Shown here piece after piece: positions 1-64,000 of a stretch of 64,000 nt of DNA. The notes below the pieces were generated by a model. The model saw only the letters and a list, made by a program, of their open reading frames with translations, was not told the DNA's origin and searched no databases. The DNA is from Ancylobacter radicis (GTDB lineage Bacteria > Pseudomonadota > Alphaproteobacteria > Rhizobiales > Xanthobacteraceae), in assembly GCF_018449475.1 (NCBI RefSeq), contig NZ_JAHCQH010000014.1, forward strand, positions 496,001-560,000, given 5' to 3'. Every line of letters starts with the position of its first letter. Positions within the stretch are counted from its first letter, which is position 1. The position numbers and the translations under genes were made by a program.

Positions 1-234
1 CGTCGCGATGACGCAGGTGACGCCGGCCACGATGAGGCTGTTCACCAGCCCGCGCTGGATCGTCGCGTCGTTAAAGATCGCCGCGTACCATTGCAGGCTG
101 AACCCGCCCCAAGGCAGGCTGGGGAAACGGTCGGCGTTGAACGAGAACACGATGGTCGAGACGATCGGCGCGAAGATAAAGGCGAACAGCAGCGCCGTGT
201 AGGCGATGAGAAGGATGCGGCGGAGAGCGGCCAT
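1..234 (-). CDS. ABC transporter permease, PotC-like (3' part beyond window)
   Basis: Inner-membrane permease of a spermidine/putrescine-type ABC importer. Only the first 78 codons lie in the window; the gene runs off the left edge. The N-terminus begins MAALRRILL, followed by a hydrophobic first membrane segment and a segment ending in FSFNADRF and WGGFSLQWY, the usual start of PotC proteins. The ATG at 234-232 lies two bases after the stop of the upstream permease, so the two are translationally coupled. It is the last visible gene of the catabolic operon; an ATPase gene is expected further left but cannot be seen. Confidence 0.85.
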   Translation of the reverse strand, partial: MAALRRILLIAYTALLFAFIFAPIVSTIVFSFNADRFPSLPWGGFSLQWYAAIFNDATIQRGLVNSLIVAGVTCVIAT

Positions 235-236
235 GC

Positions 237-1148
237 TCAGCCTCTCCCCTTGCGCCGGCCATAGGCGAGCGCGATCATCACCAGCATCACCATCATGAGC
301 GTCAGGATCATCGTCGCCGCCACCACCGAGGCGCGCGGCCAGTTATTGCCGGACTTCACCTGATCGGCGATCAGGATGCTCAGCGTCGGCGGCTTGGAAC
401 CGCCGAGATAGGTCGGCGCCACATAGTCGCCGAATGCCAGCACGAAGGCGAAGGTACCGGCCACGATCAGCCCGATCCGCGCGGACGGAATGATCACCTG
501 CCAGATGGTACGAAACCGCCCGCAGCCGAGATTATGCGCCGCCTCGATCAGGATGCGCGGCACGTTGGACAGCGCGAAGGTCTGCAGCAGCACCACGAGC
601 GGGAGGGTCAGCACGAGATAACCCACCACCGTGCCGGTCGGCGTGTTCAGCACCTGCAGCGGCCCGAGCCCGAGCGGCACCAGCACGGTGTTGATGATTC
701 CCTGCGGGCTGAAGAAAATCTGGGTGGAATAGATCCGCACCGGATAGCTGGTGAAGAACGGCACCACCAGCATGAAGATCATCAAGCGGCGCGTCGCCGG
801 GCTCACCTTGTAGGCCAGCGTGTAAGCAGCCGGAAAGGCGGCGAGGCTGGCGATCAGCGCCGTCAGGGCGGAGAGCCAGAACGTGTAGACATAGGCGTTG
901 CGGAAGAAGCCGGCCGTGAGGATGAAGGTCCAGTTCGCCAGCGTGCTGTCTGGCGCCAGGCGGAAATTCCTCACCGACCAGAAGGTCATCGCGATGAGGA
1001 AGCACAGCGGCACCAGGAAGAAGGCGGCCTGCCAGAGCGCCGGCGGCGCTCCCCAGAATACGGCGTAGCGCGCCCTGTTGGCCCACCGCGATGAGGCCGC
1101 CCGTGCGGGTTCGGAGGCTGTGTCCGGCAATGGCAGAGGTTCGCTCAT
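237..1148 (-). CDS. ABC transporter permease, PotB-like
   Basis: A 303-residue inner-membrane permease of the polyamine/opine ABC family. After a short cytoplasmic N-terminus it has about six membrane segments. The cytoplasmic EAA loop that docks the ATPase is visible in the C-terminal half as EAAHNLGCGRFRTIWQVIIP. The ATG at 1148 (MSEPLPLP) was chosen because the frame upstream is Pro/Arg-rich and overlaps the binding-protein gene. It sits between the binding-protein gene and the second permease, in the usual order of these importers. The substrate cannot be read from the permease. From the neighbours it is probably a small cyclic ureide or guanidine, possibly creatinine. Confidence 0.88.
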   Translation of the reverse strand: MSEPLPLPDTASEPARAASSRWANRARYAVFWGAPPALWQAAFFLVPLCFLIAMTFWSVRNFRLAPDSTLANWTFILTAGFFRNAYVYTFWLSALTALIASLAAFPAAYTLAYKVSPATRRLMIFMLVVPFFTSYPVRIYSTQIFFSPQGIINTVLVPLGLGPLQVLNTPTGTVVGYLVLTLPLVVLLQTFALSNVPRILIEAAHNLGCGRFRTIWQVIIPSARIGLIVAGTFAFVLAFGDYVAPTYLGGSKPPTLSILIADQVKSGNNWPRASVVAATMILTLMMVMLVMIALAYGRRKGRG

Positions 1149-1219
1149 GCGGCCTTCGCAGGTGCTGTTCGGGGAAACGGCAGGCGGCACGCGGCCGCCC
1201 GCCGTGATGAGCGGTCGGA

Positions 1220-2383
1220 CTACATCGACTTGAATTCGGACCAGACGTCGTTCCACTGCTCGATGGTCTGCTTCACCGGGGTCTTGCGGATGAAGATCTT
1301 GCCGTCCTTGTACTCGTCCATGACGTTGCGGGCGTCGAAGGTGTGACGCAGCGCCTTGGCGTCGGCGGGGAAGTCCCTGTTCAGCAGTTCCCAGCCCTTC
1401 CTGTTCGGGATCGAGGCCCAGTAGGCCGGCATGTGGGCCGAGCGGACCTGGCCTTCCGGCGAGGACATGTACTGGATGAACGCCTTGGCGAGGTCCTTCT
1501 TGGTGGAGGACGAGACGATCGACATCGACTCGGTCCACTGGATGCCGCCCTCTTCCGGCACGGTGGCGGAAACCGGCACGCCGTTCTGCTGCAGCAGCAG
1601 CACGACCCAGTCGCCGACGCCGGGAATGGCGGCGGCGGAGCCGTTGGTCAGCATCGAGAACTGGTCGGCCATGGAGTAGAAGCCGGCGGTCTGCGGCTTG
1701 AGCGAGAACAGCGTCTCCTTGAGCTTGCCGAAGGCGGCGTCGGAGATGTCGAACGGCGGCTTGTTGCCGTTATACAGGCTCAGGCAGCCCATCGTCGGCA
1801 GGTACCAGTCGAAGAAGCCGAGCTTGCCCTTGATCTTGGGATCCCACAGCGCCTTGTACGACTTCACGTCGGTCTCGGTGAGCATGTCGGTGCGGTAGGC
1901 GATGCCGAGATAACCGAAGCGGATCAGCACCGAATACAGCTCGTCGCCGACCCAGTGCGGCTCGAACTTCTGGAATTCCGGCCAGTAATCGGCCAGCGGG
2001 TAGTCGGCCGGGTTCATCTTGTCGATGAAGCCGCCTTCCTTGAGCATGTGGATGTATTCGGCATCCGCCAGCACCACGTCGAACGAGCCGGGAGGCGACT
2101 GGTTCATCAGCGCCAGCATCGGCTCGCCGCCGACATATTCCTTGGCGACGACCTTGACGCCGTACTTGTCCTCGAACGGCTTCACCACCGCCGGATCGGC
2201 ATGGCCGGGCCAGGAAAGCAGGTTCAGCACCTTGTCCTGCGCGTAGGCCGGCTCCGGGGCCGTGGCGGTAACGCCGAGCGCGGCGGCGCCGGCCAGCGCG
2301 CTGGCGCCCTGCAGCAGGCGGCGGCGGTTCATCGGGTGCAGCAGCCCCCGGAAATCGGTGATCGGACCGTCAAACTCGTTCAT
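1220..2383 (-). CDS. Extracellular solute-binding protein, PotD/PotF-like
   Basis: Periplasmic binding protein of about 387 residues for the adjacent permeases. A twin-arginine-type leader (MNRRRLLQG, then an Ala-rich hydrophobic stretch ending in AYAQ) precedes the mature domain, which begins KVLNLLSWPGHADP as in PotD/PotF relatives. The start at 2383 has a GGAG nine bases upstream. ATGs at 2398 and 2332 are alternatives, and the last would place the RRR directly at the N-terminus. Polyamine-binding proteins also serve for opines and other cationic amides, so the family alone does not fix the ligand. Its place next to hydantoinase and amidase genes suggests it captures their starting compound. 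Confidence 0.87.
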   Translation of the reverse strand: MNEFDGPITDFRGLLHPMNRRRLLQGASALAGAAALGVTATAPEPAYAQDKVLNLLSWPGHADPAVVKPFEDKYGVKVVAKEYVGGEPMLALMNQSPPGSFDVVLADAEYIHMLKEGGFIDKMNPADYPLADYWPEFQKFEPHWVGDELYSVLIRFGYLGIAYRTDMLTETDVKSYKALWDPKIKGKLGFFDWYLPTMGCLSLYNGNKPPFDISDAAFGKLKETLFSLKPQTAGFYSMADQFSMLTNGSAAAIPGVGDWVVLLLQQNGVPVSATVPEEGGIQWTESMSIVSSSTKKDLAKAFIQYMSSPEGQVRSAHMPAYWASIPNRKGWELLNRDFPADAKALRHTFDARNVMDEYKDGKIFIRKTPVKQTIEQWNDVWSEFKSM

Positions 2384-2444
2384 GAACGATGGCTCCATCG
2401 GGAAGGTTGATTATCGAGTCATTGGCCGGCGTTGCGGTGCCGGC

Positions 2445-2478
2445 ATCGGCACGTCACTGAAATCGGCACGTCACTGAA
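2445..2478. repeat. 17-bp perfect tandem duplication across the deaminase stop
   Basis: The unit ATCGGCACGTCACTGAA occurs twice head to tail, at 2445-2461 and 2462-2478. The second copy contains the last codons and the stop (2473-2471) of the minus-strand deaminase gene, and the first lies just downstream. It looks like a recent slippage or repair duplication. The protein is unchanged because the stop comes before the extra copy. Confidence 0.95.
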
Positions 2479-2947
2479 AGGGATCGAAGTCCGGCGAGGC
2501 GGCCCATTCGTCGAGCACCTCACGGGCCGCAGGGCCCAGCAATCGCTCGGCCGGCAGCGCACGATCCTCGACATCCGAGCGGATCATCTTGCGCAGCGGC
2601 GCGACGTCGAGGCCGACTTCCTGGCAATCAGCCAGCGTGTTGGCGTAGTACATCTTCGAAATCTTGGCCCAGAACATCGCCGACGCACACATCTCGCAGG
2701 GCTCGCAGGAGGTGTAGAGCTCGCAGCCGCTGAGATCCCACGTCTTCAGGTTGCGGCCGGCATCGCGGATCGCTTCCATCTCGCCATGGGAGGTCGCGTC
2801 GTGGTTGTTGACCACGTTGTTCACGCCCTCGCCGACGATGACGCCATCCTTGACGATGACGCAGCCGAACGGCCCGCAGCCGTCGGCCCGCAGCCGGTCG
2901 CGACTGATCTCGATGGCGCGGCGCATGAAGAATTCGGGTGTGCTCAT
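2471..2947 (-). CDS. Zinc-dependent nucleobase deaminase-like enzyme (GuaD/CDA fold); candidate creatinine deaminase
   Basis: A 158-residue cytosolic deaminase of the cytidine/guanine deaminase superfamily. The zinc site is visible: H54-G-E56 and P83-C84-E-M-C87, so H54, C84 and C87 should bind zinc and E56 act as proton shuttle. The stretch GPFGCVIVKDG, the NNVV segment before the HGE motif, and LYTSCEPCEMC resemble guanine deaminase GuaD. GuaD and TadA have HAE where this has HGE, a form known in yeast cytosine deaminase. GAGG lies nine bases before the ATG. Its neighbours process N-methylhydantoin-type substrates. Removal of the exocyclic amino group of creatinine would supply exactly that compound, so a creatinine deaminase role is inferred. 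Plain guanine deaminase is the main alternative. Confidence 0.85.
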   Translation of the reverse strand: MSTPEFFMRRAIEISRDRLRADGCGPFGCVIVKDGVIVGEGVNNVVNNHDATSHGEMEAIRDAGRNLKTWDLSGCELYTSCEPCEMCASAMFWAKISKMYYANTLADCQEVGLDVAPLRKMIRSDVEDRALPAERLLGPAAREVLDEWAASPDFDPFQ

Positions 2948-3057
2948 GGAAGAACCTCGAATGGAAAAGTGTTCACGGGAATTGCGGGTCTGGATGACGG
3001 CGATGCGCGTGCGGGGAGCGGCAGAGGCAACAGACGCTTGAGCGCAAACGGTGCGCC

Positions 3058-4845
3058 CTACAGGGACTGGCGTTGCAGCTGGCCTTCCAGTTGCAGCCTC
3101 AGAGCTTCGGTCAGGGCGAGGTCCAGGGTTTCAGCCTCAAGATCGAGAACCACGCCGTAGACATCCCGCGCATTCTCGGGCGAGCAAAAGCCGTCGAGCA
3201 CGTCTTCGAGAACCTTTTGCGGGTCCCGTTCCAGGGGATTGCCGAAGCCGCCGCCGCACGGGCTGTAATAGGCCATCACGTCGTTTCGCCGCACGGCCAG
3301 GCCGTGGAATTTGGAGTGCATCTGACGCGGCGGCTCGGCGGTCTCGATGTTGTAGATCTCGCATTTGCCGGGCGCGCCCTCGTGGCCGCCAAAGATGCCC
3401 CACGGCACATTGCTGTGGCGCTCGCTCTCATGCGTGATGATGCCGTCGGTAAGGATGCGCTGGGCCTTGACGACTCCCATGCCACCGCGGAACCGGCCGG
3501 CGCCCGGCGCCACATCGTCGCGCAGTTCGTAGCGGTCGCAGATCATCGGGATGTGCATGGCCAGATCCTCGATGGGGTTGTTGCGGGTATTGGCCATGAG
3601 ATTGTCGATCGCGTCCGGTCCGTCGGAGCGGGGCCGGCCGCCATAGGCGCCTTCATTGACTTCCAGGAACACCCAGTACTCGCCGTTCGGCTGGACTCCG
3701 GCGTAGGACGCGAACGAGATCGAGGCCGAGGAGCCGGCGATGATTTCGCTCGGCAGAACCGGCGCCATCGCCTTGATGATCAGGTCGATCATGAAGTTGC
3801 ACTGGGTGAAGCGCGCCTCGGCGGAGGCCGGCGCCTCGGGATTGAAGATCGAGCCCTTCGGCGCGATCACGCTTATGGGGCGGAACGACCCCTGGTTCGA
3901 GGGAACCCGCGTCTCCGATGTCGCGGTATCGAGCAGCAATTTGCGGAAGGCGGCGAAGGCGGCAACCTTGGTCGAGCCCTCGAAAGGCACGTTGTAGGCC
4001 GTCGGCGTCTGCGGCGCCGATCCCGTCAGATCGACCTCGACACGATCACCGATCACCCGCACGCACACCTTGACCGGCAGATGCTGGCCGCGATTGCGGC
4101 CATCGTCGTCTAGCCAGCCTTCCGCGCGGTACTCGCCGTCCGGGATGGCGGCGATACGCTGGCGGAGCATGGTCTCCGAATAATCCATGAGCTGGTTGCA
4201 GGCCGAGAAGACGAGATCTTCGCTGTAGCGGTCGAGCAGTTCCTTGAACCGCCGCACTCCAAGGCGGGCGGACGCGATCTGCGCCTCGATGTCGTCCACC
4301 AATTGCCGCGACGCGCGGGAATTGCGGCGGATGAAGCTCCAGATCGTCTCGTTGCGCTTGCCCTTGCGATAGAGCTTGGTGCCGGCGAACAGCATACCCT
4401 CGGCATAGACATCGGGTACGTCGATGATCAGCCCCGGCGTCGCGGCGCCGATGTCGATGTGATGGGCGGTATTGGCCGAGAATCCGACCAGCTTGCCCGC
4501 GTGGAAAATGGGAATGACGATCGCCAGATCGGGCGAATGCGAGGCGCCGAAATAGGGGTGGTTATGCACCACCACGTCATCCTCGCACCACTCGCCATCA
4601 TCGAGCGTTTCGGCAATGCCCCGCAGATAGCCGGGGATCGACCCGATATGCATCGGCGTCGATTCGGATTCGCAAAGCGTGTTGAAATCCGTGTCGAACA
4701 GACCCGCTCCGAGATCCTCGGACTCGCGGATGATGGACGAGAAGGACATGCGGAAAAGCACATGCGCCATCTCTTCCGCGATGGTCTCGATGGCTCCCCG
4801 GATGACCTGCAAGGTGATCGGATCGATTTTCTGAGTGGCTGTCAT
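3058..4845 (-). CDS. hyuB: Hydantoinase B / N-methylhydantoinase B family subunit
   Basis: A 595-residue protein of the HyuB/OplaB family, full length. It begins MTATQKIDPITLQVIRGAIE, the standard start of this family (DPITLEVI...), and has the conserved segments SEDLGAGLFD and HNHPYFGASHSPD. With HyuA it forms an ATP-dependent amidohydrolase that opens five-membered cyclic amides such as N-methylhydantoin or 5-oxoproline. Its start lies 11 bases after the hyuA stop, so the subunits are co-translated. Family membership does not separate N-methylhydantoinase from 5-oxoprolinase or acetophenone carboxylase relatives. The adjacent N-carbamoylsarcosine amidase gene favours N-methylhydantoin. Confidence 0.92.
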   Translation of the reverse strand: MTATQKIDPITLQVIRGAIETIAEEMAHVLFRMSFSSIIRESEDLGAGLFDTDFNTLCESESTPMHIGSIPGYLRGIAETLDDGEWCEDDVVVHNHPYFGASHSPDLAIVIPIFHAGKLVGFSANTAHHIDIGAATPGLIIDVPDVYAEGMLFAGTKLYRKGKRNETIWSFIRRNSRASRQLVDDIEAQIASARLGVRRFKELLDRYSEDLVFSACNQLMDYSETMLRQRIAAIPDGEYRAEGWLDDDGRNRGQHLPVKVCVRVIGDRVEVDLTGSAPQTPTAYNVPFEGSTKVAAFAAFRKLLLDTATSETRVPSNQGSFRPISVIAPKGSIFNPEAPASAEARFTQCNFMIDLIIKAMAPVLPSEIIAGSSASISFASYAGVQPNGEYWVFLEVNEGAYGGRPRSDGPDAIDNLMANTRNNPIEDLAMHIPMICDRYELRDDVAPGAGRFRGGMGVVKAQRILTDGIITHESERHSNVPWGIFGGHEGAPGKCEIYNIETAEPPRQMHSKFHGLAVRRNDVMAYYSPCGGGFGNPLERDPQKVLEDVLDGFCSPENARDVYGVVLDLEAETLDLALTEALRLQLEGQLQRQSL

Positions 4846-4856
4846 GATGATCCCTC

Positions 4857-6929
4857 TCAGGCCCGGGTGATCTTGAGGCTGCCATGCGCCAGCGTCTCGG
4901 CCGTGTAGCCGGGCGGCAGCAGCGTGGTGGAATCGTGCTGGACGAGGATGGCCGGCCCGCTCACCCGCGTGCCGATGCCGAGCTTGCGGCGGTCATAGCG
5001 CGGGGTCATGTGCGTGGAACCGTCGTCGAAGACCGTCGGCCGCTCGTAGAGCCGTGCCCGGTCGAGATCGTCGGGCTGTCCGGGCGCGACAAGCGGCAGC
5101 GCGAGATGCGGCACGCGCGCCGTAGCGATGACGCGGATGTTGTAGAGTTCGACCAGGCTGTCGTCGAAGGCATAGCCATAATCGGCCACATGCATCGCGT
5201 GGAAGGCGGCGATGACCGCGGACTTGTTCGCGCGCGTCAGCCGGCCCTCGATCACCGGCACGCGCAGTTCGAAGCCCTGGCCGTGATAGCGCACCTCGGC
5301 CACCACCTCGAAGACCCGGCTCTCGGGGGCGACGCCGTCATTGTCGAGTTCGTGGCGACCCGCCGCGCTCAGTTCGTCGATCACCGCGTTGACGCGGTCG
5401 AGGGCCGGCTGGTCGGCGGTAAAGAGCGGGGTGATGACCGAGCGCGTGTGCTCATATTGCAGATCGGTGCCGAGCAGCCCCATGGCGGCGGTGATGCCGG
5501 GCGAGACCGGCACGATCACGTCGCGGGCAGCGACGAGTTCGGCCAGCGCGACGCCGTGGAAGGGACCGGCCCCGCCGAAGGGCATCAGCGAGAAGTCGCG
5601 GGGGTCATAGCCGCGCGCAACGGAATTGGCGCGGATGGTGAGAGCCATGTTGTTGTTGACGACGCGAATAATGCCCAGCGCCGCCTCCACCACCGAAAGG
5701 CCCAGCGGCTCGGCGATCTTTTCGCGGATTGCCTTTTCGGAGAGCGCGGGGTCGAGCGGCAGGTCGCCGCCGAGGAACTTGTCGGCATCCATGCGCCCCA
5801 GAACGACCTGCGCGTCCGTCACGGTCGGCTCCGTGCCGCCACGCCCGTAACAGGCCGGGCCCGGTTCCGAGCCGGCGGAGCGCGGGCCGACATTGAAGCC
5901 TCCGGCGGTATCGATGAAGGCGATCGAGCCGCCCCCTGCCCCGATGGTTTCGAGGTCGATCATCGGCGCCATCACGGCATGGCCGGACACCACCGTGTCG
6001 CGGGCATTCTTGATACGGAAGCGCCCCCCCGTGACCATGGAAATGTCGGCCGACGTGCCGCCGATATCGATGGTGAGGATGTTGTCGATGCCGGCGAGGC
6101 GGGCTTCGGCCAGCGCCCCCAGAACGCCGCCCGCCGGGCCGCTCATCAGGATACCGACCGGTTTTTTCACGCAACCGTCAATAGTGGCGATGCCGCCATT
6201 CGACTGAATGACGCGCAGCTTGGCGGCAATGCCGGCCTCGCTGACCTTACGTTCGAGATTTCGCAGGTAGAGCGCCGATTTCGGGCCGACGAAGGCGTTC
6301 ATCGCCACGGTGGAGAAACGCTCATATTCGCGGATCACATTTGCCACTTCCGAGGAGATCGACACATAGGCGTCGGGAATCTCCTCAAGCACGATCTCGC
6401 GGGCCCGCCTCTCGTGCCGGCTGTTCAGGAAGGAGAACATGAAGCCGATGCAGATCGAACGAAGCCCGCGCCGGCGGAAGAGGGCGCAGGCCTCGCGGAC
6501 CTCGGCTTCCGCCAGTTCGACCTCCACCTCCCCGGTCGGCGGCAGGATGCGCTCGGTAATCGCAATCCGGTTGCGCCGCTTGACCAGCGGATGGCTTTGC
6601 CATGGCACATCGAAGTGAAGCGAAAAATTGTGCGGGCGCTTGTGACGGCCAATATGCAGGATGTCGCGAAAGCCGCGCGTGGTCAGCATCCCGACCTCAG
6701 CGCCATTGTGCTCGATCGTGATGTTGGTCGCGACCGTCGTGCCGTGGGCGATGACGTCCACGCTCTCCTTGGCGACGCCGGCGATGTCACAGATCTGCAG
6801 GACGCCCTCCACCACGGCGATCGACTGATCCTTCGTCGTGCTCGGCACCTTGTGGAAGAAGATTCCCTTGTCGCATTCCAGGACGAGGTCGGTGTTCGTG
6901 CCGCCGACGTCCACGCCAATTCGCGCCAT
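4857..6929 (-). CDS. hyuA: Hydantoinase A / N-methylhydantoinase A family subunit
   Basis: A 690-residue ATP-binding subunit of the hydantoinase/oxoprolinase family. Two nucleotide-binding signatures of the ASKHA fold are visible: GVDVGGTNTDL at residues 5-15 and TIDIGGTSADIS near residue 290. A glycine-rich segment with GAGGGS follows. The enzyme couples ATP hydrolysis to opening of a cyclic imide. The ATG at 6929 is preceded by GAGGAATTGAG; the frame upstream of it is an Arg-rich non-coding extension. The gene sits directly between the amidase and hyuB genes in one operon. Expected product with N-methylhydantoin: N-carbamoylsarcosine. Confidence 0.92.
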   Translation of the reverse strand: MARIGVDVGGTNTDLVLECDKGIFFHKVPSTTKDQSIAVVEGVLQICDIAGVAKESVDVIAHGTTVATNITIEHNGAEVGMLTTRGFRDILHIGRHKRPHNFSLHFDVPWQSHPLVKRRNRIAITERILPPTGEVEVELAEAEVREACALFRRRGLRSICIGFMFSFLNSRHERRAREIVLEEIPDAYVSISSEVANVIREYERFSTVAMNAFVGPKSALYLRNLERKVSEAGIAAKLRVIQSNGGIATIDGCVKKPVGILMSGPAGGVLGALAEARLAGIDNILTIDIGGTSADISMVTGGRFRIKNARDTVVSGHAVMAPMIDLETIGAGGGSIAFIDTAGGFNVGPRSAGSEPGPACYGRGGTEPTVTDAQVVLGRMDADKFLGGDLPLDPALSEKAIREKIAEPLGLSVVEAALGIIRVVNNNMALTIRANSVARGYDPRDFSLMPFGGAGPFHGVALAELVAARDVIVPVSPGITAAMGLLGTDLQYEHTRSVITPLFTADQPALDRVNAVIDELSAAGRHELDNDGVAPESRVFEVVAEVRYHGQGFELRVPVIEGRLTRANKSAVIAAFHAMHVADYGYAFDDSLVELYNIRVIATARVPHLALPLVAPGQPDDLDRARLYERPTVFDDGSTHMTPRYDRRKLGIGTRVSGPAILVQHDSTTLLPPGYTAETLAHGSLKITRA

Positions 6930-7000
6930 CTCAATTCCTCGCCTGTTGGTTCGCCTTTCCGTCCGGGAGCGCGGCCGCTTCGGGCGGCCGCGCCGGCGGA

Positions 7001-7714
7001 TCAGGCCGCGGCGCGCTGGAGGCCGTTGAGGTAGGCGACGCAGGTGTCGACGGTCTCGACATCCGCGAATTTGGCGTCGATATCGAAGAGGTTCCACGCC
7101 ACCGCACCCGGCACGCGGTCGCCGATGCATTCCTTGACCGCGATGGTGCGGAAGCCGTCCGCGAGACCATCGCAGATCGTCTGGCGCACGCAGGCACAGG
7201 CGGTGACGCCCGTCACCATGATGGTATCAATGTCGTTGGCGCGCAGAATTCCCGCGAGTTCGGTGCCGTGGAAGGCCGAGGCCCGCTTCTTCAGCAGCGT
7301 GTATTCGCCGGGAACCGGGGCGATGCGGCTGTCGATCGCCCACAAGTCCTTGTTGGCGATGTCGACGACTTCGATCGGGATCTTGCAATGCCACAGACCC
7401 ATGTCGGTGAAGGCCGATGTGCGGTCGGGGATCTCATAGGCCGTGGTGACGTGCACGACCGGAATGCCATTGGCCCGGCAGGCCGCGAGCAGCTTCTGCA
7501 TGCCGGGAATGATCTCGCCGTTCATCTTCTCCTGATCGCAGGTGAAGGGATTGCCCGGCCGCGTCCAGGCATTGGCCAGATCGACGCTGATAAGAGCGGG
7601 ACGGGAGCCGAAGCCGACGCGGCGCTGGAAGCCGCGTTCCTTGTAGAGCTGAGACGCAGTCTCAAAGGCTTGCTGCAACATGCGATCGAGGGCTGCGTTG
7701 TCGATTTCGGTCAT
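7001..7714 (-). CDS. N-carbamoylsarcosine amidohydrolase-like (isochorismatase family)
   Basis: A 237-residue cysteine amidohydrolase of the isochorismatase fold. The family triad can be placed at D45 (in ISVDLANAW), K142 (in LLKKRASAF) and C175 (in TACACVRQT). The N-terminal third (YKERGFQRRVGFGSRP, then DLANAWTRPGNPF) closely follows what I recall of Arthrobacter N-carbamoylsarcosine amidohydrolase, as do MGLW and GDRVPG. That enzyme converts N-carbamoylsarcosine to sarcosine, CO2 and ammonia. AGAGGA lies nine bases upstream of the ATG. It is the first gene of the operon, facing the LysR gene. Other isochorismatase-like amidases are possible, but the match outside the active site makes them less likely. 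Confidence 0.88.
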   Translation of the reverse strand: MTEIDNAALDRMLQQAFETASQLYKERGFQRRVGFGSRPALISVDLANAWTRPGNPFTCDQEKMNGEIIPGMQKLLAACRANGIPVVHVTTAYEIPDRTSAFTDMGLWHCKIPIEVVDIANKDLWAIDSRIAPVPGEYTLLKKRASAFHGTELAGILRANDIDTIMVTGVTACACVRQTICDGLADGFRTIAVKECIGDRVPGAVAWNLFDIDAKFADVETVDTCVAYLNGLQRAAA

Positions 7715-7809
7715 GGTCGTGGTCCTCTGCAAGGCGTCCAACGGGCGGGTGCAGCCTGGCCCTCGGCAATCTTTCGGACGCCTCCAGGGCAGGTAAGCAC
7801 CGTGTTGAT

Positions 7810-7837
7810 GCCTAGATTGAGGGCAAGCCTATCTTGA
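7810..7837. promoter_or_regulatory. Candidate LysR operator: direct repeat over the lysR -35
   Basis: Two 11-bp copies, GCCTAGATTGA (7810-7820) and GCCTATCTTGA (7827-7837), match at 9 of 11 positions with a 17-bp period. The interrupted palindrome CAAG-N5-CTTG (7824-7836) lies within. The second copy runs into the -35 hexamer of the proposed lysR promoter. LysR regulators commonly bind such paired half-sites in a divergent intergenic region and repress themselves. Binding by this LysR is inferred. Confidence 0.4.
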
Positions 7838-7864
7838 CGCCATTGCCGTCTTCCCCATTATTAT
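7834..7864 (+). promoter_or_regulatory. Candidate promoter of the lysR gene
   Basis: TTGACG at 7834-7839 resembles a sigma-70 -35 element. An AT-rich ATTATTAT run at 7857-7864 provides the -10 (17-19 bp spacer depending on register). The predicted leader to the lysR ATG is about 65 bases. Confidence 0.45.
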
Positions 7865-7935
7865 GGACGAAATGACATCAATGCCGCGCCCGCCTTTCCG
7901 CCCGACCTTGGCGCCGCCGGACCATGAGACCGCCA

Positions 7936-8847
7936 ATGTCTGCGCTGCCCAATTCCCGCGACATTGAAGCGTTCAACGTCGTGGCGATGGAGCTGAGTTT
8001 CCGGCGCGCCGCCGAGCGGCTGGCGATCGACCAGAGTGCGCTGTCGCGGCGCATCCGTCAGATGGAGGAACTGCTCGGCTATCAATTGATACGTCGCACC
8101 ACGCGGGAGGTGTCGCTGACGGCGGCGGGCGAGATCTTCCACGAGCGCACGCGCCTGCTGGGCAGCACCATTCAGTCAGCCGTTCATTCGGCGCGCATTG
8201 CCGCCGAGGGAAAGAAGGGGCAATTGCGGGTCGGCTATATGTCGTTTGCCGCCATCGAAGCGATGCCGCGGGTCGTGCACGAATTCACCCGGCTCTATCC
8301 CGAAGTTGACCTGACGCTGAAATACATCCGCACCCAGGGTCAGAAGATCGACCTTGCGCGCAATGACATCGATGTCGGCTTCATGCTGGGCCCGTTCGCG
8401 CACCCGCAGTTCGAGACGCAGCCCATCTCGCTGGAACCGCTGGTCGCGGTTCTGCCGATGGAGCACCGCCTGTCGACGCGGGAGAGCGTGACGCTGGAAG
8501 AACTGGCGCGTTTTCCCCTGGTGCTCGGCAGCATGTCGGAATGGGACTTCTTCCGCCCGCTCGTCGTCGACATTTTCGCGCGCGCCGGCATCAGCATCGA
8601 GGCGAGGTACGAGATCTCCGACGCGATGGGGATACTCGGTCTTGTCGGCAGCGGGATCGGCGTGTCCGTCTACTCGCACGGCATCGTGCGCTTCCAGCCG
8701 CGAACGGTGGTCACCAAGCCGATCGCCGACGCATCCGCACGGATCGAGACGCTGCTGGTCTGGAACCGCGCCTATCGCAGCCACGCGCTCACCAATTTCA
8801 TCGGCGTGGCGCGGTCGATCTATGGACGCGAGGGGATCATCTACTGA
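7936..8847 (+). CDS. LysR family transcriptional regulator
   Basis: A 303-residue regulator with an N-terminal winged helix-turn-helix (residues about 5-65, including ELSFRRAAERLAIDQSALSRRIRQ and LTAAG) and a C-terminal periplasmic-binding-like effector domain (from about residue 90, GQLRVGYMSF). It is transcribed away from the hydantoinase operon across a 221-base gap, the usual arrangement for a LysR activator of the neighbouring genes. The inducer is probably an intermediate of the pathway. The ATG at 7936 was chosen; one at 7924 in the same frame adds four residues and neither has a strong ribosome-binding site. Confidence 0.93.
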   Translation: MSALPNSRDIEAFNVVAMELSFRRAAERLAIDQSALSRRIRQMEELLGYQLIRRTTREVSLTAAGEIFHERTRLLGSTIQSAVHSARIAAEGKKGQLRVGYMSFAAIEAMPRVVHEFTRLYPEVDLTLKYIRTQGQKIDLARNDIDVGFMLGPFAHPQFETQPISLEPLVAVLPMEHRLSTRESVTLEELARFPLVLGSMSEWDFFRPLVVDIFARAGISIEARYEISDAMGILGLVGSGIGVSVYSHGIVRFQPRTVVTKPIADASARIETLLVWNRAYRSHALTNFIGVARSIYGREGIIY

Positions 8848-8935
8848 TCGACCGAAGAGGCGCACATCTTCGAATCTCGACTTCGCCTCAGAAGGCAAAT
8901 CGACGGGAAGCGGGGTGCCCAGATCGGGACTGAAA

Positions 8936-9027
8936 TGGCGGAGACGGAGGGATTCGAACCCTCGAGGCCCTTTTGGGGGCCTGCTCATTTAGCAAACGAG
9001 TGCCTTCAGCCTCTCGGCCACGTCTCC
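8936..9027 (-). tRNA. tRNA-Ser(GCT)
   Basis: Read on the minus strand, the 92-base gene has a 7-bp acceptor stem (GGAGACG with CGTCTCC), an anticodon arm with the loop TTGCTAA giving anticodon GCT (codons AGC and AGT), a long variable arm with GGCCC/GGGCC pairing typical of serine tRNAs, and a T-arm with GGTTCGAATCC. The discriminator is G and the 3' CCA is encoded. Confidence 0.97.
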
Positions 9028-9417
9028 AGCCGGGTGTCGCGCCGCGGGCGGCGTGGCATCCAGCGGGGCCCTGTCTAGGTTTCCGGCGCCCCGCGGTCAA
9101 GGGCTTAGCGGCGCGGGGACCGGATCGCGCGCCACCGTCCACATGCTGGGGCAAGCTCTCGGTCCATGGGCGAGAGCGGGAGGGTGCGCGAACGGCATCC
9201 TCCCCGGAACGCCGCCGGCCGGCGCCGGCCAAATGCAGCGCCGGGCCGACGCGGTTGAAACGCCTAGCGCGTCACCCGGCCATGAGAGCGGCGCACGGCC
9301 ATAAGAAGAGGCGCAGAACCGCCGGGCGATGGCGCCAACATACTCGGCAAGAGGCTCACAGAGCCCCGCCCCTCCGCTCAGCCCACCCATGACGGTCGAA
9401 CGGGCCGCCCGGCCCGC
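9028..9417. other. 390-base intergenic region
   Basis: It holds the tRNA-Ser promoter at 9072-9100 and a GC hairpin at 9401-9416 (CGGGCC-GCCC-GGCCCG). The hairpin lies just past the minus-strand stop of the following gene and may end its transcript, although no T tract follows. I see no convincing gene between 9101 and 9400. Confidence 0.6.
9072..9100 (-). promoter_or_regulatory. Promoter of tRNA-Ser
   Basis: On the minus strand TTGACC (9100-9095) and TAGACA (9077-9072) are separated by exactly 17 bp, a typical alphaproteobacterial sigma-70 layout. They lie 45 bases before the tRNA 5' end, leaving a leader of about 38 bases for processing. Confidence 0.7.
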
Positions 9418-10131
9418 TCAGCCGCGGGCGCGCTGGCCGAACATGATCTTCTGCGCGTCCTTGTCGGTGGACAGGTCGATCTTGCCGCGGTCCTCGGCGT
9501 TCACCGCGAGGCCGCGCTTGACCGCCGGGCGGGCCAGCACGCGCTCCAGCCAGGCGGCGAAATGCGGGAATTCGGCGATGTCCTGCCCCTGCCGCTCCCA
9601 GAGCTTGGCCCAGCCGACGCAGGCGATGTCGGCGATGGAGTACTCCCCGGCGAGGAAGGGGCGGTCGGCGAGGCGCTTGTTCATCACCCCATAGAGGCGG
9701 TGCACCTCATTGGTGTAGCGGTCGATGGCGTAGCCGATCTTCTCGGGGGCGTAGATGCGGAAATGATGCGCCTGCCCGGCCATCGGGCCGAGGCCCGCCA
9801 TCTGCCAGAACAGCCACTCTTCCACCTCCACCCGCGCGCGCTCGTCGGCCGGGTAGAACAGGCCGGTCTTGCGCCCGAGATATTGCAGGATGGCGCCCGA
9901 TTCGAAGACCGAGATCGGCTGGCCACCCGGCCCCTCCGGGTCGAGAATGGCGGGGATCTTGTTGTTGGGGGAGATCGCGAGGAAGTCGGGGCGGAACTGC
10001 TCGCCCTTGCCGATGTTCACCGGCAGCACTTCATAGGGCAGGCCGCATTCCTCCAGCATGATGGAGATCTTCCACCCGTTAGGGGTCGGCCAGTAATGGA
10101 GCTGGATCGGCTTGGTCTGAAGTTGGGCCAT
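9418..10131 (-). CDS. Glutathione S-transferase family, YfcG-like disulfide-bond oxidoreductase
   Basis: A 237-residue cytosolic protein with an N-terminal thioredoxin-like GST domain and an all-helical C-terminal domain. The stretch YWPTPNGWKISIMLEE near residue 13 is the signature of YfcG/Ure2-like enzymes, which use glutathione to reduce disulfides instead of conjugating electrophiles. A substrate-contact ESGAILQYLGRK follows near residue 80. The ATG at 10131 has AGAAGG upstream; the extra upstream frame is Arg-rich and not conserved-looking. It stands alone between the tRNA and small exported-protein genes. Confidence 0.9.
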   Translation of the reverse strand: MAQLQTKPIQLHYWPTPNGWKISIMLEECGLPYEVLPVNIGKGEQFRPDFLAISPNNKIPAILDPEGPGGQPISVFESGAILQYLGRKTGLFYPADERARVEVEEWLFWQMAGLGPMAGQAHHFRIYAPEKIGYAIDRYTNEVHRLYGVMNKRLADRPFLAGEYSIADIACVGWAKLWERQGQDIAEFPHFAAWLERVLARPAVKRGLAVNAEDRGKIDLSTDKDAQKIMFGQRARG

Positions 10132-10444
10132 TGCCAAACGCCTTCTGCGCGCCGCCCCCTGGCGGCCGTTAACCATTGAGAACTAGGCCCAGCCGCTGTC
10201 GCTGGCAAGCGCGCCCGCCGGCGCGATCTCCCGCGCCTTCCGGCTTGCCCACAGGCAATGATGCGGCAAGGCCCCAGCATCTCCTGACCTTAAGTCAGCT
10301 TATACTTTACGTATCGCCACGTCACTCATGTATTCGTGACGATGATCAATATTCTTTCTTGTTTGCACCGCAATTCGGCCCGAGGCGGGGAATGAACTCC
10401 GTCCTGTTCGCAGCATCGCGAACCGGAAATACGAGGGAAATATC
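10132..10444. other. 313-base intergenic region with an AT-rich core
   Basis: The stretch 10285-10370 is clearly AT-richer than its surroundings. It holds a 6-bp inverted repeat, CGTCAC (10320-10325) and GTGACG (10336-10341), which could be an operator for the gene at 10445. No confident promoter hexamers or gene were found. Confidence 0.4.
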
Positions 10445-10678
10445 ATGACCCATCGTCTTCTCGCCGGCCTCACCGCCGCCGGCATCGTTCTCGCCTCGGC
10501 CTCTTCCTTCGCCGCCACCCCCATGGCGACGCCCGCCGCCACGCCCCCGGCGCATCAGAAGATCGCGAGCGCGGCCAAGGCCAACTGCCAGAAGGAATGG
10601 AAGACCGGCGAGAAAGCCGGAAAGCTCGATGGCCTCGGCCAGAAGGATTTCCTGGCCAAATGCCAGAAGGGCGCCTGA
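10445..10678 (+). CDS. Small exported protein with one C-W-F-C repeat (PsiF-like)
   Basis: A 77-residue precursor. A signal peptide (MTHRLLAGLTAAGIVLASASSF, cleaved near AAT) is followed by a Pro/Ala/Thr linker and one helical unit from C48 to C73: C-x3-W-x16-F-x3-C. This resembles the short PsiF repeat of phosphate-starvation proteins, though with an added tryptophan. The two cysteines could form a disulfide in the periplasm. GAGGGA lies seven bases before the ATG. The next gene carries three units of the same pattern. Function unknown; a role in phosphate starvation is only suggested by the family name. Confidence 0.75.
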   Translation: MTHRLLAGLTAAGIVLASASSFAATPMATPAATPPAHQKIASAAKANCQKEWKTGEKAGKLDGLGQKDFLAKCQKGA

Positions 10679-10865
10679 GGCGCGCCCTCTCGCGCACGGC
10701 CGGGTGGCGGCAGCCCGCCCGGCCAGCCTGCCCCGACCCGCCTGCCCCACCTCTTGGCGGCCGCGTGGCCGCCGCACAGGTTCCTTCCGGCCGGTGGAGC
10801 GACTATCCTGCGCCTGCGGGTGCAGCGCGGGTGCAGCGCCGGACCCGCCGCGCCCCGGAGGACGG

Positions 10866-11483
10866 ATGCCCGCAGCCAACCGTATCGCCCTGCCCGGCCT
10901 CGCCGCCCTGCTGGTCGGCGCCGCTTTCCTGCATGGCGCGCCCCTGCCCGCCCGCGCGCAGGCGACGAATCCGGCCAAGGTCTGCGCCGACCGCTGGAAC
11001 GCGATGAAGGCGGCGAACCAGACCGGCGACACCACCTACAGCGCGTTCTACCGCTCCTGCATGGCCGGCGCCGCGCAGGCCGCGTCCCCGCCCGGCACCC
11101 CCACGGCGAGTTCGCCCACCCCGACCGGCCCGGCCGCCACCGCCGCGCGGCCCTCGATCAAGCAATGCGCCGATCTGTGGAACGAGATGAAGGCCAAGCG
11201 CGAGACCGGCGACCTCACCTATCGCGACTTCGCCCAGCAATGCCTCGCCGGATCCGCCGCCCCCGCCCGGCCGGGCGCCGCTCCGCCGCCATCGGCCAAG
11301 CCGGCCTCGCCCCCCGCCGCGACCCCGGCCCCCGCCCCGCCCCCCGCTCTGCAGAAGCAGCCGGACGAGAGCGACCGCGAGGCGGTGAATCGCTGCAATG
11401 GCGAATGGCAGGCCTACAAGACCCGGCACAACCTCTCCGGCGCCAAGGCCTGGCACGTCTTCATGGCGCGCTGCCTGCCGTGA
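10866..11483 (+). CDS. Exported protein with three C-W-F-C repeats
   Basis: A 205-residue precursor with a signal peptide ending near PARAQA. Three units follow, C40-C65, C101-C126 and C177-C203, each with C-x3-W and F-x3-C at fixed distances, joined by long Pro/Ala/Thr linkers. The first two units also share KA..TGD.TY. The layout looks like beads on a flexible string, suited to a periplasmic or surface role. GGAGGA directly precedes the ATG at 10866; the longer open frame upstream is not signal-like. It lies 187 bases after the one-unit paralogue, on the same strand. No function can be assigned. Confidence 0.72.
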   Translation: MPAANRIALPGLAALLVGAAFLHGAPLPARAQATNPAKVCADRWNAMKAANQTGDTTYSAFYRSCMAGAAQAASPPGTPTASSPTPTGPAATAARPSIKQCADLWNEMKAKRETGDLTYRDFAQQCLAGSAAPARPGAAPPPSAKPASPPAATPAPAPPPALQKQPDESDREAVNRCNGEWQAYKTRHNLSGAKAWHVFMARCLP

Positions 11484-11514
11484 GGCCCACCAACGCGCGA
11501 GACATTTAGCCGGC

Positions 11515-12054
11515 TTATGTGTTGGCCGGCGCGTCCTTGAATTCCATCTTGAAGCCGTCGAGCCGCTTCTCGAAGCCAAGCCGCTCATAGAAGCGGTGGG
11601 CGTCGAGCCGCTGCTTGTTGGAGGCGAGCTGGAGCGAGGAAGCCCCGCGCCGCTTCGCCTCGGCAATGGCGAATTCCATCATCACCCCGCCGACCCCCTG
11701 CCCGCGCAGATCCGGGTCCACCTGCACCGCCTCGGCAATGGCCAGACGCGCGCCATGGCGCAGCAGTGCCCGCATGAAGGTGAGCTGGAAGGTGCCGACC
11801 ACGCGGCCCCCAAGCCGGGCGACATACACCGTCGCGCGCGGATCGGCGGCGATCTCCTCGAAGGCGCGCTCATAAGCGGCAAAATCGGCCGGATCGGCGC
11901 TGTCGCGCACGCCGAACATCGTCTCGCGGGCGAGAATGGACACGATGGCCGGCAGGTCCGCGCGGGTGGCGGGGGCGATGAGGATGGGGCCGCTCACCGG
12001 CGCGTCGGTCCCTGTCTCTGTCACGCGGTCAGCCGGCGTCACCTGATCCGTCAT
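11515..12054 (-). CDS. GNAT family N-acetyltransferase
   Basis: A 179-residue acetyltransferase. The acetyl-CoA loop is visible as VQVDPDLRGQGVGGVMMEFA (the R/Q-x-x-G-x-G/A motif), followed by HRFYERLGFEKR, the usual C-terminal strand-helix. The N-terminal 20 residues are polar and probably disordered. The start MTDQVTP at 12054 was preferred because the frame upstream is the translation of a palindromic repeat. It stands alone and converges on the repeat-protein gene. The acceptor cannot be predicted from sequence. Confidence 0.88.
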   Translation of the reverse strand: MTDQVTPADRVTETGTDAPVSGPILIAPATRADLPAIVSILARETMFGVRDSADPADFAAYERAFEEIAADPRATVYVARLGGRVVGTFQLTFMRALLRHGARLAIAEAVQVDPDLRGQGVGGVMMEFAIAEAKRRGASSLQLASNKQRLDAHRFYERLGFEKRLDGFKMEFKDAPANT

Positions 12055-12065
12055 TCCTGCTCCCC

Positions 12066-12132
12066 ATCCACGACGTCCCTCGCGCGACGCCCGGTCCAAG
12101 TCGTGGATCCCCGGGTAAGGCCCGGGGATGAC
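12066..12132. repeat. Nested palindromic intergenic element
   Basis: A perfect hairpin, ATCCCCGGG (12107-12115) and CCCGGGGAT (12121-12129) with loop TAAGG, ends in GATGAC. An outer pair, ATCCACGAC (12066-12074) and GTCGTGGAT (12100-12108), is also a perfect 9-bp inverted repeat. The two pairs share bases and so offer alternative folds. The pattern matches the GGATCC-CCGGG...GGGGATGAC repeats I know from intergenic regions of Rhizobiales-type genomes. Confidence 0.75.
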
Positions 12133-12211
12133 GGTGTGAGGACGGCAGGCGCCGACCGGCAGAGACGTTGCGGAGACGACGGAGGCTCACCGGAAATGAA
12201 GCAGCCCCGCC

Positions 12212-13705
12212 TCAGATGTCCAGCTTGGCCTTCAGGATGTCGTTCACCACCTGCGGCGCGGCTTTGCCGCCGGTCTGCTTCATCACCTGGCCGACGAACC
12301 AGCCGAGCATGGTCGGCTTGGCCTTCACCTGCTCCACCTTGTCAGGATTGGCGGCAATGATGGCGTCGCAGGCGGCCTCGATGGCGCCGGTGTCGGTGAC
12401 CTGCTTCATGCCGCGCGATTCGACGATGGCGCGGGGGTCGCCATCCTTTTCCTCGGCGATGATGATCGCCAGCACGTCCTTGGCGATCTTGCCGGAAATG
12501 GTGCCGTCGGCGATCAGATCGACCAGCCCGGCGATCTGCTGGGGCGTGATGTGGGTCTCGAAGACCGAGAGGCCGGACGCGTTGGCGAAGGCGGAGACGT
12601 CGCCCATCACCCAGTTGGCCACTGCCTTGGCGTCGCGCGCGGTGCCGCCATGGGCCACCGCCGCCTCGTAATAGGCGGCGGTCTCGCGCTCGGCCACCAG
12701 CACGTCCGCGTCATAGGCGGAGAGGCCGTAGGCGTTCACAAAGCGCGCCTTCTTCTCGTCCGGCAATTCCGGCAGATGCGCGGCCAGTTCGGCCACGAAG
12801 GCGTCGTCGAATTCCAGCGGCAGCAGGTCCGGGTCGGGGAAGTAGCGGTAGTCATGCGCTTCTTCCTTGGAGCGCATGGAGCGCGTCTCGCCCTTGCCGG
12901 GATCGAACAGGCGGGTTTCCTGGTCGATCATGCCGCCGTCCTCGATGATGCCGATCTGCCGGCGCGCCTCGGTCTCGATCGCCTGGCCGATGAAGCGGAT
13001 CGAGTTGACGTTCTTGATCTCGCAGCGCGTGCCGAAGGGCTCGTTCGGCTTGCGCACGGAGACGTTCACGTCGGCGCGCAGCGAGCCCTTTTCCATGTCG
13101 CCGTCGCAGGTGCCGAGATAGCGCAGAATGGTGCGCAGCTTGGTCACATAGGCCTTGGCTTCCTCGGAGGAGCGCAGATCCGGCTTGGAGACGATCTCCA
13201 TCAGCGCCACGCCCGAGCGGTTGAGGTCGACGAAGGACTGGGTGGGGTGCAGGTCGTGGATCGACTTGCCGGCGTCCTGCTCCAGATGCAGGCGCTCGAT
13301 GCCGACCTCGATTGGCCCGTCCGGCGTGTCGACCAGCACCACGCCCTCGCCGACAATGGGGCTCTTGTACTGGCTGATCTGGTAGCCCTGCGGCAGGTCC
13401 GGGTAGAAATAGTTCTTCCGGTCGAACACCGAGCGGTTGTTGATCTGCGCCTTCAGCCCGAGGCCGGTGCGCACCGCCTGCTTGACGCATTCGGCGTTGA
13501 TCACCGGCAGCATGCCCGGCATGGCCGCATCGACCAGCGACACATGGCTGTTCGGCGCGCCGCCAAATTCGGTCGAGGAGCCGGAGAACAGCTTGGAGTT
13601 GGAGGTGACCTGGGCATGGATCTCCATGCCGATCACCACTTCCCAATCGCCGGTCGCGCCCTTGATCAGCTTCTTCGGGTCGGCGGGGCGGGCGTACATG
13701 TCCAT
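12212..13705 (-). CDS. gatB: Aspartyl/glutamyl-tRNA amidotransferase subunit B
   Basis: A 497-residue subunit of the GatCAB amidotransferase, which turns Glu-tRNA(Gln) and/or Asp-tRNA(Asn) into the amidated forms. The family start [13 protein letters not shown] is at residues 21-33, with [26 protein letters not shown] and the C-terminal YqeY-like tail domain ending [12 protein letters not shown]. Full length. Its partners gatC and gatA are 4 kb away on the same strand, separated by three genes on the opposite strand. The start at 13705 lacks a clear ribosome-binding site; an ATG two codons later is equally possible. Confidence 0.97.
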
Positions 13706-13789
13706 GGGGTCGAACCTGTTCTGGCGGGCGTCGGCGCGGCGTCACTCTCGTGCCTGTTCCCTACCCCGCCCCTGCCCATCCTGACAACC

Positions 13790-13836
13790 GTTTCGCGCGC
13801 GAAGGCGCGCCGACCTGCGTTTCGCGCGCGAAGGCG
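13790..13836. repeat. Twin 18-bp direct repeat with palindromic core
   Basis: GTTTCGCGCGCGAAGGCG occurs at 13790-13807 and again at 13819-13836, a 29-bp period. Each copy contains the perfect 12-bp palindrome TTCGCGCGCGAA. It lies between the divergent gatB and lactate permease genes, 165 bases before the permease start, where an operator or a structural repeat could sit. Confidence 0.85.
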
Positions 13837-14000
13837 TGGGCGCTTGGGGGACCGCTCGCCTGTTTGTGCGGTGGCCCGTGGCTTGGCCATTGGAACTAAT
13901 CCCATTGGGTAATCATTTCCGTCTCGCCCGTGGTCTAAAAACCTTACCAACAAGATCAAGAACACGATCCCCCCAAAGACCCCATGGAGGACAACGCCTG

Positions 14001-15698
14001 ATGTCGACCGGACTGCTCGCCTTACTCGCCTTCCTGCCCATTCTCGCCGCCGGAATCCTGCTCATCGGGTTCCGCATTCCCGCCCGCATCGTGATGCCGA
14101 TCACCTATGTGATGGCCGTGGTGATCGCCCTTCTGGTCTGGGGCGTCAGCGCCAACCGGGTGCTGGCCTCCACGCTTCAGGGCCTGATCCAGACCGCCGG
14201 CCTGCTCTGGATCATTTTCGGCGCCATCCTGCTGCTGAACACGCTGAAGCATTCCGGCGCCATCTCCACCATCCGCGCCGGCTTCACCTCGATCAGCCCG
14301 GACCGGCGGGTACAGGTGATCCTCATCGCCTGGCTGTTCGGCTCCTTCATCGAGGGCGCCTCGGGCTTCGGCACGCCGGCGGCGGTGGCGGCCCCGCTGA
14401 TGGTCGCGGTCGGCTTCCCGGCCATGGCGGCGGTGGTGTTCGGCATGATGATCCAGTCGACCCCGGTGTCGTTCGGCGCGGTCGGCACGCCGCTGATCGT
14501 CGGCGTGCAGACCGGTCTCGACCGGGCGGCGATTGACGGGCAACTGGCGCAGGCGGGCTCGGACTGGGCCAGCTTCTTCCACGTCATCACCTCGGAGGTG
14601 GCGATCCTGCATGCCATCTGCGGCACGCTGCTGCCGCTGTTCCTCATCATGGTGATGACCCGCTTCTTCGGCCGCAACAAAAGCTGGACCGAGGGTCTGT
14701 CCATCGCCCCCTTCGCGCTTCTGGCGGCCTTCGCGATGACGGTGCCCTATGTGCTCTCGGCCGTGCTGCTCGGCGCTGAATTCCCCTCGCTGATCGGCGG
14801 GCTGGTCGGCCTCGCCATCATGACGGTGGCGGCGCGCGCCCGCTTCCTGGTGCCGCGCGACAGCTGGGACTTCGCGCCCACCAGCGAATGGCCGAAGGAG
14901 TGGTTCGGCGCGCTCGACATCACGCTCGACAGCCTCGCCAAGCGCACCATCCCGCTGGCACTGGCCTGGACACCCTATGTGCTGCTGGCGATCTTCCTGG
15001 TGGTCAGCCGCACCGTGCCGGCCATTGGCGGCGCGCTGAAATCGGCGACGCTGGCGGTCTCCGGCATTCTCGGCGAACAGGGCATCAATGGCGACTTCCC
15101 GCTGCTGTTCTCGCCGGGCGGCCTGCTGGTCATCATCTGCCTCATCACCGTCGCGCTGCACCGCATGTCGGCGGCGGGCTTCGGCGCGGCGGTGCGCGAG
15201 AGCGGCGGCACGCTGATCGGCGCCGGCTTCGTGCTGATCTTCACCGTGCCGATGGTGCGGGTGATGATCAATTCCGGCGTCAACGCCAACGGGCTGGACA
15301 GCATGCCGGTGCTGGTCGCCGAATGGGTGTCGACGCAGGTCGGCGCGGTCTACCCGGTGTTCGCCCCGTCGATCGGCGCGCTCGGCGCCTTCCTCGCCGG
15401 CTCGAACACGGTGAGCAATCTCATGCTCAGCCAGTTCCAGTTCTCGGTGGCGCAGGGCCTCGGCCTGTCCTCGGCGCTGATGGTGGCCGGCCAGTCGGTC
15501 GGCGCGGCGGCGGGCAACATGATCGCCATCCACAATGTGGTCGCCGCCTCCGCCACGGTCGGCCTGCTCGGCCGCGAGGGCGCGACGCTGCGGATCACCA
15601 TCCTGCCGACGATCTATTATCTGGTGGTCGCCGGCACGCTGCTGCTGGTCGGCTTCTACGTGATCGGCATCGGCGATCCGCTCACCGTCGCCCGCTGA
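14001..15698 (+). CDS. lldP: L-lactate permease family transporter
   Basis: A 565-residue integral membrane protein of the LctP/LldP family, which moves L-lactate or glycolate with protons. Many membrane segments fill the whole length. The family signature SFIEGASGFGTPAAVAAPL lies near residue 115, followed by STPVSFGAVGTPLIVG; a later SNTVSNLMLSQFQ is also typical. The ATG at 14001 has GGAGG ten bases upstream; the longer frame to 13836 would add an Arg-rich stretch unlike a membrane protein start. It is divergent from gatB. Lactate is the commonest substrate, glycolate the alternative. Confidence 0.93.
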   Translation: MSTGLLALLAFLPILAAGILLIGFRIPARIVMPITYVMAVVIALLVWGVSANRVLASTLQGLIQTAGLLWIIFGAILLLNTLKHSGAISTIRAGFTSISPDRRVQVILIAWLFGSFIEGASGFGTPAAVAAPLMVAVGFPAMAAVVFGMMIQSTPVSFGAVGTPLIVGVQTGLDRAAIDGQLAQAGSDWASFFHVITSEVAILHAICGTLLPLFLIMVMTRFFGRNKSWTEGLSIAPFALLAAFAMTVPYVLSAVLLGAEFPSLIGGLVGLAIMTVAARARFLVPRDSWDFAPTSEWPKEWFGALDITLDSLAKRTIPLALAWTPYVLLAIFLVVSRTVPAIGGALKSATLAVSGILGEQGINGDFPLLFSPGGLLVIICLITVALHRMSAAGFGAAVRESGGTLIGAGFVLIFTVPMVRVMINSGVNANGLDSMPVLVAEWVSTQVGAVYPVFAPSIGALGAFLAGSNTVSNLMLSQFQFSVAQGLGLSSALMVAGQSVGAAAGNMIAIHNVVAASATVGLLGREGATLRITILPTIYYLVVAGTLLLVGFYVIGIGDPLTVAR

Positions 15699-15733
15699 GC
15701 GCGTCGCGCTTGCGGCTGAGCGCGTCGCGCTTG
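15694..15733. repeat. Tandem repeat at the permease stop
   Basis: GCTGAGCGCGTCGCGCTTG occurs at 15694-15712 and 15715-15733, a 21-bp period. The first copy contains the stop codon of the permease gene. Each holds the palindrome AGCGCG-T-CGCGCT. Confidence 0.9.
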
Positions 15734-15744
15734 AGCAAGATCAA

Positions 15745-15772
15745 GGCCGCCCCCGCGCGGGGCGGCCATTCT
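15745..15772 (+). terminator. Terminator hairpin after the lactate permease
   Basis: A perfect 9-bp stem, GGCCGCCCC (15745-15753) with GGGGCGGCC (15759-15767) and a 5-base loop, is followed by ATTCT. The T tract is short, so termination may be partial. Confidence 0.6.
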
Positions 15773-15799
15773 CCCCGCTGGCATCGCGGGGAGGCTTTC

Positions 15800-16099
15800 A
15801 TGCAGGTGGACACGATCGACGAACGGCTCGCCTTGTTCCGCACCATGATGGAGCATGCCGGGCTCGACCCGGAGGCCGGGCTGGTTCCCGATGCGGAGCT
15901 GCGCGCCGCCGCGGAACGTTGCCTCGGTTGCCGGGATGCCGGCTTGTGCCATGACTGGATGGCGGAAACGACGGTCGCCGACCCGGTCGCCGAGTTCTGT
16001 CGCAACGCGCCGCATTTCGCCCGCTGGGTGGAAGAGATCATCGCCCGTGAACTCGCCGCGAACGGCGCGGGGGCGGCGGCCATCGCCCAGCGCCCCTGA
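15800..16099 (+). CDS. DUF6455 family protein
   Basis: A 99-residue soluble protein. The conserved cysteine pattern of DUF6455 is visible: C41-x2-C44-x5-C50, then W53 and FC67RNA. These cysteines could bind a metal or form disulfides. The N-terminal half is helical and ends GLVPDAELRAAAERCLGC. A GGGGAGG ribosome-binding site stands eight bases before the ATG. It follows the lactate permease on the same strand, past a terminator hairpin. Function of the family is unknown; related genes are frequent in alphaproteobacteria. Confidence 0.82.
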   Translation: MQVDTIDERLALFRTMMEHAGLDPEAGLVPDAELRAAAERCLGCRDAGLCHDWMAETTVADPVAEFCRNAPHFARWVEEIIARELAANGAGAAAIAQRP

Positions 16100-16255
16100 C
16101 GCCCGACGCACCTGACGCCCGGCGCACCTGATACGGGACGTGCCGGGATACTTCCCGCCCCCTCAACGACCCACAGGAAGCGGGCCTTCATCTTGTGAGG
16201 GAATCGCTCGCATGCGATAAGCTTTCATCGACAGATGAACGCTTCAAGGATGTTC

Positions 16256-17398
16256 ATGCGCGTTGCGTCCATCTCCCTCGTGAAGAACGAAGCGGACATT
16301 ATCGAGTGCTTCGTCCGGCATAATCTGGCCTTCGTCGACAAGATGTTCATCATCGACGACCGCTCGTCCGACGCCACGCCAGAGATTTTGCGGCTTCTCC
16401 GCGACGAATTTCCCAATCTCGAAATCATAGACGACCAGTGGCGCGGCGGCATCGCGCAGGGACAGCGCACCACATGGCTGCTCCAGCACGCGCTGAAGGA
16501 ACAGGACTGGGACATCGTCACGGCGCTCGACGCGGATGAATTCATCGCCGCGACCAGCCGGCAGGAATTCGAGGAAGATCTCGCCGCCATCCCCTACGGC
16601 ATGGCCGGCGGCTTTTTCGAGACCTGCTATGTGGTGAGCCCGGACGACGATCCCGCGATCGTCGACCCGCTGGAGCGGCTGCACGCGCAGATCGACCGCA
16701 ACGCGCCGGTGCCGTTCAAGGCCATCGTCACCCGCGCGCTCAGCCGCAACGGCAACGTCTCCTACGATCCCGGCAATCACGGCGTCTGCTTCGAGGGCAA
16801 GTCGGTCGCCGTCTGGCCGCTGCCGCGCGTGCGGCTGGCGCATTTTCCGATCCGCTCGGCGGAGCACGCCGTCGTCAAGGCGCTCACCCATTATGTCGGC
16901 TGGAAGAGTTGCCACCGCTTCACGCCCGACCTCGCGCTGCATGTGATGCGCTGCATCGACATTCTGAAGCGGCAGCCGGAATTCAGCATCGCCCAGCGCG
17001 AGGAACTGATCGCCCAGTTCATCCCGGAAATGGCCGTCTGCGCGCGGGTCGAGCGGCGTTTCCTGGAACGGCGCGGTACCATGAAGTGGCCGGAACTCGC
17101 GCAGCGCCAGCCCTTTGCGCTGGTGGTCGGTCTGCTCGACGAACTGATTGGCCGCGTCACCTTCGGTGACCAATTGGCCCTCATCGGCAGTACCGGATGG
17201 TCCGAATCCGACCGGCTGCGCACGCTGATGGCGGAGCATCACGCGCTTCAGAATGAGCTGACAGACCTGCGACGGTCACGCTCCAAGCTGGCCGCCGCTT
17301 TTGCCCAAGTGCTCCGCGACAAGATGGCCCGCAAATTCCGCAAGCGCCGGCTCAGGATTCAGACCTTCCTTGCCCGCTGTCGCGGGGCCGGCGGCTAG
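16256..17398 (+). CDS. Glycosyltransferase family 2-like protein
   Basis: A 380-residue protein. The GT-A nucleotide-binding start VASISLVKNEADIIECFVRH is followed by FIIDDRSSDATPEIL and the metal-binding DADEF near residue 93. This matches the Glyco_tranf_2_4 group, often polysaccharide or envelope glycosyltransferases. The C-terminal 60 residues are a coiled-coil-like helix and a very basic tail (KMARKFRKRRLRIQ). The ATG at 16256 has AAGGA five bases upstream; ATGs at 16235 and 16250 are weaker. It lies alone between two repeats, opposite in strand to the gat genes. Confidence 0.85.
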   Translation: MRVASISLVKNEADIIECFVRHNLAFVDKMFIIDDRSSDATPEILRLLRDEFPNLEIIDDQWRGGIAQGQRTTWLLQHALKEQDWDIVTALDADEFIAATSRQEFEEDLAAIPYGMAGGFFETCYVVSPDDDPAIVDPLERLHAQIDRNAPVPFKAIVTRALSRNGNVSYDPGNHGVCFEGKSVAVWPLPRVRLAHFPIRSAEHAVVKALTHYVGWKSCHRFTPDLALHVMRCIDILKRQPEFSIAQREELIAQFIPEMAVCARVERRFLERRGTMKWPELAQRQPFALVVGLLDELIGRVTFGDQLALIGSTGWSESDRLRTLMAEHHALQNELTDLRRSRSKLAAAFAQVLRDKMARKFRKRRLRIQTFLARCRGAGG

Positions 17399-17399
17399 C

Positions 17400-17443
17400 G
17401 CATTTTCGAGCGAACCGGATTCCGGTTCGCGTGAAGCAAATGC
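17400..17443. repeat. Palindromic repeat with perfect 10-bp arms
   Basis: GCGAACCGGA (17410-17419) and TCCGGTTCGC (17421-17430) pair perfectly around one base, and GCATTT (17400-17405) pairs with AAATGC (17438-17443) outside. The whole starts two bases after the glycosyltransferase stop. The flank TGAAGCAAATGCGTCAGAAC resembles a repeat I recall as common between genes in Rhizobiales. It could also stop transcription from either side. Confidence 0.75.
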
Positions 17444-17476
17444 GTCAGAACAATAAGCTCCAGGCCGGGCGGCGCC

Positions 17477-17773
17477 CTACCCCAGCCGCTCGTTCTCGTA
17501 AGCGACCACCCACTCGATCAGCACGCGCCAGAGCTTCTCGGCGAGTTCCGGCGGCAGGCCGCGGGTTTCGGCCTGCGCCATCACCTTCTCGACCACGTCC
17601 TCGACCCGCTCGGGCAGCAGCGCGGCGAGGCCCTCGGCCTGTTTCACCGCGATGACGTGCTTGACCACCTCGAAGCGGCGGGCGAGCAATTCGACCATCT
17701 GCGCGTCGATGGCGTCGATCTGCGCCCGGAAGGGCGCGAGCGCGCGCTCGTTCTCGGGGAGCATCCGCGCCAT
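17477..17773 (-). CDS. Chorismate mutase, AroQ class
   Basis: A 98-residue all-helical mutase that converts chorismate to prephenate for Phe and Tyr synthesis. The AroQ pattern is clear: FRAQIDAIDAQMVELLARRFEVVKHV, with active-site Arg and Lys in the first helix and K in VKQAEGL, then a C-terminal helix with LIEWVVAYENERL. The ATG at 17773 shares its A with the gatA stop (TGATG), so it is translated by coupling with gatA. Two further in-frame starts exist upstream inside gatA. The pairing of a shikimate-branch enzyme with tRNA amidotransferase genes is unexpected but may be only positional. Confidence 0.9.
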   Translation of the reverse strand: MARMLPENERALAPFRAQIDAIDAQMVELLARRFEVVKHVIAVKQAEGLAALLPERVEDVVEKVMAQAETRGLPPELAEKLWRVLIEWVVAYENERLG

Positions 17774-19254
17774 CACAGCCACCATTTCTCCGGGATCTCG
17801 AAGCGGCCCGCCGCGTCCTCGATCACCTGCCCGAGCGCGAACAAATGCTGCTCCTCGAACGGTCGGCCGATGAGCTGGAGGCCGAGCGGCAGCCCCTCGG
17901 AGGACAGCCCGGCCGGCACCGAAATGCCCGGCAGGCCGGCCATGTTCAGCGTCACCGTGAACACGTCCTGCAGATACATCTCCACCGGGTCGGCGCCGGA
18001 CTTCTCGCCGATGCCGAAGGCGGGCGACGGGGTGGCGGGGGCGAGCACGGCGTCGACCCCTTCCGCGAACACGGTCTCGAAGTCGCGCTTGATCAGCGTG
18101 CGGACCTGCTGCGCCTTGAGGTAATAGGCGTCGTAATAGCCGGCCGAGAGCACATAGGTGCCGATCATGATGCGCCGGCGCACTTCCGCGCCGAAGCCGC
18201 TCGCGCGGGTCTTCTCATACATTTCGACGATGTCGCGGCCGGCCACCCGCTCGCCATAGCGCACGCCGTCATAGCGGGCGAGGTTCGAGGAAGCCTCGGC
18301 CAGCGCCACAATGTAATAGGCCGGCAGGGCGTATTTGGTGTGCGGCAGGCTGATCTCGACGATCTCCGCCCCGGCCTCGCGCAGCATGTCGGCGCCCTTG
18401 TCCCACAGCGCGGCGATCTCGGCCGACATGCCGTCGACGCGGTACTCGCGGGGGATGCCGATGCGCTTGCCCTTCACCGAGCCGCCGCAGGACTGCTGAT
18501 AATCCGGCACCGGCAGGTCGACGCTGGTCGAATCCTTGGCATCATGCCCGGCCATGGCGCGCAGCAGCAGCGCCGCGTCATTCACCGAGCGGGCGATCGG
18601 CCCGGCCTGGTCGAGCGAGGAGGCATAGGCGACGATGCCCCAGCGCGAGCAGCGGCCATAGGTCGGCTTGATGCCGACCGTGCCGGTGAAGGCCGCCGGC
18701 TGGCGGATCGAGCCGCCGGTGTCGGTGCCCGCCGCGCCGGCCGCCAGATGCGCCGCCACCGCCGCCGCCGAACCGCCGGAGGAACCGCCGGGAACCAGCG
18801 GCTGGGACGAGCCCTTGCGCCGCCAGGGGTTCACGGTCGGGCCGAAGGCGCTCGATTCTGTGGACGAGCCCATGGCGAACTCGTCCTGATTCAGCTTGCC
18901 CAGCAGCACCGCGCCGGCCTGCCAGAGATTGGCGGTCACGCTCGATTCATAGGGCGGGACGAAGTTCTTGAGGATGTTGGAGCCGGCCGTGGTGCGCACG
19001 CCGTCCACGGCGTAATTGTCCTTCACCCCGAGCGGGATGCCCTCCAGCGGCCCGGCCTCGCCCTTGGCGATCCGGTCGTCGCTGGCCTTGGCCATCGCCA
19101 GCGCCTTGTCGGGCGTGGTCAGCACATAGGCGTTGAGCGCGCCGGCCGTCTCGATCGCGCCGAGATAGGCGGTGGTGAGCTCGGTGGCGGTGAAATGGCC
19201 CTGCGCCAGCCCTTCGCGGGCGGCGGTGATGGTGAGGCGGGTGAGATCGGTCAT
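17773..19254 (-). CDS. gatA: Aspartyl/glutamyl-tRNA amidotransferase subunit A
   Basis: A 493-residue amidase subunit of GatCAB that releases ammonia from glutamine. The amidase-signature triad is present: Lys in PLGVKDN, cis-Ser in [13 protein letters not shown] and nucleophile Ser in [12 protein letters not shown]. Full length, beginning [16 protein letters not shown]. It follows gatC after five bases and its stop overlaps the chorismate mutase start. The frame continuing upstream of 19254 overlaps gatC and is not used. Works with gatB at 12212-13705. Confidence 0.97.
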
Positions 19255-19259
19255 GGCGC

Positions 19260-19547
19260 TCACTCCACCACTTTCGGCACGGCGAAGAAGCCGTCCTCGC
19301 CCAGCGGGGCGTTGGCCAGCACGCGCTCGGGATAGAAGCCGTCGGTGACGACATCCGCGCGCAGCGGCAGCGTCATCGGAATCACGCTGGTCATCGGCTC
19401 GACGCCGGTGGTGTCCACCTCGCCGAGTTGTTCCACGAAGGCGAGGATGGCGTTGAGTTCGCCCTGGAGGTGGTTCACCTCCTCCTCCGTCACGGCGATG
19501 CGCGAAAGATGCGCCACTCGCCGGACCGTCGCCAGATCGACCGACAT
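19260..19547 (-). CDS. gatC: Aspartyl/glutamyl-tRNA amidotransferase subunit C
   Basis: A 95-residue small subunit that wraps around GatA and stabilises the GatCAB complex. It begins [19 protein letters not shown], the standard GatC start, and ends with the [15 protein letters not shown] tail. The ATG at 19547 fits the family; a GTG four codons upstream (19559) is an alternative. First gene of the gatC-gatA-chorismate mutase operon. Confidence 0.96.
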
Positions 19548-19711
19548 CCGAAATCCCACTCAACGAGAACTGATGCGCGCCCTATAGCAGGCGGGCACGG
19601 CGCCCCGCAACGCACGGCACCACCAATCACGGAATTGGCGCGGAAACGAAAATGGCCCGCGCGTGGTGCGCGCGGGCCATGGCAGAAGCGTCGCCGTCAC
19701 GGGCGCCGCGA

Positions 19712-20008
19712 TCAGGAGCGGGCCAGCTCCAGGCACTTGCCGGCGGCTTCCGCATTGGTGCGGGCATTGCCACGGTCGATCTTGCCGGACATGGCGAGCG
19801 AGCGCGTGGTGTTGGTGATGGCGGTGCGCAGGTCGCCGCTGGCGCTGCCGACGCCGGCATAGATGGCCTGGCCGTCAGCGTTGAGGCTGGCCGCGCAGGC
19901 ATCGCCCGCCGCCTTGTCGGCCATGGCCACCGAGCCGGCGGCGAGGAACAGGACGAGGCCGGCGGCGGTCGCCGCGCAGGCCAGGGGGGCGCGCTTGAGA
20001 ATGCTCAT
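19712..20008 (-). CDS. Small exported helical protein, hypothetical
   Basis: A 98-residue precursor. A signal peptide (MSILKRAPLACAATAAGLVLF, cleaved near VAMA) precedes a mature domain of about 68 residues with two cysteines (DACAAS and GKCLEL) that could form a disulfide. AAGGAGA stands seven bases before the ATG. It follows a second small exported-protein gene on the same strand, and the pair may be one transcript. I do not recognise the family; similar small periplasmic proteins are common in Rhizobiales. Confidence 0.7.
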   Translation of the reverse strand: MSILKRAPLACAATAAGLVLFLAAGSVAMADKAAGDACAASLNADGQAIYAGVGSASGDLRTAITNTTRSLAMSGKIDRGNARTNAEAAGKCLELARS

Positions 20009-20034
20009 GAATGTTCTCCTTGGATAAAGATGGG

Positions 20035-20373
20035 TCAGCGCAGGCCCGGCCGGTTGACCGGTCCGCCGCCATTGACGCCGGGGCCGGGACGGGCCACCGC
20101 GCGCGCTGCCGGAGCACCGACAACGCCGACACCGGGGGCACCGACACCGGGAGCGCCGACACCGCCGACGCAGCCGACCGGGTAGCCGGGCCGCGTGCAA
20201 TAGACAGCCGCCCGGGCCGCCGGAGCCGCCCGCACCACGCAGCCGACCGGCACGCCGGGGCCCGTGCAATAGATCACCGCCGCCTCAGCGCCGGCCGATG
20301 GAAGCACGCTGAACGACGCCGCAGCGCAGGCCGCGAGGACGAAACCCCGAAGGGATAAAGCGAATCCGGTCAT
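20035..20373 (-). CDS. Small exported protein with YCTxPGxPVGCV repeats
   Basis: A 112-residue precursor with a signal peptide ending near AEAA. The mature part opens with two copies of a 12-residue motif, YCTGPGVPVGCV and YCTRPGYPVGCV, separated by an Ala/Arg spacer. A low-complexity Gly/Ala/Pro/Val tail with GAPGVGAPGVG follows. Each motif has two cysteines, suggesting small disulfide loops. AAGGAGG stands five bases before the ATG. Function unknown; the pattern suggests a secreted or envelope structural peptide. Confidence 0.65.
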   Translation of the reverse strand: MTGFALSLRGFVLAACAAASFSVLPSAGAEAAVIYCTGPGVPVGCVVRAAPAARAAVYCTRPGYPVGCVGGVGAPGVGAPGVGVVGAPAARAVARPGPGVNGGGPVNRPGLR

Positions 20374-20509
20374 GTCGCCTCCTTAATGTTGACATCACGG
20401 AACGGAAGCGGCGCGATAATGCAATCCCGGGTACACTCGGCAATGTCGATTATTGGTCGGATTCGCAGCCCCCGATCCACCTACCTCCGCAGCCGGACCG
20501 AGAAGCGTG

Positions 20510-21442
20510 ATGCCGCCTGCCTTCGCCACCGCCCGCCCCCGTGCCGATCACGAAAGCGCCATCGCGCCGGAACTGGCCGCGCTGATCGCCGAAGAAGCGG
20601 AGGAGCGCGCGCGCCTGCGCTCCCATCCCACCTTTGCCGAGATGGCGGGCGCGGCGGCGCGCAATATCGGGGGGCATTATCGCGGCGATGTGCTGCTCAC
20701 CCGCATGCTGAACGACCGGGGCCGCATCACCCTTGCGCTGCTGATGCTGAGCATGGACCTCGAATCCGATCCCGGCGCGCCGGGCCTCACCTCGGGGCGG
20801 CTGAAGACCGAGGCGGTGGCGCTCGGCCTGTGCAGCCCCGGCCGCGTCACCGCGATTCTCGCCGCCTGCCGCCTGCTGGGACTGGTCGCCCCCGCGCCGG
20901 ATGCCGACCGGCGCCGGCACCGCCTCGTCGTCACGCCGCGGCTGATGGAGATTCACAAGGAACGCTGGCGCGCCATGCTGGGCGCCATGGGGCCGGCGCT
21001 GCCGGAGGGCGGGCGGGCGCTGGCCCATCTCGACGACCCGCGCTTTCTCGAAGCCTTCGTCACCACCCTGCTGGCGCCGCTGCGCGCCGGCTGGCGAATC
21101 GTCACCGATGTCCCCTGCCTCGAACTCTTCGCCGATCGCGATGGCGGGCTGATGGTGGCCTTCTGCCTGTTCGACGCCGCCAACGGGCAGACGCCGCTCA
21201 GCGTGGCGCATCTGGCCCGCGAATGCCGCATCTCCCGCTCGCATGTGATGGACATGCTGCGGGCGGCCGCCGAGGCCGGGCTGGTGCGCCGGCTCGCCGG
21301 GCGGGGAAGCGCGGAAGGCGGCGTTATCGCCGAGCCGGCGCTGATCGCGGCGATGGAAACCCTGCTCGCCGCCGCTCTGGTGCGTCAGGCCCGCGCCGCC
21401 CGCGCCGGCCTCGCCGCGGTCGGCCAGGCCGAAATGGCATAG
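20510..21442 (+). CDS. Winged-helix transcriptional regulator-like protein with two wHTH segments
   Basis: A 310-residue soluble protein. Two segments look like winged helices. One near residues 95-130 has SGRLKTEAVALGLCSPGRVTAI followed by LRLLG-type turns; the other near 235-270 has LSVAHLARECRISRSHVMDM, then AAEAGLVRRL. No enzymatic motif was seen. The ATG at 20510 was taken because the frame further upstream (20453) adds only a Pro/Ser-rich stretch. A TTGACA at 20389 and GATAAT at 20415 lie upstream, but 20 bp apart, longer than usual. It stands alone and its target is unknown. Confidence 0.6.
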   Translation: MPPAFATARPRADHESAIAPELAALIAEEAEERARLRSHPTFAEMAGAAARNIGGHYRGDVLLTRMLNDRGRITLALLMLSMDLESDPGAPGLTSGRLKTEAVALGLCSPGRVTAILAACRLLGLVAPAPDADRRRHRLVVTPRLMEIHKERWRAMLGAMGPALPEGGRALAHLDDPRFLEAFVTTLLAPLRAGWRIVTDVPCLELFADRDGGLMVAFCLFDAANGQTPLSVAHLARECRISRSHVMDMLRAAAEAGLVRRLAGRGSAEGGVIAEPALIAAMETLLAAALVRQARAARAGLAAVGQAEMA

Positions 21443-21474
21443 ACAGGCGGGCCGGGGGAACGGCCCGCAGCCTC

Positions 21475-22179
21475 TCAGAGCCGGGCGAAATCCGTCGCGA
21501 CGCCGATTTCCGGCACCACCACCGTCGCCTCCTCGCCGACCAGCGCGACAAAGCGGTCGGCATTCGGCTCCAGCAGGCCGAAGGTGGCGTAATGGGCGGG
21601 GATGATGGTCAGCCCGCCGAGATAGCGCGTCACCGCCAGCGCCGCCGTCTCCGGCCCCATGGTGAAGCGGTCGCCGATCGGCATGATCGCCACGTCCGGC
21701 CGGTGGATCTCGGCGATCAGCGCCATGTCGGAGAAGATGTCGGTATCGCCCATGTGCCAGAGCGTCGGCTCGCCCGGCGCCTTGACGATCAGCCCGTTGG
21801 CATTGCCGAGATAGACCGAGGCGCCGTCCATCATCATCCCGGAGGAATGGTCGGCCCGGACCATGCTGACGGTAAAGCCGTCGAGATGGATGGTGCCGCC
21901 GGTGTTCATCATCTCCAGCTTTTCCACCCCGTGGGAGCCGAGCCAGGACGCGAGGTCGGCATTGGCCACCACCGTCGCGCCGGTTGCCCGCGCGATCGCC
22001 ACCGTGTCGCCGACATGATCGCCATGGCCATGGGTGAGCAGGATGTGGCTCACCCCCGCGCTCGCCGCCTCCACCGTGCCGGTGAAGGACGGGTTGCCGG
22101 TCAGGAAGGGGTCGATCAGGACCACCTTGCCGGCGAACTCCAGACGAAACGCGGCGTGGCCGTACCAGGTGATCTTCAT
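21475..22179 (-). CDS. Metal-dependent hydrolase, UPF0173 (beta-lactamase fold)
   Basis: A 234-residue cytosolic metallo-hydrolase. The metal-binding THGHGDH motif lies near residue 50, a second histidine in RADHSSG, an Asp in HMGDTD and the last His in PAHYATFG, so the dinuclear site is complete. It begins [11 protein letters not shown], the usual UPF0173 start (family of YtkL). GGGAGA stands six bases upstream; the longer frame upstream is rejected. The natural substrate of this family is not known. It lies upstream of the MFS gene on the same strand in a conserved neighbourhood near ruvX. Confidence 0.92.
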
Positions 22180-22262
22180 CGGGTTCTCCCTGCGGATGAC
22201 GGCGGCAAGATAGTGCGCCATCGCGGAGGTACAAGGCGGTGCCGATGCGGCAAGGCCGGGAT

Positions 22263-23528
22263 TCAGGCGGCGCGTCGGCTGGCAGCCTGCGCCGCCACCG
22301 CGACCCCGATCGCCACCAGCATCCATCCCCCCGCCGTCAGGAAGGTCAGGCGCATCCCGGACGCGATGGCCCCTGCCGTAGCCTGCGCGAAGGCGTCGGT
22401 TCCCACGCCGAACGCGAACAGCGCGCCCATCGCCGAGGCCCCGGCGATCAGGCCGATATTGCGAAAGAGATTGAGCAGACCGGAAACGGTGCCACGCCGC
22501 TCGCCGGCGACATGCGCCAGCGCGGCGGTGTTGTTGGCCGCCTGAAAAAGCTGGTAGCCCGGCGTCAACACGGCGATGGCGAGCACATAGCCGGGAAGGC
22601 CGATGCCGTTCGGCAGAAACGCCAGCAGGAACGCACCCGCCGCCAGCAGGGCGAGGCCAAGGCCGAGCACGCGCACGGGCCCCCAGCCGTCAACCAGCCA
22701 GCCCGACGGAACCCCGCTGAAAATGGAGATGACCGGGCCCACCGCCATGACCAGCCCGACCTGCGGCGCCGTCAGGCCCAGACCGGCGCCAAGATAGAAC
22801 GGGCCGACCACCAGCGTCGTCATCATGACGGCGGCGACCAGAAGGTTGACGAGCAGAGTGGGCACGAGGCGCCGGTCCATGACCGAGCGCAACGTGGGGG
22901 AAGACGAGGTTGACCTTCCGGGCGCCCCCGGCAGCAGGAGGACGGCCAGCGCGAAGGCGACCGCCGCCAGCGGCACCTGCACCCAGAAGACGCTGCGCCA
23001 GCCCGCCATCGGAATCAGCACCCCGCCCAGCGCCGGGCCGAGCGCCATGCCCAGCGCCGACACCGTGCCGAGCAGGCCCATGGCCCGGCCGACACGGGCC
23101 TCGCCCGCCGTCTGGCGCATCATGGCCATGGAGAGCGTCATCAGAAAGGCCGCGCCGATGCCTTGCAAGGCCCGCGCAGCGATCAGCAGCCCGAGGCTCG
23201 GCGCCAGCGCGCAGAGCAGGGAGGCGACGGCGAACAGGGCAAGACCCGCCACCAGCATGGGCTTCAGCCCGTGACGGTCGCCGAGCCGCCCCGCGATCAC
23301 CACCGTCACCGTCAGCGCCACGAGATAGGCGACCACCACCGCCTGCACATGGGCGAACGGGGCCGGGAAGGCCTCGGCCAGTGCCGGCAGGGCGATATTG
23401 GCGATGCCGATGCCGAGCGAGCCCAGCAGCATCGCCAGGGCCAGCGTGGCCGTGACCCCGGCCGGCGCACCGCCGGCCTCCCGCACATCCGCCTGTCGTA
23501 CATCCGCCGGCTGCAAATCCTGCTGCAT
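22263..23528 (-). CDS. MFS drug/solute efflux transporter
   Basis: A 421-residue major facilitator with about 12 membrane segments. MFS motif A is seen as [13 protein letters not shown] near residue 80, and an [11 protein letters not shown] segment typical of drug:H+ antiporters follows. The first segment has [12 protein letters not shown] as in DHA-type pumps. The N-terminal 25 residues are polar. The ATG at 23528 was chosen over a GTG one codon upstream. It is divergent from a MerR gene, with a MerR/SoxR-type operator in the gap, so it is probably an inducible pump for a redox-active or aromatic compound. The substrate is inferred only loosely. Confidence 0.88.
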
Positions 23529-23570
23529 CACCCTCGCCCCTTGTCACAACTTTGGTTCGCGCGCAGGCTG

Positions 23571-23597
23571 CCACTTCAAGTCGAGTTGAGGTCAAGC
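23571..23597 (-). promoter_or_regulatory. SoxR/MerR-type operator and promoter of the MFS gene
   Basis: CTTCAAGTCGAGTTGAGG (23574-23591) is a near-perfect dyad that resembles the SoxR box. On the minus strand TTGACC (23595-23590) forms a -35 overlapping it, and the dyad fills the spacer toward the MFS gene as in MerR-regulated promoters. The -10 that a 19-bp spacer would give (CAGCCT) is weak. The dyad ends seven bases before the merR ATG. Confidence 0.6.
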
Positions 23598-24041
23598 ATG
23601 AAGTTTCTGGATATCGGGGAGGTCGCCGAGCGGAGCGGAATAAAGCCCTCGGCGCTGCGCTATTACGAGGAGGCCGGGCTGATTTCCTCGGTCGCCCGGC
23701 ACGGCCTGCGCCGGCAGTTCCCGCCGGAGGTGCTGGTCCAGCTCAAGCTCATCGCCATGGGCAAGGCCGCCGGCTTCTCGCTCGACCAGATCGCCGGCAT
23801 GTTCGGCGCGAACGGGGAGCCGAACCTGCCGCGCGATGCGCTCCACGCGCAGGCCGACACGATCGACCAGAGGATCCGAGAGCTGACGGCCCTGCGCGAC
23901 ACGCTGCGCCACGTCGCCGACTGCCCGGCCCCCTCGCACATGGAGTGCTCGACCTTTCGCCGGCTGCTCGAGGTCGCCGGCACGCGCGGGAGAAGCCGGG
24001 CGACCGGCAACCGGCCGAAAGGGGGGCGACGGCCTCTGTGA
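23598..24041 (+). CDS. MerR family transcriptional regulator
   Basis: A 147-residue regulator with an N-terminal MerR winged helix (FLDIGEVAERSGIKPSALRYYEEAGLI, residues 3-29) and a dimerisation coiled coil (about 80-110). Near the C-terminus C-P-A-P-S-H-M-E-C is a C-x7-C pair. This spacing is found in CueR-type copper sensors, while the four clustered cysteines of the SoxR iron-sulfur site are missing. The basic tail is unusual. It probably controls the divergent MFS pump and itself. The inducer may be a metal, thiol-reactive or hydrophobic compound. Confidence 0.9.
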   Translation: MKFLDIGEVAERSGIKPSALRYYEEAGLISSVARHGLRRQFPPEVLVQLKLIAMGKAAGFSLDQIAGMFGANGEPNLPRDALHAQADTIDQRIRELTALRDTLRHVADCPAPSHMECSTFRRLLEVAGTRGRSRATGNRPKGGRRPL

Positions 24042-24240
24042 CGGGCCGAGTCAGGCGACGGCGACAGGCCCTCTGGCGGGCTCCCGAGCGGTCCCCCGGC
24101 CGCCGCGTGGCCTCACACGACGCGGATGCGCCTCACTGGCCTGATCGTCCACCTCACTGCACTGACACTCCGGTCATCCGGCTGTCCGCGAAGCTGTGCC
24201 GTGGCGCCCGGCGCGGCGGCGTGCTAGGCCCCTTCCCGCC

Positions 24241-24723
24241 ATGCCTGCACCCATCCTCAGCATCGTCGACGCCGCCCCTCTCCTGCCCCCGCGCGGTGGG
24301 CTGATCGGGCTCGATCTCGGCACCAAGACCATCGGCGTCGCCTCGTCCGACCCCGACCGACGCCTCGCGGCGGGGGTGGAAACCATTGCCCGCAAACAGT
24401 TTACGCCGGATGCGCAGCGAATTCTCTCGCTCGCCAGCGCCCGCCACGCCGCCGGTTTCGTGCTTGGCCTGCCGGTCAACATGGACGGTTCGGAAGGCCC
24501 GCGCGCCCAGTCCAGCCGCGCCTTCGCCCGCAATCTGGCCAAGCTCACCGAGCTGCCCATCGTGCTGTGGGACGAGCGCCTGTCCACCGCCGCCGTGGAG
24601 CGCGACATGCTCGCCATGGATATGAGCCGCGCCCGCCGCGCCGAAGTGGTGGACCAGCAAGCCGCCACCTTCATCCTCCAGGGGGCGCTCGACCGGCTGC
24701 GCTTCCTCGCCGAAAACGACTGA
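24241..24723 (+). CDS. ruvX: Putative pre-16S rRNA nuclease / Holliday junction resolvase YqgF
   Basis: A 160-residue RNase H-fold nuclease. The first acidic strand is seen as LIGLDLGTKTIGVASSD near residue 22; the second, GFVLGLPVNMDGSEGPRA, and third, LPIVLWDERLSTAAVE, follow, with a final acidic residue in AEVVDQQAA. Family work supports a role in 16S rRNA 5' end maturation. The ATG at 24241 is preferred; 15 codons further upstream would add an Arg-rich stretch. Followed after 17 bases by an AEC carrier gene. Confidence 0.93.
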   Translation: MPAPILSIVDAAPLLPPRGGLIGLDLGTKTIGVASSDPDRRLAAGVETIARKQFTPDAQRILSLASARHAAGFVLGLPVNMDGSEGPRAQSSRAFARNLAKLTELPIVLWDERLSTAAVERDMLAMDMSRARRAEVVDQQAATFILQGALDRLRFLAEND

Positions 24724-24740
24724 TCTGACAGGTACTTGAC

Positions 24741-25673
24741 ATGGCAGTGGTGCTCGGCGCGCTCGCTCCCGTCTTCCTCATCATCGCCCTTGGCGTGGTG
24801 CTGAAGCGCGGCCTCCTGCCCGAGGCGTCGCACTGGATCGCGCTGGAGCGGCTGACCTATTTCGTGTTGTTCCCCGCCCTCCTGATCGTCTCCATCGCCC
24901 GCGCCGAGCTTGGCGAGGTGGCGGTGGCCGAGGTGGCGGGCGCGCTGCTGGGCTCGATTGCGGTGTTCGCCATCGCCCTGACGCTGGCCCGGCGCCCCCT
25001 CAGCCGCCTATTCCGCCTTACAAGTCCTTCTTATACCTCGGTTTTTCAAGGCGCGCTGCGCTGGAACACCTATATCGCGCTGGCTGTTTCCGGCTCGCTC
25101 GCGGGCTCCGCCGGCCTCGCCGTGGCGGCGGTCGGCCTCACCGTGATGATCCCGGTGCTCAACGCGATCAGCGTCATGGTGCTCGCCCGCCACGGCGAAA
25201 ACGGCAGCGCCAGCAATCGCTTGCTGGTGCTTCAGCTGGTCCGCAACCCGTTCATCTGGTCCTGCGCGGCCGGCGCGCTGATCAACGCCTTTCATCTTCC
25301 GGTCCCGCTGGTGCTGATTACCTTTGCCGATGTGCTCGGCCGCGCCTCGCTGGCCCTCGGCCTGCTGGTGGTCGGCGCCGGCCTGCGTCTCGGCGACCTG
25401 CGCCGCCCGCGCGCCGCGACCTGGTTTGCCTGTGTTATCAAGCTGTTGGCCTTGCCGACCGTGGGTGTCGCGATGGGTTGGGCGCTGGGCCTGCACGAGG
25501 TCGACCTGCTGATCGTCGCCGTGGCGACCGCCGTGCCCTCCGCCCCCAATGGCTATGTCCTCGCCCGCCAGATGGGCGGCGATGCGCCGTTGCTGGCGGA
25601 GATCCTGACGATCCAGACCCTGCTCGCCGCCGCCACCATGCCGCTGGTGATTGGCCTTGTGGCCTATCTCTAG
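24741..25673 (+). CDS. AEC family transporter (auxin efflux carrier fold)
   Basis: A 310-residue inner-membrane carrier with about ten membrane segments. It begins MAVVLGALAPVFLIIALGVVLKRG, the usual start of bacterial AEC proteins, and has LVRNPFIWSC and a late PSAPNGYVLARQMGGD segment typical of the family. AEC proteins export or import carboxylates such as malate or malonate; the substrate here is not predictable. It is 17 bases after ruvX and likely on the same transcript. Confidence 0.9.
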   Translation: MAVVLGALAPVFLIIALGVVLKRGLLPEASHWIALERLTYFVLFPALLIVSIARAELGEVAVAEVAGALLGSIAVFAIALTLARRPLSRLFRLTSPSYTSVFQGALRWNTYIALAVSGSLAGSAGLAVAAVGLTVMIPVLNAISVMVLARHGENGSASNRLLVLQLVRNPFIWSCAAGALINAFHLPVPLVLITFADVLGRASLALGLLVVGAGLRLGDLRRPRAATWFACVIKLLALPTVGVAMGWALGLHEVDLLIVAVATAVPSAPNGYVLARQMGGDAPLLAEILTIQTLLAAATMPLVIGLVAYL

Positions 25674-25685
25674 GAAATACATAGC

Positions 25686-25712
25686 AAAAAGGGCGACGCC
25701 GATGCGCCGCCC
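25686..25712 (-). terminator. Rho-independent terminator of the small exported-protein gene
   Basis: On the minus strand a GGGCGGCGC/GCGTCGCCC stem (9 bp, one mismatch, 4-base loop; 25712-25691) is followed by TTTTT (25690-25686). It lies 27 bases after the stop of the gene at 25739 and also ends the converging AEC transcript region. Confidence 0.8.
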
Positions 25713-25738
25713 CAGATCATTTTCGCCGGTCAGATAGC

Positions 25739-26140
25739 TCAGCAGCGGCCCCAATAGCCGGTGCCGCGGTGAGGATTGGTCTCAACCCAGCAGCGGCCGG
25801 GACCGCGGCTGTAGACCGGGCGTCCATAGCCCGGCCCGCCACCATAATAGCCGGGGCCTTCGTCATAATAATACCGATTACGGTCGTTTCGGGCGGCATT
25901 GGCGATCGCCGCCCCCGCGATCACGCCCGCCGCGATGCCGACGCCGACCGCGCAGCCACGGCAGCGCACATTTTCGACCGGTACGGAAGGTGCCGTCCGG
26001 GCGGCCTCTGGCACACCGGCACCCAGCGACAGGGGGGCGGCCGAAGCCGGGAGAGTGGACAGGGCGGCCAATGCCGCCGCGAAGCCGATGGCGGCAAACT
26101 TGCCGATGCCGGCCCTGCTGTTCTCAACCGAGTGGGTCAT
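25739..26140 (-). CDS. Exported Gly/Tyr/Arg-rich protein, hypothetical
   Basis: A 133-residue precursor. A signal peptide with a long n-region ends near ASAA. After a short linker come VRCRGCAVGVGIAAGVIAGAA, a glycine-zipper-like hydrophobic stretch, and a tail rich in Tyr, Gly, Pro and Arg ending CWVETNPHRGTGYWGRC. The last block is common at the end of small exported proteins in Rhizobiales. AGAAGGAG stands seven bases before the ATG. A membrane-associated structural or stress role is possible; function unknown. Confidence 0.75.
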   Translation of the reverse strand: MTHSVENSRAGIGKFAAIGFAAALAALSTLPASAAPLSLGAGVPEAARTAPSVPVENVRCRGCAVGVGIAAGVIAGAAIANAARNDRNRYYYDEGPGYYGGGPGYGRPVYSRGPGRCWVETNPHRGTGYWGRC

Positions 26141-26318
26141 CGTTCTGCTCCTTCTGCGCGTTCTGGCGCCGTGCCAGTCAACGCCGACGCGCGAATGAGG
26201 TTCCCGCAAGCACGCTCCTGGGCCGGGTGGCGGGGCGCGTGGAACTCGCGAAATCATTGGGAAAACGAGCTTTGGGCTTGCGGGAGGGCCCCTCTGCGTC
26301 TATCCAGCCGACTTCGAT

Positions 26319-27272
26319 ATGACATCGAACCCGACTGCCAGTTTTACCCTCGCCCGCCGGCACCTTCTCGGCATCGAAGGGCTGTCCCCTGACGAGATCG
26401 TCGGGCTTCTCGACCTCGCCGAAGAGTTCGTGCTCCTCAACCGTCAGGTGGAGAAGAAGCGGGCGACGCTGCGCGGGCGAACCCAGATCAACCTGTTCTT
26501 CGAGGCCTCGACGCGGACCCAGTCCTCCTTCGAGATCGCCGGCAAGCGCCTCGGCGCCGATGTGATGAACATGTCGGTCGGCAACTCCTCGGTGAAGAAG
26601 GGCGAGACGCTCATCGACACCGCGGCAACGCTGAACGCGATGCACCCGGATGTCCTCATCGTCCGCCACAGCGCCTCCGGCGCCGCCGAACTCCTCGCCC
26701 GCAAGGTCGACTGCGCCGTGGTGAATGCCGGCGACGGTGCCCATGAGCACCCCACTCAGGCGCTGCTCGATGCTCTCACCATCCGCCGCAACAAAGGCCG
26801 CATCCAGGGCCTGACGGTGGCCATCTGTGGCGACATCATCCATTCGCGCGTCGCCCGCTCCAACATCCTGCTGCTGCACGCGCTGGGCGCGCAGGTGCGG
26901 GTCATCGCCCCGCCGACCCTGCTGCCGAAGGATATCGAGCGTTTCGGCGTCGAGGTTCACGGCGACATGAAGCGCGGTCTCGCGGATGTCGACATCGTCA
27001 TGATGCTACGCCTCCAGCGCGAGCGCATGAATGGCTCCTATGTGCCTTCAGTGAAAGAGTATTTCCATTTCTGGGGGCTCGACGAGGCGAAGCTGCGCTT
27101 TGCCCGGCCGGACGCCCTGGTGATGCATCCGGGTCCCATGAATCGCGGCGTCGAGATCGACTCGGCGGTTGCCGATGGTCCCCAGTCCCTCATCCGCGAG
27201 CAGGTCGAGATGGGCGTCGCCGTCCGCATGGCCGTGCTGGACGCGCTGTCGCGGAACCTGCCCAATGCGTGA
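26319..27272 (+). CDS. pyrB: Aspartate carbamoyltransferase catalytic subunit
   Basis: A 317-residue catalytic subunit that joins carbamoyl phosphate and aspartate in pyrimidine synthesis. The carbamoyl-phosphate motif STRTQSSFE is near residue 64, KKGET follows with the active-site Lys, HPTQ near 145 and HPGPMNRG near 272, so all active-site motifs are intact. The stop overlaps the downstream pyrC-like gene by eight bases (ATGCGTGA), so the two proteins are made in a fixed ratio and probably form one complex. Confidence 0.97.
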
Positions 27273-28563
27273 GCCCCGCCCCACCCTTCTCGCCAATGCG
27301 CGTGTGCTCGACCCCTCGAGCGACATGGACGGTCATGGCGACCTGCTGATCGCCGATGGCGTCATCAAGGACTTCGCCGCGAACCTGAAGTCGGCCGGCC
27401 TGCCGGAGGGCACGGAGATCGTCGACTGCCGTGGCCTCATCGCCGTGCCGGGCCTCGTCGACATGCGCGCCTTCATCGGGGAGCCCGGTGCCGAGCACCG
27501 CGAGACGCTGGCCTCGGCCAGTCAGGCGGCGGCGGCGGGTGGCGTGACCACCATCATCTGCCAGCCCGAGACCGACCCGATCATCGACGAGCCGGCCATC
27601 GTCGACTTCGTGATGCGCCGCGCGCGCGACACCGCCATCGTCAACGTCCATCCCATGGCGGCGCTGACAAAGCGGCTGGAAGGCCGCGAGATGACGGAGA
27701 TCGGCCTGCTGCGCGCGGCCGGCGCGGTGGCCTTCACCGATGGCACCCATTCGGTCGGCTCCGCGCAGGTGCTGCGCCGCGCGCTCACCTATGGGCGCGA
27801 TTTCGATGCGCTGATCGTCCACCATACCGAGGACAAGTCGCTGGCCGGCGAGGGTGTGATGAATGAGGGCGAACTGGCCTCGCGCCTCGGTCTCGCCGGC
27901 ATACCCAAGGCGGCGGAAGCCATCATGTTCGAACGCGACGTGCGGCTCGCGGCCATTACGCGCGGGAGGTATCATGCAGCCTCGCTCACCTGCGCCGAAT
28001 CGCTGGACGTGCTGCGCCGCGCCAAGGAGGCCGGACTGAGCGTGACCGCTTCGGCCTCGATCAACCACCTGACGCTCAACGAGCGCGACGTAGTCGGCTA
28101 CCGGACCTTCTTCAAGCTGACCCCGCCGCTGCGCGCCGAGGATGACCGGCTCGCGCTGGTGCAGGCGGTGGCGGACGGTCTCATCGACGTCATCGTGTCG
28201 GATCACGATCCGCAGGACGTCGACGTGAAGCGCCTGCCCTTCTCCGAAGCCGCCTTCGGCGCCATCGGGTTGGAAACCATGCTCGCGGCGGGTTTGCGCC
28301 TCGTGAACGATGGCAGCCTGTCGCTGATGGCGCTCATCCGCGCCATGTCGACTCGGCCGGCGGAACTGCTTGGCCTGCCGGCCGGCACGCTCCGCCTCGG
28401 CCAGCCGGCCGATATCGCGCTCATCGCCCCGGACGAGGCCTGGATCCTCGATGCGGCGAACCTCAAATCGCGCTGCCGCAACACGCCGTTTGACGAAGCG
28501 CAGTTCGAGGGACGGGTGGTGCGCACGCTGGTGGCCGGCCGTACTGTCTACGAATATGTCTGA
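27265..28563 (+). CDS. Dihydroorotase-like protein lacking metal ligands (PyrC' type)
   Basis: A 432-residue member of the class I dihydroorotase family, probably non-catalytic. Where active enzymes have DLHVHLREPG, this has [10 protein letters not shown] (residues 66-75), so both metal-binding histidines (now R68 and F70) and the substrate arginine (now G72) are missing. The later HVCHVS-type motif is YHAASLT, again without its second His. The final SDHDPQ resembles TDHAPH. In Pseudomonas a similar inactive PyrC' is needed for aspartate carbamoyltransferase activity, and the 8-base overlap with pyrB fits that role here. The true dihydroorotase should be elsewhere in the genome. Confidence 0.88.
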
Positions 28564-28614
28564 TCGCGACGGTGCCGAGTTTTATTTCGGCGCAGAGCCT
28601 TTAAGGTCTCCGGC

Positions 28615-29220
28615 ATGATCTGGTCGCTTCCCACACTGTCGAGCGTCGCCGGCCTGCTTCTCGGCTATCTGCTCGGCTCCATTCCGTTCGGCCTCATCCT
28701 CACCCGGATGGCCGGGACGCAGGATATTCGCAGCATCGGTTCGGGCAATATTGGCGCGACCAATGTGCTGCGCACAGGGCGTAAGGGGCTCGCCGCGGCA
28801 ACGCTGCTGGGCGACGCGCTCAAGGGTACGCTCGCCGTGCTGCTGGCCAGCCAGCTCATTGGACCGGAGGCCGCGCTGCCGGCGGCGCTGGGCGCGTTTC
28901 TCGGCCATCTCTTTCCGGTCTGGCTGGGCTTCAAGGGTGGCAAGGGCGTCGCGACCTTTCTCGGCGTGACGCTGGCGCTCGCCTGGCAGGCGGCGCTCGT
29001 CTTCGCCGTCGCCTGGCTCGCCGTCGCCTTCATCAGCCGTTACTCGTCGCTGGCGGCGCTGGTTGCCAGCCTGCTGACGGCGCTTGCCGCCTTCATCATC
29101 GCGCCGCCGCCGACCGGCCTGCTGCTGGCGATCCTGGCGGCGCTGCTCTGGTTCATGCACCGGACTAACATTTCCCGGCTTCTGACCGGCACCGAAGGCA
29201 AGATCGGCAAGAAGGGATAA
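28615..29220 (+). CDS. plsY: Glycerol-3-phosphate acyltransferase PlsY
   Basis: A 201-residue inner-membrane enzyme that transfers the acyl group of acyl-phosphate to glycerol-3-phosphate, the first step of phospholipid synthesis. The PlsY motifs are visible: [17 protein letters not shown] near residue 42 and [21 protein letters not shown] near 100. Five membrane segments. It ends four bases before the dprA start, so the two are co-transcribed behind pyrB and the pyrC-like gene, an order common in alphaproteobacteria. Confidence 0.96.
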
Positions 29221-29223
29221 AGC

Positions 29224-30342
29224 TTGGCACCACGCGGCGTTCGTCTCGATCCTGACCAGCGCCGCGACTGGCTCCGCCTGATCCGGACGGAGAATGTCGG
29301 GCCCCGCACCTTCCGCAACCTCATCAACCGCTATGGCGGCGCGGCTGCCGCGCTGGAGGCGCTGCCGGGCCTGGCGCGCCGGGGCGGTGGGCTTATTCCG
29401 CCACGCATACCGACCATCGCCGAAGTCGAAGCGGAAATGCGTGCGCTGGATCGCCTGGGTGGCCAGTTGATCGCGCTAGGCGAGCCGGACTATCCCGCCC
29501 TGCTGCGCGAGATCGACGATGCGCCTCCGCTCATCAGCGTGATCGGTCGGGCCGAGTTGCTGAATCGCCCCTGTGTCGCTGTGGTCGGCTCCCGCAATGC
29601 CTCGGGTGTCGGCCGCACCATGACCGCGCGCATCGCCCGCGGCGTCGGGGAAGCCGGCTGGGTGATTGTCTCGGGCCTTGCTCGCGGGATCGACGCCGTG
29701 GCGCATGAAGCCAGCCTCGGCTCGGGCACAGTGGCTGTGCTGGCCGGCGGGCTCGACCGACCCTATCCGAAGGAAAATGAGGAACTGATGCGTCGCGTCG
29801 CGGATCAGGGGACCGTCATCACGGAAATGCCCATGGGGTGGGAGCCGCGCGCCCGCGACTTTCCCCGCCGCAACCGCCTCGTCTCCGGCCTGTCATGCGG
29901 TGTTGTGGTCGTGGAAGCGGCGGAGCGGTCCGGCTCGCTTATCACGGCGCGGCTGGCCGCCGAACAAGGGCGGGAGGTCTTTTCCGTGCCCGGCTCGCCC
30001 ATGGATCCGCGCGCCGGCGGGACCAACGCGCTGATCAAGCAGGGCGCCATGCTAGTCACCAGCGCGGCCGACGTGCTGGAGGGTCTTGTCGCTCTGCGGC
30101 ACCGCCCGCCGCCCCTTCAGGCGGAAGAAGGAACCGATGCCGGCTTCGATGCCCCCGATCCGAGCGATGACGCGCGCGGCCGCATCCTCGGCCTGCTCGG
30201 GCCCGCGCCTCTGCCGGTGGATGACCTGGTCGCCTTGTCCGGCCTGTCCGCCGGTGAGGTGCAGATATTGCTCCTCGAACTGGAGCTCGCGGGCCGGCTG
30301 GAACGCCATGGCGGCGGCCGGGTCTCGCTCTCGCAGTATTAG
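29224..30342 (+). CDS. dprA: DNA-processing protein DprA
   Basis: A 372-residue protein that protects incoming single-stranded DNA and loads RecA in natural transformation. An N-terminal helical domain ([21 protein letters not shown]) is followed by the Rossmann-like core with [55 protein letters not shown] and [18 protein letters not shown]-terminal winged helix ([22 protein letters not shown]) is present. The start is TTG at 29224, four bases past the plsY stop, with AAGGGA upstream. Confidence 0.96.
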
Positions 30343-30596
30343 CCGCCCGGCTCCTGATCCATAACGGCAGCGTCCGTCATTGCTTGTGAGGCGATGGCAC
30401 GGGCTTCGTCGCGGGCCATCTCCAGCAGATAACGCAGCACGGCGAGTTCGCGAACCGCGGCGAGCACCGCGAGTTCGTGGGCCATCTCGGCGATGTAGTG
30501 CGCCGTGTCACGCCTCGGGCAGATGTCACGCGGGAGCTCGTTCACGAGGTGCCCTGATGATGAAATGTCAAATGGCGGGGAATGCGCGGAAGGCAT
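30339..30596 (-). CDS. Small helical conserved protein, hypothetical
   Basis: An 85-residue protein convergent with dprA; the last four bases overlap. The central part, [19 protein letters not shown] followed by [12 protein letters not shown], matches a pattern I recall from small proteins in many Rhizobiales (D-T-A-x-Y-I-A ... L-x-Y-L-L-x-M-A-R-x-E-A), which argues for a real gene. No signal peptide or cysteine motif; two amphipathic helices are likely. Function unknown. Confidence 0.6.
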
Positions 30597-30754
30597 ATTA
30601 CCTGAAGTTGCGTTTAAACTGATTTACTAAATCAAAAATTGCAATCCATGGCAGAGCAAACGTTTGCGGGACTTTCCATGGGCGGAAGCCGCCGAAAAGG
30701 CCCGCTTCCCCCTTGCGGAAGCGGCAGCTGGTGCGGCAAGGAGGCCGGGGGCAT

Positions 30755-30783
30755 TTGACACGCCCCGGCGGCTACCCCATTTT
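30755..30783 (+). promoter_or_regulatory. Candidate promoter of topA
   Basis: TTGACA (30755-30760) is a perfect -35; 17 bp on, CATTTT (30778-30783) is a weak -10. The topA ATG is 45 bases downstream. An 8-bp hairpin, CCGCTTCC/GGAAGCGG (30702-30724), lies just upstream and may close off earlier transcription. Confidence 0.4.
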
Positions 30784-30827
30784 CCGGGCCGCTTTTGGGC
30801 TAGACTACCAACGGACGTGGCGGGCTG

Positions 30828-33521
30828 ATGCAGGTCGTAATCGTCGAATCGCCTGCGAAGGCCAAGACGATCAATAAATATCTGGGACCCGGCTACGAGG
30901 TTTTCGCCTCGTATGGCCATGTGCGCGATTTGCCGGCCAAGGATGGCTCGGTCGATCCCGAACATGACTTCCATATGCTGTGGGACGTTGATCCGAAATC
31001 GCAAAAGCGGCTGTCTGACATCGCCCGGGCGGTGAAGGAAGCCGATGGCCTGATCCTCGCCACCGATCCGGATCGCGAGGGCGAGGCGATCTCCTGGCAT
31101 GTGCTTGAAGTGCTGAAGGAGAAGCGGGCACTGAAGGGCCAGCCGATCTCGCGTGTGGTGTTCAACGCCATCACCAAGCAGGCGGTGCTGGAAGCGATGA
31201 AGCATCCGCGCCAGATCGACGGCGCGCTGGTCGACGCCTATCTGGCCCGCCGCGCGCTCGACTATCTGGTCGGCTTTACCCTGTCTCCCGTGCTGTGGCG
31301 CAAGCTCCCCGGCGCCCGCTCGGCGGGCCGTGTCCAGTCGGTCGCGCTTCGCCTTGTCTGCGACCGTGAGCGCGAGATCGAGACCTTCGTCCGGCGTGAA
31401 TATTGGTCGATCGCCGCCCAGCTGGCGACCCCGCGCAATGATGTGTTCGAAGCCCGGCTCGTCGGGGCCGATGGCCAGAAGATCACCCGCCTTGATGTCG
31501 GCACCGGTGAGGAGGCAGCGGCCTTCCGCTCGGCCCTTGAGGGCGCCGATTACCGCGTGACCTCGGTCGAGGCAAAGCCCGGGCGGCGGCATCCCCATCC
31601 GCCCTTCACCACCTCGACGCTGCAGCAGGAGGCGAGCCGCAAGCTCGGCCTGGCGCCAGCCTCCACCATGCGCCTCGCCCAGCGGCTCTATGAAGGCGTG
31701 GATATTGGCGGCGAAACGGTCGGCCTCATCACCTATATGCGAACCGACGGCGTCGACATGGCGCCGGAGGCCGTGGCAGACGCCCGCTCGGTGATCGGCC
31801 GCGAGTATGGCGACCGCTATGTCCCCTCGGCGCCGCGCAAATACACCACCAAGGCCAAGAACGCCCAGGAAGCCCATGAGGCGATCCGCCCGACGGACGT
31901 CTCGCGCCGTCCCAAGGATGTCGCCCGCCATCTTGAGCCCGAACAGGCCAAGCTCTACGAGCTGATCTGGCTGCGCACCGTGGCGAGCCAGATGGAATCC
32001 GCCGAGCTGGAGCGCACCACCGTCGACATCGCCGCCACCGCCGGCGGCCGGGCTCTGGACCTTCGCGCCACCGGCACCGTCATCAAGTTCGACGGCTTCC
32101 TCACTCTCTATCGCGAGGGACGCGACGACGAGGAGGAGGACGAGGAGAATCGCCGGCTTCCCGCCATGGCGTCGGGCGAGGCGCTCGCCAATAAGGGCAT
32201 CAAGGCGGACCAGCACTTCACCGAACCGCCGCCGCGCTTCTCGGAAGCCTCTCTGGTCAAGCGGATGGAAGAACTCGGCATCGGCCGCCCCTCGACCTAT
32301 GCCTCCGTCCTCGCCGTGCTGCGCGACCGCGAATATGTGCGGCTCGACAAGCGCCGGCTGGTGCCGGAGGACAAGGGACGTCTCGTCACCGCCTTCCTTG
32401 AGAGCTTCTTCGACCGCTATGTCGAATACGACTTCACGGCGGATCTGGAAGAGAAGCTCGACCGCATCTCCGCCGGCGAGCTTGAATGGAAGGACGTGCT
32501 GCGGGACTTCTGGCGCGACTTCACCGCCGCGGTGGGCGAAACGAAGGATCTGCGCGTCTCGGAGGTCATCTCCGCCCTCGACGGGATGCTGACCGCCCAC
32601 ATCTTCCCGCCAAAGGAAGATGGCACTGACGCGCGCCTGTGCCCGACCTGCGGTACCGGCCGGCTGTCGCTGAAGGTCGGCAAGTTCGGCGCCTTCATCG
32701 GCTGCTCGAACTATCCCGAATGCCGCTATACGCGCCCCCTCGCCGTGCAGTCGGCCGACGAGAACGGCACCGAGGCAAGCGGCAACCGCGTCATCGGGAC
32801 GGATCCGGTCACTGGGCTGGAAGTCTCGCTGCGTGATGGCCGCTTCGGCGCCTATCTCCAGCTTGGCGAAGCCAAGGATGGCGAGAAGCCGAAGCGATCG
32901 AGCCTGCCCAAGGGGCTCGCGCCCGCCGATGTCGACCTCGACAAGGCGCTGGCGCTGCTGTCGCTGCCGCGCGAGGTCGGCCACCATCCCGAGACGGGCG
33001 AGCCCATCCTCGCCAGCATCGGCCGGTTTGGCCCCTATGTGCAGCACGGCAAGACCTACGCCAATCTGGAAGCCGACGACGACGTGCTGTCGGTCGGGCT
33101 CAACCGCGCGGTCGCCCTGATCGCCGACAAGCAGAACAAAGGCCCCGGCCGAGGTCGGGGCGCTGCGGGCGGGCGCGAGCTTGGCGAGCATCCGACGCTG
33201 GGCGGCATGATCAGCGTGCGGCCGGGCAAGTTCGGGGCCTATGTGAACCATGGCAAGATCAACGCCACGCTTCCCAAGGACATGGACTCCGCCGCCGTGA
33301 CACTGGACGAGGCGGTGAAGCTGATCGAAGCAAAGGCTGCGGCGTCGCCCGCCAAGGCCAACCGCGGCACCGCAAAGCCCAAGGCCCCGGCCAAAGCCAA
33401 GACCGCAGCCAAGACCGCCACGGACAAGGCCACGACGACGAAGGCTCCCGCGAAGAAGGCCCCGGCCAAGAAGGCGGCGGCGAAAAAAGCCCCCGCCAAG
33501 CGCGCGGCCAAGGCTGAGTGA
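30828..33521 (+). CDS. topA: DNA topoisomerase I
   Basis: An 897-residue type IA topoisomerase that relaxes negative supercoils. The N-terminal TOPRIM domain starts VIVESPAKAKTINKYLG and holds ATDPDREGEAI; the active-site tyrosine is Y303 in LITYMRTDGV. A C-terminal zinc ribbon (CPTC ... CSNYPEC) is followed by two topoisomerase C-terminal repeats (FGAYLQLG and FGAYVNHG) and a 55-residue Lys/Ala-rich tail, which probably binds DNA and RNA polymerase. The start at 30828 is an ATG. A strong terminator follows. Confidence 0.97.
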   Translation: MQVVIVESPAKAKTINKYLGPGYEVFASYGHVRDLPAKDGSVDPEHDFHMLWDVDPKSQKRLSDIARAVKEADGLILATDPDREGEAISWHVLEVLKEKRALKGQPISRVVFNAITKQAVLEAMKHPRQIDGALVDAYLARRALDYLVGFTLSPVLWRKLPGARSAGRVQSVALRLVCDREREIETFVRREYWSIAAQLATPRNDVFEARLVGADGQKITRLDVGTGEEAAAFRSALEGADYRVTSVEAKPGRRHPHPPFTTSTLQQEASRKLGLAPASTMRLAQRLYEGVDIGGETVGLITYMRTDGVDMAPEAVADARSVIGREYGDRYVPSAPRKYTTKAKNAQEAHEAIRPTDVSRRPKDVARHLEPEQAKLYELIWLRTVASQMESAELERTTVDIAATAGGRALDLRATGTVIKFDGFLTLYREGRDDEEEDEENRRLPAMASGEALANKGIKADQHFTEPPPRFSEASLVKRMEELGIGRPSTYASVLAVLRDREYVRLDKRRLVPEDKGRLVTAFLESFFDRYVEYDFTADLEEKLDRISAGELEWKDVLRDFWRDFTAAVGETKDLRVSEVISALDGMLTAHIFPPKEDGTDARLCPTCGTGRLSLKVGKFGAFIGCSNYPECRYTRPLAVQSADENGTEASGNRVIGTDPVTGLEVSLRDGRFGAYLQLGEAKDGEKPKRSSLPKGLAPADVDLDKALALLSLPREVGHHPETGEPILASIGRFGPYVQHGKTYANLEADDDVLSVGLNRAVALIADKQNKGPGRGRGAAGGRELGEHPTLGGMISVRPGKFGAYVNHGKINATLPKDMDSAAVTLDEAVKLIEAKAAASPAKANRGTAKPKAPAKAKTAAKTATDKATTTKAPAKKAPAKKAAAKKAPAKRAAKAE

Positions 33522-33525
33522 ATCT

Positions 33526-33553
33526 GGAAACCGGCGCCCCGGCGTCGGTTTCC
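33526..33553. terminator. Bidirectional terminator between topA and the MFS gene
   Basis: The 28 bases 33526-33553 form a near-complete hairpin: GGAAACCG at the left pairs with CGGTTTCC at the right, extended inward to about 12 bp with one G-U pair. It lies four bases after the topA stop and 29 bases after the stop of the converging MFS gene. Confidence 0.65.
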
Positions 33554-33581
33554 CCTCACTAGATAGCCTTCCGTGCAGATC

Positions 33582-35060
33582 CTATTCGGGCAGCGCGGCC
33601 GTGGGTTGGCCGGAGCGCAGCGGGCGCTCCTCCATCGCCAGCATGGCGATGAGTGACAGGGTAAGCGCGAGCGCCGCCGCCACGAACACCCACCGGAAGG
33701 CATGAGCGAGCGGCAGCGGATCGGCACCGGCGAGCATCAGATGCTCCATGACCCGCCCGCCCTCCATACCGGACAGGCCAACGACGATGGCGCCGAAGCC
33801 GGCCGTCAGCACCGCCGCACCCAGCGACCGGAAGAAGTTGATGAGCCCCGTCGCCACGCCGATCTGCGGCATCGCCACGGCGTTCTGGACGGCGACGGTG
33901 GAGATCGGCAGCACGGTACCAAGCCCGATGCCGGCAAGGGCGAAGCACGACGCTAGCCCCCACAGGGGCACCTGAAGGGGCTCGGCGGCAATGACCAGAA
34001 GCGCCCCAATCGCCATCAGCAAGCCAGCCAGGGCGACCCGCTTGTAGTGCCGCACGCGCCCCATGATCCGTCCCGCGCCGGTCGCGCCAATCACCACGCC
34101 CGACATCAGAGGGATCAGCGCGAGCCCCGATTCGCTGGCGGTGAGACGCATCACCCCTTCGAGATACAGGGGCAGGACGATCGACAGCCCGACCAGCGTT
34201 CCCATGGCGAAGGCCGCAGCCGGAACGCCGGCGCGAACCACCTTGTTGGCCATGATGCTGATCGGCAGCAGTGGCTCGGCGGCGGTGGCCACCCGCGCCA
34301 CGAAGGCGAGCCATAGCAGCACCGAGACCCCCACCAGGCCCAGCACCGGCAAGGACAACCAAGCAAAGCGGGCGCCGCCCCAGCTCAGGGCAAGCAGCAG
34401 GGCCACGGTCGCGGCGCACATCAGCAGCGCACCGAGCAGATCCAGCCGGTGGGGATGGTGGTGCGCGGGAAGCCGGCGCAGGGCCCGGTCGCTCATGGCC
34501 GCCGCCACAAGCCCGATCGGCAGGTTGATCCAGAAAATCAACGACCAGTGCAGATGCTCGGCAAAGAAGCCGCCCAGAACGGGTCCGGCGATGCTTGAAG
34601 TTATGAAGACGGCGGCAAAATAGCCCTGGTAGCGCCCCCGCTCGCGTGGAGCGATCATCAGCGCGACAATGGTTTGTGCCAGCGCGATGAGACCGCCGCC
34701 GCCAAGCCCCTGCACGGCCCGCCCGGCAATCAGCCAGAGCATGCTCGGCGCGAGAGCGCAGGCGACCGAGCCCACCAGGAACAATGCGATCGCCACCCGC
34801 AGCACAGGCCGCGGTCCGTGTATGTCCGCCAGCTTGCCCACCAGAGGTGTCACCGCCGTGCCGGTGAGCAGATAGGCTGTCACGATCCAGGAGAGATTTT
34901 CCAGATCGCCGAAATGCGCGCCAATGGTCGGCAACGCGGTCGCGATGATGGTCTGGTCCAGCGCGCTCAGGAACATCGCCAGCATCACGCCGATGATGAT
35001 CGTCCGTATATCGGCGTGGTCCAGCGGCGCCGCTTCGGCGTCCGACGAACGGGCATCCAT
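33582..35060 (-). CDS. MFS transporter, DHA2 (EmrB/QacA) family
   Basis: A 492-residue pump with 14 predicted membrane segments. The DHA2 signature LDQTIIATALPTI lies near residue 34; motif A is GKLADIHGPRPVL and motif C-like GPVLGGFF follows. Such proteins expel drugs, bile salts or siderophores with proton uptake. The gene is convergent with topA and divergent from rnr, without an adjacent regulator, so it may be constitutive. The substrate is not predictable. Confidence 0.92.
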   Translation of the reverse strand: MDARSSDAEAAPLDHADIRTIIIGVMLAMFLSALDQTIIATALPTIGAHFGDLENLSWIVTAYLLTGTAVTPLVGKLADIHGPRPVLRVAIALFLVGSVACALAPSMLWLIAGRAVQGLGGGGLIALAQTIVALMIAPRERGRYQGYFAAVFITSSIAGPVLGGFFAEHLHWSLIFWINLPIGLVAAAMSDRALRRLPAHHHPHRLDLLGALLMCAATVALLLALSWGGARFAWLSLPVLGLVGVSVLLWLAFVARVATAAEPLLPISIMANKVVRAGVPAAAFAMGTLVGLSIVLPLYLEGVMRLTASESGLALIPLMSGVVIGATGAGRIMGRVRHYKRVALAGLLMAIGALLVIAAEPLQVPLWGLASCFALAGIGLGTVLPISTVAVQNAVAMPQIGVATGLINFFRSLGAAVLTAGFGAIVVGLSGMEGGRVMEHLMLAGADPLPLAHAFRWVFVAAALALTLSLIAMLAMEERPLRSGQPTAALPE

Positions 35061-35227
35061 GTCAGTCTCTCAAAATGCGTGCCCTGCCCCCGGGGCCCGG
35101 GACAATTGTCGCGTGAGACCCTAAATGCAAGGGGGACGCCTATGAAAGCCGCCGACAGCGGGATCGTTGGTCGACGGGCGGGCGCGATGCCGCTAGCGTC
35201 AGAAGCCCAGCCAGGAAATTGTGAATC

Positions 35228-37549
35228 GTGCGAAAGCCTGTCCGACCGAAAGCCCGCAAGACCGCCCCTCCCCGTCAGCCCAAGGGGTTGCCGAGCCGTG
35301 AGGATCTGATCGCCTTCATCGCAACCCAAGGCGGGGATGTCGGCAAGCGCGAGATTTCCCGCGCCTTCGGGCTTGATGGCAGTGATCGCATCGTGCTGAA
35401 GGCGATGCTGCGCGAGCTGGCCGAGGAAGGACTGATCGGTCGCAAGCGGCGCAAGCTGCATCTGCCGGGCGCCCTGCCCGCCGTGGTGATGTCCGAAGTG
35501 ATCGAGCGGGACGAAGACGGCGAGTTGATCGCCGTACCGATCGACTGGGACGAGGAGGAGCATGGCGAGCCGCCGCGCATCCTCGTGCAACTCGCGCGCC
35601 GGGGACGACTGGCGGGCCCTGCGCCGACAGTGGGCGACCGGGTTCTGCTCAAGACCGAGGAAATCCCCGAGGTGGATGGCCGCGTGGGCCATACCGGCCA
35701 CGTCCTGAAGATATTGGAGAAGTCGCGCTCGCTCGTGCTCGGCCTGTTCCGCCGCGACGCGCAGGGCGGTGGCCGCCTGATCCCGATCGACAAGCGGAAC
35801 ATGGGCCGCGAGCTCGCCATCCCCACCGATTTCGCCAATGGCGCGGAGGAAGGCGATCTCGTCTCGGTGGAAATCGTTCGCCACCATGCCTATGGCCTGC
35901 CGACCGCCAAGGTGAAGGAGCGGCTGGGCTCGATCGCCACGGAGAAGGCGATCAGCCTGATCGCCATCCACGCCCATGGCATTCCCAGCGTGTTCCGCCG
36001 CGAGACGCTGGCGGAGGCCGAAGCCGTAAAGCCCGCCTCACTGGCGGGGCACGAGGACTGGCGTGACCTGCCGCTGGTCACCATCGATCCGCCAGATGCC
36101 AAGGACCATGACGACGCGGTCCATGCAACGCCAGACACCGACCCGGAGAATCCCGGCGGCTTCGTCGTCACCGTGGCCATTGCCGATGTCGCCGCCTATG
36201 TCCGCCCGGGCTCGGCGCTCGACCGGGAAGCCGTCGTGCGCGGCAATTCGGTGTATTTCCCGGACCGGGTCGTCCCGATGCTGCCCGAGCGCATCTCCAA
36301 CGACCTGTGCTCGCTGCGTCCCCATGAGGACCGGCCGGCGCTCGCCGTGCGCATGATCATCGGCGCCAATGGCCGCAAGAAGCATCACAGCTTCCACCGC
36401 ATCATGATGCGCTCGGCGGCGAAACTCGCCTATGCGCAGGCGCAGGCCGCCATCGATGGTCGCCCCGACGAGGTGACGAGTCCCATCCTCGACGACGTGC
36501 TGCGCCCGCTCTGGGACGGCTACGCGCTGGTGAAGAAGGCGCGCGATGCCCGCTCACCGCTCGACCTCGACCTGCCCGAGCGCAAGATCCTGCTGAAGCC
36601 CGACGGCACGGTCGACCGGGTGATCGTTCCCGAGCGCCTCGACGCCCACAAGCTGATCGAGGAGTTCATGATCCTCGCCAATGTCGCGGCGGCGGAGACG
36701 CTTGAGGAAAAACGCATCCCGCTGGTCTACCGCGTCCACGACCAGCCTTCGCTGGAGAAGATGTCGAGCCTGCGCGAGTTCCTGCAGACCCTGGACGTCA
36801 AGATGCCGAAGACGGAGACCGTCCGGCCCGCCCAGTTCAACGAGATTCTCGCCCGGTTCCATGAGACGGAATACGCGCCGCTGATCAATCAGGTGATCCT
36901 GCGCAGCCAGGCTCAGGCGGAGTATGCGCAGGAGAATTACGGGCATTTCGGCCTGCATCTGCGCCGCTACGCCCATTTCACCTCGCCGATCCGCCGCTAC
37001 GCCGACCTGATCGTGCATCGCGGCCTGATCCGTGCCCTAGGCTTCGGCCGCGACGGGCTGCCGGAGAGCACGACGCCCGAGGAACTGGCGGAGATTGCCG
37101 CCCGTATCTCGGCCAGCGAGCGGCGTGCCATGGCAGCCGAGCGCGAGACGATCGACCGGCTGATCGCCCATCATATGGCCGCGCAGATCGGCGCGAGCTT
37201 CAAGGGCCGCATCTCCGGCGTGACCAAGGCGGGACTGTTCGTCGCGCTGGACGACACCGGCGCCGATGGTTTCATCCCGGCCGTCACGCTCGGGCACGAT
37301 TATTACCGCTACGACGAGGCCCATCACGCCCTCATCGGCGACCAGACCGGCGAGATGCACCGGCTGGGCGACCGCGTCGAAGTGAAGCTGGTCGAGGCCG
37401 CACCGGTAGCTGGCGCGCTGCGTTTCGAGCTACTATCGGATGGAAGCCGGTTCGACGGCCACAGGCGTGGGCCGCGCGGGGGGCGCACCCGCTTCCAGAG
37501 ACCCGATGACCGCCCGCCCCGCGCCGCGCGCGGTGGCAAGCGCCGCTAG
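35228..37549 (+). CDS. rnr: Ribonuclease R
   Basis: A 773-residue 3'-5' exoribonuclease that degrades structured RNA. N-terminal winged helix (LIAFIATQGGDVGKREISRAFG), cold-shock domains, then the RNB catalytic domain with the magnesium-binding acids in DPPDAKDHDDAVHA (about residues 285-298), and a C-terminal S1 domain (KGRISGVTKAGLFVALDDTG), ending in a basic tail rich in Arg and Gly. The start is GTG at 35228 with AGGAAA ten bases upstream. A DUF983 gene follows after 18 bases. Confidence 0.96.
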   Translation: MRKPVRPKARKTAPPRQPKGLPSREDLIAFIATQGGDVGKREISRAFGLDGSDRIVLKAMLRELAEEGLIGRKRRKLHLPGALPAVVMSEVIERDEDGELIAVPIDWDEEEHGEPPRILVQLARRGRLAGPAPTVGDRVLLKTEEIPEVDGRVGHTGHVLKILEKSRSLVLGLFRRDAQGGGRLIPIDKRNMGRELAIPTDFANGAEEGDLVSVEIVRHHAYGLPTAKVKERLGSIATEKAISLIAIHAHGIPSVFRRETLAEAEAVKPASLAGHEDWRDLPLVTIDPPDAKDHDDAVHATPDTDPENPGGFVVTVAIADVAAYVRPGSALDREAVVRGNSVYFPDRVVPMLPERISNDLCSLRPHEDRPALAVRMIIGANGRKKHHSFHRIMMRSAAKLAYAQAQAAIDGRPDEVTSPILDDVLRPLWDGYALVKKARDARSPLDLDLPERKILLKPDGTVDRVIVPERLDAHKLIEEFMILANVAAAETLEEKRIPLVYRVHDQPSLEKMSSLREFLQTLDVKMPKTETVRPAQFNEILARFHETEYAPLINQVILRSQAQAEYAQENYGHFGLHLRRYAHFTSPIRRYADLIVHRGLIRALGFGRDGLPESTTPEELAEIAARISASERRAMAAERETIDRLIAHHMAAQIGASFKGRISGVTKAGLFVALDDTGADGFIPAVTLGHDYYRYDEAHHALIGDQTGEMHRLGDRVEVKLVEAAPVAGALRFELLSDGSRFDGHRRGPRGGRTRFQRPDDRPPRAARGGKRR

Positions 37550-37567
37550 TGCCGGGAGGCACATGAG

Positions 37568-38035
37568 ATGACACAGAAATCCCCGCGCCCCGCTGCCCCG
37601 CGACCCGTGGGCAAGGCCATGATCAACGGGTTCCGCCTGCGCTGCCCCGCCTGCGGGGAAGGCAAGCTGTTCGGCTCCTACCTCAAGGTGAACGAGCATT
37701 GCCCGTCCTGCGGCGAGGAGCTCTGGCATCATCGCGCGGACGACGCTCCGCCCTACATGGTCATCACCCTTGTCGGCCATATCGTCGTGCCCCTGCTGCT
37801 CGCGGTGGAAATGGCCCTGCACCCGGAGCTGTGGATCCACCTGATCATCTGGCTGCCGATGACGCTCATTCTTTCACTGGTGCTGCTGCCGCCGGTGAAG
37901 GGCGCCCTGATCGGCTACCAATGGGCGATCCGCATGCATGGCTTCGACCCCAACGACAGCGAGCGTGATCCCGTGCCGCCAAGCCGGCAGCCAGCCGCGC
38001 CGCTGACGCCGGGCTCCGCTGGATTGAAGCCCTGA
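37568..38035 (+). CDS. DUF983 family membrane protein
   Basis: A 155-residue protein. An N-terminal zinc ribbon has C26-P-A-C29 and C45-P-S-C48; two membrane segments follow (about 60-80 and 85-110), then a conserved GYQWAIRMHGFD. DUF983 proteins are frequent in alphaproteobacteria and sometimes near cytochrome oxidase genes; their function is not settled. It starts 18 bases after rnr and is followed after 43 bases by a Nudix gene on the same strand, so all three may share a transcript. Confidence 0.9.
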   Translation: MTQKSPRPAAPRPVGKAMINGFRLRCPACGEGKLFGSYLKVNEHCPSCGEELWHHRADDAPPYMVITLVGHIVVPLLLAVEMALHPELWIHLIIWLPMTLILSLVLLPPVKGALIGYQWAIRMHGFDPNDSERDPVPPSRQPAAPLTPGSAGLKP

Positions 38036-38078
38036 GACTGCGCCGCTTCAGGCGCACCCGTTCCAAGCCGGAGCCGCA

Positions 38079-38819
38079 ATGACCGCCGCCGACGTCACCG
38101 AGCGTTTCGCGCTGACCCGCCCTTCCCCGCCGCATCCTGCCATCCGCCCCCTCGACGCCGCGACGTTGATCCTCGTGGATCGCTCCGGGCGAACCCCGCG
38201 CCTGCTGCTCGGCCGGCGCAATCCATCGCTGCGCTTCATGCCCGGCAAGTTCGTCTTTCCGGGTGGGCGGCTCGACCCACGGGACCGGCACATGCCGGTT
38301 TTCGGCATGCTGGCCGCCGAGAGCGAACGCCGGCTCATGGAACGTGTCGCGCGCCCCAGCGCCGGGCGGGCACGGGCGCTCGCACTCGCGGCCATTCGCG
38401 AGACCTATGAGGAAACCGGCCTTCTGCTCGGCACGCGCGAGGCCGGCGGGCCGGAGAAGTCGCCGCAGGGATGGGAAGCCTTCGGTGCCGCGGGTGTCTT
38501 CCCCAACCTTGAGGATGTGACCTTCGTGGCCCGCGCGGTCACGCCGCCCGGTCTGCCGCGCCGCTTCGACACCCGCTTCTTCATGGCCGACGCGCAAGCC
38601 ATCGTGGATCGCACGGAAGGCGTGGTCGGCCCGGACTCCGAACTGGTCGAGATCGCCTGGCTCACCCTCGCCGAAGCGAAGAGGTCCGATGTTCCCAACA
38701 TCACCCTGGCCATTATCGAAGAGATCGAGATCCGCCTCGGCTCCGGCAACAAGCCCTGGCTGCCGGTTCCTTTCTACTTCGCGCGGGCCGGACGCATGTA
38801 CCGCGAGGCCATTGCCTGA
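38079..38819 (+). CDS. Nudix hydrolase
   Basis: A 246-residue hydrolase for nucleoside-diphosphate-linked substrates. The Nudix box core is visible as AIRETYEETGLLLG near residues 106-119, with the metal-binding Glu pair, but the leading Gly of the 23-residue box is displaced. An earlier FMPGKFVFPGGRLDPRD is the strand before the box. The size and C-terminal extension resemble the NUDT7/NUDT19-like coenzyme A pyrophosphatases. The substrate is uncertain. Confidence 0.9.
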   Translation: MTAADVTERFALTRPSPPHPAIRPLDAATLILVDRSGRTPRLLLGRRNPSLRFMPGKFVFPGGRLDPRDRHMPVFGMLAAESERRLMERVARPSAGRARALALAAIRETYEETGLLLGTREAGGPEKSPQGWEAFGAAGVFPNLEDVTFVARAVTPPGLPRRFDTRFFMADAQAIVDRTEGVVGPDSELVEIAWLTLAEAKRSDVPNITLAIIEEIEIRLGSGNKPWLPVPFYFARAGRMYREAIA

Positions 38820-38953
38820 GATTACCGTACCGCTGGAGCCCGATTCACAACCGCACGGCATGAGGGCATCGCCAAAAGTCATTCGACTTTCGCCGCCCAT
38901 GGGTTAGAGCCGTCAGCTGGAGGTGCCGACCTCCCAGCTCTCAGGTGCCTTCC

Positions 38954-40111
38954 ATGCATGCCCCCGTCGCGGCCCGCCCGGTCAATGTCGCGTCCATCGC
39001 CGCCGCCATTGGTGCCATTTCCGCCGTTGGCTTCGGCCTTGCCCTCTCGATCCCGCTGCTTGCCTTCGAACTCGACTCGCGCGGCATATCGAGCACCTGG
39101 ATCGGCATCAACACGGCGGTCGGCGGACTCGCCACGCTTGCGGTGGCGCCGTTCCTGACGAATCTGGTCCGCCGCGTCGGTGCCGGACCTCTGCTCATGG
39201 CGGCCATTCTGACAGCGGCGCTCTCCTTGATCGGCTTCAAGCTGACGAGTTCCTTCCTGCTCTGGTTCCCGTTGCGCTTCATGTTCGGCGCGGCGCTCTC
39301 CGTGCTTTTCATCATCAGCGAGTTCTGGATCAATGCCGCCGCACCGCCTGACCGGCGGGGGCTGGTGATCGGCATTTACGGGACCGTGCTGTCCTGCGGC
39401 TTCGCCGGTGGGCCGGCCATTCTTACCTTGGTTGGCACCACCGGCTGGCTGCCCTATCTCGCGGGCGCGGCCTGCTTCGCCCTCGCGGCGGTACCGGTGA
39501 TGATCGGCGCCTCCAGCGCACCGGCGATCGAGAAGGAGGGCTCGCGCGGCGTGCTGAGCCTGATGCGGATTGCACCGGCGGCCACGTTGGCGGCCTTCAT
39601 CTTTGGTGCCGTCGAGACCGGCCTCATCAATTTCCTGCCGCTGTACGGGCTGAGACGAGGCCTGGATGACGGTGAGGCCGCCCTGCTGCTGACCATTGCC
39701 GAACTCGGCAACGTCTTCCTGCAGCTTCCGCTCGGACTGCTGAGCGATCGGTTCGACCGGCGCAAGATGCTGCTCATCTGCAGCACGCTTGGCCTCGGCG
39801 GCGCCCTGCTCATTCCCTCGCTGGCGGTGGATGGGTGGGCGATGTGGGCGACGGTGTTCCTCACCACGGGAATCGTCTGCGGTCTCTACACGGTCGGCCT
39901 CGCTTTGCTCGGCGCCCGATTCGACGGGGCGATGCTGGCCACGGCCAATGCCGCCTTCGTGATGCTCTACTCGCTCGGCCTCACCGTTGGCCCGACCGCG
40001 GTCGGGGCGGGAATGCAGGCGATGGACCCGCACGGCTTCGCCTGGACCATTGCCGCCTTCCTTATCCTCTATTCGGTGGTGGTGGCCGGGCAGATTTGGC
40101 GCGACCGCTGA
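38954..40111 (+). CDS. MFS transporter
   Basis: A 385-residue major facilitator with 12 membrane segments. The first segment carries GFGLALSIPLLAFELDSRG, and the loop between segments 8 and 9 holds LLSDRFDRRKMLL, a motif A variant. This resembles the YcaD/YfkF-like group of putative efflux pumps. The ATG at 38954 was chosen over a GTG three codons upstream. It lies between the Nudix and rpmG genes without an adjacent regulator. Substrate unknown. Confidence 0.88.
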   Translation: MHAPVAARPVNVASIAAAIGAISAVGFGLALSIPLLAFELDSRGISSTWIGINTAVGGLATLAVAPFLTNLVRRVGAGPLLMAAILTAALSLIGFKLTSSFLLWFPLRFMFGAALSVLFIISEFWINAAAPPDRRGLVIGIYGTVLSCGFAGGPAILTLVGTTGWLPYLAGAACFALAAVPVMIGASSAPAIEKEGSRGVLSLMRIAPAATLAAFIFGAVETGLINFLPLYGLRRGLDDGEAALLLTIAELGNVFLQLPLGLLSDRFDRRKMLLICSTLGLGGALLIPSLAVDGWAMWATVFLTTGIVCGLYTVGLALLGARFDGAMLATANAAFVMLYSLGLTVGPTAVGAGMQAMDPHGFAWTIAAFLILYSVVVAGQIWRDR

Positions 40112-40121
40112 GCTTGGTTTC

Positions 40122-40150
40122 TTGACATTCGCGCGCCGATCCCCGATACG
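40122..40150 (+). promoter_or_regulatory. Promoter of rpmG
   Basis: A perfect -35 TTGACA (40122-40127) and a -10 GATACG (40145-40150) are 17 bp apart. The rpmG ATG is 82 bases downstream, leaving a leader of about 75 bases. Confidence 0.7.
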
Positions 40151-40231
40151 GACGCCCAACGAGCGGCATCGCTGCCGCGCGAACCCGATTTTATCGACGT
40201 GGTCACGGCCACGCTCCAGGAGACCCGGTCA

Positions 40232-40399
40232 ATGGCCAAGGCAACGACCATCAAGATCAAGCTCGTGTCGAGCGCCGACACCGGCTTCTTCTACGTCACC
40301 AAGAAGAACTCGCGCACCATGACCGACAAGCTGGTCGTCAAGAAGTACGATCCGGTTGCGCGCAAGCACGTCGAGTTCCGCGAAGGCAAGATCAAGTGA
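40232..40399 (+). CDS. rpmG: 50S ribosomal protein L33
   Basis: A 55-residue large-subunit ribosomal protein. It begins [20 protein letters not shown] and ends [12 protein letters not shown], the usual L33 of alphaproteobacteria. The four zinc-binding cysteines of some L33 forms are absent, so this is the cysteine-free (C-) form. AGGAGA stands eight bases upstream of the ATG. It is a single-gene transcript with its own strong promoter and a textbook terminator. Confidence 0.98.
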
Positions 40400-40434
40400 T
40401 ACCCGGCCTTCGGGCCATCGCTTGAAACGACAAA

Positions 40435-40456
40435 GGCGCCGCAAGGCGCCTTTTTT
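40435..40456 (+). terminator. Rho-independent terminator of rpmG
   Basis: GGCGCC (40435-40440), loop GCAA, GGCGCC (40445-40450), then TTTTTT (40451-40456). Three A bases before the stem pair with the first T bases, so the hairpin can reach 9 bp. Confidence 0.95.
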
Positions 40457-40498
40457 GTTTGTGGCCCTGCCGCTGACGGCCCCACCTACGATGGAGAT

Positions 40499-40550
40499 GG
40501 TCGGCGGGTGGCGGAACGGAGAGGCCATCCGAAACCACCGCCCGCCGACC
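40499..40550. repeat. Long 16-bp hairpin between rpmG and divK
   Basis: The arm at 40499-40514 (GGTCGGCGGGTGGCGG) pairs with 40535-40550 (CCACCGCCCGCCGACC), 14 Watson-Crick pairs and two positions that become G-U pairs in the plus-strand RNA. The 20-base loop holds a further short CGGA/TCCG pair. No T tract follows on either side, so it is not a standard terminator. Confidence 0.7.
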
Positions 40551-40689
40551 TGACCCCACGGGCCCAGGAGATGCGGCGGACCCGAGCACTCCGCAGGGAT
40601 GCGATACCGCCCGAAGGCTATCCCAATCGCGGGCGAAAGCAATCGGCCCCGGCACGGCGGCGCACGATTCGGCGCTCAGGCTGCCCCGC

Positions 40690-41061
40690 TCACGATTCGG
40701 GCAGGAAATGCCGGACGGTTTCGAGGAATTTGCTGACCGAGATCGGCTTCGAGAGATAAGCCTCGCACCCGCCTTCGCGAATGCGCTCCTCGTCGCCCTT
40801 CATGGCGAAGGCGGTAACGGCGATCACCGGAATTGCCCTGAGCTCGGGGTCGGCCTTCAGCGCCCGTGTGACATCGATGCCGGACATTTCCGGGAGCTGG
40901 ATGTCCATCAGGATCAGGTCGGGGCGGTGCTTGCGGGCCAGCCCCATCGCTTCGCCGCCATGACGCGTGCCGACCGTGATATAGCCATGGGCTTCGAGAA
41001 GATCGTTGAAGAGCTTCATATTGAGCTCATTATCTTCAACGATCAGAACGGTCTTGGGCAT
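40690..41061 (-). CDS. divK: Single-domain response regulator DivK
   Basis: A 123-residue stand-alone receiver domain that controls the cell-cycle phosphorelay and polarity in alphaproteobacteria. The start [20 protein letters not shown], phosphorylation site D53 (LILMD53IQLPEMSG), T in [14 protein letters not shown] and Lys in YLSKPIS are as in Caulobacter DivK, including the same residue number for the aspartate. No output domain follows. The pleD gene that often accompanies divK is not next to it here. The frame upstream of 41061 is rejected. Confidence 0.96.
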
Positions 41062-41179
41062 CTGGCTTCGGTCCGTGGTCCTGAACTTCGTCGATGGTCC
41101 ACACGCGGGCCAGATCCAGCAAGCGTTAGGCCCATCTCTTGTGGGTGAGCTTAAGACTCCATTCCTTACGGAACCCCAA

Positions 41180-41482
41180 ATGCGGACGCGAAATTCCAAG
41201 CCTTTGTCGAGCCAGACCGCGGCGCGTGAAGTCAGCCTCGGCGCCCTCGGCTATCTTGCCGGCGACCCCGAGCGGATCGGCCCGTTCCTCGCCGAGAGCG
41301 GCCTCTCCCCGGTGGACCTACGCGGGGTCGCGGGCTCGAACGCCTTTCACGTCGCGCTGCTCGACTACCTCATCAACCGGCAGGATATGCTGATCGCCTA
41401 TGCCGAGGGCGCCGGCATCGAGCCCGGCCATGTGGTGGCCGCGCGCGAGATTCTCGCCCATGCCGATCTCGGCGAGGATTGA
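41180..41482 (+). CDS. DUF3572 family protein
   Basis: A 100-residue all-helical cytosolic protein. It contains the family core [30 protein letters not shown] and ends with a domain [25 protein letters not shown]3572 genes are commonly found between divK and dinB in Rhizobiales, as here. Function unknown. The ATG at 41180 was preferred to the longer open frame, which overlaps divK on the opposite strand. Confidence 0.88.
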
Positions 41483-41498
41483 GGGCACGAGGAACGTC

Positions 41499-42851
41499 AT
41501 GGCGGGAGAACCGGCCTTTTGCCGCGACTGCCTGCGCGACGCGCAAGGAGCCTCGCGCTGCCCGCATTGCGGCAGTCCCCGCCTCGCCTGCCATGCCGAA
41601 CTCGACCGGCTGACCATCGCCCATATCGACTGCGACGCCTTCTACGCCGCTGTTGAAAAGCGCGACGACCCCGGCCTGAGGGACGTTCCGGTCATAATCG
41701 GCGGCGGCAAGCGCGGCGTGGTCTCCACCGCCTGCTATCTCGCGCGGGTCAAGGGCGTGCGCTCGGCCATGCCGATGTTCAAGGCGCTCGCCCTTTGCCC
41801 GGAAGCGGTGGTGGTGAAGCCGAACATGGCGAAATACGTCGCCGCCGGACGTGATATCCGCGAACGGATGCTGCGCCTCACGCCGCTGGTGGAACCGCTG
41901 TCCATCGACGAGGCCTTCCTTGATCTCACCGGCACCGAGCGCCTGCATGGCGAGAGCCCCGCGCGGGCGCTGGCACGTCTTGCCCGCGCCATTGAGGCGG
42001 AGATCCGCGTTACCATCTCCATCGGGCTCGCCCCGAACAAGTTTCTCGCCAAGATCGCCTCAGACTTGGACAAGCCGCGCGGATTCGCGGTGATTGGCAC
42101 CGTCGAGGCCACCGCCTTCCTCGCTCCGCGCAGCGTCGGCACCATCTGGGGTGTCGGCGCCGCCACGCAGGAACGGCTCGCGCGCGAGGGATACCGGCTC
42201 ATTGCCGATCTCCAGGCGGCGGATTCGGCAACCCTCGCCCGCCGCTTCGGTGCCGAGGGGCTGCGCCTCGCCCGCCTCGCCCATGGCATTGACGAGCGCA
42301 AGGTGAATCCGGAGCGCGAGACCAAGAGCGTCTCGACGGAAACCACCTTCGATGTCGACATCAGCGATTTCCGGGCGCTTGAACAGGAGCTCTATGCCCT
42401 CTCCCGCAAGCTCTCCGATCGATTGAAGGCCGCCGGACTTGCCGGGCGGACCGTGACGCTCAAGCTGAAAGGCGCCGATTTCCGGCTCATCACCCGCGCC
42501 CGCTCGCTGGAAGACCCGACGCGGCTGGCGCACCGCATCTTCGCCCACGCACGCGAATTGCTGGCGAAGGAAGTGGATGGCCGCCGCTTTCGCCTGATCG
42601 GGGTTGGCGTCTCGGAACTGGCCGATCCCTCACTCGCCGACCCGGCCGACCTCGTGGACACCCAGTCCACCAAGAAGGGCCTGGCCGAACTCGCGGCGGA
42701 CGATCTGCGTACCCGCTTCGGCAAGGGTGTCATCGAGCGCGGCATCGCGCTCGATACGCCCCGGCGCGCCGGCACGCCGCAACCCCACCGTAACACGCCG
42801 GACGAGGCTACTTCGCGCAATTCTCCTGCGGCAGGGCCTCGTAGGAAATGA
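41499..42851 (+). CDS. dinB: DNA polymerase IV with N-terminal zinc ribbon
   Basis: A 450-residue Y-family translesion polymerase. The palm starts HIDCDAFYAAVEKRDD near residue 42 and holds SIDEAFLDL with the catalytic acids; finger, thumb and little-finger domains follow at full length. Before the polymerase there is C8-x2-C11 and C21-x2-C24, a small zinc ribbon found in alphaproteobacterial DinB proteins but not in the E. coli enzyme. GAGGAA stands six bases before the ATG. No clear beta-clamp-binding motif was recognised. It overlaps the converging eipB gene by 44 bases. Confidence 0.95.
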   Translation: MAGEPAFCRDCLRDAQGASRCPHCGSPRLACHAELDRLTIAHIDCDAFYAAVEKRDDPGLRDVPVIIGGGKRGVVSTACYLARVKGVRSAMPMFKALALCPEAVVVKPNMAKYVAAGRDIRERMLRLTPLVEPLSIDEAFLDLTGTERLHGESPARALARLARAIEAEIRVTISIGLAPNKFLAKIASDLDKPRGFAVIGTVEATAFLAPRSVGTIWGVGAATQERLAREGYRLIADLQAADSATLARRFGAEGLRLARLAHGIDERKVNPERETKSVSTETTFDVDISDFRALEQELYALSRKLSDRLKAAGLAGRTVTLKLKGADFRLITRARSLEDPTRLAHRIFAHARELLAKEVDGRRFRLIGVGVSELADPSLADPADLVDTQSTKKGLAELAADDLRTRFGKGVIERGIALDTPRRAGTPQPHRNTPDEATSRNSPAAGPRRK

Positions 42852-43635
42852 GCGTGCCGCGCAGGGCGAAATCGCCGTAATCGAGTTTCAGCGCACGGCT
42901 GACACCATTGTCGAACAGATCGAAGCTGATCGTGTAGTCCGGCGTCTGCCCGTCCGTACCCCGCTCGTAATAGCTGATAACCACGGGATACCGCATCCGC
43001 CCGGCAAGATCGGCCTTGGTCGCGGCCTCCTCGAGACCCTCGGGATTGTTCGTGCCCTTGCCGATGACCGACAGCGTATCGAACACCTTCTTGGCGTCGG
43101 GCGAGCCGTCATAGACCGGCGCCTCGACGATGCTCTCCCCTTGCCCGGCGGCGGTGAGCACCTTCACCACATGCTGGGTGGGAAGCAGCACCCCCTTGGC
43201 CAGACGGATCGTTTCCTCCTCCGGCTTGGTGGCTTTCACCACGAGCTGGCCGTCACGCCGCTCGGCCACACCGTCGGCTTCCTCCGGCGTCTCGTCATTC
43301 ACCGTGTTGACGACCCGGAAGCGATAAGCGTTGCCCTCCGGGTCTTCCCAGCTCGCCGTGGAAATGGAGCTGTTCAGCCGGCCGCCATCGGTCTCGATAT
43401 CCGTGCTCTGGCGCAGTTGAACCGAATAGCCCGCACAGGCATTGCCGCGCAGCTCATAGACGATCTCGCCCTTGGCGGAATTGACGCGCTTGGCCGGCGT
43501 ACCGCCGTCGAGCGAGAGAGCATAGGTCGCGCGGTGCGGGGACAATTGCACAGGCTGTGCCGAGGCCGCGGTGGCCAGCAGCGGAACGGCAAGGGCGGAG
43601 GCGATCAGGGCACGGGCCATGAAGGTCGCTGACAT
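42808..43635 (-). CDS. eipB: Cell envelope integrity protein EipB (DUF1849)
   Basis: A 275-residue periplasmic protein. A signal peptide ends near ASAQ; the mature domain begins VQLSPHRATYALSLDGG, the standard DUF1849 start. One Cys in GNACAGYS and one in the final ENCAK fit the conserved disulfide that closes the beta-spiral of Brucella EipB, which supports envelope integrity and stress survival. The start at 43635 was chosen; an ATG five codons later (43620) is possible. Its 3' end overlaps dinB by 44 bases, convergently. Confidence 0.92.
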   Translation of the reverse strand: MSATFMARALIASALAVPLLATAASAQPVQLSPHRATYALSLDGGTPAKRVNSAKGEIVYELRGNACAGYSVQLRQSTDIETDGGRLNSSISTASWEDPEGNAYRFRVVNTVNDETPEEADGVAERRDGQLVVKATKPEEETIRLAKGVLLPTQHVVKVLTAAGQGESIVEAPVYDGSPDAKKVFDTLSVIGKGTNNPEGLEEAATKADLAGRMRYPVVISYYERGTDGQTPDYTISFDLFDNGVSRALKLDYGDFALRGTLISYEALPQENCAK

Positions 43636-43782
43636 AAAGACGAGATTCCTCTGGCGTGCCGCACATGCGCTTGCGCGCGGCAGATCGATCGGACAAACAT
43701 CGCACCCCGAACTCAAGGCGAGAACAAGGGCGAAAGTGGGAAGCCACGGGCCACCTCGCCGCATAATAGCACGGAGACAGCC

Positions 43783-44244
43783 ATGTCCGGTCAGGTTGAG
43801 GCCAAGCTCGCGGCCCTCGGCATCACCCTTCCCGTCGCCGCAGCGCCGGTCGCCAATTATGTACCGAGCGTCATCAGCGGCAACCAGCTCTGGATTTCCG
43901 GCCAGGTGTCGGTGAAAGACGGCGTGTTCCTGAGCGGCAAGCTCGCCGGCGAGGCGGACCTGGAGGCCGGGCGTGCCGCCGCGCGCCAGTGCGCCATCAA
44001 CCTGATGTCCCAGATCAAGGCCGCCCTCGGCGATCTGGACCGGGTGACGCGCGTCGTGAAGCTGGTCGCCTTCGTCAATTCGACTCCCGATTTCACCGAC
44101 CAGCCCAAGGTCGTGAACGGCGCCTCCGATCTCTTCGTCGAGGTGTTCGGCGATGTGGGCCGCCATGCGCGCTCGGCGGTGGGCGTCTCGGCGCTGCCTC
44201 TCAATGTCAGCGTCGAGATCGACGCGGTCATCGAGTTCGCCTGA
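43783..44244 (+). CDS. RidA family protein (YjgF/YER057c)
   Basis: A 153-residue protein of the RidA-like superfamily, longer form. Its segments YVPSVISGNQLWISGQVSVKDG, AARQCAINLMSQIKAALGDLDRVTRVVKLVAFVNS and RSAVGVSALPLNVSVEIDAV match the family. Archetypal RidA enzymes clear reactive enamines/imines; the catalytic Arg is represented by R in HARSAVG. The gene is followed five bases later by a glycerophosphodiester phosphodiesterase gene, so both are on one transcript. Confidence 0.93.
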   Translation: MSGQVEAKLAALGITLPVAAAPVANYVPSVISGNQLWISGQVSVKDGVFLSGKLAGEADLEAGRAAARQCAINLMSQIKAALGDLDRVTRVVKLVAFVNSTPDFTDQPKVVNGASDLFVEVFGDVGRHARSAVGVSALPLNVSVEIDAVIEFA

Positions 44245-44249
44245 TTGTC

Positions 44250-45014
44250 ATGTCGCGCGCGATCACGCCCAACGCGCCCGCCTGGCTCACCGCCCGGCCG
44301 ATCGCCCATCGCGCGCTGCATGACACGGCGCACGGCATCATCGAGAACACGCCCTCGGCGGTGGATGCTGCGCTGGCGGGAAACTACGCCATCGAGGTCG
44401 ACATCCAGCTCTCGGCCGATGGCGAGGCGATGGTGTTCCATGACGACACGCTGGAACGCCTGACCTTCGCCAGCGGCCCCGCCCATGCGCTCACCACCGA
44501 AGCGTTCAGGGCGATGGAACTGCGCGGCACCACGGACCGCACCATGACGCTGGGCGACCTGCTCGCCCGCGTCGCCGGCCGCAGCACGCTCGTCATCGAA
44601 CTGAAAAGCCAGTACGACGGCAATCTTGCCGTGGCCCGGCGCGCGGTGGAGGTTCTGGCCGGCTATGCCGGGCCCGTGGCGCTGATGTCCTTCGATCCTG
44701 ACCTCGTCGCGGCGGCGCGAGACCTGGCGCCCCATATCCCGCGTGGCTTCACCATGGAGCACAGCTACGACGACCCGGAATGGGATTTCCTCTCGGCGCA
44801 GACCAAGAGCGCCTGGGGCCATCTGGAGCCCTTCGCGCTTATGCAGCCCGACTTCCTCGCCCACTATGTCAAGGAACTTCCCTCCGAGCCGGTGACGCGG
44901 GCGCGCCGGGAAAGCGGCCTCGCGGTCCTGACCTGGACGGTGCGCACCCTTGAAGACCGGGCGATCGCCGCCCTTCATGCCGACCAGATGATCTTCGAGG
45001 GTTTCCGCCCCTGA
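44250..45014 (+). CDS. Glycerophosphodiester phosphodiesterase
   Basis: A 254-residue TIM-barrel enzyme that cleaves glycerophosphodiesters to glycerol-3-phosphate and an alcohol. The family start IAHRALHDTAHGIIENTPSA holds the catalytic His, and EVDIQLSADGEAMVFHDDTL holds the metal ligands and second His. No signal peptide, so it is probably cytosolic. The ATG at 44250 follows the RidA stop by five bases. Confidence 0.93.
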   Translation: MSRAITPNAPAWLTARPIAHRALHDTAHGIIENTPSAVDAALAGNYAIEVDIQLSADGEAMVFHDDTLERLTFASGPAHALTTEAFRAMELRGTTDRTMTLGDLLARVAGRSTLVIELKSQYDGNLAVARRAVEVLAGYAGPVALMSFDPDLVAAARDLAPHIPRGFTMEHSYDDPEWDFLSAQTKSAWGHLEPFALMQPDFLAHYVKELPSEPVTRARRESGLAVLTWTVRTLEDRAIAALHADQMIFEGFRP

Positions 45015-45134
45015 CGGGCCGGAGCATCACGCCTGTCGCGCGGCCCCGCATCTCATTCGCGTGAGCGGGCTTTCGCCGACCGGCGAAGGCGCGCACAGTG
45101 TGTCGGTTCATGACTCGCGAGCCATCCAGCCTTC

Positions 45135-46430
45135 ATGCCTGACGACACTTTCACCCTGCGGGTCGAGAGCGATATCGGTGCGATTCCCGCTCCAGCGTGG
45201 AACCGCTGCGCCGATTCGAGCTCACGCCGAACGTCAGCAAACCACAATAACTCATTGATTTGTCGTGATATTGAAGACCAATCTCAAATTAATCCGGCAC
45301 ATAAACGGCCGGACAGCCCACCTGAAGCTGCGCCGTTCAACCCCTTCGTCTGCCATGAATTTCTGGCGGCGCTGGAGCAGTCCGGTTCGGCCTGCGCGGA
45401 GACAGGCTGGTTGCCGCAGCACCTCGTCCTTCAGGACGATGAGGGGGCGGTGATCGGTGTCTGTCCGGCCTATCTGAAGTCCCACTCCCAGGGAGAATAT
45501 GTCTTCGATCATGGCTGGGCGGAGGCGCTGCAGCGGGCGGGCGGTCGCTATTATCCCAAGCTTCAGGTCTCGGTCCCGTTCACCCCGGCCGCCGGTCCCC
45601 GGCTGATGGCCGCGCCGGGCGCGCCGACGCAAGCCGTGCGCGGCGCGCTGGCAGGAGGGCTCGTGACGCTCGCGCAGATGCGGCGCGTCTCCTCGGTCCA
45701 CGCCACCTTCCTCACGCCAGAGGATGCCGACGCCCTCGGAGCCGAGGGTTTCCTGCCCCGCACCGACCAGCAGTTCCACTGGCACAATCGCGGCTATGGC
45801 GACTATGAGGCGTTTCTCGAAGACCTTGCCTCGCGCAAACGCAAGGCGATCCGGCGCGAGCGCCGCGAGGCTCTGGAGGCGGGGATCTCCATCCACTGGC
45901 TCACCGGGCGCGACCTCACCGAGGAGGCCTGGGACGCCTTCTATGGCTTCTACCTGGAGACCGGCTCACGCAAATGGGGGCGCCCCTACCTCACCCGCGC
46001 CTTCTATTCGCTGATCAGCGAGCGCATGGCGGATGATGTGCTGCTGGTGATGGCCAAGCGGGCCGGGCGCTGGATCGCTGGCGCGATCAACTTCATCGGC
46101 TCGGACACGCTGTATGGCCGGCATTGGGGAGCGATCGAGCACCACCCCTTCCTGCATTTCGAGGTCTGCTACCATCAGGCGATCGACTTCGCGATCCAGC
46201 GCGGGCTGAAGACGGTGGAGGCGGGCGCACAGGGCGAGCACAAGCTGGCGCGCGGCTATCTCCCGGTCACCACCCGCTCCGCCCACTACATTGCCGACCC
46301 TGGCTTCCGTGCCGCCGTGGCCAATTATCTGGCAAGCGAGCGGCGCTATGTCGCCGAACTCGGCACCGAGCTCGCGCAGGCCGGGCCGTTCCGGCACGAT
46401 CTCTCCGGCACGGTACCGGACGAGCCTTGA
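45135..46430 (+). CDS. FemAB/GNAT-like N-acyltransferase (COG3146), with N-terminal insertion
   Basis: A 431-residue protein of the DUF482/COG3146 family, which has a doubled GNAT fold. Family blocks are clear: PFVCHEFLAALEQSGS, GWLPQHL, KSHSQGEYVFDHGWA, YYPKLQVSVPFTP and a late FEVCYHQAIDFAIQRGLKTVEAGAQGEHK. The region between about residues 27 and 68 is polar, low in hydrophobic residues and encoded by unusually AT-rich DNA (45231-45313). Relatives I recall pass directly from WDACAG-like to NPFVS. The insertion keeps the frame. Substrate unknown. Confidence 0.88.
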   Translation: MPDDTFTLRVESDIGAIPAPAWNRCADSSSRRTSANHNNSLICRDIEDQSQINPAHKRPDSPPEAAPFNPFVCHEFLAALEQSGSACAETGWLPQHLVLQDDEGAVIGVCPAYLKSHSQGEYVFDHGWAEALQRAGGRYYPKLQVSVPFTPAAGPRLMAAPGAPTQAVRGALAGGLVTLAQMRRVSSVHATFLTPEDADALGAEGFLPRTDQQFHWHNRGYGDYEAFLEDLASRKRKAIRRERREALEAGISIHWLTGRDLTEEAWDAFYGFYLETGSRKWGRPYLTRAFYSLISERMADDVLLVMAKRAGRWIAGAINFIGSDTLYGRHWGAIEHHPFLHFEVCYHQAIDFAIQRGLKTVEAGAQGEHKLARGYLPVTTRSAHYIADPGFRAAVANYLASERRYVAELGTELAQAGPFRHDLSGTVPDEP

Positions 46431-46478
46431 CCGCTGGCGCGGCGCTTGCGATCAGGTCCGGCAACAGGGGAGGATTGC

Positions 46479-46901
46479 ATGACCTACGATCCCGGCAACA
46501 TCTTCGCGAAAATTCTGCGTGGCGAGCTTCCCGCGCACCGCGTCTATGAGGATGAGAAGGCTTTCGCCTTTCTCGACATCATGCCCCGCTCCACCGGCCA
46601 CACGCTGGTGATCCCCAAGGCGCCGGCCCGCAACATCCTCGACATCGAGCCGGACGACCTCGCTCATGTCATCGGCGTCGCCAAGAAGATCGCCGTGGCG
46701 CAGATGGCGGCGTTCGGAGCGGATGGAATCACCGTCCAGCAGTTCAACGAGACCGCTGGCGGGCAGGTCGTGTTCCACCTGCATGTGCATGTGATCCCGC
46801 GCTTCGAGGGCGTCGAGCTGCTGCCGCCGCAATCGAAGATGGAGACCCCAGAGGTCTTGGCCGCGAATGCCGCCAAGCTGAAGGCGGCACTTGAGGGCTG
46901 A
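46479..46901 (+). CDS. HIT family hydrolase (Hint-like)
   Basis: A 140-residue nucleotide-binding hydrolase. The histidine triad is HLHVHVIPR near residue 98. The start NIFAKILRGELPAHRVYED and FLDIMPRSTGHTLVIPK are typical of HinT-like proteins, which cleave AMP-lysine or similar phosphoramidates. AGGGGAGG stands six bases before the ATG. It converges on the azlD gene. Confidence 0.95.
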   Translation: MTYDPGNIFAKILRGELPAHRVYEDEKAFAFLDIMPRSTGHTLVIPKAPARNILDIEPDDLAHVIGVAKKIAVAQMAAFGADGITVQQFNETAGGQVVFHLHVHVIPRFEGVELLPPQSKMETPEVLAANAAKLKAALEG

Positions 46902-46906
46902 TCGCT

Positions 46907-47257
46907 TCAGCCAACGCTGAGCCACCAGGCGCCGGCGATGAGCACTGCCTCGGCGGTGAGGACGCCGGCGAGGACGGAACGGCGAAAGCCGACAAAGCCG
47001 CCAATGCCCGCGGCAACCGCTGCGATCCGCAGCCAGAGGGGCAAGGCGATGAGCGCCCCGTTCGGCACCAGCAGCAGCCGGGCGACGACGGCGGCGAGCA
47101 GCGCCGTCGCCACCGCACGCACCCACTGCATCCACAGGCCGTTCTCGTCGATCCGCCGCCCGAACAGGACGCCGAGCAGGCGCCATATCTCGTTCGGCAG
47201 GAAGCCGACCAGGATCACCACCAAGGCCGCCCCGAGTTCCGTGCCGATGAAGCTCAT
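46907..47257 (-). CDS. azlD: AzlD family branched-chain amino acid transport subunit
   Basis: A 116-residue membrane protein with three or four membrane segments. It begins MSFIGTELGAALVVILVGFLPNEIWRLLG. AzlD is the small partner of AzlC in branched-chain amino acid export. Its ATG overlaps the azlC stop by four bases (ATGA), so the pair is co-translated. The upstream frame overlapping azlC is rejected. Confidence 0.9.
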   Translation of the reverse strand: MSFIGTELGAALVVILVGFLPNEIWRLLGVLFGRRIDENGLWMQWVRAVATALLAAVVARLLLVPNGALIALPLWLRIAAVAAGIGGFVGFRRSVLAGVLTAEAVLIAGAWWLSVG

Positions 47258-47997
47258 GTCGCGCGCCGAAATCCATAGCGGGCGATCAGGAAGGCGAGCG
47301 TACCGCCCCCTACCCCCGCCCAGAACAAATCCAGCCCTCCCGGCGAATTGACCGCCAGCGGCGAGATCGCCGCACCCAGGCCGATCGCCAGCCAGTCGAC
47401 GGGTGCCTTGGCGTTGCGCACCAGCAGGATGGTGAAGGAGATCGGGGTGAGCAGCAGCAGCGCCACCGCGAGCGGGCCCGGCAGCGCATTGGTGAGATAG
47501 TAGCCGAAGGCCGTGCCACCGGTGCTCATCACGGTCAGGCCGGTGCCGAGGCCGATCGTGTAGGCCGGTCGGCCGACCGGCGGAACCTTCGGCAGCAGGC
47601 GCAGCGCCTCGACCCACATGGTCACGGCGACGAAATGGGCGCAGAGAATCTCATGGAACAGGCGTGGGCGCGGCCCGCGCATCAGCGGCATCAGCGAAAC
47701 CACCATCGGCAGAAGACGCACCCCCGAGAGGCACACGGCCAGAGCGACGGCCGGTAGCGGGGCGCCAGCACCGATGCCGCCGACGAGGATCACCTGGGCC
47801 GGCAGCGCCCAGACCAGCACGGTGGACAGCAGCCCCGCGCCGATGGGAAAGCCGACATCATGCAGCAACCCGCCAAAGCCGACAAAGGTCGCCACCAGCA
47901 CGAAGCCCGGCACGGCCAGCGCCCCGGCCATGCCCCGCAGGAACCAGCGGGTGGCGGAAATCGTCTCGGAAGGGGGAATGTCAGGCACTGGATTCAT
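47254..47997 (-). CDS. azlC: AzlC family ABC/branched-chain amino acid permease
   Basis: A 247-residue membrane protein with about seven segments and the family core PGFVLVATFVGFGGLLHDVGFP, WALPAQVILVGG and LSGVRLLPMVVSL. AzlC with AzlD forms an exporter of branched-chain amino acids and sometimes azaleucine. The ATG at 47997 was preferred to a GTG three codons upstream. A polar N-terminus of about 20 residues precedes the first segment. Confidence 0.92.
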   Translation of the reverse strand: MNPVPDIPPSETISATRWFLRGMAGALAVPGFVLVATFVGFGGLLHDVGFPIGAGLLSTVLVWALPAQVILVGGIGAGAPLPAVALAVCLSGVRLLPMVVSLMPLMRGPRPRLFHEILCAHFVAVTMWVEALRLLPKVPPVGRPAYTIGLGTGLTVMSTGGTAFGYYLTNALPGPLAVALLLLTPISFTILLVRNAKAPVDWLAIGLGAAISPLAVNSPGGLDLFWAGVGGGTLAFLIARYGFRRAT

Positions 47998-48116
47998 GGG
48001 GCTCACGCGGGTGCCCGTACATCGGCCGCGCCACCGCGGCGGTCAAGCGCCACCTTGGTGGGATTGTTCGGGCCGGGATGTCTGGCCCGCTACTCGCCAT
48101 GGCAGGCCAGCGTAAC

Positions 48117-48148
48117 GAAAAACCCCGCCGGCTGAACCGGCGGGGTTT
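48117..48148 (-). terminator. Rho-independent terminator of clpA
   Basis: CCCCGCCGG (48123-48131), 5-base loop, CCGGCGGGG (48137-48145). On the minus strand the stem is followed by TTTTTCG. It lies 20 bases beyond the clpA stop. Confidence 0.92.
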
Positions 48149-48168
48149 GATCGTGAGGCGAAGGAGGA

Positions 48169-50628
48169 TCAGACCTTGACCAGCGGCAGCTTCGGCACCT
48201 TGGAGCCGCCCGGACGGGGGCGACCGCCCTCACCCGTCGGCTTGGCCGTCTTGGCCGCCGGCTTGTCGGCCGTCTTGGCCGTGGCCTTGCGGCGCGGCGC
48301 GCGCTTGGCCTTGACCGGCTCGATCTTCTCCGGCTTGGGCGTAATCGGCCCTTCCGGGAACTCAAAGGCGAGTTCCGTACCGCCGTCCTCGTCGGTCTTC
48401 AGCACGACGCGAACATGCCCGCCGGAACGCAGCTTGCCGAACAGCACCTCGTCGGCCAGCGCCTTCTTGATGTGCTCCTGGATCACCCGGCCCATCGGAC
48501 GGGCGCCCATCTGCTGGTCGTAGCCGCGCTCCACCAGCCAGGCGGTCGCGTCGTCCGACAGCTCGATGGTGACGTTGCGGTCGGCGAGCTGGGCTTCGAG
48601 CTGGAGCACGAACTTCTCCACCACCAGCGAGATGACCTCGTTGGTGAGGTGGGCGAAGGGAATGATCGCATCCAGGCGGTTGCGGAACTCCGGCGCGAAG
48701 AGGCGGTTGATCGCCTCCACATCGTCCCCTTCCCGCTTAGAGCGGGTGAAGCCGAAGGCCGACTTGGACAGATCCGCCGCACCGGCATTCGTCGTCATGA
48801 TCAGAATGACGTTGCGGAAATCGACCTGCTTGCCGTTGTGGTCGGTCAGCTTCCCGTGGTCCATCACCTGCAGAAGGATGTTGAACAGGTCGGGATGCGC
48901 CTTCTCGATCTCGTCGAGCAGCAGCACGCAATGCGGGTGCTGGTCGATGCCATCGGTGAGCAAGCCACCCTGGTCGAAGCCGACATAGCCCGGAGGGGCG
49001 CCGATCAGCCGCGAGATGGTGTGCCGCTCCATATATTCGGACATGTCGAAGCGCAGCAGCTCGACGCCGAGGCTGGACGCGAGTTGCTTGGCGACTTCCG
49101 TCTTGCCGACGCCGGTCGGGCCCGAGAACAGGTAGGAGCCGATCGGCTTCTCCGGCTCGCGCAGGCCGGCGCGGGCGAGCTTGATGGCGGACGCCAGAGC
49201 CTCGATGGCCTTGTCCTGCCCGTAGACGACGCGCTTCAGCGTGGTCTCCAGACCGGCCAGAACCTCCGTGTCGCTCTTAGAGACCGTCTTCGGCGGGATA
49301 CGGGCGATCGTGGCAATGGTCGCCTCGATCTCCTTCACGCCAATGGTCTTCTTGCGGCGGTTCTCGGGCACCAGCATCTGGGCCGCGCCGGACTCGTCGA
49401 TGATATCGATCGCCTTGTCCGGCAGCTTGCGGTCGTGAATGTAGCGCGCGGAAAGCTCAACCGCCGCCTTGATGGCTTCGTTGGTGTAGCGCAGCCGGTG
49501 ATAGTCCTCGAAATAGGGCTTCAGCCCCTTCAGGATCTCGATCGCATCGGGAACGGTCGGCTCCGGCACGTCGATCTTCTGGAACCGACGCACAAGGGCG
49601 CGGTCCTTCTCGAAATACTGGCGGTATTCCTTGTAGGTGGTCGAGCCGACGCAGCGCAACGTGCCGGCCGCGAGGGCTGGCTTGAGCAGATTGGAGGCAT
49701 CCATCGCCCCGCCCGAGGTCGCCCCGGCACCAATCACCGTATGGATCTCGTCGATGAACATGATGGCGTCGGGATAGGCCTCGATTTCCTTGACCACCTG
49801 CTTGAGGCGCTCCTCGAAATCGCCGCGGTAACGAGTACCCGCCAGCAGCGCGCCCATGTCGAGCGAGAAGACGGTGGCCTTCTTCAGCACGTCCGGCACT
49901 TCGCCATTGACGATGCGCCGTGCCAGACCCTCGGCGATGGCAGTCTTGCCCACGCCGGGATCGCCGACGAAGAGAGGGTTGTTCTTGGACCGGCGGCACA
50001 GCACCTGGATGGTGCGGTGGATTTCCGCGTCACGACCGATGAGCGGGTCGATCTTGCCTTCGCGCGCCTTTTTGTTGAGGTTCACGCAATAGGCGTCGAG
50101 CGCATCGGCCTTCTTCTTGGTGTCCTCCCCGGTCTTCGTCTCCGTCTCCTCCTCGGCGCCTCGGACAGGACGGCTTTCCGACATGCCGGCGCGCTTGGCG
50201 ATGCCGTGACTGATGTAGTTGACCGCATCATAGCGAGTCATGTCCTGCTCTTGCAGGAAATAAGCCGCATGGCTCTCACGTTCGGCGAAAATCGCGACCA
50301 GCACGTTGGCGCCGGTCACTTCCTCGCGGCCGGAGGACTGGACATGGATCACCGCGCGCTGGATCACGCGCTGGAAACCGGCCGTGGGCTTGGAATCCTC
50401 GCCCGCGTCCTGCACGAGATTGTCGAGTTCGGTGTCGATATATTCGACGAGGTTGCGACGGAGCTTTTCGAGATCGACATTGCACGCCCGCATGACGGCA
50501 GCCGAATCCTGATCGTCGACAAGCGACAGAAGCAGGTGCTCCAGCGTGGCGTACTCGTGATGGCGTTCGTTGGCGAGCGCGAGGGCCCGGTGAAGCGACT
50601 GCTCGAGGCTGCGGGAGAAGGTGGGCAT
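48169..50628 (-). CDS. clpA: ATP-dependent Clp protease ATP-binding subunit ClpA
   Basis: An 819-residue AAA+ unfoldase that feeds substrates to ClpP. The N-domain (1-145) binds ClpS. The first ATPase domain has Walker A GDPGVGKT at 222-229; the second has SGPTGVGKT near 505. SAFGF in the second domain is probably the ClpP-binding loop. The C-terminal 65 residues form a Lys/Ala/Pro-rich tail ([17 protein letters not shown]) longer than in E. coli. It starts 31 bases after clpS, one operon, and ends in a strong terminator. Confidence 0.97.
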
Positions 50629-50659
50629 CGGGACCTCTTCGTTTAGCCGTCGCGGGGCG

Positions 50660-51031
50660 TCACTTCTTCTCCATGACGCACTGCAAAGGATGCTGATGCT
50701 TTCGGGCGAAGTCCATCACCTGGGTGACCTTTGTCTCGGCCACTTCATAGGTGTAGACGCCGCACTCGCCCACGCCATGCTGATGAACGTGCAGCATGAT
50801 CTGGGTGGCTTCCTCCCGGTTCTTGGTGAAGAAGTGCTCCAGCACATGAACGACGAACTCCATTGGCGTGTAGTCGTCATTGAGCAGGAGCACCCGGTAG
50901 AGGCTCGGCCGCTTCACCTGCGGCTTCGTACGGGTAATGACCGCCGTTCCCGGCGGGTTGTCACCGCGCCGACGACGCTCGTCGTCGGCCATCATGATAA
51001 AGGGCAGCGTTTCGGTTTCAGGTTCTGACAT
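50660..51031 (-). CDS. clpS: ATP-dependent Clp protease adaptor ClpS
   Basis: A 123-residue adaptor that delivers N-degron substrates to ClpA. The core [25 protein letters not shown] holds the N-end-rule pocket ([10 protein letters not shown]), and [21 protein letters not shown] is the ClpA-contact face. The first 40 residues are polar, as in alphaproteobacterial ClpS. Directly upstream of clpA. Confidence 0.97.
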
Positions 51032-51345
51032 TCAGGCTGGACCTTCCCGGCAACATACCGGGGCTTGCTTCAGACATAATAGGTAGCCGCTCCCCCTCGC
51101 GCCAGAGCCCCGACTGGTTCTCTCTGTCGCAATCCGGTGACAATGGAGCCTGGGAAGCTTGTGTGGCGGTATCTTCGCCTGCGTCATCATGACGAAACAA
51201 CTTTGTGACTGCCGGCGGGAGCCAAAACGAAAAGGCCCGACCTTTCGGCCGGGCCTTCGAAATTCTCAATCGCACCAGAGCTTCGCATCACCGACCCAAG
51301 GCCAGCAACGCACCGCTCGATGGGGCGCGCCTCAAGCGAGGCGTG
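51032..51345. other. 314-base intergenic region between phasin and clpS
   Basis: It holds the phasin terminator (51225-51257) at the phasin side and, toward clpS, presumably the clpS promoter, whose hexamers I could not fix. No gene seen. Confidence 0.6.
51225..51257 (-). terminator. Rho-independent terminator of the phasin gene
   Basis: On the minus strand GGCCCGGCC and GGTCGGGCC pair over 9 bp (one G-U pair) around a GAAA tetraloop, followed by TTTTCGTTTT. It lies about 90 bases after the phasin stop. Confidence 0.88.
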
Positions 51346-51681
51346 TCACTTAGCGCCCGGCATCTTGGCGATGAGGCCTTCGTAGGGCTTGTAGGTCTCC
51401 TTGGCGAGATCGGCGTAAAGTTCGCCCATCTTGGTCGCCTGGGACACGAAGCTCTCATAGGCGCTCTTGAAATAGTCCGACTGGATCTCGACCGCCTTGT
51501 CGAGGGTCTTGGCGCCGAACAGCTTCTCAGCCACCGCGGTGCTCTCCTCGAAGGACTTCTTCGAATAATCGGCCATCTCGACGGCGATCGCCTGCACGCC
51601 CTTCGACATGGTGCCGAAGCTCTTCATCGCCAGTTCCATGTTGTCCTTGCCGAGCTTCTGGAGGTCGTCGACGTTCTGCAT
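51346..51681 (-). CDS. Phasin family protein
   Basis: A 111-residue amphipathic helical protein that coats polyhydroxyalkanoate granules. The pattern NVDDLQKLGKDNMELAMKSFG, followed by YSKKSFEESTAVAEKLFGAK and VEIQSDYFKSAYESFV, is the phasin domain in full. It has its own promoter and terminator. Two repeat blocks in the promoter suggest a repressor. The presence of the gene implies polyhydroxybutyrate storage, with the synthesis genes elsewhere. Confidence 0.94.
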   Translation of the reverse strand: MQNVDDLQKLGKDNMELAMKSFGTMSKGVQAIAVEMADYSKKSFEESTAVAEKLFGAKTLDKAVEIQSDYFKSAYESFVSQATKMGELYADLAKETYKPYEGLIAKMPGAK

Positions 51682-52036
51682 GTTAGCCAGCTCCTGTGCT
51701 GTTCCACGCGTGCTGAGTCTTGCCCGCTCGCGTCCGCTTGGGAAGCGTCTCCCTGCCTTCTAAGTAGCGCAACGCAGCATACCCGTCAAGAATTTTTGTG
51801 CAGCGCAACATGACAGGTCCGCACAAGGATACCAGCTCATTTTCTCGCCACATGGACGGGGATGATGGGCTCAAATTTACGAGTTCGTAACCGCACTCTT
51901 CTTAAGGTTTGCGGAGTGATCGCTCGGCAACGTTCCTTCAATTCAGAGCTGGTGCGCCGCACCCGCCCTGCGGCTGCCAGGGATCTGCCGATCGTTGTGT
52001 ACCGGCCTAGGCCGAGAGAGTAAGCGAGACGGGTAG
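51682..52036. other. 355-base divergent regulatory region
   Basis: It holds the phasin promoter with its repeats (51761-51810) and, toward the carboxypeptidase gene, a 14-bp perfect palindrome TTACGA-GT-TCGTAA (51877-51890) that could be an operator. No gene seen; the region is AT-richer than its flanks. Confidence 0.6.
51761..51810 (-). promoter_or_regulatory. Phasin promoter with repressor-like repeats
   Basis: On the minus strand TTGACG (51789-51784) and TACTTA (51766-51761) are 17 bp apart. Two blocks, each with GCGCAAC and GCAGC on the plus strand (51767-51778 and 51800-51809), sit in the spacer and just upstream of the -35. PhaR repressors of alphaproteobacteria bind TGC-rich repeats at phasin promoters; the match here is by pattern only. 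Confidence 0.75.
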
Positions 52037-53704
52037 ATGCGGGTTTCGGGGCTTATCGGCACGTATGCCATGCGTGCCGGCGTGTTGCTTCTTACAGTGT
52101 CACTGATGGGCGCGAGCGCCGCTGATGCGGCGCCGAAGAAGAAGAAACAGGCCCGAAACAAGGCGGCGGTCACCCGAACGGTTGCCGATAACGGCGCCTG
52201 GAAGCGCGGCTATTCCGACATTGTGATCGACGCCAACACCGGCAAGGTTCTCCATGAGGAGAATGCCGACGCCCTGCGTCACCCTGCCTCCGTGACCAAG
52301 GTCATGACGCTTTATCTGCTGTTCGAACAGCTTGAGGCCCGCCGGCTCCGTCTCGATTCCCAACTGCGGGTCTCGCCCTATGCGGCGGCCCAGCAGCCGT
52401 CAAAGCTCGGCGTCAAGGCCGGCTCGACCATCTCGGTCGACGACGCCATCCAGGCGCTGGTCACCCGCTCGGCCAATGACGTCGCCGTGGTGATCGCCGA
52501 GAATCTCGCCGGCGACAGCGCCAGCTTCGCCCGCCGCATGACCCAGCGCGCCCGCTCCCTCGGCATGTCGCGCACCACCTTCAAGAATCCCAATGGCCTG
52601 CCCGACCCGCAGCAGGTGACGACGGCCCGTGATCTCGCCACGCTCGGCCGCGCCATTCAGGAACGGTTCCCGACCTATTACGCCTATTTCGAAAAGCGCA
52701 GCTTCATGTATCGCGGCGTCGCGATCCGCAACCACAACCGCATGCTCGGACGCATCGAGGGTGTTGACGGCATCAAGACCGGCTACACCAACGCCTCCGG
52801 CTTCAATCTGCTCACCAGCGTGAAGCGCGATGGCCGCTATGTCATCGCCGTGGTCATGGGCGGCGCCAGCGCGGCCTCTCGCGACAACCGGATGGCCGCC
52901 CTCCTGACCGAATCCCTGCCGCGCGCCTATGCCGGCCGCCAGATGGTGGCCCGCATGAATTCCGCTCCGGCCATGGCAGATGCCGACATGGCGCCGGTCG
53001 CCGTGGCCGTCGCCGCGCCGGTTCCCGCGCCTGCCCCCGCCGTCGCGCCGGAAGTGGTGCCGGTCCCCTCCGCCAACCCGCGCATCGCCATGGCCTCGGC
53101 CGCCGCCCTGCCGGCTGCCGTTGAGACTGACGAGATCACCACGGCCTCGGTGCCGACCCCGCCGGTCCGCGCGGCTGACCCGTCCGCTCTGGCGGGTTCC
53201 ACCACCCCGATCGTCCCGGTTGCCGTCAAGACCGTGGCGATCGCCCGCCCGACCGCGCCGACGGCGACCTTCAGCAACCAGCCCGGCATTCTCGGCACGC
53301 TCGCTTTCACCAGCAATCAGGCGCCAGTGGCGACCGCTCCCGCTCAGGCGGCGGCTCCCGCCCAGCAGGCCATCAAGAAGGTCCAGCTGGCCAGCGCCGG
53401 CCCGACCGAAATTCCGTTCCAGGACGCCGAGACCGCCGATACGGCGGCCCGCCCCCGCGCCGGCGGCTGGGGCATCCAGATCGGCGCCTTCGGCAGCGAA
53501 GCCGACGCCCACGCCCAGCTGACCAAGGCCAAGCAGAAGGCTGCCGCCGCCCTCTCCAAGGCGGCTCCCTATACCGAGACCGTGAAGGGCTCCTCCACCA
53601 TCGTGCGTGCCCGCTTTGCCGGGTTCGACGCCGAGACTGCCGCCCGCAAGGCCTGCGCGGCGCTGAAGCGCAGCGACTTCGGCTGCATGGTCTTCCGGAA
53701 CTGA
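52037..53704 (+). CDS. D-alanyl-D-alanine carboxypeptidase (S11) with SPOR domain
   Basis: A 555-residue periplasmic penicillin-binding protein that trims peptidoglycan stem peptides. A signal peptide ends near ADAA. The three active-site motifs are present: S85-V-T-K88, S145-A-N147 and K247-T-G249. A Pro/Ala-rich linker of about 170 residues leads to a C-terminal SPOR domain (from WGIQIGAFGS), which binds denuded septal glycan. So the enzyme is probably targeted to the division site. The S11 family with SPOR tail is typical of alphaproteobacteria. Confidence 0.95.
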   Translation: MRVSGLIGTYAMRAGVLLLTVSLMGASAADAAPKKKKQARNKAAVTRTVADNGAWKRGYSDIVIDANTGKVLHEENADALRHPASVTKVMTLYLLFEQLEARRLRLDSQLRVSPYAAAQQPSKLGVKAGSTISVDDAIQALVTRSANDVAVVIAENLAGDSASFARRMTQRARSLGMSRTTFKNPNGLPDPQQVTTARDLATLGRAIQERFPTYYAYFEKRSFMYRGVAIRNHNRMLGRIEGVDGIKTGYTNASGFNLLTSVKRDGRYVIAVVMGGASAASRDNRMAALLTESLPRAYAGRQMVARMNSAPAMADADMAPVAVAVAAPVPAPAPAVAPEVVPVPSANPRIAMASAAALPAAVETDEITTASVPTPPVRAADPSALAGSTTPIVPVAVKTVAIARPTAPTATFSNQPGILGTLAFTSNQAPVATAPAQAAAPAQQAIKKVQLASAGPTEIPFQDAETADTAARPRAGGWGIQIGAFGSEADAHAQLTKAKQKAAAALSKAAPYTETVKGSSTIVRARFAGFDAETAARKACAALKRSDFGCMVFRN

Positions 53705-53713
53705 CGGGAGCCC

Positions 53714-54412
53714 TCAATGCCGATGGAGCAGGATGTCCTTGGCTTCGTTTACCCGGGCGGCGAGATAGTTCGACCCGCCCTGGTCGGGATGGAGTTTCTT
53801 CATAAGGGATCGGTGAGCCTTTCGGATGTCATCCGTACCCGCCCCCGGCGCAAGCCCCAGGATCTGGTAGGCCTCCTCTTCCGTCATCGTGCCACGGCGC
53901 GGCGCATCAGCGCCCCGCCCGCCCGGGTCGCGCTGAGCGTTTTCACGCCAGCCGGGCGCCCGGCGGTCCAGATACGCTTCGAGTAGCTGGCGGCTCTCCG
54001 CATCCAGCTCCAGCGCCAGTTGGGCGATGGAAGGGATTTCAAGACCATCGAGCGCCTGTCCGGCATGGCTCCCGCTCGTCACCGTGCCGGTCAGTCGCCC
54101 GCTATCATGGTCGAGTTGCATGTCCAGCGCCGCGGTGCGCACGGACGATACCCGTCCCTTGGTGGTGCGCAGGCGATCCCAGGGCGCCCCGCGCCCCAGA
54201 TTCCAGCCGATCAGCGACAGCCCGAAAATGCCGAGCGGGATCGCCGTCTCGATATGGCCGCGCATCCCGAGAAAACCGGCGACGAGCAGCATGGCGCCGC
54301 CGCCAACGCTGCGCCCCATCTTGGCCAGCGCCTTGGCATCCGCCCGGCCGAACGCTTTCAGCCCGTAATACAGCAGCGCGACGATGGCCGCGCCGATCAG
54401 CAGATTGATCAT
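53714..54412 (-). CDS. DnaJ-domain membrane protein (DjlA/Pam18-like)
   Basis: A 232-residue protein. One or two N-terminal membrane segments (about 1-20 and 35-68) are followed by a soluble part and a C-terminal J-domain (EEEAYQILGLAPGAGTDDIRKAHRSLMKKLHPDQGGS) with the HPD motif needed to stimulate DnaK. The J-domain ends the protein. Its ATG overlaps the stop of the VWA gene by four bases (ATGA). A partner at the membrane is likely; the substrate is unknown. Confidence 0.88.
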   Translation of the reverse strand: MINLLIGAAIVALLYYGLKAFGRADAKALAKMGRSVGGGAMLLVAGFLGMRGHIETAIPLGIFGLSLIGWNLGRGAPWDRLRTTKGRVSSVRTAALDMQLDHDSGRLTGTVTSGSHAGQALDGLEIPSIAQLALELDAESRQLLEAYLDRRAPGWRENAQRDPGGRGADAPRRGTMTEEEAYQILGLAPGAGTDDIRKAHRSLMKKLHPDQGGSNYLAARVNEAKDILLHRH

Positions 54413-55137
54413 TGGCCGTCCCGCATGGCCGACAGAAGAAGGCGCGCGCCCGCCGAGGAGGCCGAGAGCGATTGCAGGGCCTGTGTGCCGCCGGCGGCAT
54501 AGGTCGCCGCCGCGCGCAACAGAGCCCGTAACTGCTCGGCCGAGCCGGCATCGAACCGGCACCAGGCGCCTTTGGTAAGCCGCGCAATCTCGCGGAAGGC
54601 GCGCTCGGCATCCCGGTCATGCCCCTCCTGAAAGAAGAAGGCCGGAATGCCCCGCAAGGCCAGCGGACCGGCTTCGGCGCACAGATGATCCAGCGATTCC
54701 TCCATCGCGTCGCCGACGAAAACCAGTGCTCCCACAGGACCTTGTTCCGCTTCCCTGGCGGCGTGCCTGAGCACGCGGCCGATCTGGGTGGCTCCGCCCC
54801 GACAGTCGATCTTCGCCATCAGAGCGCCCAGGCGCGCGCCCTCAGCCATCCAGGGAGAGGCACGACACTCCGTCAGGCCGCGGAAGTAGATCAGCTGCAT
54901 GTCGAGCCCGCCGATGCGGCTCGCCTCGTCAAACATCTCCACCTGCAGCCCGCAGGCGATATCCCAGGTTGGCTGGCGGCTCATGGTGGCGTCGAGGCCG
55001 AAGATCAACCGCCCGCGACGCCCGGCGGCCACGGGCGGGCGGGCCTTCACGTCGGCGAGGAACGCCGCGACGTCGGCGGAGGGGGCGACCTTCGTCGCGG
55101 GGCGTGGCGCCATGGGGCGCGTCTTGTCCGAAGTCAT
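54409..55137 (-). CDS. VWA-like domain protein
   Basis: A 242-residue soluble protein. The central fold is a von Willebrand A-like domain: LIFGLDATMSR is a D-x-T-x-S form of the metal-binding site, GGATQIGRVL supplies the conserved Thr, and ALVFVGDAMEES the Asp. The N-terminal 35 residues are polar. It is translationally coupled to the DnaJ-domain gene, and divergent from panC. Co-occurrence of a VWA protein with a J-domain protein suggests a shared complex; function unknown. Confidence 0.8.
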   Translation of the reverse strand: MTSDKTRPMAPRPATKVAPSADVAAFLADVKARPPVAAGRRGRLIFGLDATMSRQPTWDIACGLQVEMFDEASRIGGLDMQLIYFRGLTECRASPWMAEGARLGALMAKIDCRGGATQIGRVLRHAAREAEQGPVGALVFVGDAMEESLDHLCAEAGPLALRGIPAFFFQEGHDRDAERAFREIARLTKGAWCRFDAGSAEQLRALLRAAATYAAGGTQALQSLSASSAGARLLLSAMRDGQ

Positions 55138-55266
55138 AGCGGCCTCGATCGGATTCGGCGCGATACTAGCGGTGCCACGCGATGGGAGACAGCACCTCGC
55201 GCATGGTTGACCCCACGCCTCCCTTTGCTAGACCCTGCCGGCCCCTTGCGACCAGGATGCACTCCG

Positions 55267-56124
55267 ATGTCCTCCACGACCGTCCGGCCCGTCCATACCG
55301 TTCAGGAGCTGCGGGAGCAGGTCGCCACGTGGCGCGTGCGCGGCGAGCGCATCGCCCTGGTGCCGACAATGGGCGCCCTGCATGCCGGGCACATGGCCCT
55401 TGTCACGGCCGCCCTCGCCCATGCCGAGCGCGTGGTCGTGTCCATTTTCGTCAACCCGACCCAGTTCGCCCCGACGGAGGATCTCAGCCGCTATCCAAGG
55501 ACATTGCAGGCGGACCTCGAAAAGGCAGCGATGGCAGGCGCGGATCTGGCGTTCGTGCCCGATGTGGCGGAAATGTACCCTGCGGGTTTTGCGACGACGA
55601 TCTCGCTTTCCGGCCCCGCCCTCGGACTGGAGACCGATTTCCGGCCAACCCATTTTGCCGGGGTCGCAACGGTGGTCGCCAAGCTTCTGATCCAGGCGGA
55701 ACCGGACATCGCGATGTTCGGCGAAAAGGACTACCAGCAGCTTCAGGTGGTCACCCGCATGGCGCGTGATCTGGACATGCCGGTTCGGATCATCGGCGTG
55801 CCCACGCTCCGGGACCCGGACGGCCTCGCCCTCTCCTCGCGGAACATCTATCTGTCGCCGCAAGAGCGGAATGTCGCGCCGGTTCTCTATCGCGCGCTCT
55901 CGGCGGCCGCGTCCGAGATTACTGGGGGAGCCGATGTCGCCGCGTCCGTCGCGCGGGCACGCCAGACAGTGATCGCGGCCGGCTTCGAGCTGCACTATCT
56001 CGACGCGCGCCATGCCGAGACGCTGGCCCCCATCGCAACGCCCGCCGAGGGCCCGATCCGTCTGCTGGTTGCCGCCCAGCTCGGCGCGACGCGTCTCATC
56101 GACAATGTCGCGGTTCCGGCCTGA
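55267..56124 (+). CDS. panC: Pantothenate synthetase
   Basis: A 285-residue ligase that joins pantoate and beta-alanine with ATP. The HIGH-like motif is PTMGALHAGHMALV near residue 33; FVNPTQFAPTEDLSRYPR, GEKDYQQLQVV and SSRNIYLSP hold the pantoate and ATP sites. Full length. The start at 55267 (MSSTTVRPVHTVQELR) fits the family; the longer frame overlaps the VWA gene. Confidence 0.96.
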   Translation: MSSTTVRPVHTVQELREQVATWRVRGERIALVPTMGALHAGHMALVTAALAHAERVVVSIFVNPTQFAPTEDLSRYPRTLQADLEKAAMAGADLAFVPDVAEMYPAGFATTISLSGPALGLETDFRPTHFAGVATVVAKLLIQAEPDIAMFGEKDYQQLQVVTRMARDLDMPVRIIGVPTLRDPDGLALSSRNIYLSPQERNVAPVLYRALSAAASEITGGADVAASVARARQTVIAAGFELHYLDARHAETLAPIATPAEGPIRLLVAAQLGATRLIDNVAVPA

Positions 56125-56153
56125 CCGTCAGCTCACCACGAGATAGCTGACGG
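56125..56153 (+). terminator. Inverted repeat directly after panC
   Basis: CCGTCAGCT (56125-56133) pairs perfectly with AGCTGACGG (56145-56153). The left arm starts one base past the panC stop. The repeat also covers the last codons of the small converging gene. No T tract follows, so it may act weakly. Confidence 0.45.
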
Positions 56154-56298
56154 CAAAGCCGACGATGACAAGGGCGATGCCGATGCCGAGCACATAGCGC
56201 ATCGGCTTGACCTCGACGGCCTGGCGCTCCTCGATATTCGCCTTCACCACGACCTCATCACCCGCCATTTCGCGGTGATCGTCCGAATCCTGCTTCAT
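56128..56298 (-). CDS. Small single-pass membrane protein, hypothetical
   Basis: A 56-residue protein beginning MKQDSDDHREMAGDEVVV. The N-terminal half is charged and the C-terminal half is one membrane segment (YVLGIGIALVIVGFAVSYL). AGGGAGAT precedes the ATG at 56298. The clear charge-then-helix layout and ribosome-binding site argue for a real gene, convergent with panC. Function unknown. Confidence 0.6.
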   Translation of the reverse strand: MKQDSDDHREMAGDEVVVKANIEERQAVEVKPMRYVLGIGIALVIVGFAVSYLVVS

Positions 56299-56357
56299 CC
56301 TTCATCTCCCTGTTGCCAGTGACAACGCGGGAGAACGGATGGGGTTTCCCTTAGGAG

Positions 56358-56792
56358 TCAAAGCAGGCCCAGAGTGCGCAATTCGCGGCGCAGCGTCTCG
56401 GGGAGCGCGACGTCGCCCGGCCCGTCACCCATGTCCAAGGGCGCATCCTTGGCGGCAAGATAGCGCCATCCCTGGAACGGCCGGCAGGGGCGCGGCTCGA
56501 CGCGGCGGACAACTGGCTCCAGCACCAGATGACAGCGGCGTATGCCGTCCGTGTCGACGAAAGGCCGGATCGCCAGCAGACGCTGGCGGCACGCCACCTC
56601 GCCCTTCACGACCCAGTAGAGCGAACCGCCGTCAATCAGTTCGGGCAGGCGGTTCGGCACCATCCGCGTGGTGTGGAACTGCTCCACCGCCTCGCCGCGC
56701 GCTGATTTGCGGGCGAGATCCTCGGCAATCCACTCCTCGAGGTCCTGCACCGATTCGGCGCCAACACAGAGCTTGAGAAGATGGAGCGGCAT
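56358..56792 (-). CDS. DUF1489 family protein
   Basis: A 144-residue soluble protein matching DUF1489 of alphaproteobacteria: LHLLKLCVGAESVQDLEEW at the start, HTTRMVPNRLPELIDGGSLYWVVKGEVACRQ in the middle, and PFQGWRYL near the end. It has conserved basic and aromatic residues but no known catalytic motif. It follows the glutathione transferase gene on the same strand after 30 bases. Function unknown. Confidence 0.9.
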   Translation of the reverse strand: MPLHLLKLCVGAESVQDLEEWIAEDLARKSARGEAVEQFHTTRMVPNRLPELIDGGSLYWVVKGEVACRQRLLAIRPFVDTDGIRRCHLVLEPVVRRVEPRPCRPFQGWRYLAAKDAPLDMGDGPGDVALPETLRRELRTLGLL

Positions 56793-56822
56793 GGGAAAGC
56801 GGGTCCGGGGAACGGGCGGCCC

Positions 56823-57497
56823 TTATACCCGCTTCACGACCGGCCAGTCGACCTCATCCTCGGGCACCACAGCCGTCTCGGCCAGAGCCAGCTTCTTCCA
56901 GGCCACGAATGCCGGATGGTCATGGATAGCGCCAATATAGGCCTGTGTCGGCTCATCCACCGCGATACCGTAGGTGCGCAGCCGCGTTGCCACCGGAGCG
57001 AACATGGCGTCGGCCGCGCAGAATGCGCCATAGAGGAAATCGCCGCCAGCTCCGAATCGCTCTCGCGCCTCCGCCCAGCGACGCATCAACAGGCGGACAT
57101 CCTTCAGCGCGGCTTCGGGCATGGCCCGCACCTCGATCGGCCGCCAGAGATTCATCGGCGCGGCGCTACGGAGGGCTCCGAAGCCGCCATGCATCTCGGT
57201 CGCCAGCGAGCGCGCGTGAGCCCGCGCGACCGGTTCTCCCGGCCACAGGCCGCGATCGGGGAAACGCTCGGCCAGATGCTCGAGGATGGCGATGGACTCC
57301 CACACGACGGCCTCGCCGTCGATCAGCACCGGCACCCTGCCGGCGGGAGAGACCGCACGGGCGCGGGCCTTGAAGTCGGGCGCCTCCAGCGGGATCGTGA
57401 TTTCCTCGAAGGGAATTCCCGCCGCCTTCATGGCGATCCATGGCCGCAGCGACCAGGAGGAATAGTTCTTGTTGCCGATCACCAGCTTCAGCGTCAT
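56823..57497 (-). CDS. Glutathione S-transferase family protein
   Basis: A 224-residue GST. N-terminal thioredoxin-like domain with NKNYSSWSLRPWIAMKA (Ser at the start of helix 1 for glutathione activation) and GRVPVLIDGEAVVWESIAIL (cis-Pro and Glu-Ser); C-terminal helical domain from about residue 90. GGAAGG stands upstream of the ATG at 57497. Substrate unknown. Separate from the YfcG-like GST at 9418. Confidence 0.92.
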   Translation of the reverse strand: MTLKLVIGNKNYSSWSLRPWIAMKAAGIPFEEITIPLEAPDFKARARAVSPAGRVPVLIDGEAVVWESIAILEHLAERFPDRGLWPGEPVARAHARSLATEMHGGFGALRSAAPMNLWRPIEVRAMPEAALKDVRLLMRRWAEARERFGAGGDFLYGAFCAADAMFAPVATRLRTYGIAVDEPTQAYIGAIHDHPAFVAWKKLALAETAVVPEDEVDWPVVKRV

Positions 57498-57608
57498 GGC
57501 CACCTTCCGCGTGTCAGGGCGGTCAAGATCGGTCAGAGCGGCGCAGGTGGCAAATTCAGATCGCTCATGGCGGCCATCACGACGGATGATCCTGCCATCC
57601 ATCGCGGG

Positions 57609-57643
57609 CAAAAAACAAACGGCCCGGCGGTGAAGCCGGGCCG
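57609..57643 (-). terminator. Rho-independent terminator for the small membrane gene
   Basis: CGGCCCGGC (57620-57628), 6-base loop, GCCGGGCCG (57635-57643). On the minus strand a T-rich TTTGTTTTTTGC follows. It lies about 70 bases after the stop of the gene at 57715. Confidence 0.88.
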
Positions 57644-57714
57644 CTGAAACTGCAAAGCTCGGCTACACGCTTGCAACCGATCCAACCAGAAGGCGAGGCT
57701 CGCCGAGCCGACGC

Positions 57715-57843
57715 TCAGCTCGCCGCCACCTGAACGGCCTGGAAGCCGCCGAAGAGATAGACAAGAGCGACCGCGGCGAGAAAGGCGACGACGGTCCAAC
57801 GTGCAACTCCCCAGCAGGAGGAGTGCTCGGAAAGGGCAGGCAT
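57715..57843 (-). CDS. Very small membrane protein, hypothetical
   Basis: A 42-residue protein with one hydrophobic helix (VARWTVVAFLAAVALVYLFGG) after a short N-terminus MPALSEHSSCWG. AGGGAT stands eight bases before the ATG and a strong terminator follows the stop, which supports a real transcript. It resembles the small single-helix proteins common in Rhizobiales, but I cannot name a family. Confidence 0.55.
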   Translation of the reverse strand: MPALSEHSSCWGVARWTVVAFLAAVALVYLFGGFQAVQVAAS

Positions 57844-58119
57844 GTGAGATCCCTAGATCGAATTTCAGATCACGTCGCTCAAGCAACAGATTCCTGTCTG
57901 GCGCGGACCGAAACAAAACTTAATCAAACGTTACCGCGTTCGCAATCGCGAAAGCGTCACAATCCCCTGCACCACGCGCAATCCTGCTAAGCGCGCGTGG
58001 AACGGACGCTTGTGTCCATCGGCTCGTCGTCGGTATTGAAGCATTGCAGCGGAGCCATCAGGATAGGGCTTGCGCCGTCACCCTCCCCTTCTCCTCTGCT
58101 CCCAAAGCGCCATAAAGTC

Positions 58120-58818
58120 ATGTTCGGCTTCACTTATCTCGACGGCATAGCCTTTGTCGCCTTCATCATCGCCTGGATCGCCTATCATTTGATGATGGAG
58201 GGCGGCTGGGCGGAGCGCCGCTCCTTCAACCGTCGGATGGATACCTTCCGGCAGCAATGGATGCAGCGCATGTTGGCGCGCGACAACCGAATCGTCGACG
58301 CCCAGATCGTTGCCGCACTGCAAAACGGCACCGCCTTTTTCGCCTCGACCTCCCTGCTCGCCATTGGCGCGACACTGGCGATCCTGCAATCGACCGACGC
58401 GGTCATGGCGATCTTCGCCGATCTGCCTTTTGTGGAGCCGAACCGGACCAGTTGGGAGGTGAAGACGCTGGGTCTGACCATTATATTCGCCAACGCCTTC
58501 TTCAAGTTCGCCTGGGCCTATCGCCTCTTCAACTACACCACGATCCTGCTCGGCTCGACGCCGCCCGCGCGCGATGCCGCGACACCCGAGGCGCAGGCCC
58601 ATGCCCGGAAGGCGGCGCGCATGGCGACGCTGGCCGGCCGGCATTTCAACCGCGGCCAGCGTGCCTTCTTCTTCGCCCTGGCCTATCTGGGCTGGTACAT
58701 AAATGGCTGGGCCTTCATGATCACGACCTTCGCCATTTTCATGGTCATGATGAATCGCCAGTTCGGCAAGGACGCGCAGTGGATCCTCGATGACGATACT
58801 TCGGAGCGCCAATCGTGA
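58120..58818 (+). CDS. DUF599 family membrane protein
   Basis: A 232-residue integral membrane protein with four membrane segments. The start FGFTYLDGIAFVAFIIAWIAYHLM and a central MARDNRI-like MLARDNRIVDAQI, then AFFASTSLLAIGATLAIL, are DUF599 features. Function unknown. The ATG at 58120 was chosen because the upstream frame is unlike a membrane-protein start. Overlaps the DUF3253 gene by four bases (GTGA). Confidence 0.9.
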   Translation: MFGFTYLDGIAFVAFIIAWIAYHLMMEGGWAERRSFNRRMDTFRQQWMQRMLARDNRIVDAQIVAALQNGTAFFASTSLLAIGATLAILQSTDAVMAIFADLPFVEPNRTSWEVKTLGLTIIFANAFFKFAWAYRLFNYTTILLGSTPPARDAATPEAQAHARKAARMATLAGRHFNRGQRAFFFALAYLGWYINGWAFMITTFAIFMVMMNRQFGKDAQWILDDDTSERQS

Positions 58819-59126
58819 ATGACGCCATGCCCACGACGGAAACTCCCCGTCCCCGCCGGCCTTCCGAAGAGGCCATGGAGGCCGCGATCCTTGCTGTGGC
58901 GGGCGCCGCCAACCGCAGCGTCTCGCCGGAGGATGTCGCCCGCAGCCTCTCCAAGGGTCCCGAATGGCAGACCGCTCTGCCGGTGCTGCGGCGGGTAGCG
59001 CAGCGCATGGCGCGCGAGGGACGCCTCGTCATGTACCGCAAGGGCAAACCCGCCGACCCGGATGAATTGCGCGGCGTGTATCGCCTTGGCCTGCCCGGCA
59101 AGAGTGACGAGCCCGGCGACATTTGA
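58815..59126 (+). CDS. DUF3253 family protein
   Basis: A 103-residue soluble protein. AAILAVAGAANRSVSPEDVARSL, followed by LPVLRRVAQRMAREGRLVMYRKGKPADP and RGVYRL, is the DUF3253 winged-helix-like core. The GTG start overlaps the DUF599 stop; an ATG four codons later is possible. DNA binding is suggested by the fold only. Confidence 0.85.
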   Translation: MNDAMPTTETPRPRRPSEEAMEAAILAVAGAANRSVSPEDVARSLSKGPEWQTALPVLRRVAQRMAREGRLVMYRKGKPADPDELRGVYRLGLPGKSDEPGDI

Positions 59127-59141
59127 CGAGTTGGTGGCCCG

Positions 59142-59933
59142 TCAGGGGGCCGGGAAGAAAGTGCCGATGCGCCCGGTCCAATAGTAGACCGCGAGTCCGA
59201 CCCATTCGCGGGCGGCCGCATCAAAGAACTGAAGCCCCTCGGCTACCGAGCTGAACAGCCGCCAAGGCGAGCCCTGTCCAGTGGTACGGAAGTCCACCGG
59301 GTAGGCGGTCACGTCGAACCCCACGGCGCGGAAGCAGCCCATCGCTCGTGGCATGTGAATGGCCGAGGTCACCAGCAACCAGCGTTCCCCCGCGGCGGGA
59401 TTGACCAGATCCCGCGTGAGGCGAGCATTCTCCGACGTGTTGCGCGAACGGCTCTCGAAGGTCACGCGGTCGGGATCGACACCGATTTGCGGCAGAACCT
59501 GCCGGATGACGTCGGCCTCCGCGATGGGTGGCGGTTCGAGACGTCCGCTGCCGCCGGTAAAGACAATCCGGGCATCGGGATAGCGCCGGCTGAGATCGGC
59601 AAGGGCAAAGAGCCGCTCGGCCGATTCCTGGAAGGCTGGCTGGCCGCGTGCGGCGGTGATGTCCGGCAATTCCGCCCCGCCCAGCACGATCACGCCGGCA
59701 ACCGCCTGCCCGTCATCGGCGTGGATGGGAAAGCGGTCCTCCAGCGCCTGCGTCATCAGGCGACCGAACGGCCCTAGCCCGGTGACCAGAATCCCGACGA
59801 CGCCGATGACGGCAAGACTGGCGCCGAGGCGCCGCCAGCGCAACATCAGCACGAGGCCGGCGAGCGCGACGAGCGTGAGAAATGTCGATGGGACGGCCGC
59901 CATCCAGCCGAGCTTGGAGAGAGTGAAGAACAT
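59142..59933 (-). CDS. YdcF family (DUF218, ElyC/SanA-like) envelope protein
   Basis: A 263-residue protein. Two N-terminal membrane segments (about 6-30 and 35-55) anchor a periplasmic DUF218 domain with VIVLGGAELPD, IVFTGGSGR, ESRSRNTSENA and WLLVTSAIHMPRAMGCF. Relatives SanA and ElyC act in the cell envelope, ElyC in handling of the undecaprenyl carrier. The ATG at 59933 lies 14 bases after the GGDEF-EAL stop, so the two genes are one operon. Confidence 0.9.
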   Translation of the reverse strand: MFFTLSKLGWMAAVPSTFLTLVALAGLVLMLRWRRLGASLAVIGVVGILVTGLGPFGRLMTQALEDRFPIHADDGQAVAGVIVLGGAELPDITAARGQPAFQESAERLFALADLSRRYPDARIVFTGGSGRLEPPPIAEADVIRQVLPQIGVDPDRVTFESRSRNTSENARLTRDLVNPAAGERWLLVTSAIHMPRAMGCFRAVGFDVTAYPVDFRTTGQGSPWRLFSSVAEGLQFFDAAAREWVGLAVYYWTGRIGTFFPAP

Positions 59934-59947
59934 GCCCGTTACATAGT

Positions 59948-62266
59948 TCAGCGCAATTGCGAGCGCGAGACAGGAAGGCTCTCGCCGCGTGCCACCCGTT
60001 CCAGGTAGCGGTCGACGCCCGACAGCGGCACCGGCGCCGCCAGCAGAAAGCCCTGCACATAGTGGCAGCCGACCGACTGAAGGTAGCGTAACTGCTCGCG
60101 TGTCTCCACGCCCTCGGCGGTCACGGTGATGGCCAGCGCGCGAGCAAGGCGCACCACGCAATCGATGATGGCCGCGGCATCTTCCGTGTGGCCGATATTC
60201 TGGATGAAGCTGCGGTCGATCTTGATCGTGTCGACCCGGAAACGGCGGATATAGCCGAGCGAGGAGTATCCGCTGCCGAAATCGTCCAGCGCGATCCGGA
60301 TGCCCATGTTCCGCAGTGCCGAGAGCGAAGCGAAGGCCTCCGGCTGGTTTCCGAACAGCAGGTTTTCGGTGATCTCGATTTCCAGCCGTTCGGCCGGAAA
60401 GCCGGTCTCGTGCAGGATACGCCGGACGGTGTCGGCAAGGTTGCCCATCCGAAAATCGACAGGGGAGAGGTTGACCGCGATCTTAACGTCGCCCCAGTCC
60501 CGCGCCTGTTCGCAGACCCGCCGCAACACCCACATATCGAGTTCGGTGATCAGCCCCGATTGCTCGGCGATGGGGATGAACTCGCCGGGCGAGATAAGCC
60601 CCTGAACGGGATGAAGCCAGCGCACCAGGGCTTCGAAACCCACCACCACATCACCGTCATTGGAGAATTGCGGCTGGTAGTAGACCGCCAGTTCGCCCGT
60701 GGTCAGCGCCCGCTTGAGCTCCAGCTCGACATCGCGCCGGCGCACGACCTCGCGCTCCATGCGGGGGGTGAAGACGCGCAGGGAGCCGCGCCCCTCGGCC
60801 TTGGCACGGTACACCGCGATATCCGCCAGCCGGATAAGTTCGCGCGCTTCGGTTCCATGGTCCGGCGCGATGGTGGCGCCGATCGTGCCGCTGATCACCA
60901 GTATCTGTCCCGCAATCTGCGCCGGCCGTCGGATCGCGTCGAGCACGACGGCACCGATTGCCTCCACCTCGTGATTGTCCGGCCCGACGGAGGCCAGCAG
61001 CACGAACTCGTCCCCGCCGAAGCGCGAGGCCAGCAGCGAGGGAAGCGCGAGAGCACCGAGGCGCGAGCCGATCTCGGCGAGCAGCAGGTCGCCGACATGA
61101 TGACCCAATGTGTCGTTGACGTCCTTGAAGCCGTCGAGATCGAGGAAGAAAATCGCCAGACGGTTGCCGGGACCGACCCGAACCAGCCGATCACGCAAGG
61201 CGCGCATCAGCATGGCCCGGTTGGCGAGGCCGCAGAGCGAGTCGACATAGGCCAGCCGCGAGGCGAGCGCCTCGCTTTTTGCCAGTTCCTGCGTCGCACG
61301 CCGGGCGTACCAGAGAATGATGATCGCGGCCGCGAGCAGCAGCACCGCCGCTCCCAGCAGCGCCGGCAGCAGGGCCCTCAACAGGGCGGCACCCGGGTTT
61401 TCCGGCATCCAGCTCAGCCAGGCCGGTGCGATGTCGCCATCATGGAAGGGGATGAGCACCGCCTGACGTCTCTCGTCGGGCGGCTCACTGGTGATGGCGG
61501 GCGCTGCGACATGAAGTTCCGCGATCAGGTCACCGAGAAAATCCGTATCGAGGAAGACGACGGTTACGGCGATCGGCGGCACGCGCGTCGGTGAAACCAC
61601 CCGGCCGTAATCCGGTGTGATGCTGATCGCACCGACCAGCGCGGGGCGACCTTCCACCCGCATATAGCCGGCCCTAAACACTGGAGACAGTTCGCGCGGG
61701 CGTTCCCCGCTCCGGGTGGCAGCGGCAACCTGCGCCGCCTGTTCCATGAAGGCGGCGCCGACACCGCGGACCAGAGGCGTCATCGCCTTGGCATCGAATG
61801 GGGCGATATCGACCGCGATCATCGAGCCATTGACGGAAGCGTAGCCGAGGCCGGTCTCGAGAACCACATAGGAACGGTCGTGCCCTTGAGTGTCGTGCAG
61901 CCACCGGCCGAAATTGTCGTGAACCCAATCGACGTCAAGGAAATAGGCGGTTCGTAGAACCGACTCGTCCCAATGAGCGAAGCTGGCCAGATCACGCTGG
62001 AGATCACCGGCCCGCCGGTTCAGGCTGTCGAGCATCAGCTCGTTCCAGCGGTCGCGCGACGCTTGGTCGACCCGTTCGGCGGCGAGCAGCGAGAAGGCGA
62101 CCATGGCGGCGATAGCGGCGGCGATGACAAGGGCCACCGCCAGGATCATCCGGTCACCCGTGCGCGCCAGCCGGGCGCTGCCAAACTGGCGATTGGACGA
62201 CACAGCCCCTTCACCAGACCCGCCTGTGGGCGCCTGCCCGAGAAGACGGCCGACGGGCCCCCACAT
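59948..62266 (-). CDS. Membrane GGDEF-EAL cyclic-di-GMP protein with periplasmic CHASE4-like sensor
   Basis: A 772-residue inner-membrane protein. One membrane segment near residue 45 and one near 310 enclose a periplasmic sensor with SFAHWDESVL and WLHDTQ (CHASE4-like). The GGDEF domain (RFGGDEFVLLA) has an intact active site but no RxxD inhibitory site five residues before it. The EAL domain keeps its key residues: FEALVRW, NLSPVDF, EITEN, DDFGSGYSSL, KIDRSF, EGVET and QGF. So both synthesis and breakdown of cyclic-di-GMP are possible. AGGAGA stands before the ATG. Confidence 0.93.
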   Translation of the reverse strand: MWGPVGRLLGQAPTGGSGEGAVSSNRQFGSARLARTGDRMILAVALVIAAAIAAMVAFSLLAAERVDQASRDRWNELMLDSLNRRAGDLQRDLASFAHWDESVLRTAYFLDVDWVHDNFGRWLHDTQGHDRSYVVLETGLGYASVNGSMIAVDIAPFDAKAMTPLVRGVGAAFMEQAAQVAAATRSGERPRELSPVFRAGYMRVEGRPALVGAISITPDYGRVVSPTRVPPIAVTVVFLDTDFLGDLIAELHVAAPAITSEPPDERRQAVLIPFHDGDIAPAWLSWMPENPGAALLRALLPALLGAAVLLLAAAIIILWYARRATQELAKSEALASRLAYVDSLCGLANRAMLMRALRDRLVRVGPGNRLAIFFLDLDGFKDVNDTLGHHVGDLLLAEIGSRLGALALPSLLASRFGGDEFVLLASVGPDNHEVEAIGAVVLDAIRRPAQIAGQILVISGTIGATIAPDHGTEARELIRLADIAVYRAKAEGRGSLRVFTPRMEREVVRRRDVELELKRALTTGELAVYYQPQFSNDGDVVVGFEALVRWLHPVQGLISPGEFIPIAEQSGLITELDMWVLRRVCEQARDWGDVKIAVNLSPVDFRMGNLADTVRRILHETGFPAERLEIEITENLLFGNQPEAFASLSALRNMGIRIALDDFGSGYSSLGYIRRFRVDTIKIDRSFIQNIGHTEDAAAIIDCVVRLARALAITVTAEGVETREQLRYLQSVGCHYVQGFLLAAPVPLSGVDRYLERVARGESLPVSRSQLR

Positions 62267-62346
62267 CTGCTCTCTCCTGCGGATTGCAGCTATGCTAGGG
62301 CGCTTTTGTTAATGGCGGTTGAAATATTCGACTTTGTTTCGATTTT

Positions 62347-63753
62347 TTAGGTTTGAAACCAAAGCGACGCGATTCCAAGGAAGGCGAAAAAACCGACCAC
62401 GTCGGTGATCGTCGTGACGAAGGGGCCGGAGGAGACGGCGGGATCGATCTTGAACCGATTGAGCGTCAGGGGAATAAGAATTCCACCCAGAGCCGCGGCG
62501 ACGAGATTGATGATCATCGCCAGGGCGATGACAAAGCCGAGATCGGCAACGCCGAACCGGGCGAACACGACCACGGCCATGATGACGGCGAACACGACGC
62601 CGTTGAACAGACCTACCAGCAGTTCGCGGGCAATGATCCGCCCCGCATTGCTGGTGCGCAGCTCCCGCGTGGCGAGGGCGCGCACCGCAACGGTCATGGT
62701 CTGCGTGCCGGCATTGCCGCCCTGGCTGGCGACAATCGGCATGAGCACGGCCAGCGCCACCATCTTCTGCAGTTCGTCCTCGAACATGGAGATGACGAAG
62801 GAGGCCAGATTGGCGGCGATCAGGTTGAGGAAAAGCCAGGTGAAGCGACTGCGCGCGATGTACCAGAAGCTGTCGGAGAGCTCCTCGTCGCCGGCCACGC
62901 CGCCCAGCGCCTTCAGATCCTCATCCGCCTCTTCCTGGATGACGTCGACAATGTCGTCGACCGTCAGCACGCCGACGAGGCGCCCAGCCTCGTCCACCAC
63001 TGGCGCCGAGATCAGGTTGTACCGCTCGAAGACACGAGCCACATCCTCCTGATCGTCCGTCACATTGACCACGTGACGATCGGCGGTCACGACCTCGCCA
63101 ATCTTTACCCCGCGCTTGGTACGCAGCAGCCGATCGAGAGGAACGGAACCGCTCAGCCGGAAGGTGGGATTCACCACGAAGACCTCGAAGAAAACCTCGG
63201 GCAGGCCGTCCGTCTCACCGATGTAGTCCAGCGCCTGACCGACCGTCCAGAACGGCGGCAGGGCGATGAACTCCGTCTGCATGCGCCGGCCGGCGCTTTC
63301 CTCGGGAAAGTCGAGGCTTCGCTGCAGCGTGGCCCGCTCGGGGATCGGCAGTTGCGCCAGGATCTCCTGCTTCTCGGCCTCGTCGAGGTCTTCGAGGATG
63401 TAGACCGCGTCGTCGGAATCGAGATCGCGCAAGCCCTCGACGACGGTCTGCGTGGACAGTTCCTGAAGGATCTGGACGCGAACCGTCTCGTCGAGCTCGG
63501 TCAGGGCCGTGAAGTCAAAGTCGCTGCCCAGCAGCTCGATCATCCGCGGCCGCTCGGAGGCCGGCAGGGCCTCCAGCAGACGTGCGAGATCGGTCTCATG
63601 CAGATCCGCCACCAGCCCGCGCAACGCCTCGACGTCGCGCACATCGATGGCGCCGACGATCGCCTCGACGAAGCCGGGCACATCGATCGGATCGACGTCG
63701 TGCTCGGGGCCGCGCCCGGAACGGGAGGCGGCGAGATCGGTCTCTTCGCGCAT
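62347..63753 (-). CDS. mgtE: Magnesium transporter MgtE
   Basis: A 468-residue Mg2+ channel/transporter. N-domain of MgtE repeats (LHETDLARLLEALPASERPRMIELLGSD), a pair of CBS domains (from about 145 to 270), and five membrane segments with the pore signature LAVLMPIVASQGGNAGTQTM. The ATG at 63753 has GGAGA upstream; an ATG at 63810 and a TTG at 63825 would add 19 or 24 residues. Divergent from the acylphosphatase gene. Confidence 0.95.
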   Translation of the reverse strand: MREETDLAASRSGRGPEHDVDPIDVPGFVEAIVGAIDVRDVEALRGLVADLHETDLARLLEALPASERPRMIELLGSDFDFTALTELDETVRVQILQELSTQTVVEGLRDLDSDDAVYILEDLDEAEKQEILAQLPIPERATLQRSLDFPEESAGRRMQTEFIALPPFWTVGQALDYIGETDGLPEVFFEVFVVNPTFRLSGSVPLDRLLRTKRGVKIGEVVTADRHVVNVTDDQEDVARVFERYNLISAPVVDEAGRLVGVLTVDDIVDVIQEEADEDLKALGGVAGDEELSDSFWYIARSRFTWLFLNLIAANLASFVISMFEDELQKMVALAVLMPIVASQGGNAGTQTMTVAVRALATRELRTSNAGRIIARELLVGLFNGVVFAVIMAVVVFARFGVADLGFVIALAMIINLVAAALGGILIPLTLNRFKIDPAVSSGPFVTTITDVVGFFAFLGIASLWFQT

Positions 63754-63889
63754 GCCGCTCTCCGGCCGAAGCTTCGGAATCAGGTGACTGGGACCGTTCT
63801 TATGAAGCATCCTCGGGGAAGGCAAACCGATCCCCTCAAGGTCCTGTCAATGCATCGCGCGCGTGGTACCCCGGCAACAGGTTGGCCCC

Positions 63890-64000
63890 ATGGTTGAGAC
63901 GACAGCCGTACGGCTTTTCATCATCGGGCGGGTCCAAGGCGTCGGCTATCGCGCCTGGTTCGCGGCCGAGGCACGTCGGCGCGGCCTGCGCGGCTGGGTT
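63890..64000 (+). CDS. acyP: Acylphosphatase (5' part; runs off the window)
   Basis: The first 37 codons of an acylphosphatase, which hydrolyses carboxyl-phosphate bonds. The signature GRVQGVGYRAW, with the catalytic Arg in the family loop, is visible at residues 13-23. The gene continues past base 64000, so length and the second active-site Asn cannot be checked. Confidence 0.93.
   Translation, partial: MVETTAVRLFIIGRVQGVGYRAWFAAEARRRGLRGWV

Follow-up and report, generated by a model that had tools for sequence, protein, structure and literature searches.

A probable creatinine and creatine catabolic operon with a CDA-fold deaminase candidate in Ancylobacter radicis

The operon at the beginning of the window (the whole 64,000-nucleotide stretch that was analysed, G000:C6:496001-560000 on contig NZ_JAHCQH010000014.1 of Ancylobacter radicis) raises the question of which compound it degrades, and to what product. 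The initial annotation described seven co-directional genes with a divergent LysR gene as a self-contained route from creatinine or a related cyclic guanidine to sarcosine.

Gene content and mobility of the cassette

The genes named in the initial annotation are all present, with the identities and in the order claimed: from the divergent LysR gene, the operon runs on the minus strand through an amidase, HyuA, HyuB, a deaminase, a PotD-type protein, a permease and a second permease, consecutive genes being separated by at most 110 bp and overlapping by as much as 4 bp. The inventory was incomplete, however: the window start cuts the operon within PotC, and the same contig continues with the rest of that gene, PotA and a creatininase-family gene. 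The cassette thus consists of ten genes (LysR, amidase, HyuA, HyuB, deaminase, PotD, PotB, PotC, PotA and creatininase), located as follows.

7924..8847, plus strand: LysR-type regulator (Pfam HTH_1 and LysR_substrate)
7001..7714, minus strand: N-carbamoylsarcosine amidohydrolase-type amidase (237 aa from ATG; open frame to 7741)
4857..6929, minus strand: HyuA, large subunit, ATP-dependent N-methylhydantoinase type (7hk5 match)
3058..4845, minus strand: HyuB, small subunit, ATP-dependent N-methylhydantoinase type (7hk5 match)
2471..2947, minus strand: CDA-fold zinc deaminase, candidate creatinine deaminase (Pfam PF00383)
1220..2398, minus strand: PotD-type binding protein of an ABC importer (SBP_bac_8)
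237..1148, minus strand: PotB-type permease (BPD_transp_1; ATG at 1148)
1..234, minus strand: PotC-type permease, 5′ part in the window (gene G000:C6:495434-496234, L003:11434-12234)
C6:494346-495437 (L003:10346-11437), outside the window, downstream of PotC: PotA
C6:493497-494285 (L003:9497-10285), outside the window, downstream of PotA: creatininase-family gene
1..8866: window portion of the block shared with plasmid pLGM (whole block G000:C6:493513-504866)
8936..9027, minus strand: tRNA-Ser (GCT), about 70 bp past the end of the shared block

The shared block, 11,354 bp in length, is 96.6% identical to a segment of the Ancylobacter pratisalsi plasmid pLGM, and only these two complete copies of the gene set were seen. 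The amidase start at 7714 agrees with the pLGM annotation; the PotD gene start in that annotation is the second Met. A search of the cassette's opposite flank for a second copy of the tRNA-Ser end, as integration could leave, yielded only chance-level matches of 9-13 bases, and no direct repeats of note were seen. The block probably moved between replicons as a single unit.

Predicted steps from N-methylhydantoin to sarcosine

Pseudomonas putida 77 and Arthrobacter degrade creatinine through creatinine deaminase, N-methylhydantoinase and N-carbamoylsarcosine amidohydrolase. HyuA, HyuB and the amidase of the cassette are homologous to the enzymes of that pathway and the predicted order of steps is the same, whereas the cassette has a CDA-fold deaminase and includes a creatininase and an ABC importer in the same operon. 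Parts of the pathway are stated in PMC4417704, PMC6742649 and PMC8453981.

The best solved relative of the amidase is the N-carbamoylsarcosine amidohydrolase of Arthrobacter (1NBA; E 1.7e-73). The two share 51% identity, as against 37% with 26ST (deposited under the same enzyme name) and 31% with 3OT4, and by this comparison the amidase does not group with other isochorismatase-type enzymes. Residues C177, D51, K144 and R202 of 1NBA, which we take to be catalytic, are all conserved as C184, D54, K151 and R209 (246-aa numbering). This search against characterised enzymes bears out the original naming, and the prediction that the amidase is an N-carbamoylsarcosine amidohydrolase, releasing sarcosine, is well supported. 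RutB and biuret hydrolase were rejected as names, their scores being far under the NCBIfam cut-offs.

HyuA matches the solved N-methylhydantoinase 7hk5 (E 2.8e-194) with 650 bits, the next chain (6yra) reaching 420 bits, and HyuB matches it with E 1.3e-176. HyuA covers residues 1-685 of 7hk5 and HyuB residues 699-1277, so that the homology extends over the length of both subunits. Caprolactamase (NF050156, NF050157) was rejected as a name at 568 and 247 bits against a cut-off of 1000. According to a table in PMC8453981, P. putida 77 N-methylhydantoin hydrolase agrees at its N-termini with P. denitrificans proteins that are 692 and 594 aa long. A P. denitrificans plasmid encodes an amidase 80% identical and a 692-aa HyuA 66% identical to those of the window, and a HyuB for which one possible start gives 594 aa. 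It is well supported, by sequence comparison, that HyuAB would be an ATP-dependent N-methylhydantoinase that opens N-methylhydantoin to N-carbamoylsarcosine.

A comparison of operon content in related genomes, as the initial annotation had proposed, placed sarcosine oxidase and creatinase beside homologous modules. Among seven plasmid records with relatives of the amidase, five have HyuAB nearby and two, both from Mesorhizobium, have sarcosine oxidase genes adjoining the amidase-HyuA-HyuB homologues. One Mesorhizobium region encodes creatinase, creatininase, PotDBCA, sarcosine oxidase, glyA, serine ammonia-lyase, amidase, HyuA, HyuB and an NCS1 transporter. Both Mesorhizobium regions (L201 and L121) resemble the cassette in the amidase-HyuA-HyuB module and divergent LysR, and L201 also in PotDBCA and creatininase, but they possess creatinase and sarcosine oxidase; those regions of Mesorhizobium and Azoarcus that carry HyuAB and the amidase revealed no deaminase. 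On Mesorhizobium and Paracoccus plasmids, a LysR gene 44-46% identical to that of the window is likewise divergent from the homologous amidase. A soxA gene is near four of 19 amidase loci (own locus excluded) and absent near the other 15, in contrast to none of 118 deaminase rows among the matches listed. The host genome has two soxA homologues.

Deaminase, creatininase and importer

The description of the deaminase as a zinc enzyme stands: it matches PF00383 and has the HxE and PCxxC motifs of the CDA type (HGE at residues 54-56, PCEMC at 83-87), and its AlphaFold model (pLDDT 91.8) has the CDA fold and matches CDA-fold chains. The Pfam match and the model exclude the CodA type (amidohydrolase superfamily), which is the type named for creatinine in the cited papers. 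By sequence, its best solved relative is GuaD (1TIY/1WKQ), and it shares the fold, the zinc motifs and 43% identity over 123-124 structurally aligned residues with the B. subtilis enzyme. In contrast to GuaD, where Asp114 is presumably important, it has V115 at that position, and it falls in a separate clade, divided from GuaD by a 100/99 branch; GuaD was rejected as its identity on these two grounds, and TadA (NF008113) at 77 bits against a cut-off of 150. The candidate function is that of a creatinine deaminase unrelated to CodA. Since this substrate is a prediction, so is the first step of the pathway, and it is the weakest.

A genome scan for relatives of the deaminase supplied 80 listed loci, mostly GuaD-type, with closer orthologues certainly outside this set; neighbourhoods were mostly scored by phmmer with chosen queries only, and several contigs were short. 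In the rows compared, which were picked by similarity to this deaminase rather than at random, include its own row, leave out the near-identical copy on pLGM and the host's own paralogue of GuaD type, and are not independent within a genus, PotD is near 10 of the 24 without GuaD Asp114 versus none of the 92 with it, and creatininase near six versus none. The five closest relatives with known context among the matches listed, two of them near-identical, all occur with creatininase and a PotABCD-type importer. Within the clade of the window's deaminase, extra amidohydrolase-superfamily genes are near 8/24 rows, HyuA near only two (its own and L162; p 0.04) and soxA near none; the substrates of the family are therefore probably broader. 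A family search around G160 that covered 10 genomes found no deaminase orthologues.

The creatininase matches 1J2T (E 1e-79) and exceeds the cut-off of TIGR04448 (374 bits against 235). Its subclade (100/100) is distinct from that of P. putida creatininase and the creatinase-linked enzymes (100/99), and Y121 is replaced by Met and D175 by Glu, while 9 of 11 checked positions that we take to be in the metal and substrate regions are kept. PotD is near five of nine creatininase loci at at least 48% identity (own locus excluded).

The binding protein scored 66 bits against a cut-off of 582 for the polyamine-binding protein PotD (NF007048). The PotC-type permease scored 163 bits, under the NCBIfam PotC cut-off. 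Of the PotD residues that we take to form the spermidine site, W34 and W255 are kept, Y85 is replaced by Glu, S83 by Asp and D257 by Glu, and D168 falls in an alignment gap. Creatinase is within 4 kb of the closer PotD relatives in 13 of 22 plasmid records. The PotABCD-type importer is probably dedicated to the compound degraded by the cassette.

Predicted route, alternatives and significance

The route from N-methylhydantoin to sarcosine is well supported as a prediction, with creatine or creatinine as its likeliest start; this assessment rests on the enzyme matches, the sarcosine oxidase neighbours and the PotD relatives near creatinase. The operon probably serves the catabolism of creatinine and creatine. 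The importer would take the compound in, a creatininase-type enzyme would interconvert creatine and creatinine, and the CDA-fold deaminase may convert creatinine to N-methylhydantoin and ammonia. From homology and context, HyuAB with ATP is predicted to yield N-carbamoylsarcosine, and the amidase sarcosine, CO2 and ammonia; sarcosine would then be oxidised by a heterotetrameric sarcosine oxidase whose genes lie in another part of the genome, and LysR is probably the operon's regulator. The original creatinine-to-sarcosine proposal is thus upheld by homology and context in its HyuAB and amidase steps, while its deamination step stays conditional; its assignment to creatinine or creatine and sarcosine gains from the hydantoinase match, the creatininase beyond the window and the genes that lie near homologous modules.

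The separation of the creatininase from the P. putida enzyme keeps a related cyclic guanidine as a candidate substrate. It is conceivable, if unlikely, that a distinct creatininase-like enzyme and the CDA-fold deaminase act on such a compound or an amino-heterocycle other than creatinine, followed by HyuAB and the amidase acting on an N-substituted hydantoin. The changes at Y121 and D175, the extra amidohydrolase-superfamily genes and cyclase/amidase pair in related clusters, and PotDBCA-deaminase pairs without creatininase in Variovorax, Agrobacterium and R. leguminosarum all fit that proposal, but HyuAB and the amidase best match N-methylhydantoin and N-carbamoylsarcosine enzymes, their relatives adjoin sarcosine oxidase and creatinase, and most checked creatininase positions are kept. 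Similarly doubtful is the idea that the deaminase, the Met121-type creatininase and the importer evolved together as a core for some natural cyclic guanidine not described as a bacterial nutrient. This core would be combined here with the N-methylhydantoin module and, in Ancylobacter mangrovi, with a cyclase-plus-amidase pair, unrelated enzymes for the same ring-opening and carbamoyl-removal steps.

Even if creatinine is the substrate, the CDA-type protein need not be its deaminase, given a Terrarubrum cluster with both CodA-type and CDA-type deaminases and a CodA-like gene in the host genome (G000:C20:88707-89978; protein 57% identical to the CodA-like one in L036). It is improbable that this CodA-like enzyme deaminates creatinine and that the deaminase in the operon is a passenger with a different base as its substrate. 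For C. glutamicum, PMC8864220 names CodA as the enzyme that degrades creatinine, but the codA-like gene lies outside the operon beside an ABC transporter read as BMP/nucleoside-type, the gene of the CDA-fold protein retains its place between HyuB and PotD, and the five subclade loci with known context pair it with creatininase and the importer. Least probable is an ordinary hydantoin, pyrimidine or biuret-type ureide operon mistaken for a creatinine one; the isochorismatase-type and HyuAB-type families do include RutB, biuret hydrolase, 5-oxoprolinase and caprolactamase, yet their scores are far lower than those of the N-carbamoylsarcosine amidase and N-methylhydantoinase matches and, wherever an NCBIfam model exists, lie under its cut-off. 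As for the classical creatinase route, the host genome encodes two Creatinase_N proteins; one matches DoeA (2.4e-35) better than creatinase (1e-10), and the other was judged by reading only to be an Xaa-Pro aminopeptidase.

To return to the creatinine and creatine cassette, its pathway chemistry is already known, and it is built largely from known enzymes with an unusual deaminase candidate. In PMC8864220, creatininase (CrnA), CodA, HyuB and N-carbamoylsarcosine amidase (CshA) of C. glutamicum ATCC 14067 are proposed to yield sarcosine, and creT-crnA, cshA, hyuB and codA form several units under AmtR, with CreT, CrnT and CodA; in contrast, the cassette is one operon with a LysR regulator, a PotABCD-type importer and a CDA-fold deaminase. 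In the cited passages, the creatinine-deaminating gene, where one is named, is CodA or cytosine deaminase (PMC8864220, PMC6742649), and cytosine deaminase is among creatinine-associated genes (PMC5364220). Literature titles and abstract openings searched, mostly outside subscription journals, contained neither a CDA-fold creatinine deaminase nor a PotABCD-type creatine or creatinine importer. Roseobacter denitrificans, which has no CreT homologue, can grow on creatine, and uptake may also take place by other routes (PMC8864220); one concrete candidate for such a route is the PotABCD-type importer that lies next to creatinase and creatininase. If the deaminase assignment is true, guanine deaminase or TadA would be the wrong name for some genes, and creatinine sensing and removal could draw on a second enzyme family unrelated to the first.

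Operon layout and the lower steps

The initial annotation read seven co-directional genes with a divergent LysR gene as a route from creatinine, or a related cyclic guanidine, through N-methylhydantoin and N-carbamoylsarcosine to sarcosine. This gene arrangement is borne out by the sequence. The window corresponds to G000:C6:496001-560000, and the operon extends past its start: on the same contig (locus L003) lie the remainder of the PotC-type permease gene, a PotA-type ATPase gene and a creatininase-family gene. From the LysR side, the order is amidase, HyuA, HyuB, cytidine-deaminase-fold (CDA-fold) deaminase, PotD, PotB, PotC, PotA and creatininase, with intergenic spacing from 110 bp down to a 4-bp overlap. 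On the opposite strand, tail to tail with the creatininase gene and 628 bp past it, is a guanine-deaminase-type paralogue (L003:8386-8868) with an FDD motif and a long branch in the tree; it lies outside the plasmid-shared block described below.

The amidase, originally called N-carbamoylsarcosine amidase-like, has as its best solved relative the Arthrobacter N-carbamoylsarcosine amidohydrolase 1NBA (E 1.7e-73, 51% identity), of which C177, D51, K144 and R202 are all kept; identity over the matched segments of the structure search is 37% to 26ST and 31% to 3OT4. HyuA and HyuB correspond to the two halves of the solved 1288-residue N-methylhydantoinase 7hk5 (650 and 592 bits), far above the next-best chains, those of 6yra (420 and 212 bits), which we take to be a caprolactamase. 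According to a table in the caprolactamase paper PMC8453981, P. denitrificans proteins of 692 and 594 aa agree with the N-termini of the N-methylhydantoin hydrolase from Pseudomonas putida 77. A P. denitrificans plasmid (L184) encodes an amidase 80% identical to that of the window, a HyuA of 692 aa (66% identical) and a HyuB that is 594 aa long from one of several possible starts; judging by species and length, these Hyu proteins may be the ones in that table. Conversion of N-methylhydantoin to sarcosine by HyuAB and the amidase is thus predicted with considerable confidence.

Gene neighbourhoods and the start of the pathway

Amidases at E 1e-60 or better occur in 17 of 289 genomes of the class, at 20 places; the 19 that lie in other genomes than the window's were all scored using a chosen query set. 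Four contain soxA (L105, L106, L108, L177), two contain HyuA (L111, L183) and 13, some on short contigs, contain neither; soxA is absent from all 118 deaminase loci used as the comparison set. Among seven plasmid records, HyuAB is near the amidase in five (separated from it in Azoarcus by roughly 4 kb containing other genes) and sarcosine oxidase in two, both Mesorhizobium, while two Paracoccus records have neither nearby. A single region of Mesorhizobium sp. B2-1-8 encodes two creatinases (annotated as M24 metallopeptidases, called creatinases by profile score), creatininase, LysR, PotDBCA, sarcosine oxidase, glyA, serine ammonia-lyase, LysR, amidase, HyuA, HyuB and an NCS1 transporter. In Azoarcus KH32C, a stretch of about 20 kb contains creatinase, creatininase, PotDBCA, HyuAB and amidase. 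No deaminase was seen in either region.

The window creatininase exceeds the TIGR04448 cut-off (374 versus 235 bits) and shares 50% identity with its P. putida counterpart, keeping E34, H36, D45, H120, E122, W154, W174, H178 and E183, with Y121 changed to Met and D175 to Glu. In the tree it falls in a six-member clade (100/100), distinct from the one with the P. putida enzyme and the creatinase-linked enzymes (100/99). The changed residues and the separate clade count against the creatinine reading: the substrate could be a relative of creatinine. Creatininases at E 1e-65 or better were found in 11 of 385 genomes. Among nine loci outside the window's genome with at least 48% identity, PotD accompanies five (L104, L116, L117, L190, L193) and is absent from three (L192, L194, L195), the ninth (L191) being a 3.8-kb contig; it is also absent at two loci of 44-45% identity and at the genome's own second creatininase. 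PotDBCA, creatininase and creatinase (E 5.6e-238) share locus L193, and creatininase, creatinase and Pot genes are likewise together in L117, where the contig ends in PotB. At G000:C20:177820-181212 (L112:6821-10213), this second creatininase, with Ile at the W174 position, lies beside two ureohydrolase/agmatinase-type genes; a creatininase-ureohydrolase pairing is seen again in L195.

With the NCBIfam PotD model the binding protein reaches 66 bits, far short of the cut-off of 582. Positions 34, 83, 85, 255 and 257 are among those that line the spermidine-binding site in E. coli PotD. In 14 aligned rows besides the window's own (three short duplicate loci left out), position 83 is Asp in 14, 85 is Glu in 13 and 257 is Glu in 14, while Trp34 is retained in 13 rows and Trp255 in all 14; the deviating row at 34 and 85 is L116. 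By this alignment, the protein and its relatives depart from the spermidine site in a common way. The plasmid collection holds 41 matching records, 22 of them (H52-H73) at 43% identity or more, and by coordinates a creatinase lies within 4 kb of the PotD relative in 13 (H57-H69). The other nine comprise the copy on Ancylobacter pratisalsi plasmid pLGM (H52), records with CDA-fold deaminase (H54-H56), CodA-type deaminase (H71) or amidohydrolase-superfamily genes (H53), and three (H70, H72, H73) with neither a deaminase nor an amidohydrolase-superfamily gene alongside. These contexts suggest that the importer carries creatine or creatinine. Further CDA-fold deaminases, read as yeast-cytosine-deaminase-like, occur in loci with PotDBCA and creatininase (L190:10854-11318, L193:3300-3761). 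At L027:3-7166, a deaminase relative and PotDBCA have neighbours that look like hydantoin racemase, PuuE and ureidoglycolate lyase, a hint that other branches may act on ureides.

Creatinine or creatine is probably the start of the pathway. The CDA-fold protein is somewhat favoured as the creatinine deaminase, an assignment against which the CodA-like gene also present in this genome counts. The genome's second creatininase likewise counts against the overall reading.

Probable mobility and variant cassettes

An 11,354-bp block is 96.6% identical to pLGM, with one end 16 nt before the 3′ terminus of the creatininase gene and the other 19 bp beyond the LysR stop; a comparison of two 32-kb stretches, one from each replicon, gave no further match at E 1e-20. 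Because of this identity and the sharp ends, the block appears to have moved recently as one unit. A tRNA-Ser (GCT) gene (window 8936-9027), about 70 bp past one end, is a possible insertion site; a repeated attachment site was looked for around the block and not found. The A. pratisalsi plasmid also carries urease accessory genes (L119:1-2652), at a distance of about 4 kb from its copy of the cassette.

Ancylobacter mangrovi and Ancylobacter sp. Lp-2 differ in the first genes of the cassette:

L024:7753-17003, variant cassette, cyclase-family and amidase-signature genes replacing HyuAB and N-carbamoylsarcosine amidase

Thereafter the order is deaminase, PotDBCA, amidohydrolase and creatininase. 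The replacing pair might be unrelated enzymes for equivalent ring-opening and carbamoyl-removal steps.

The proposed route from creatinine to sarcosine is strengthened by the amidase and HyuAB matches and by the gene contexts; the pathway itself is already known, and the cassette is a new variant.
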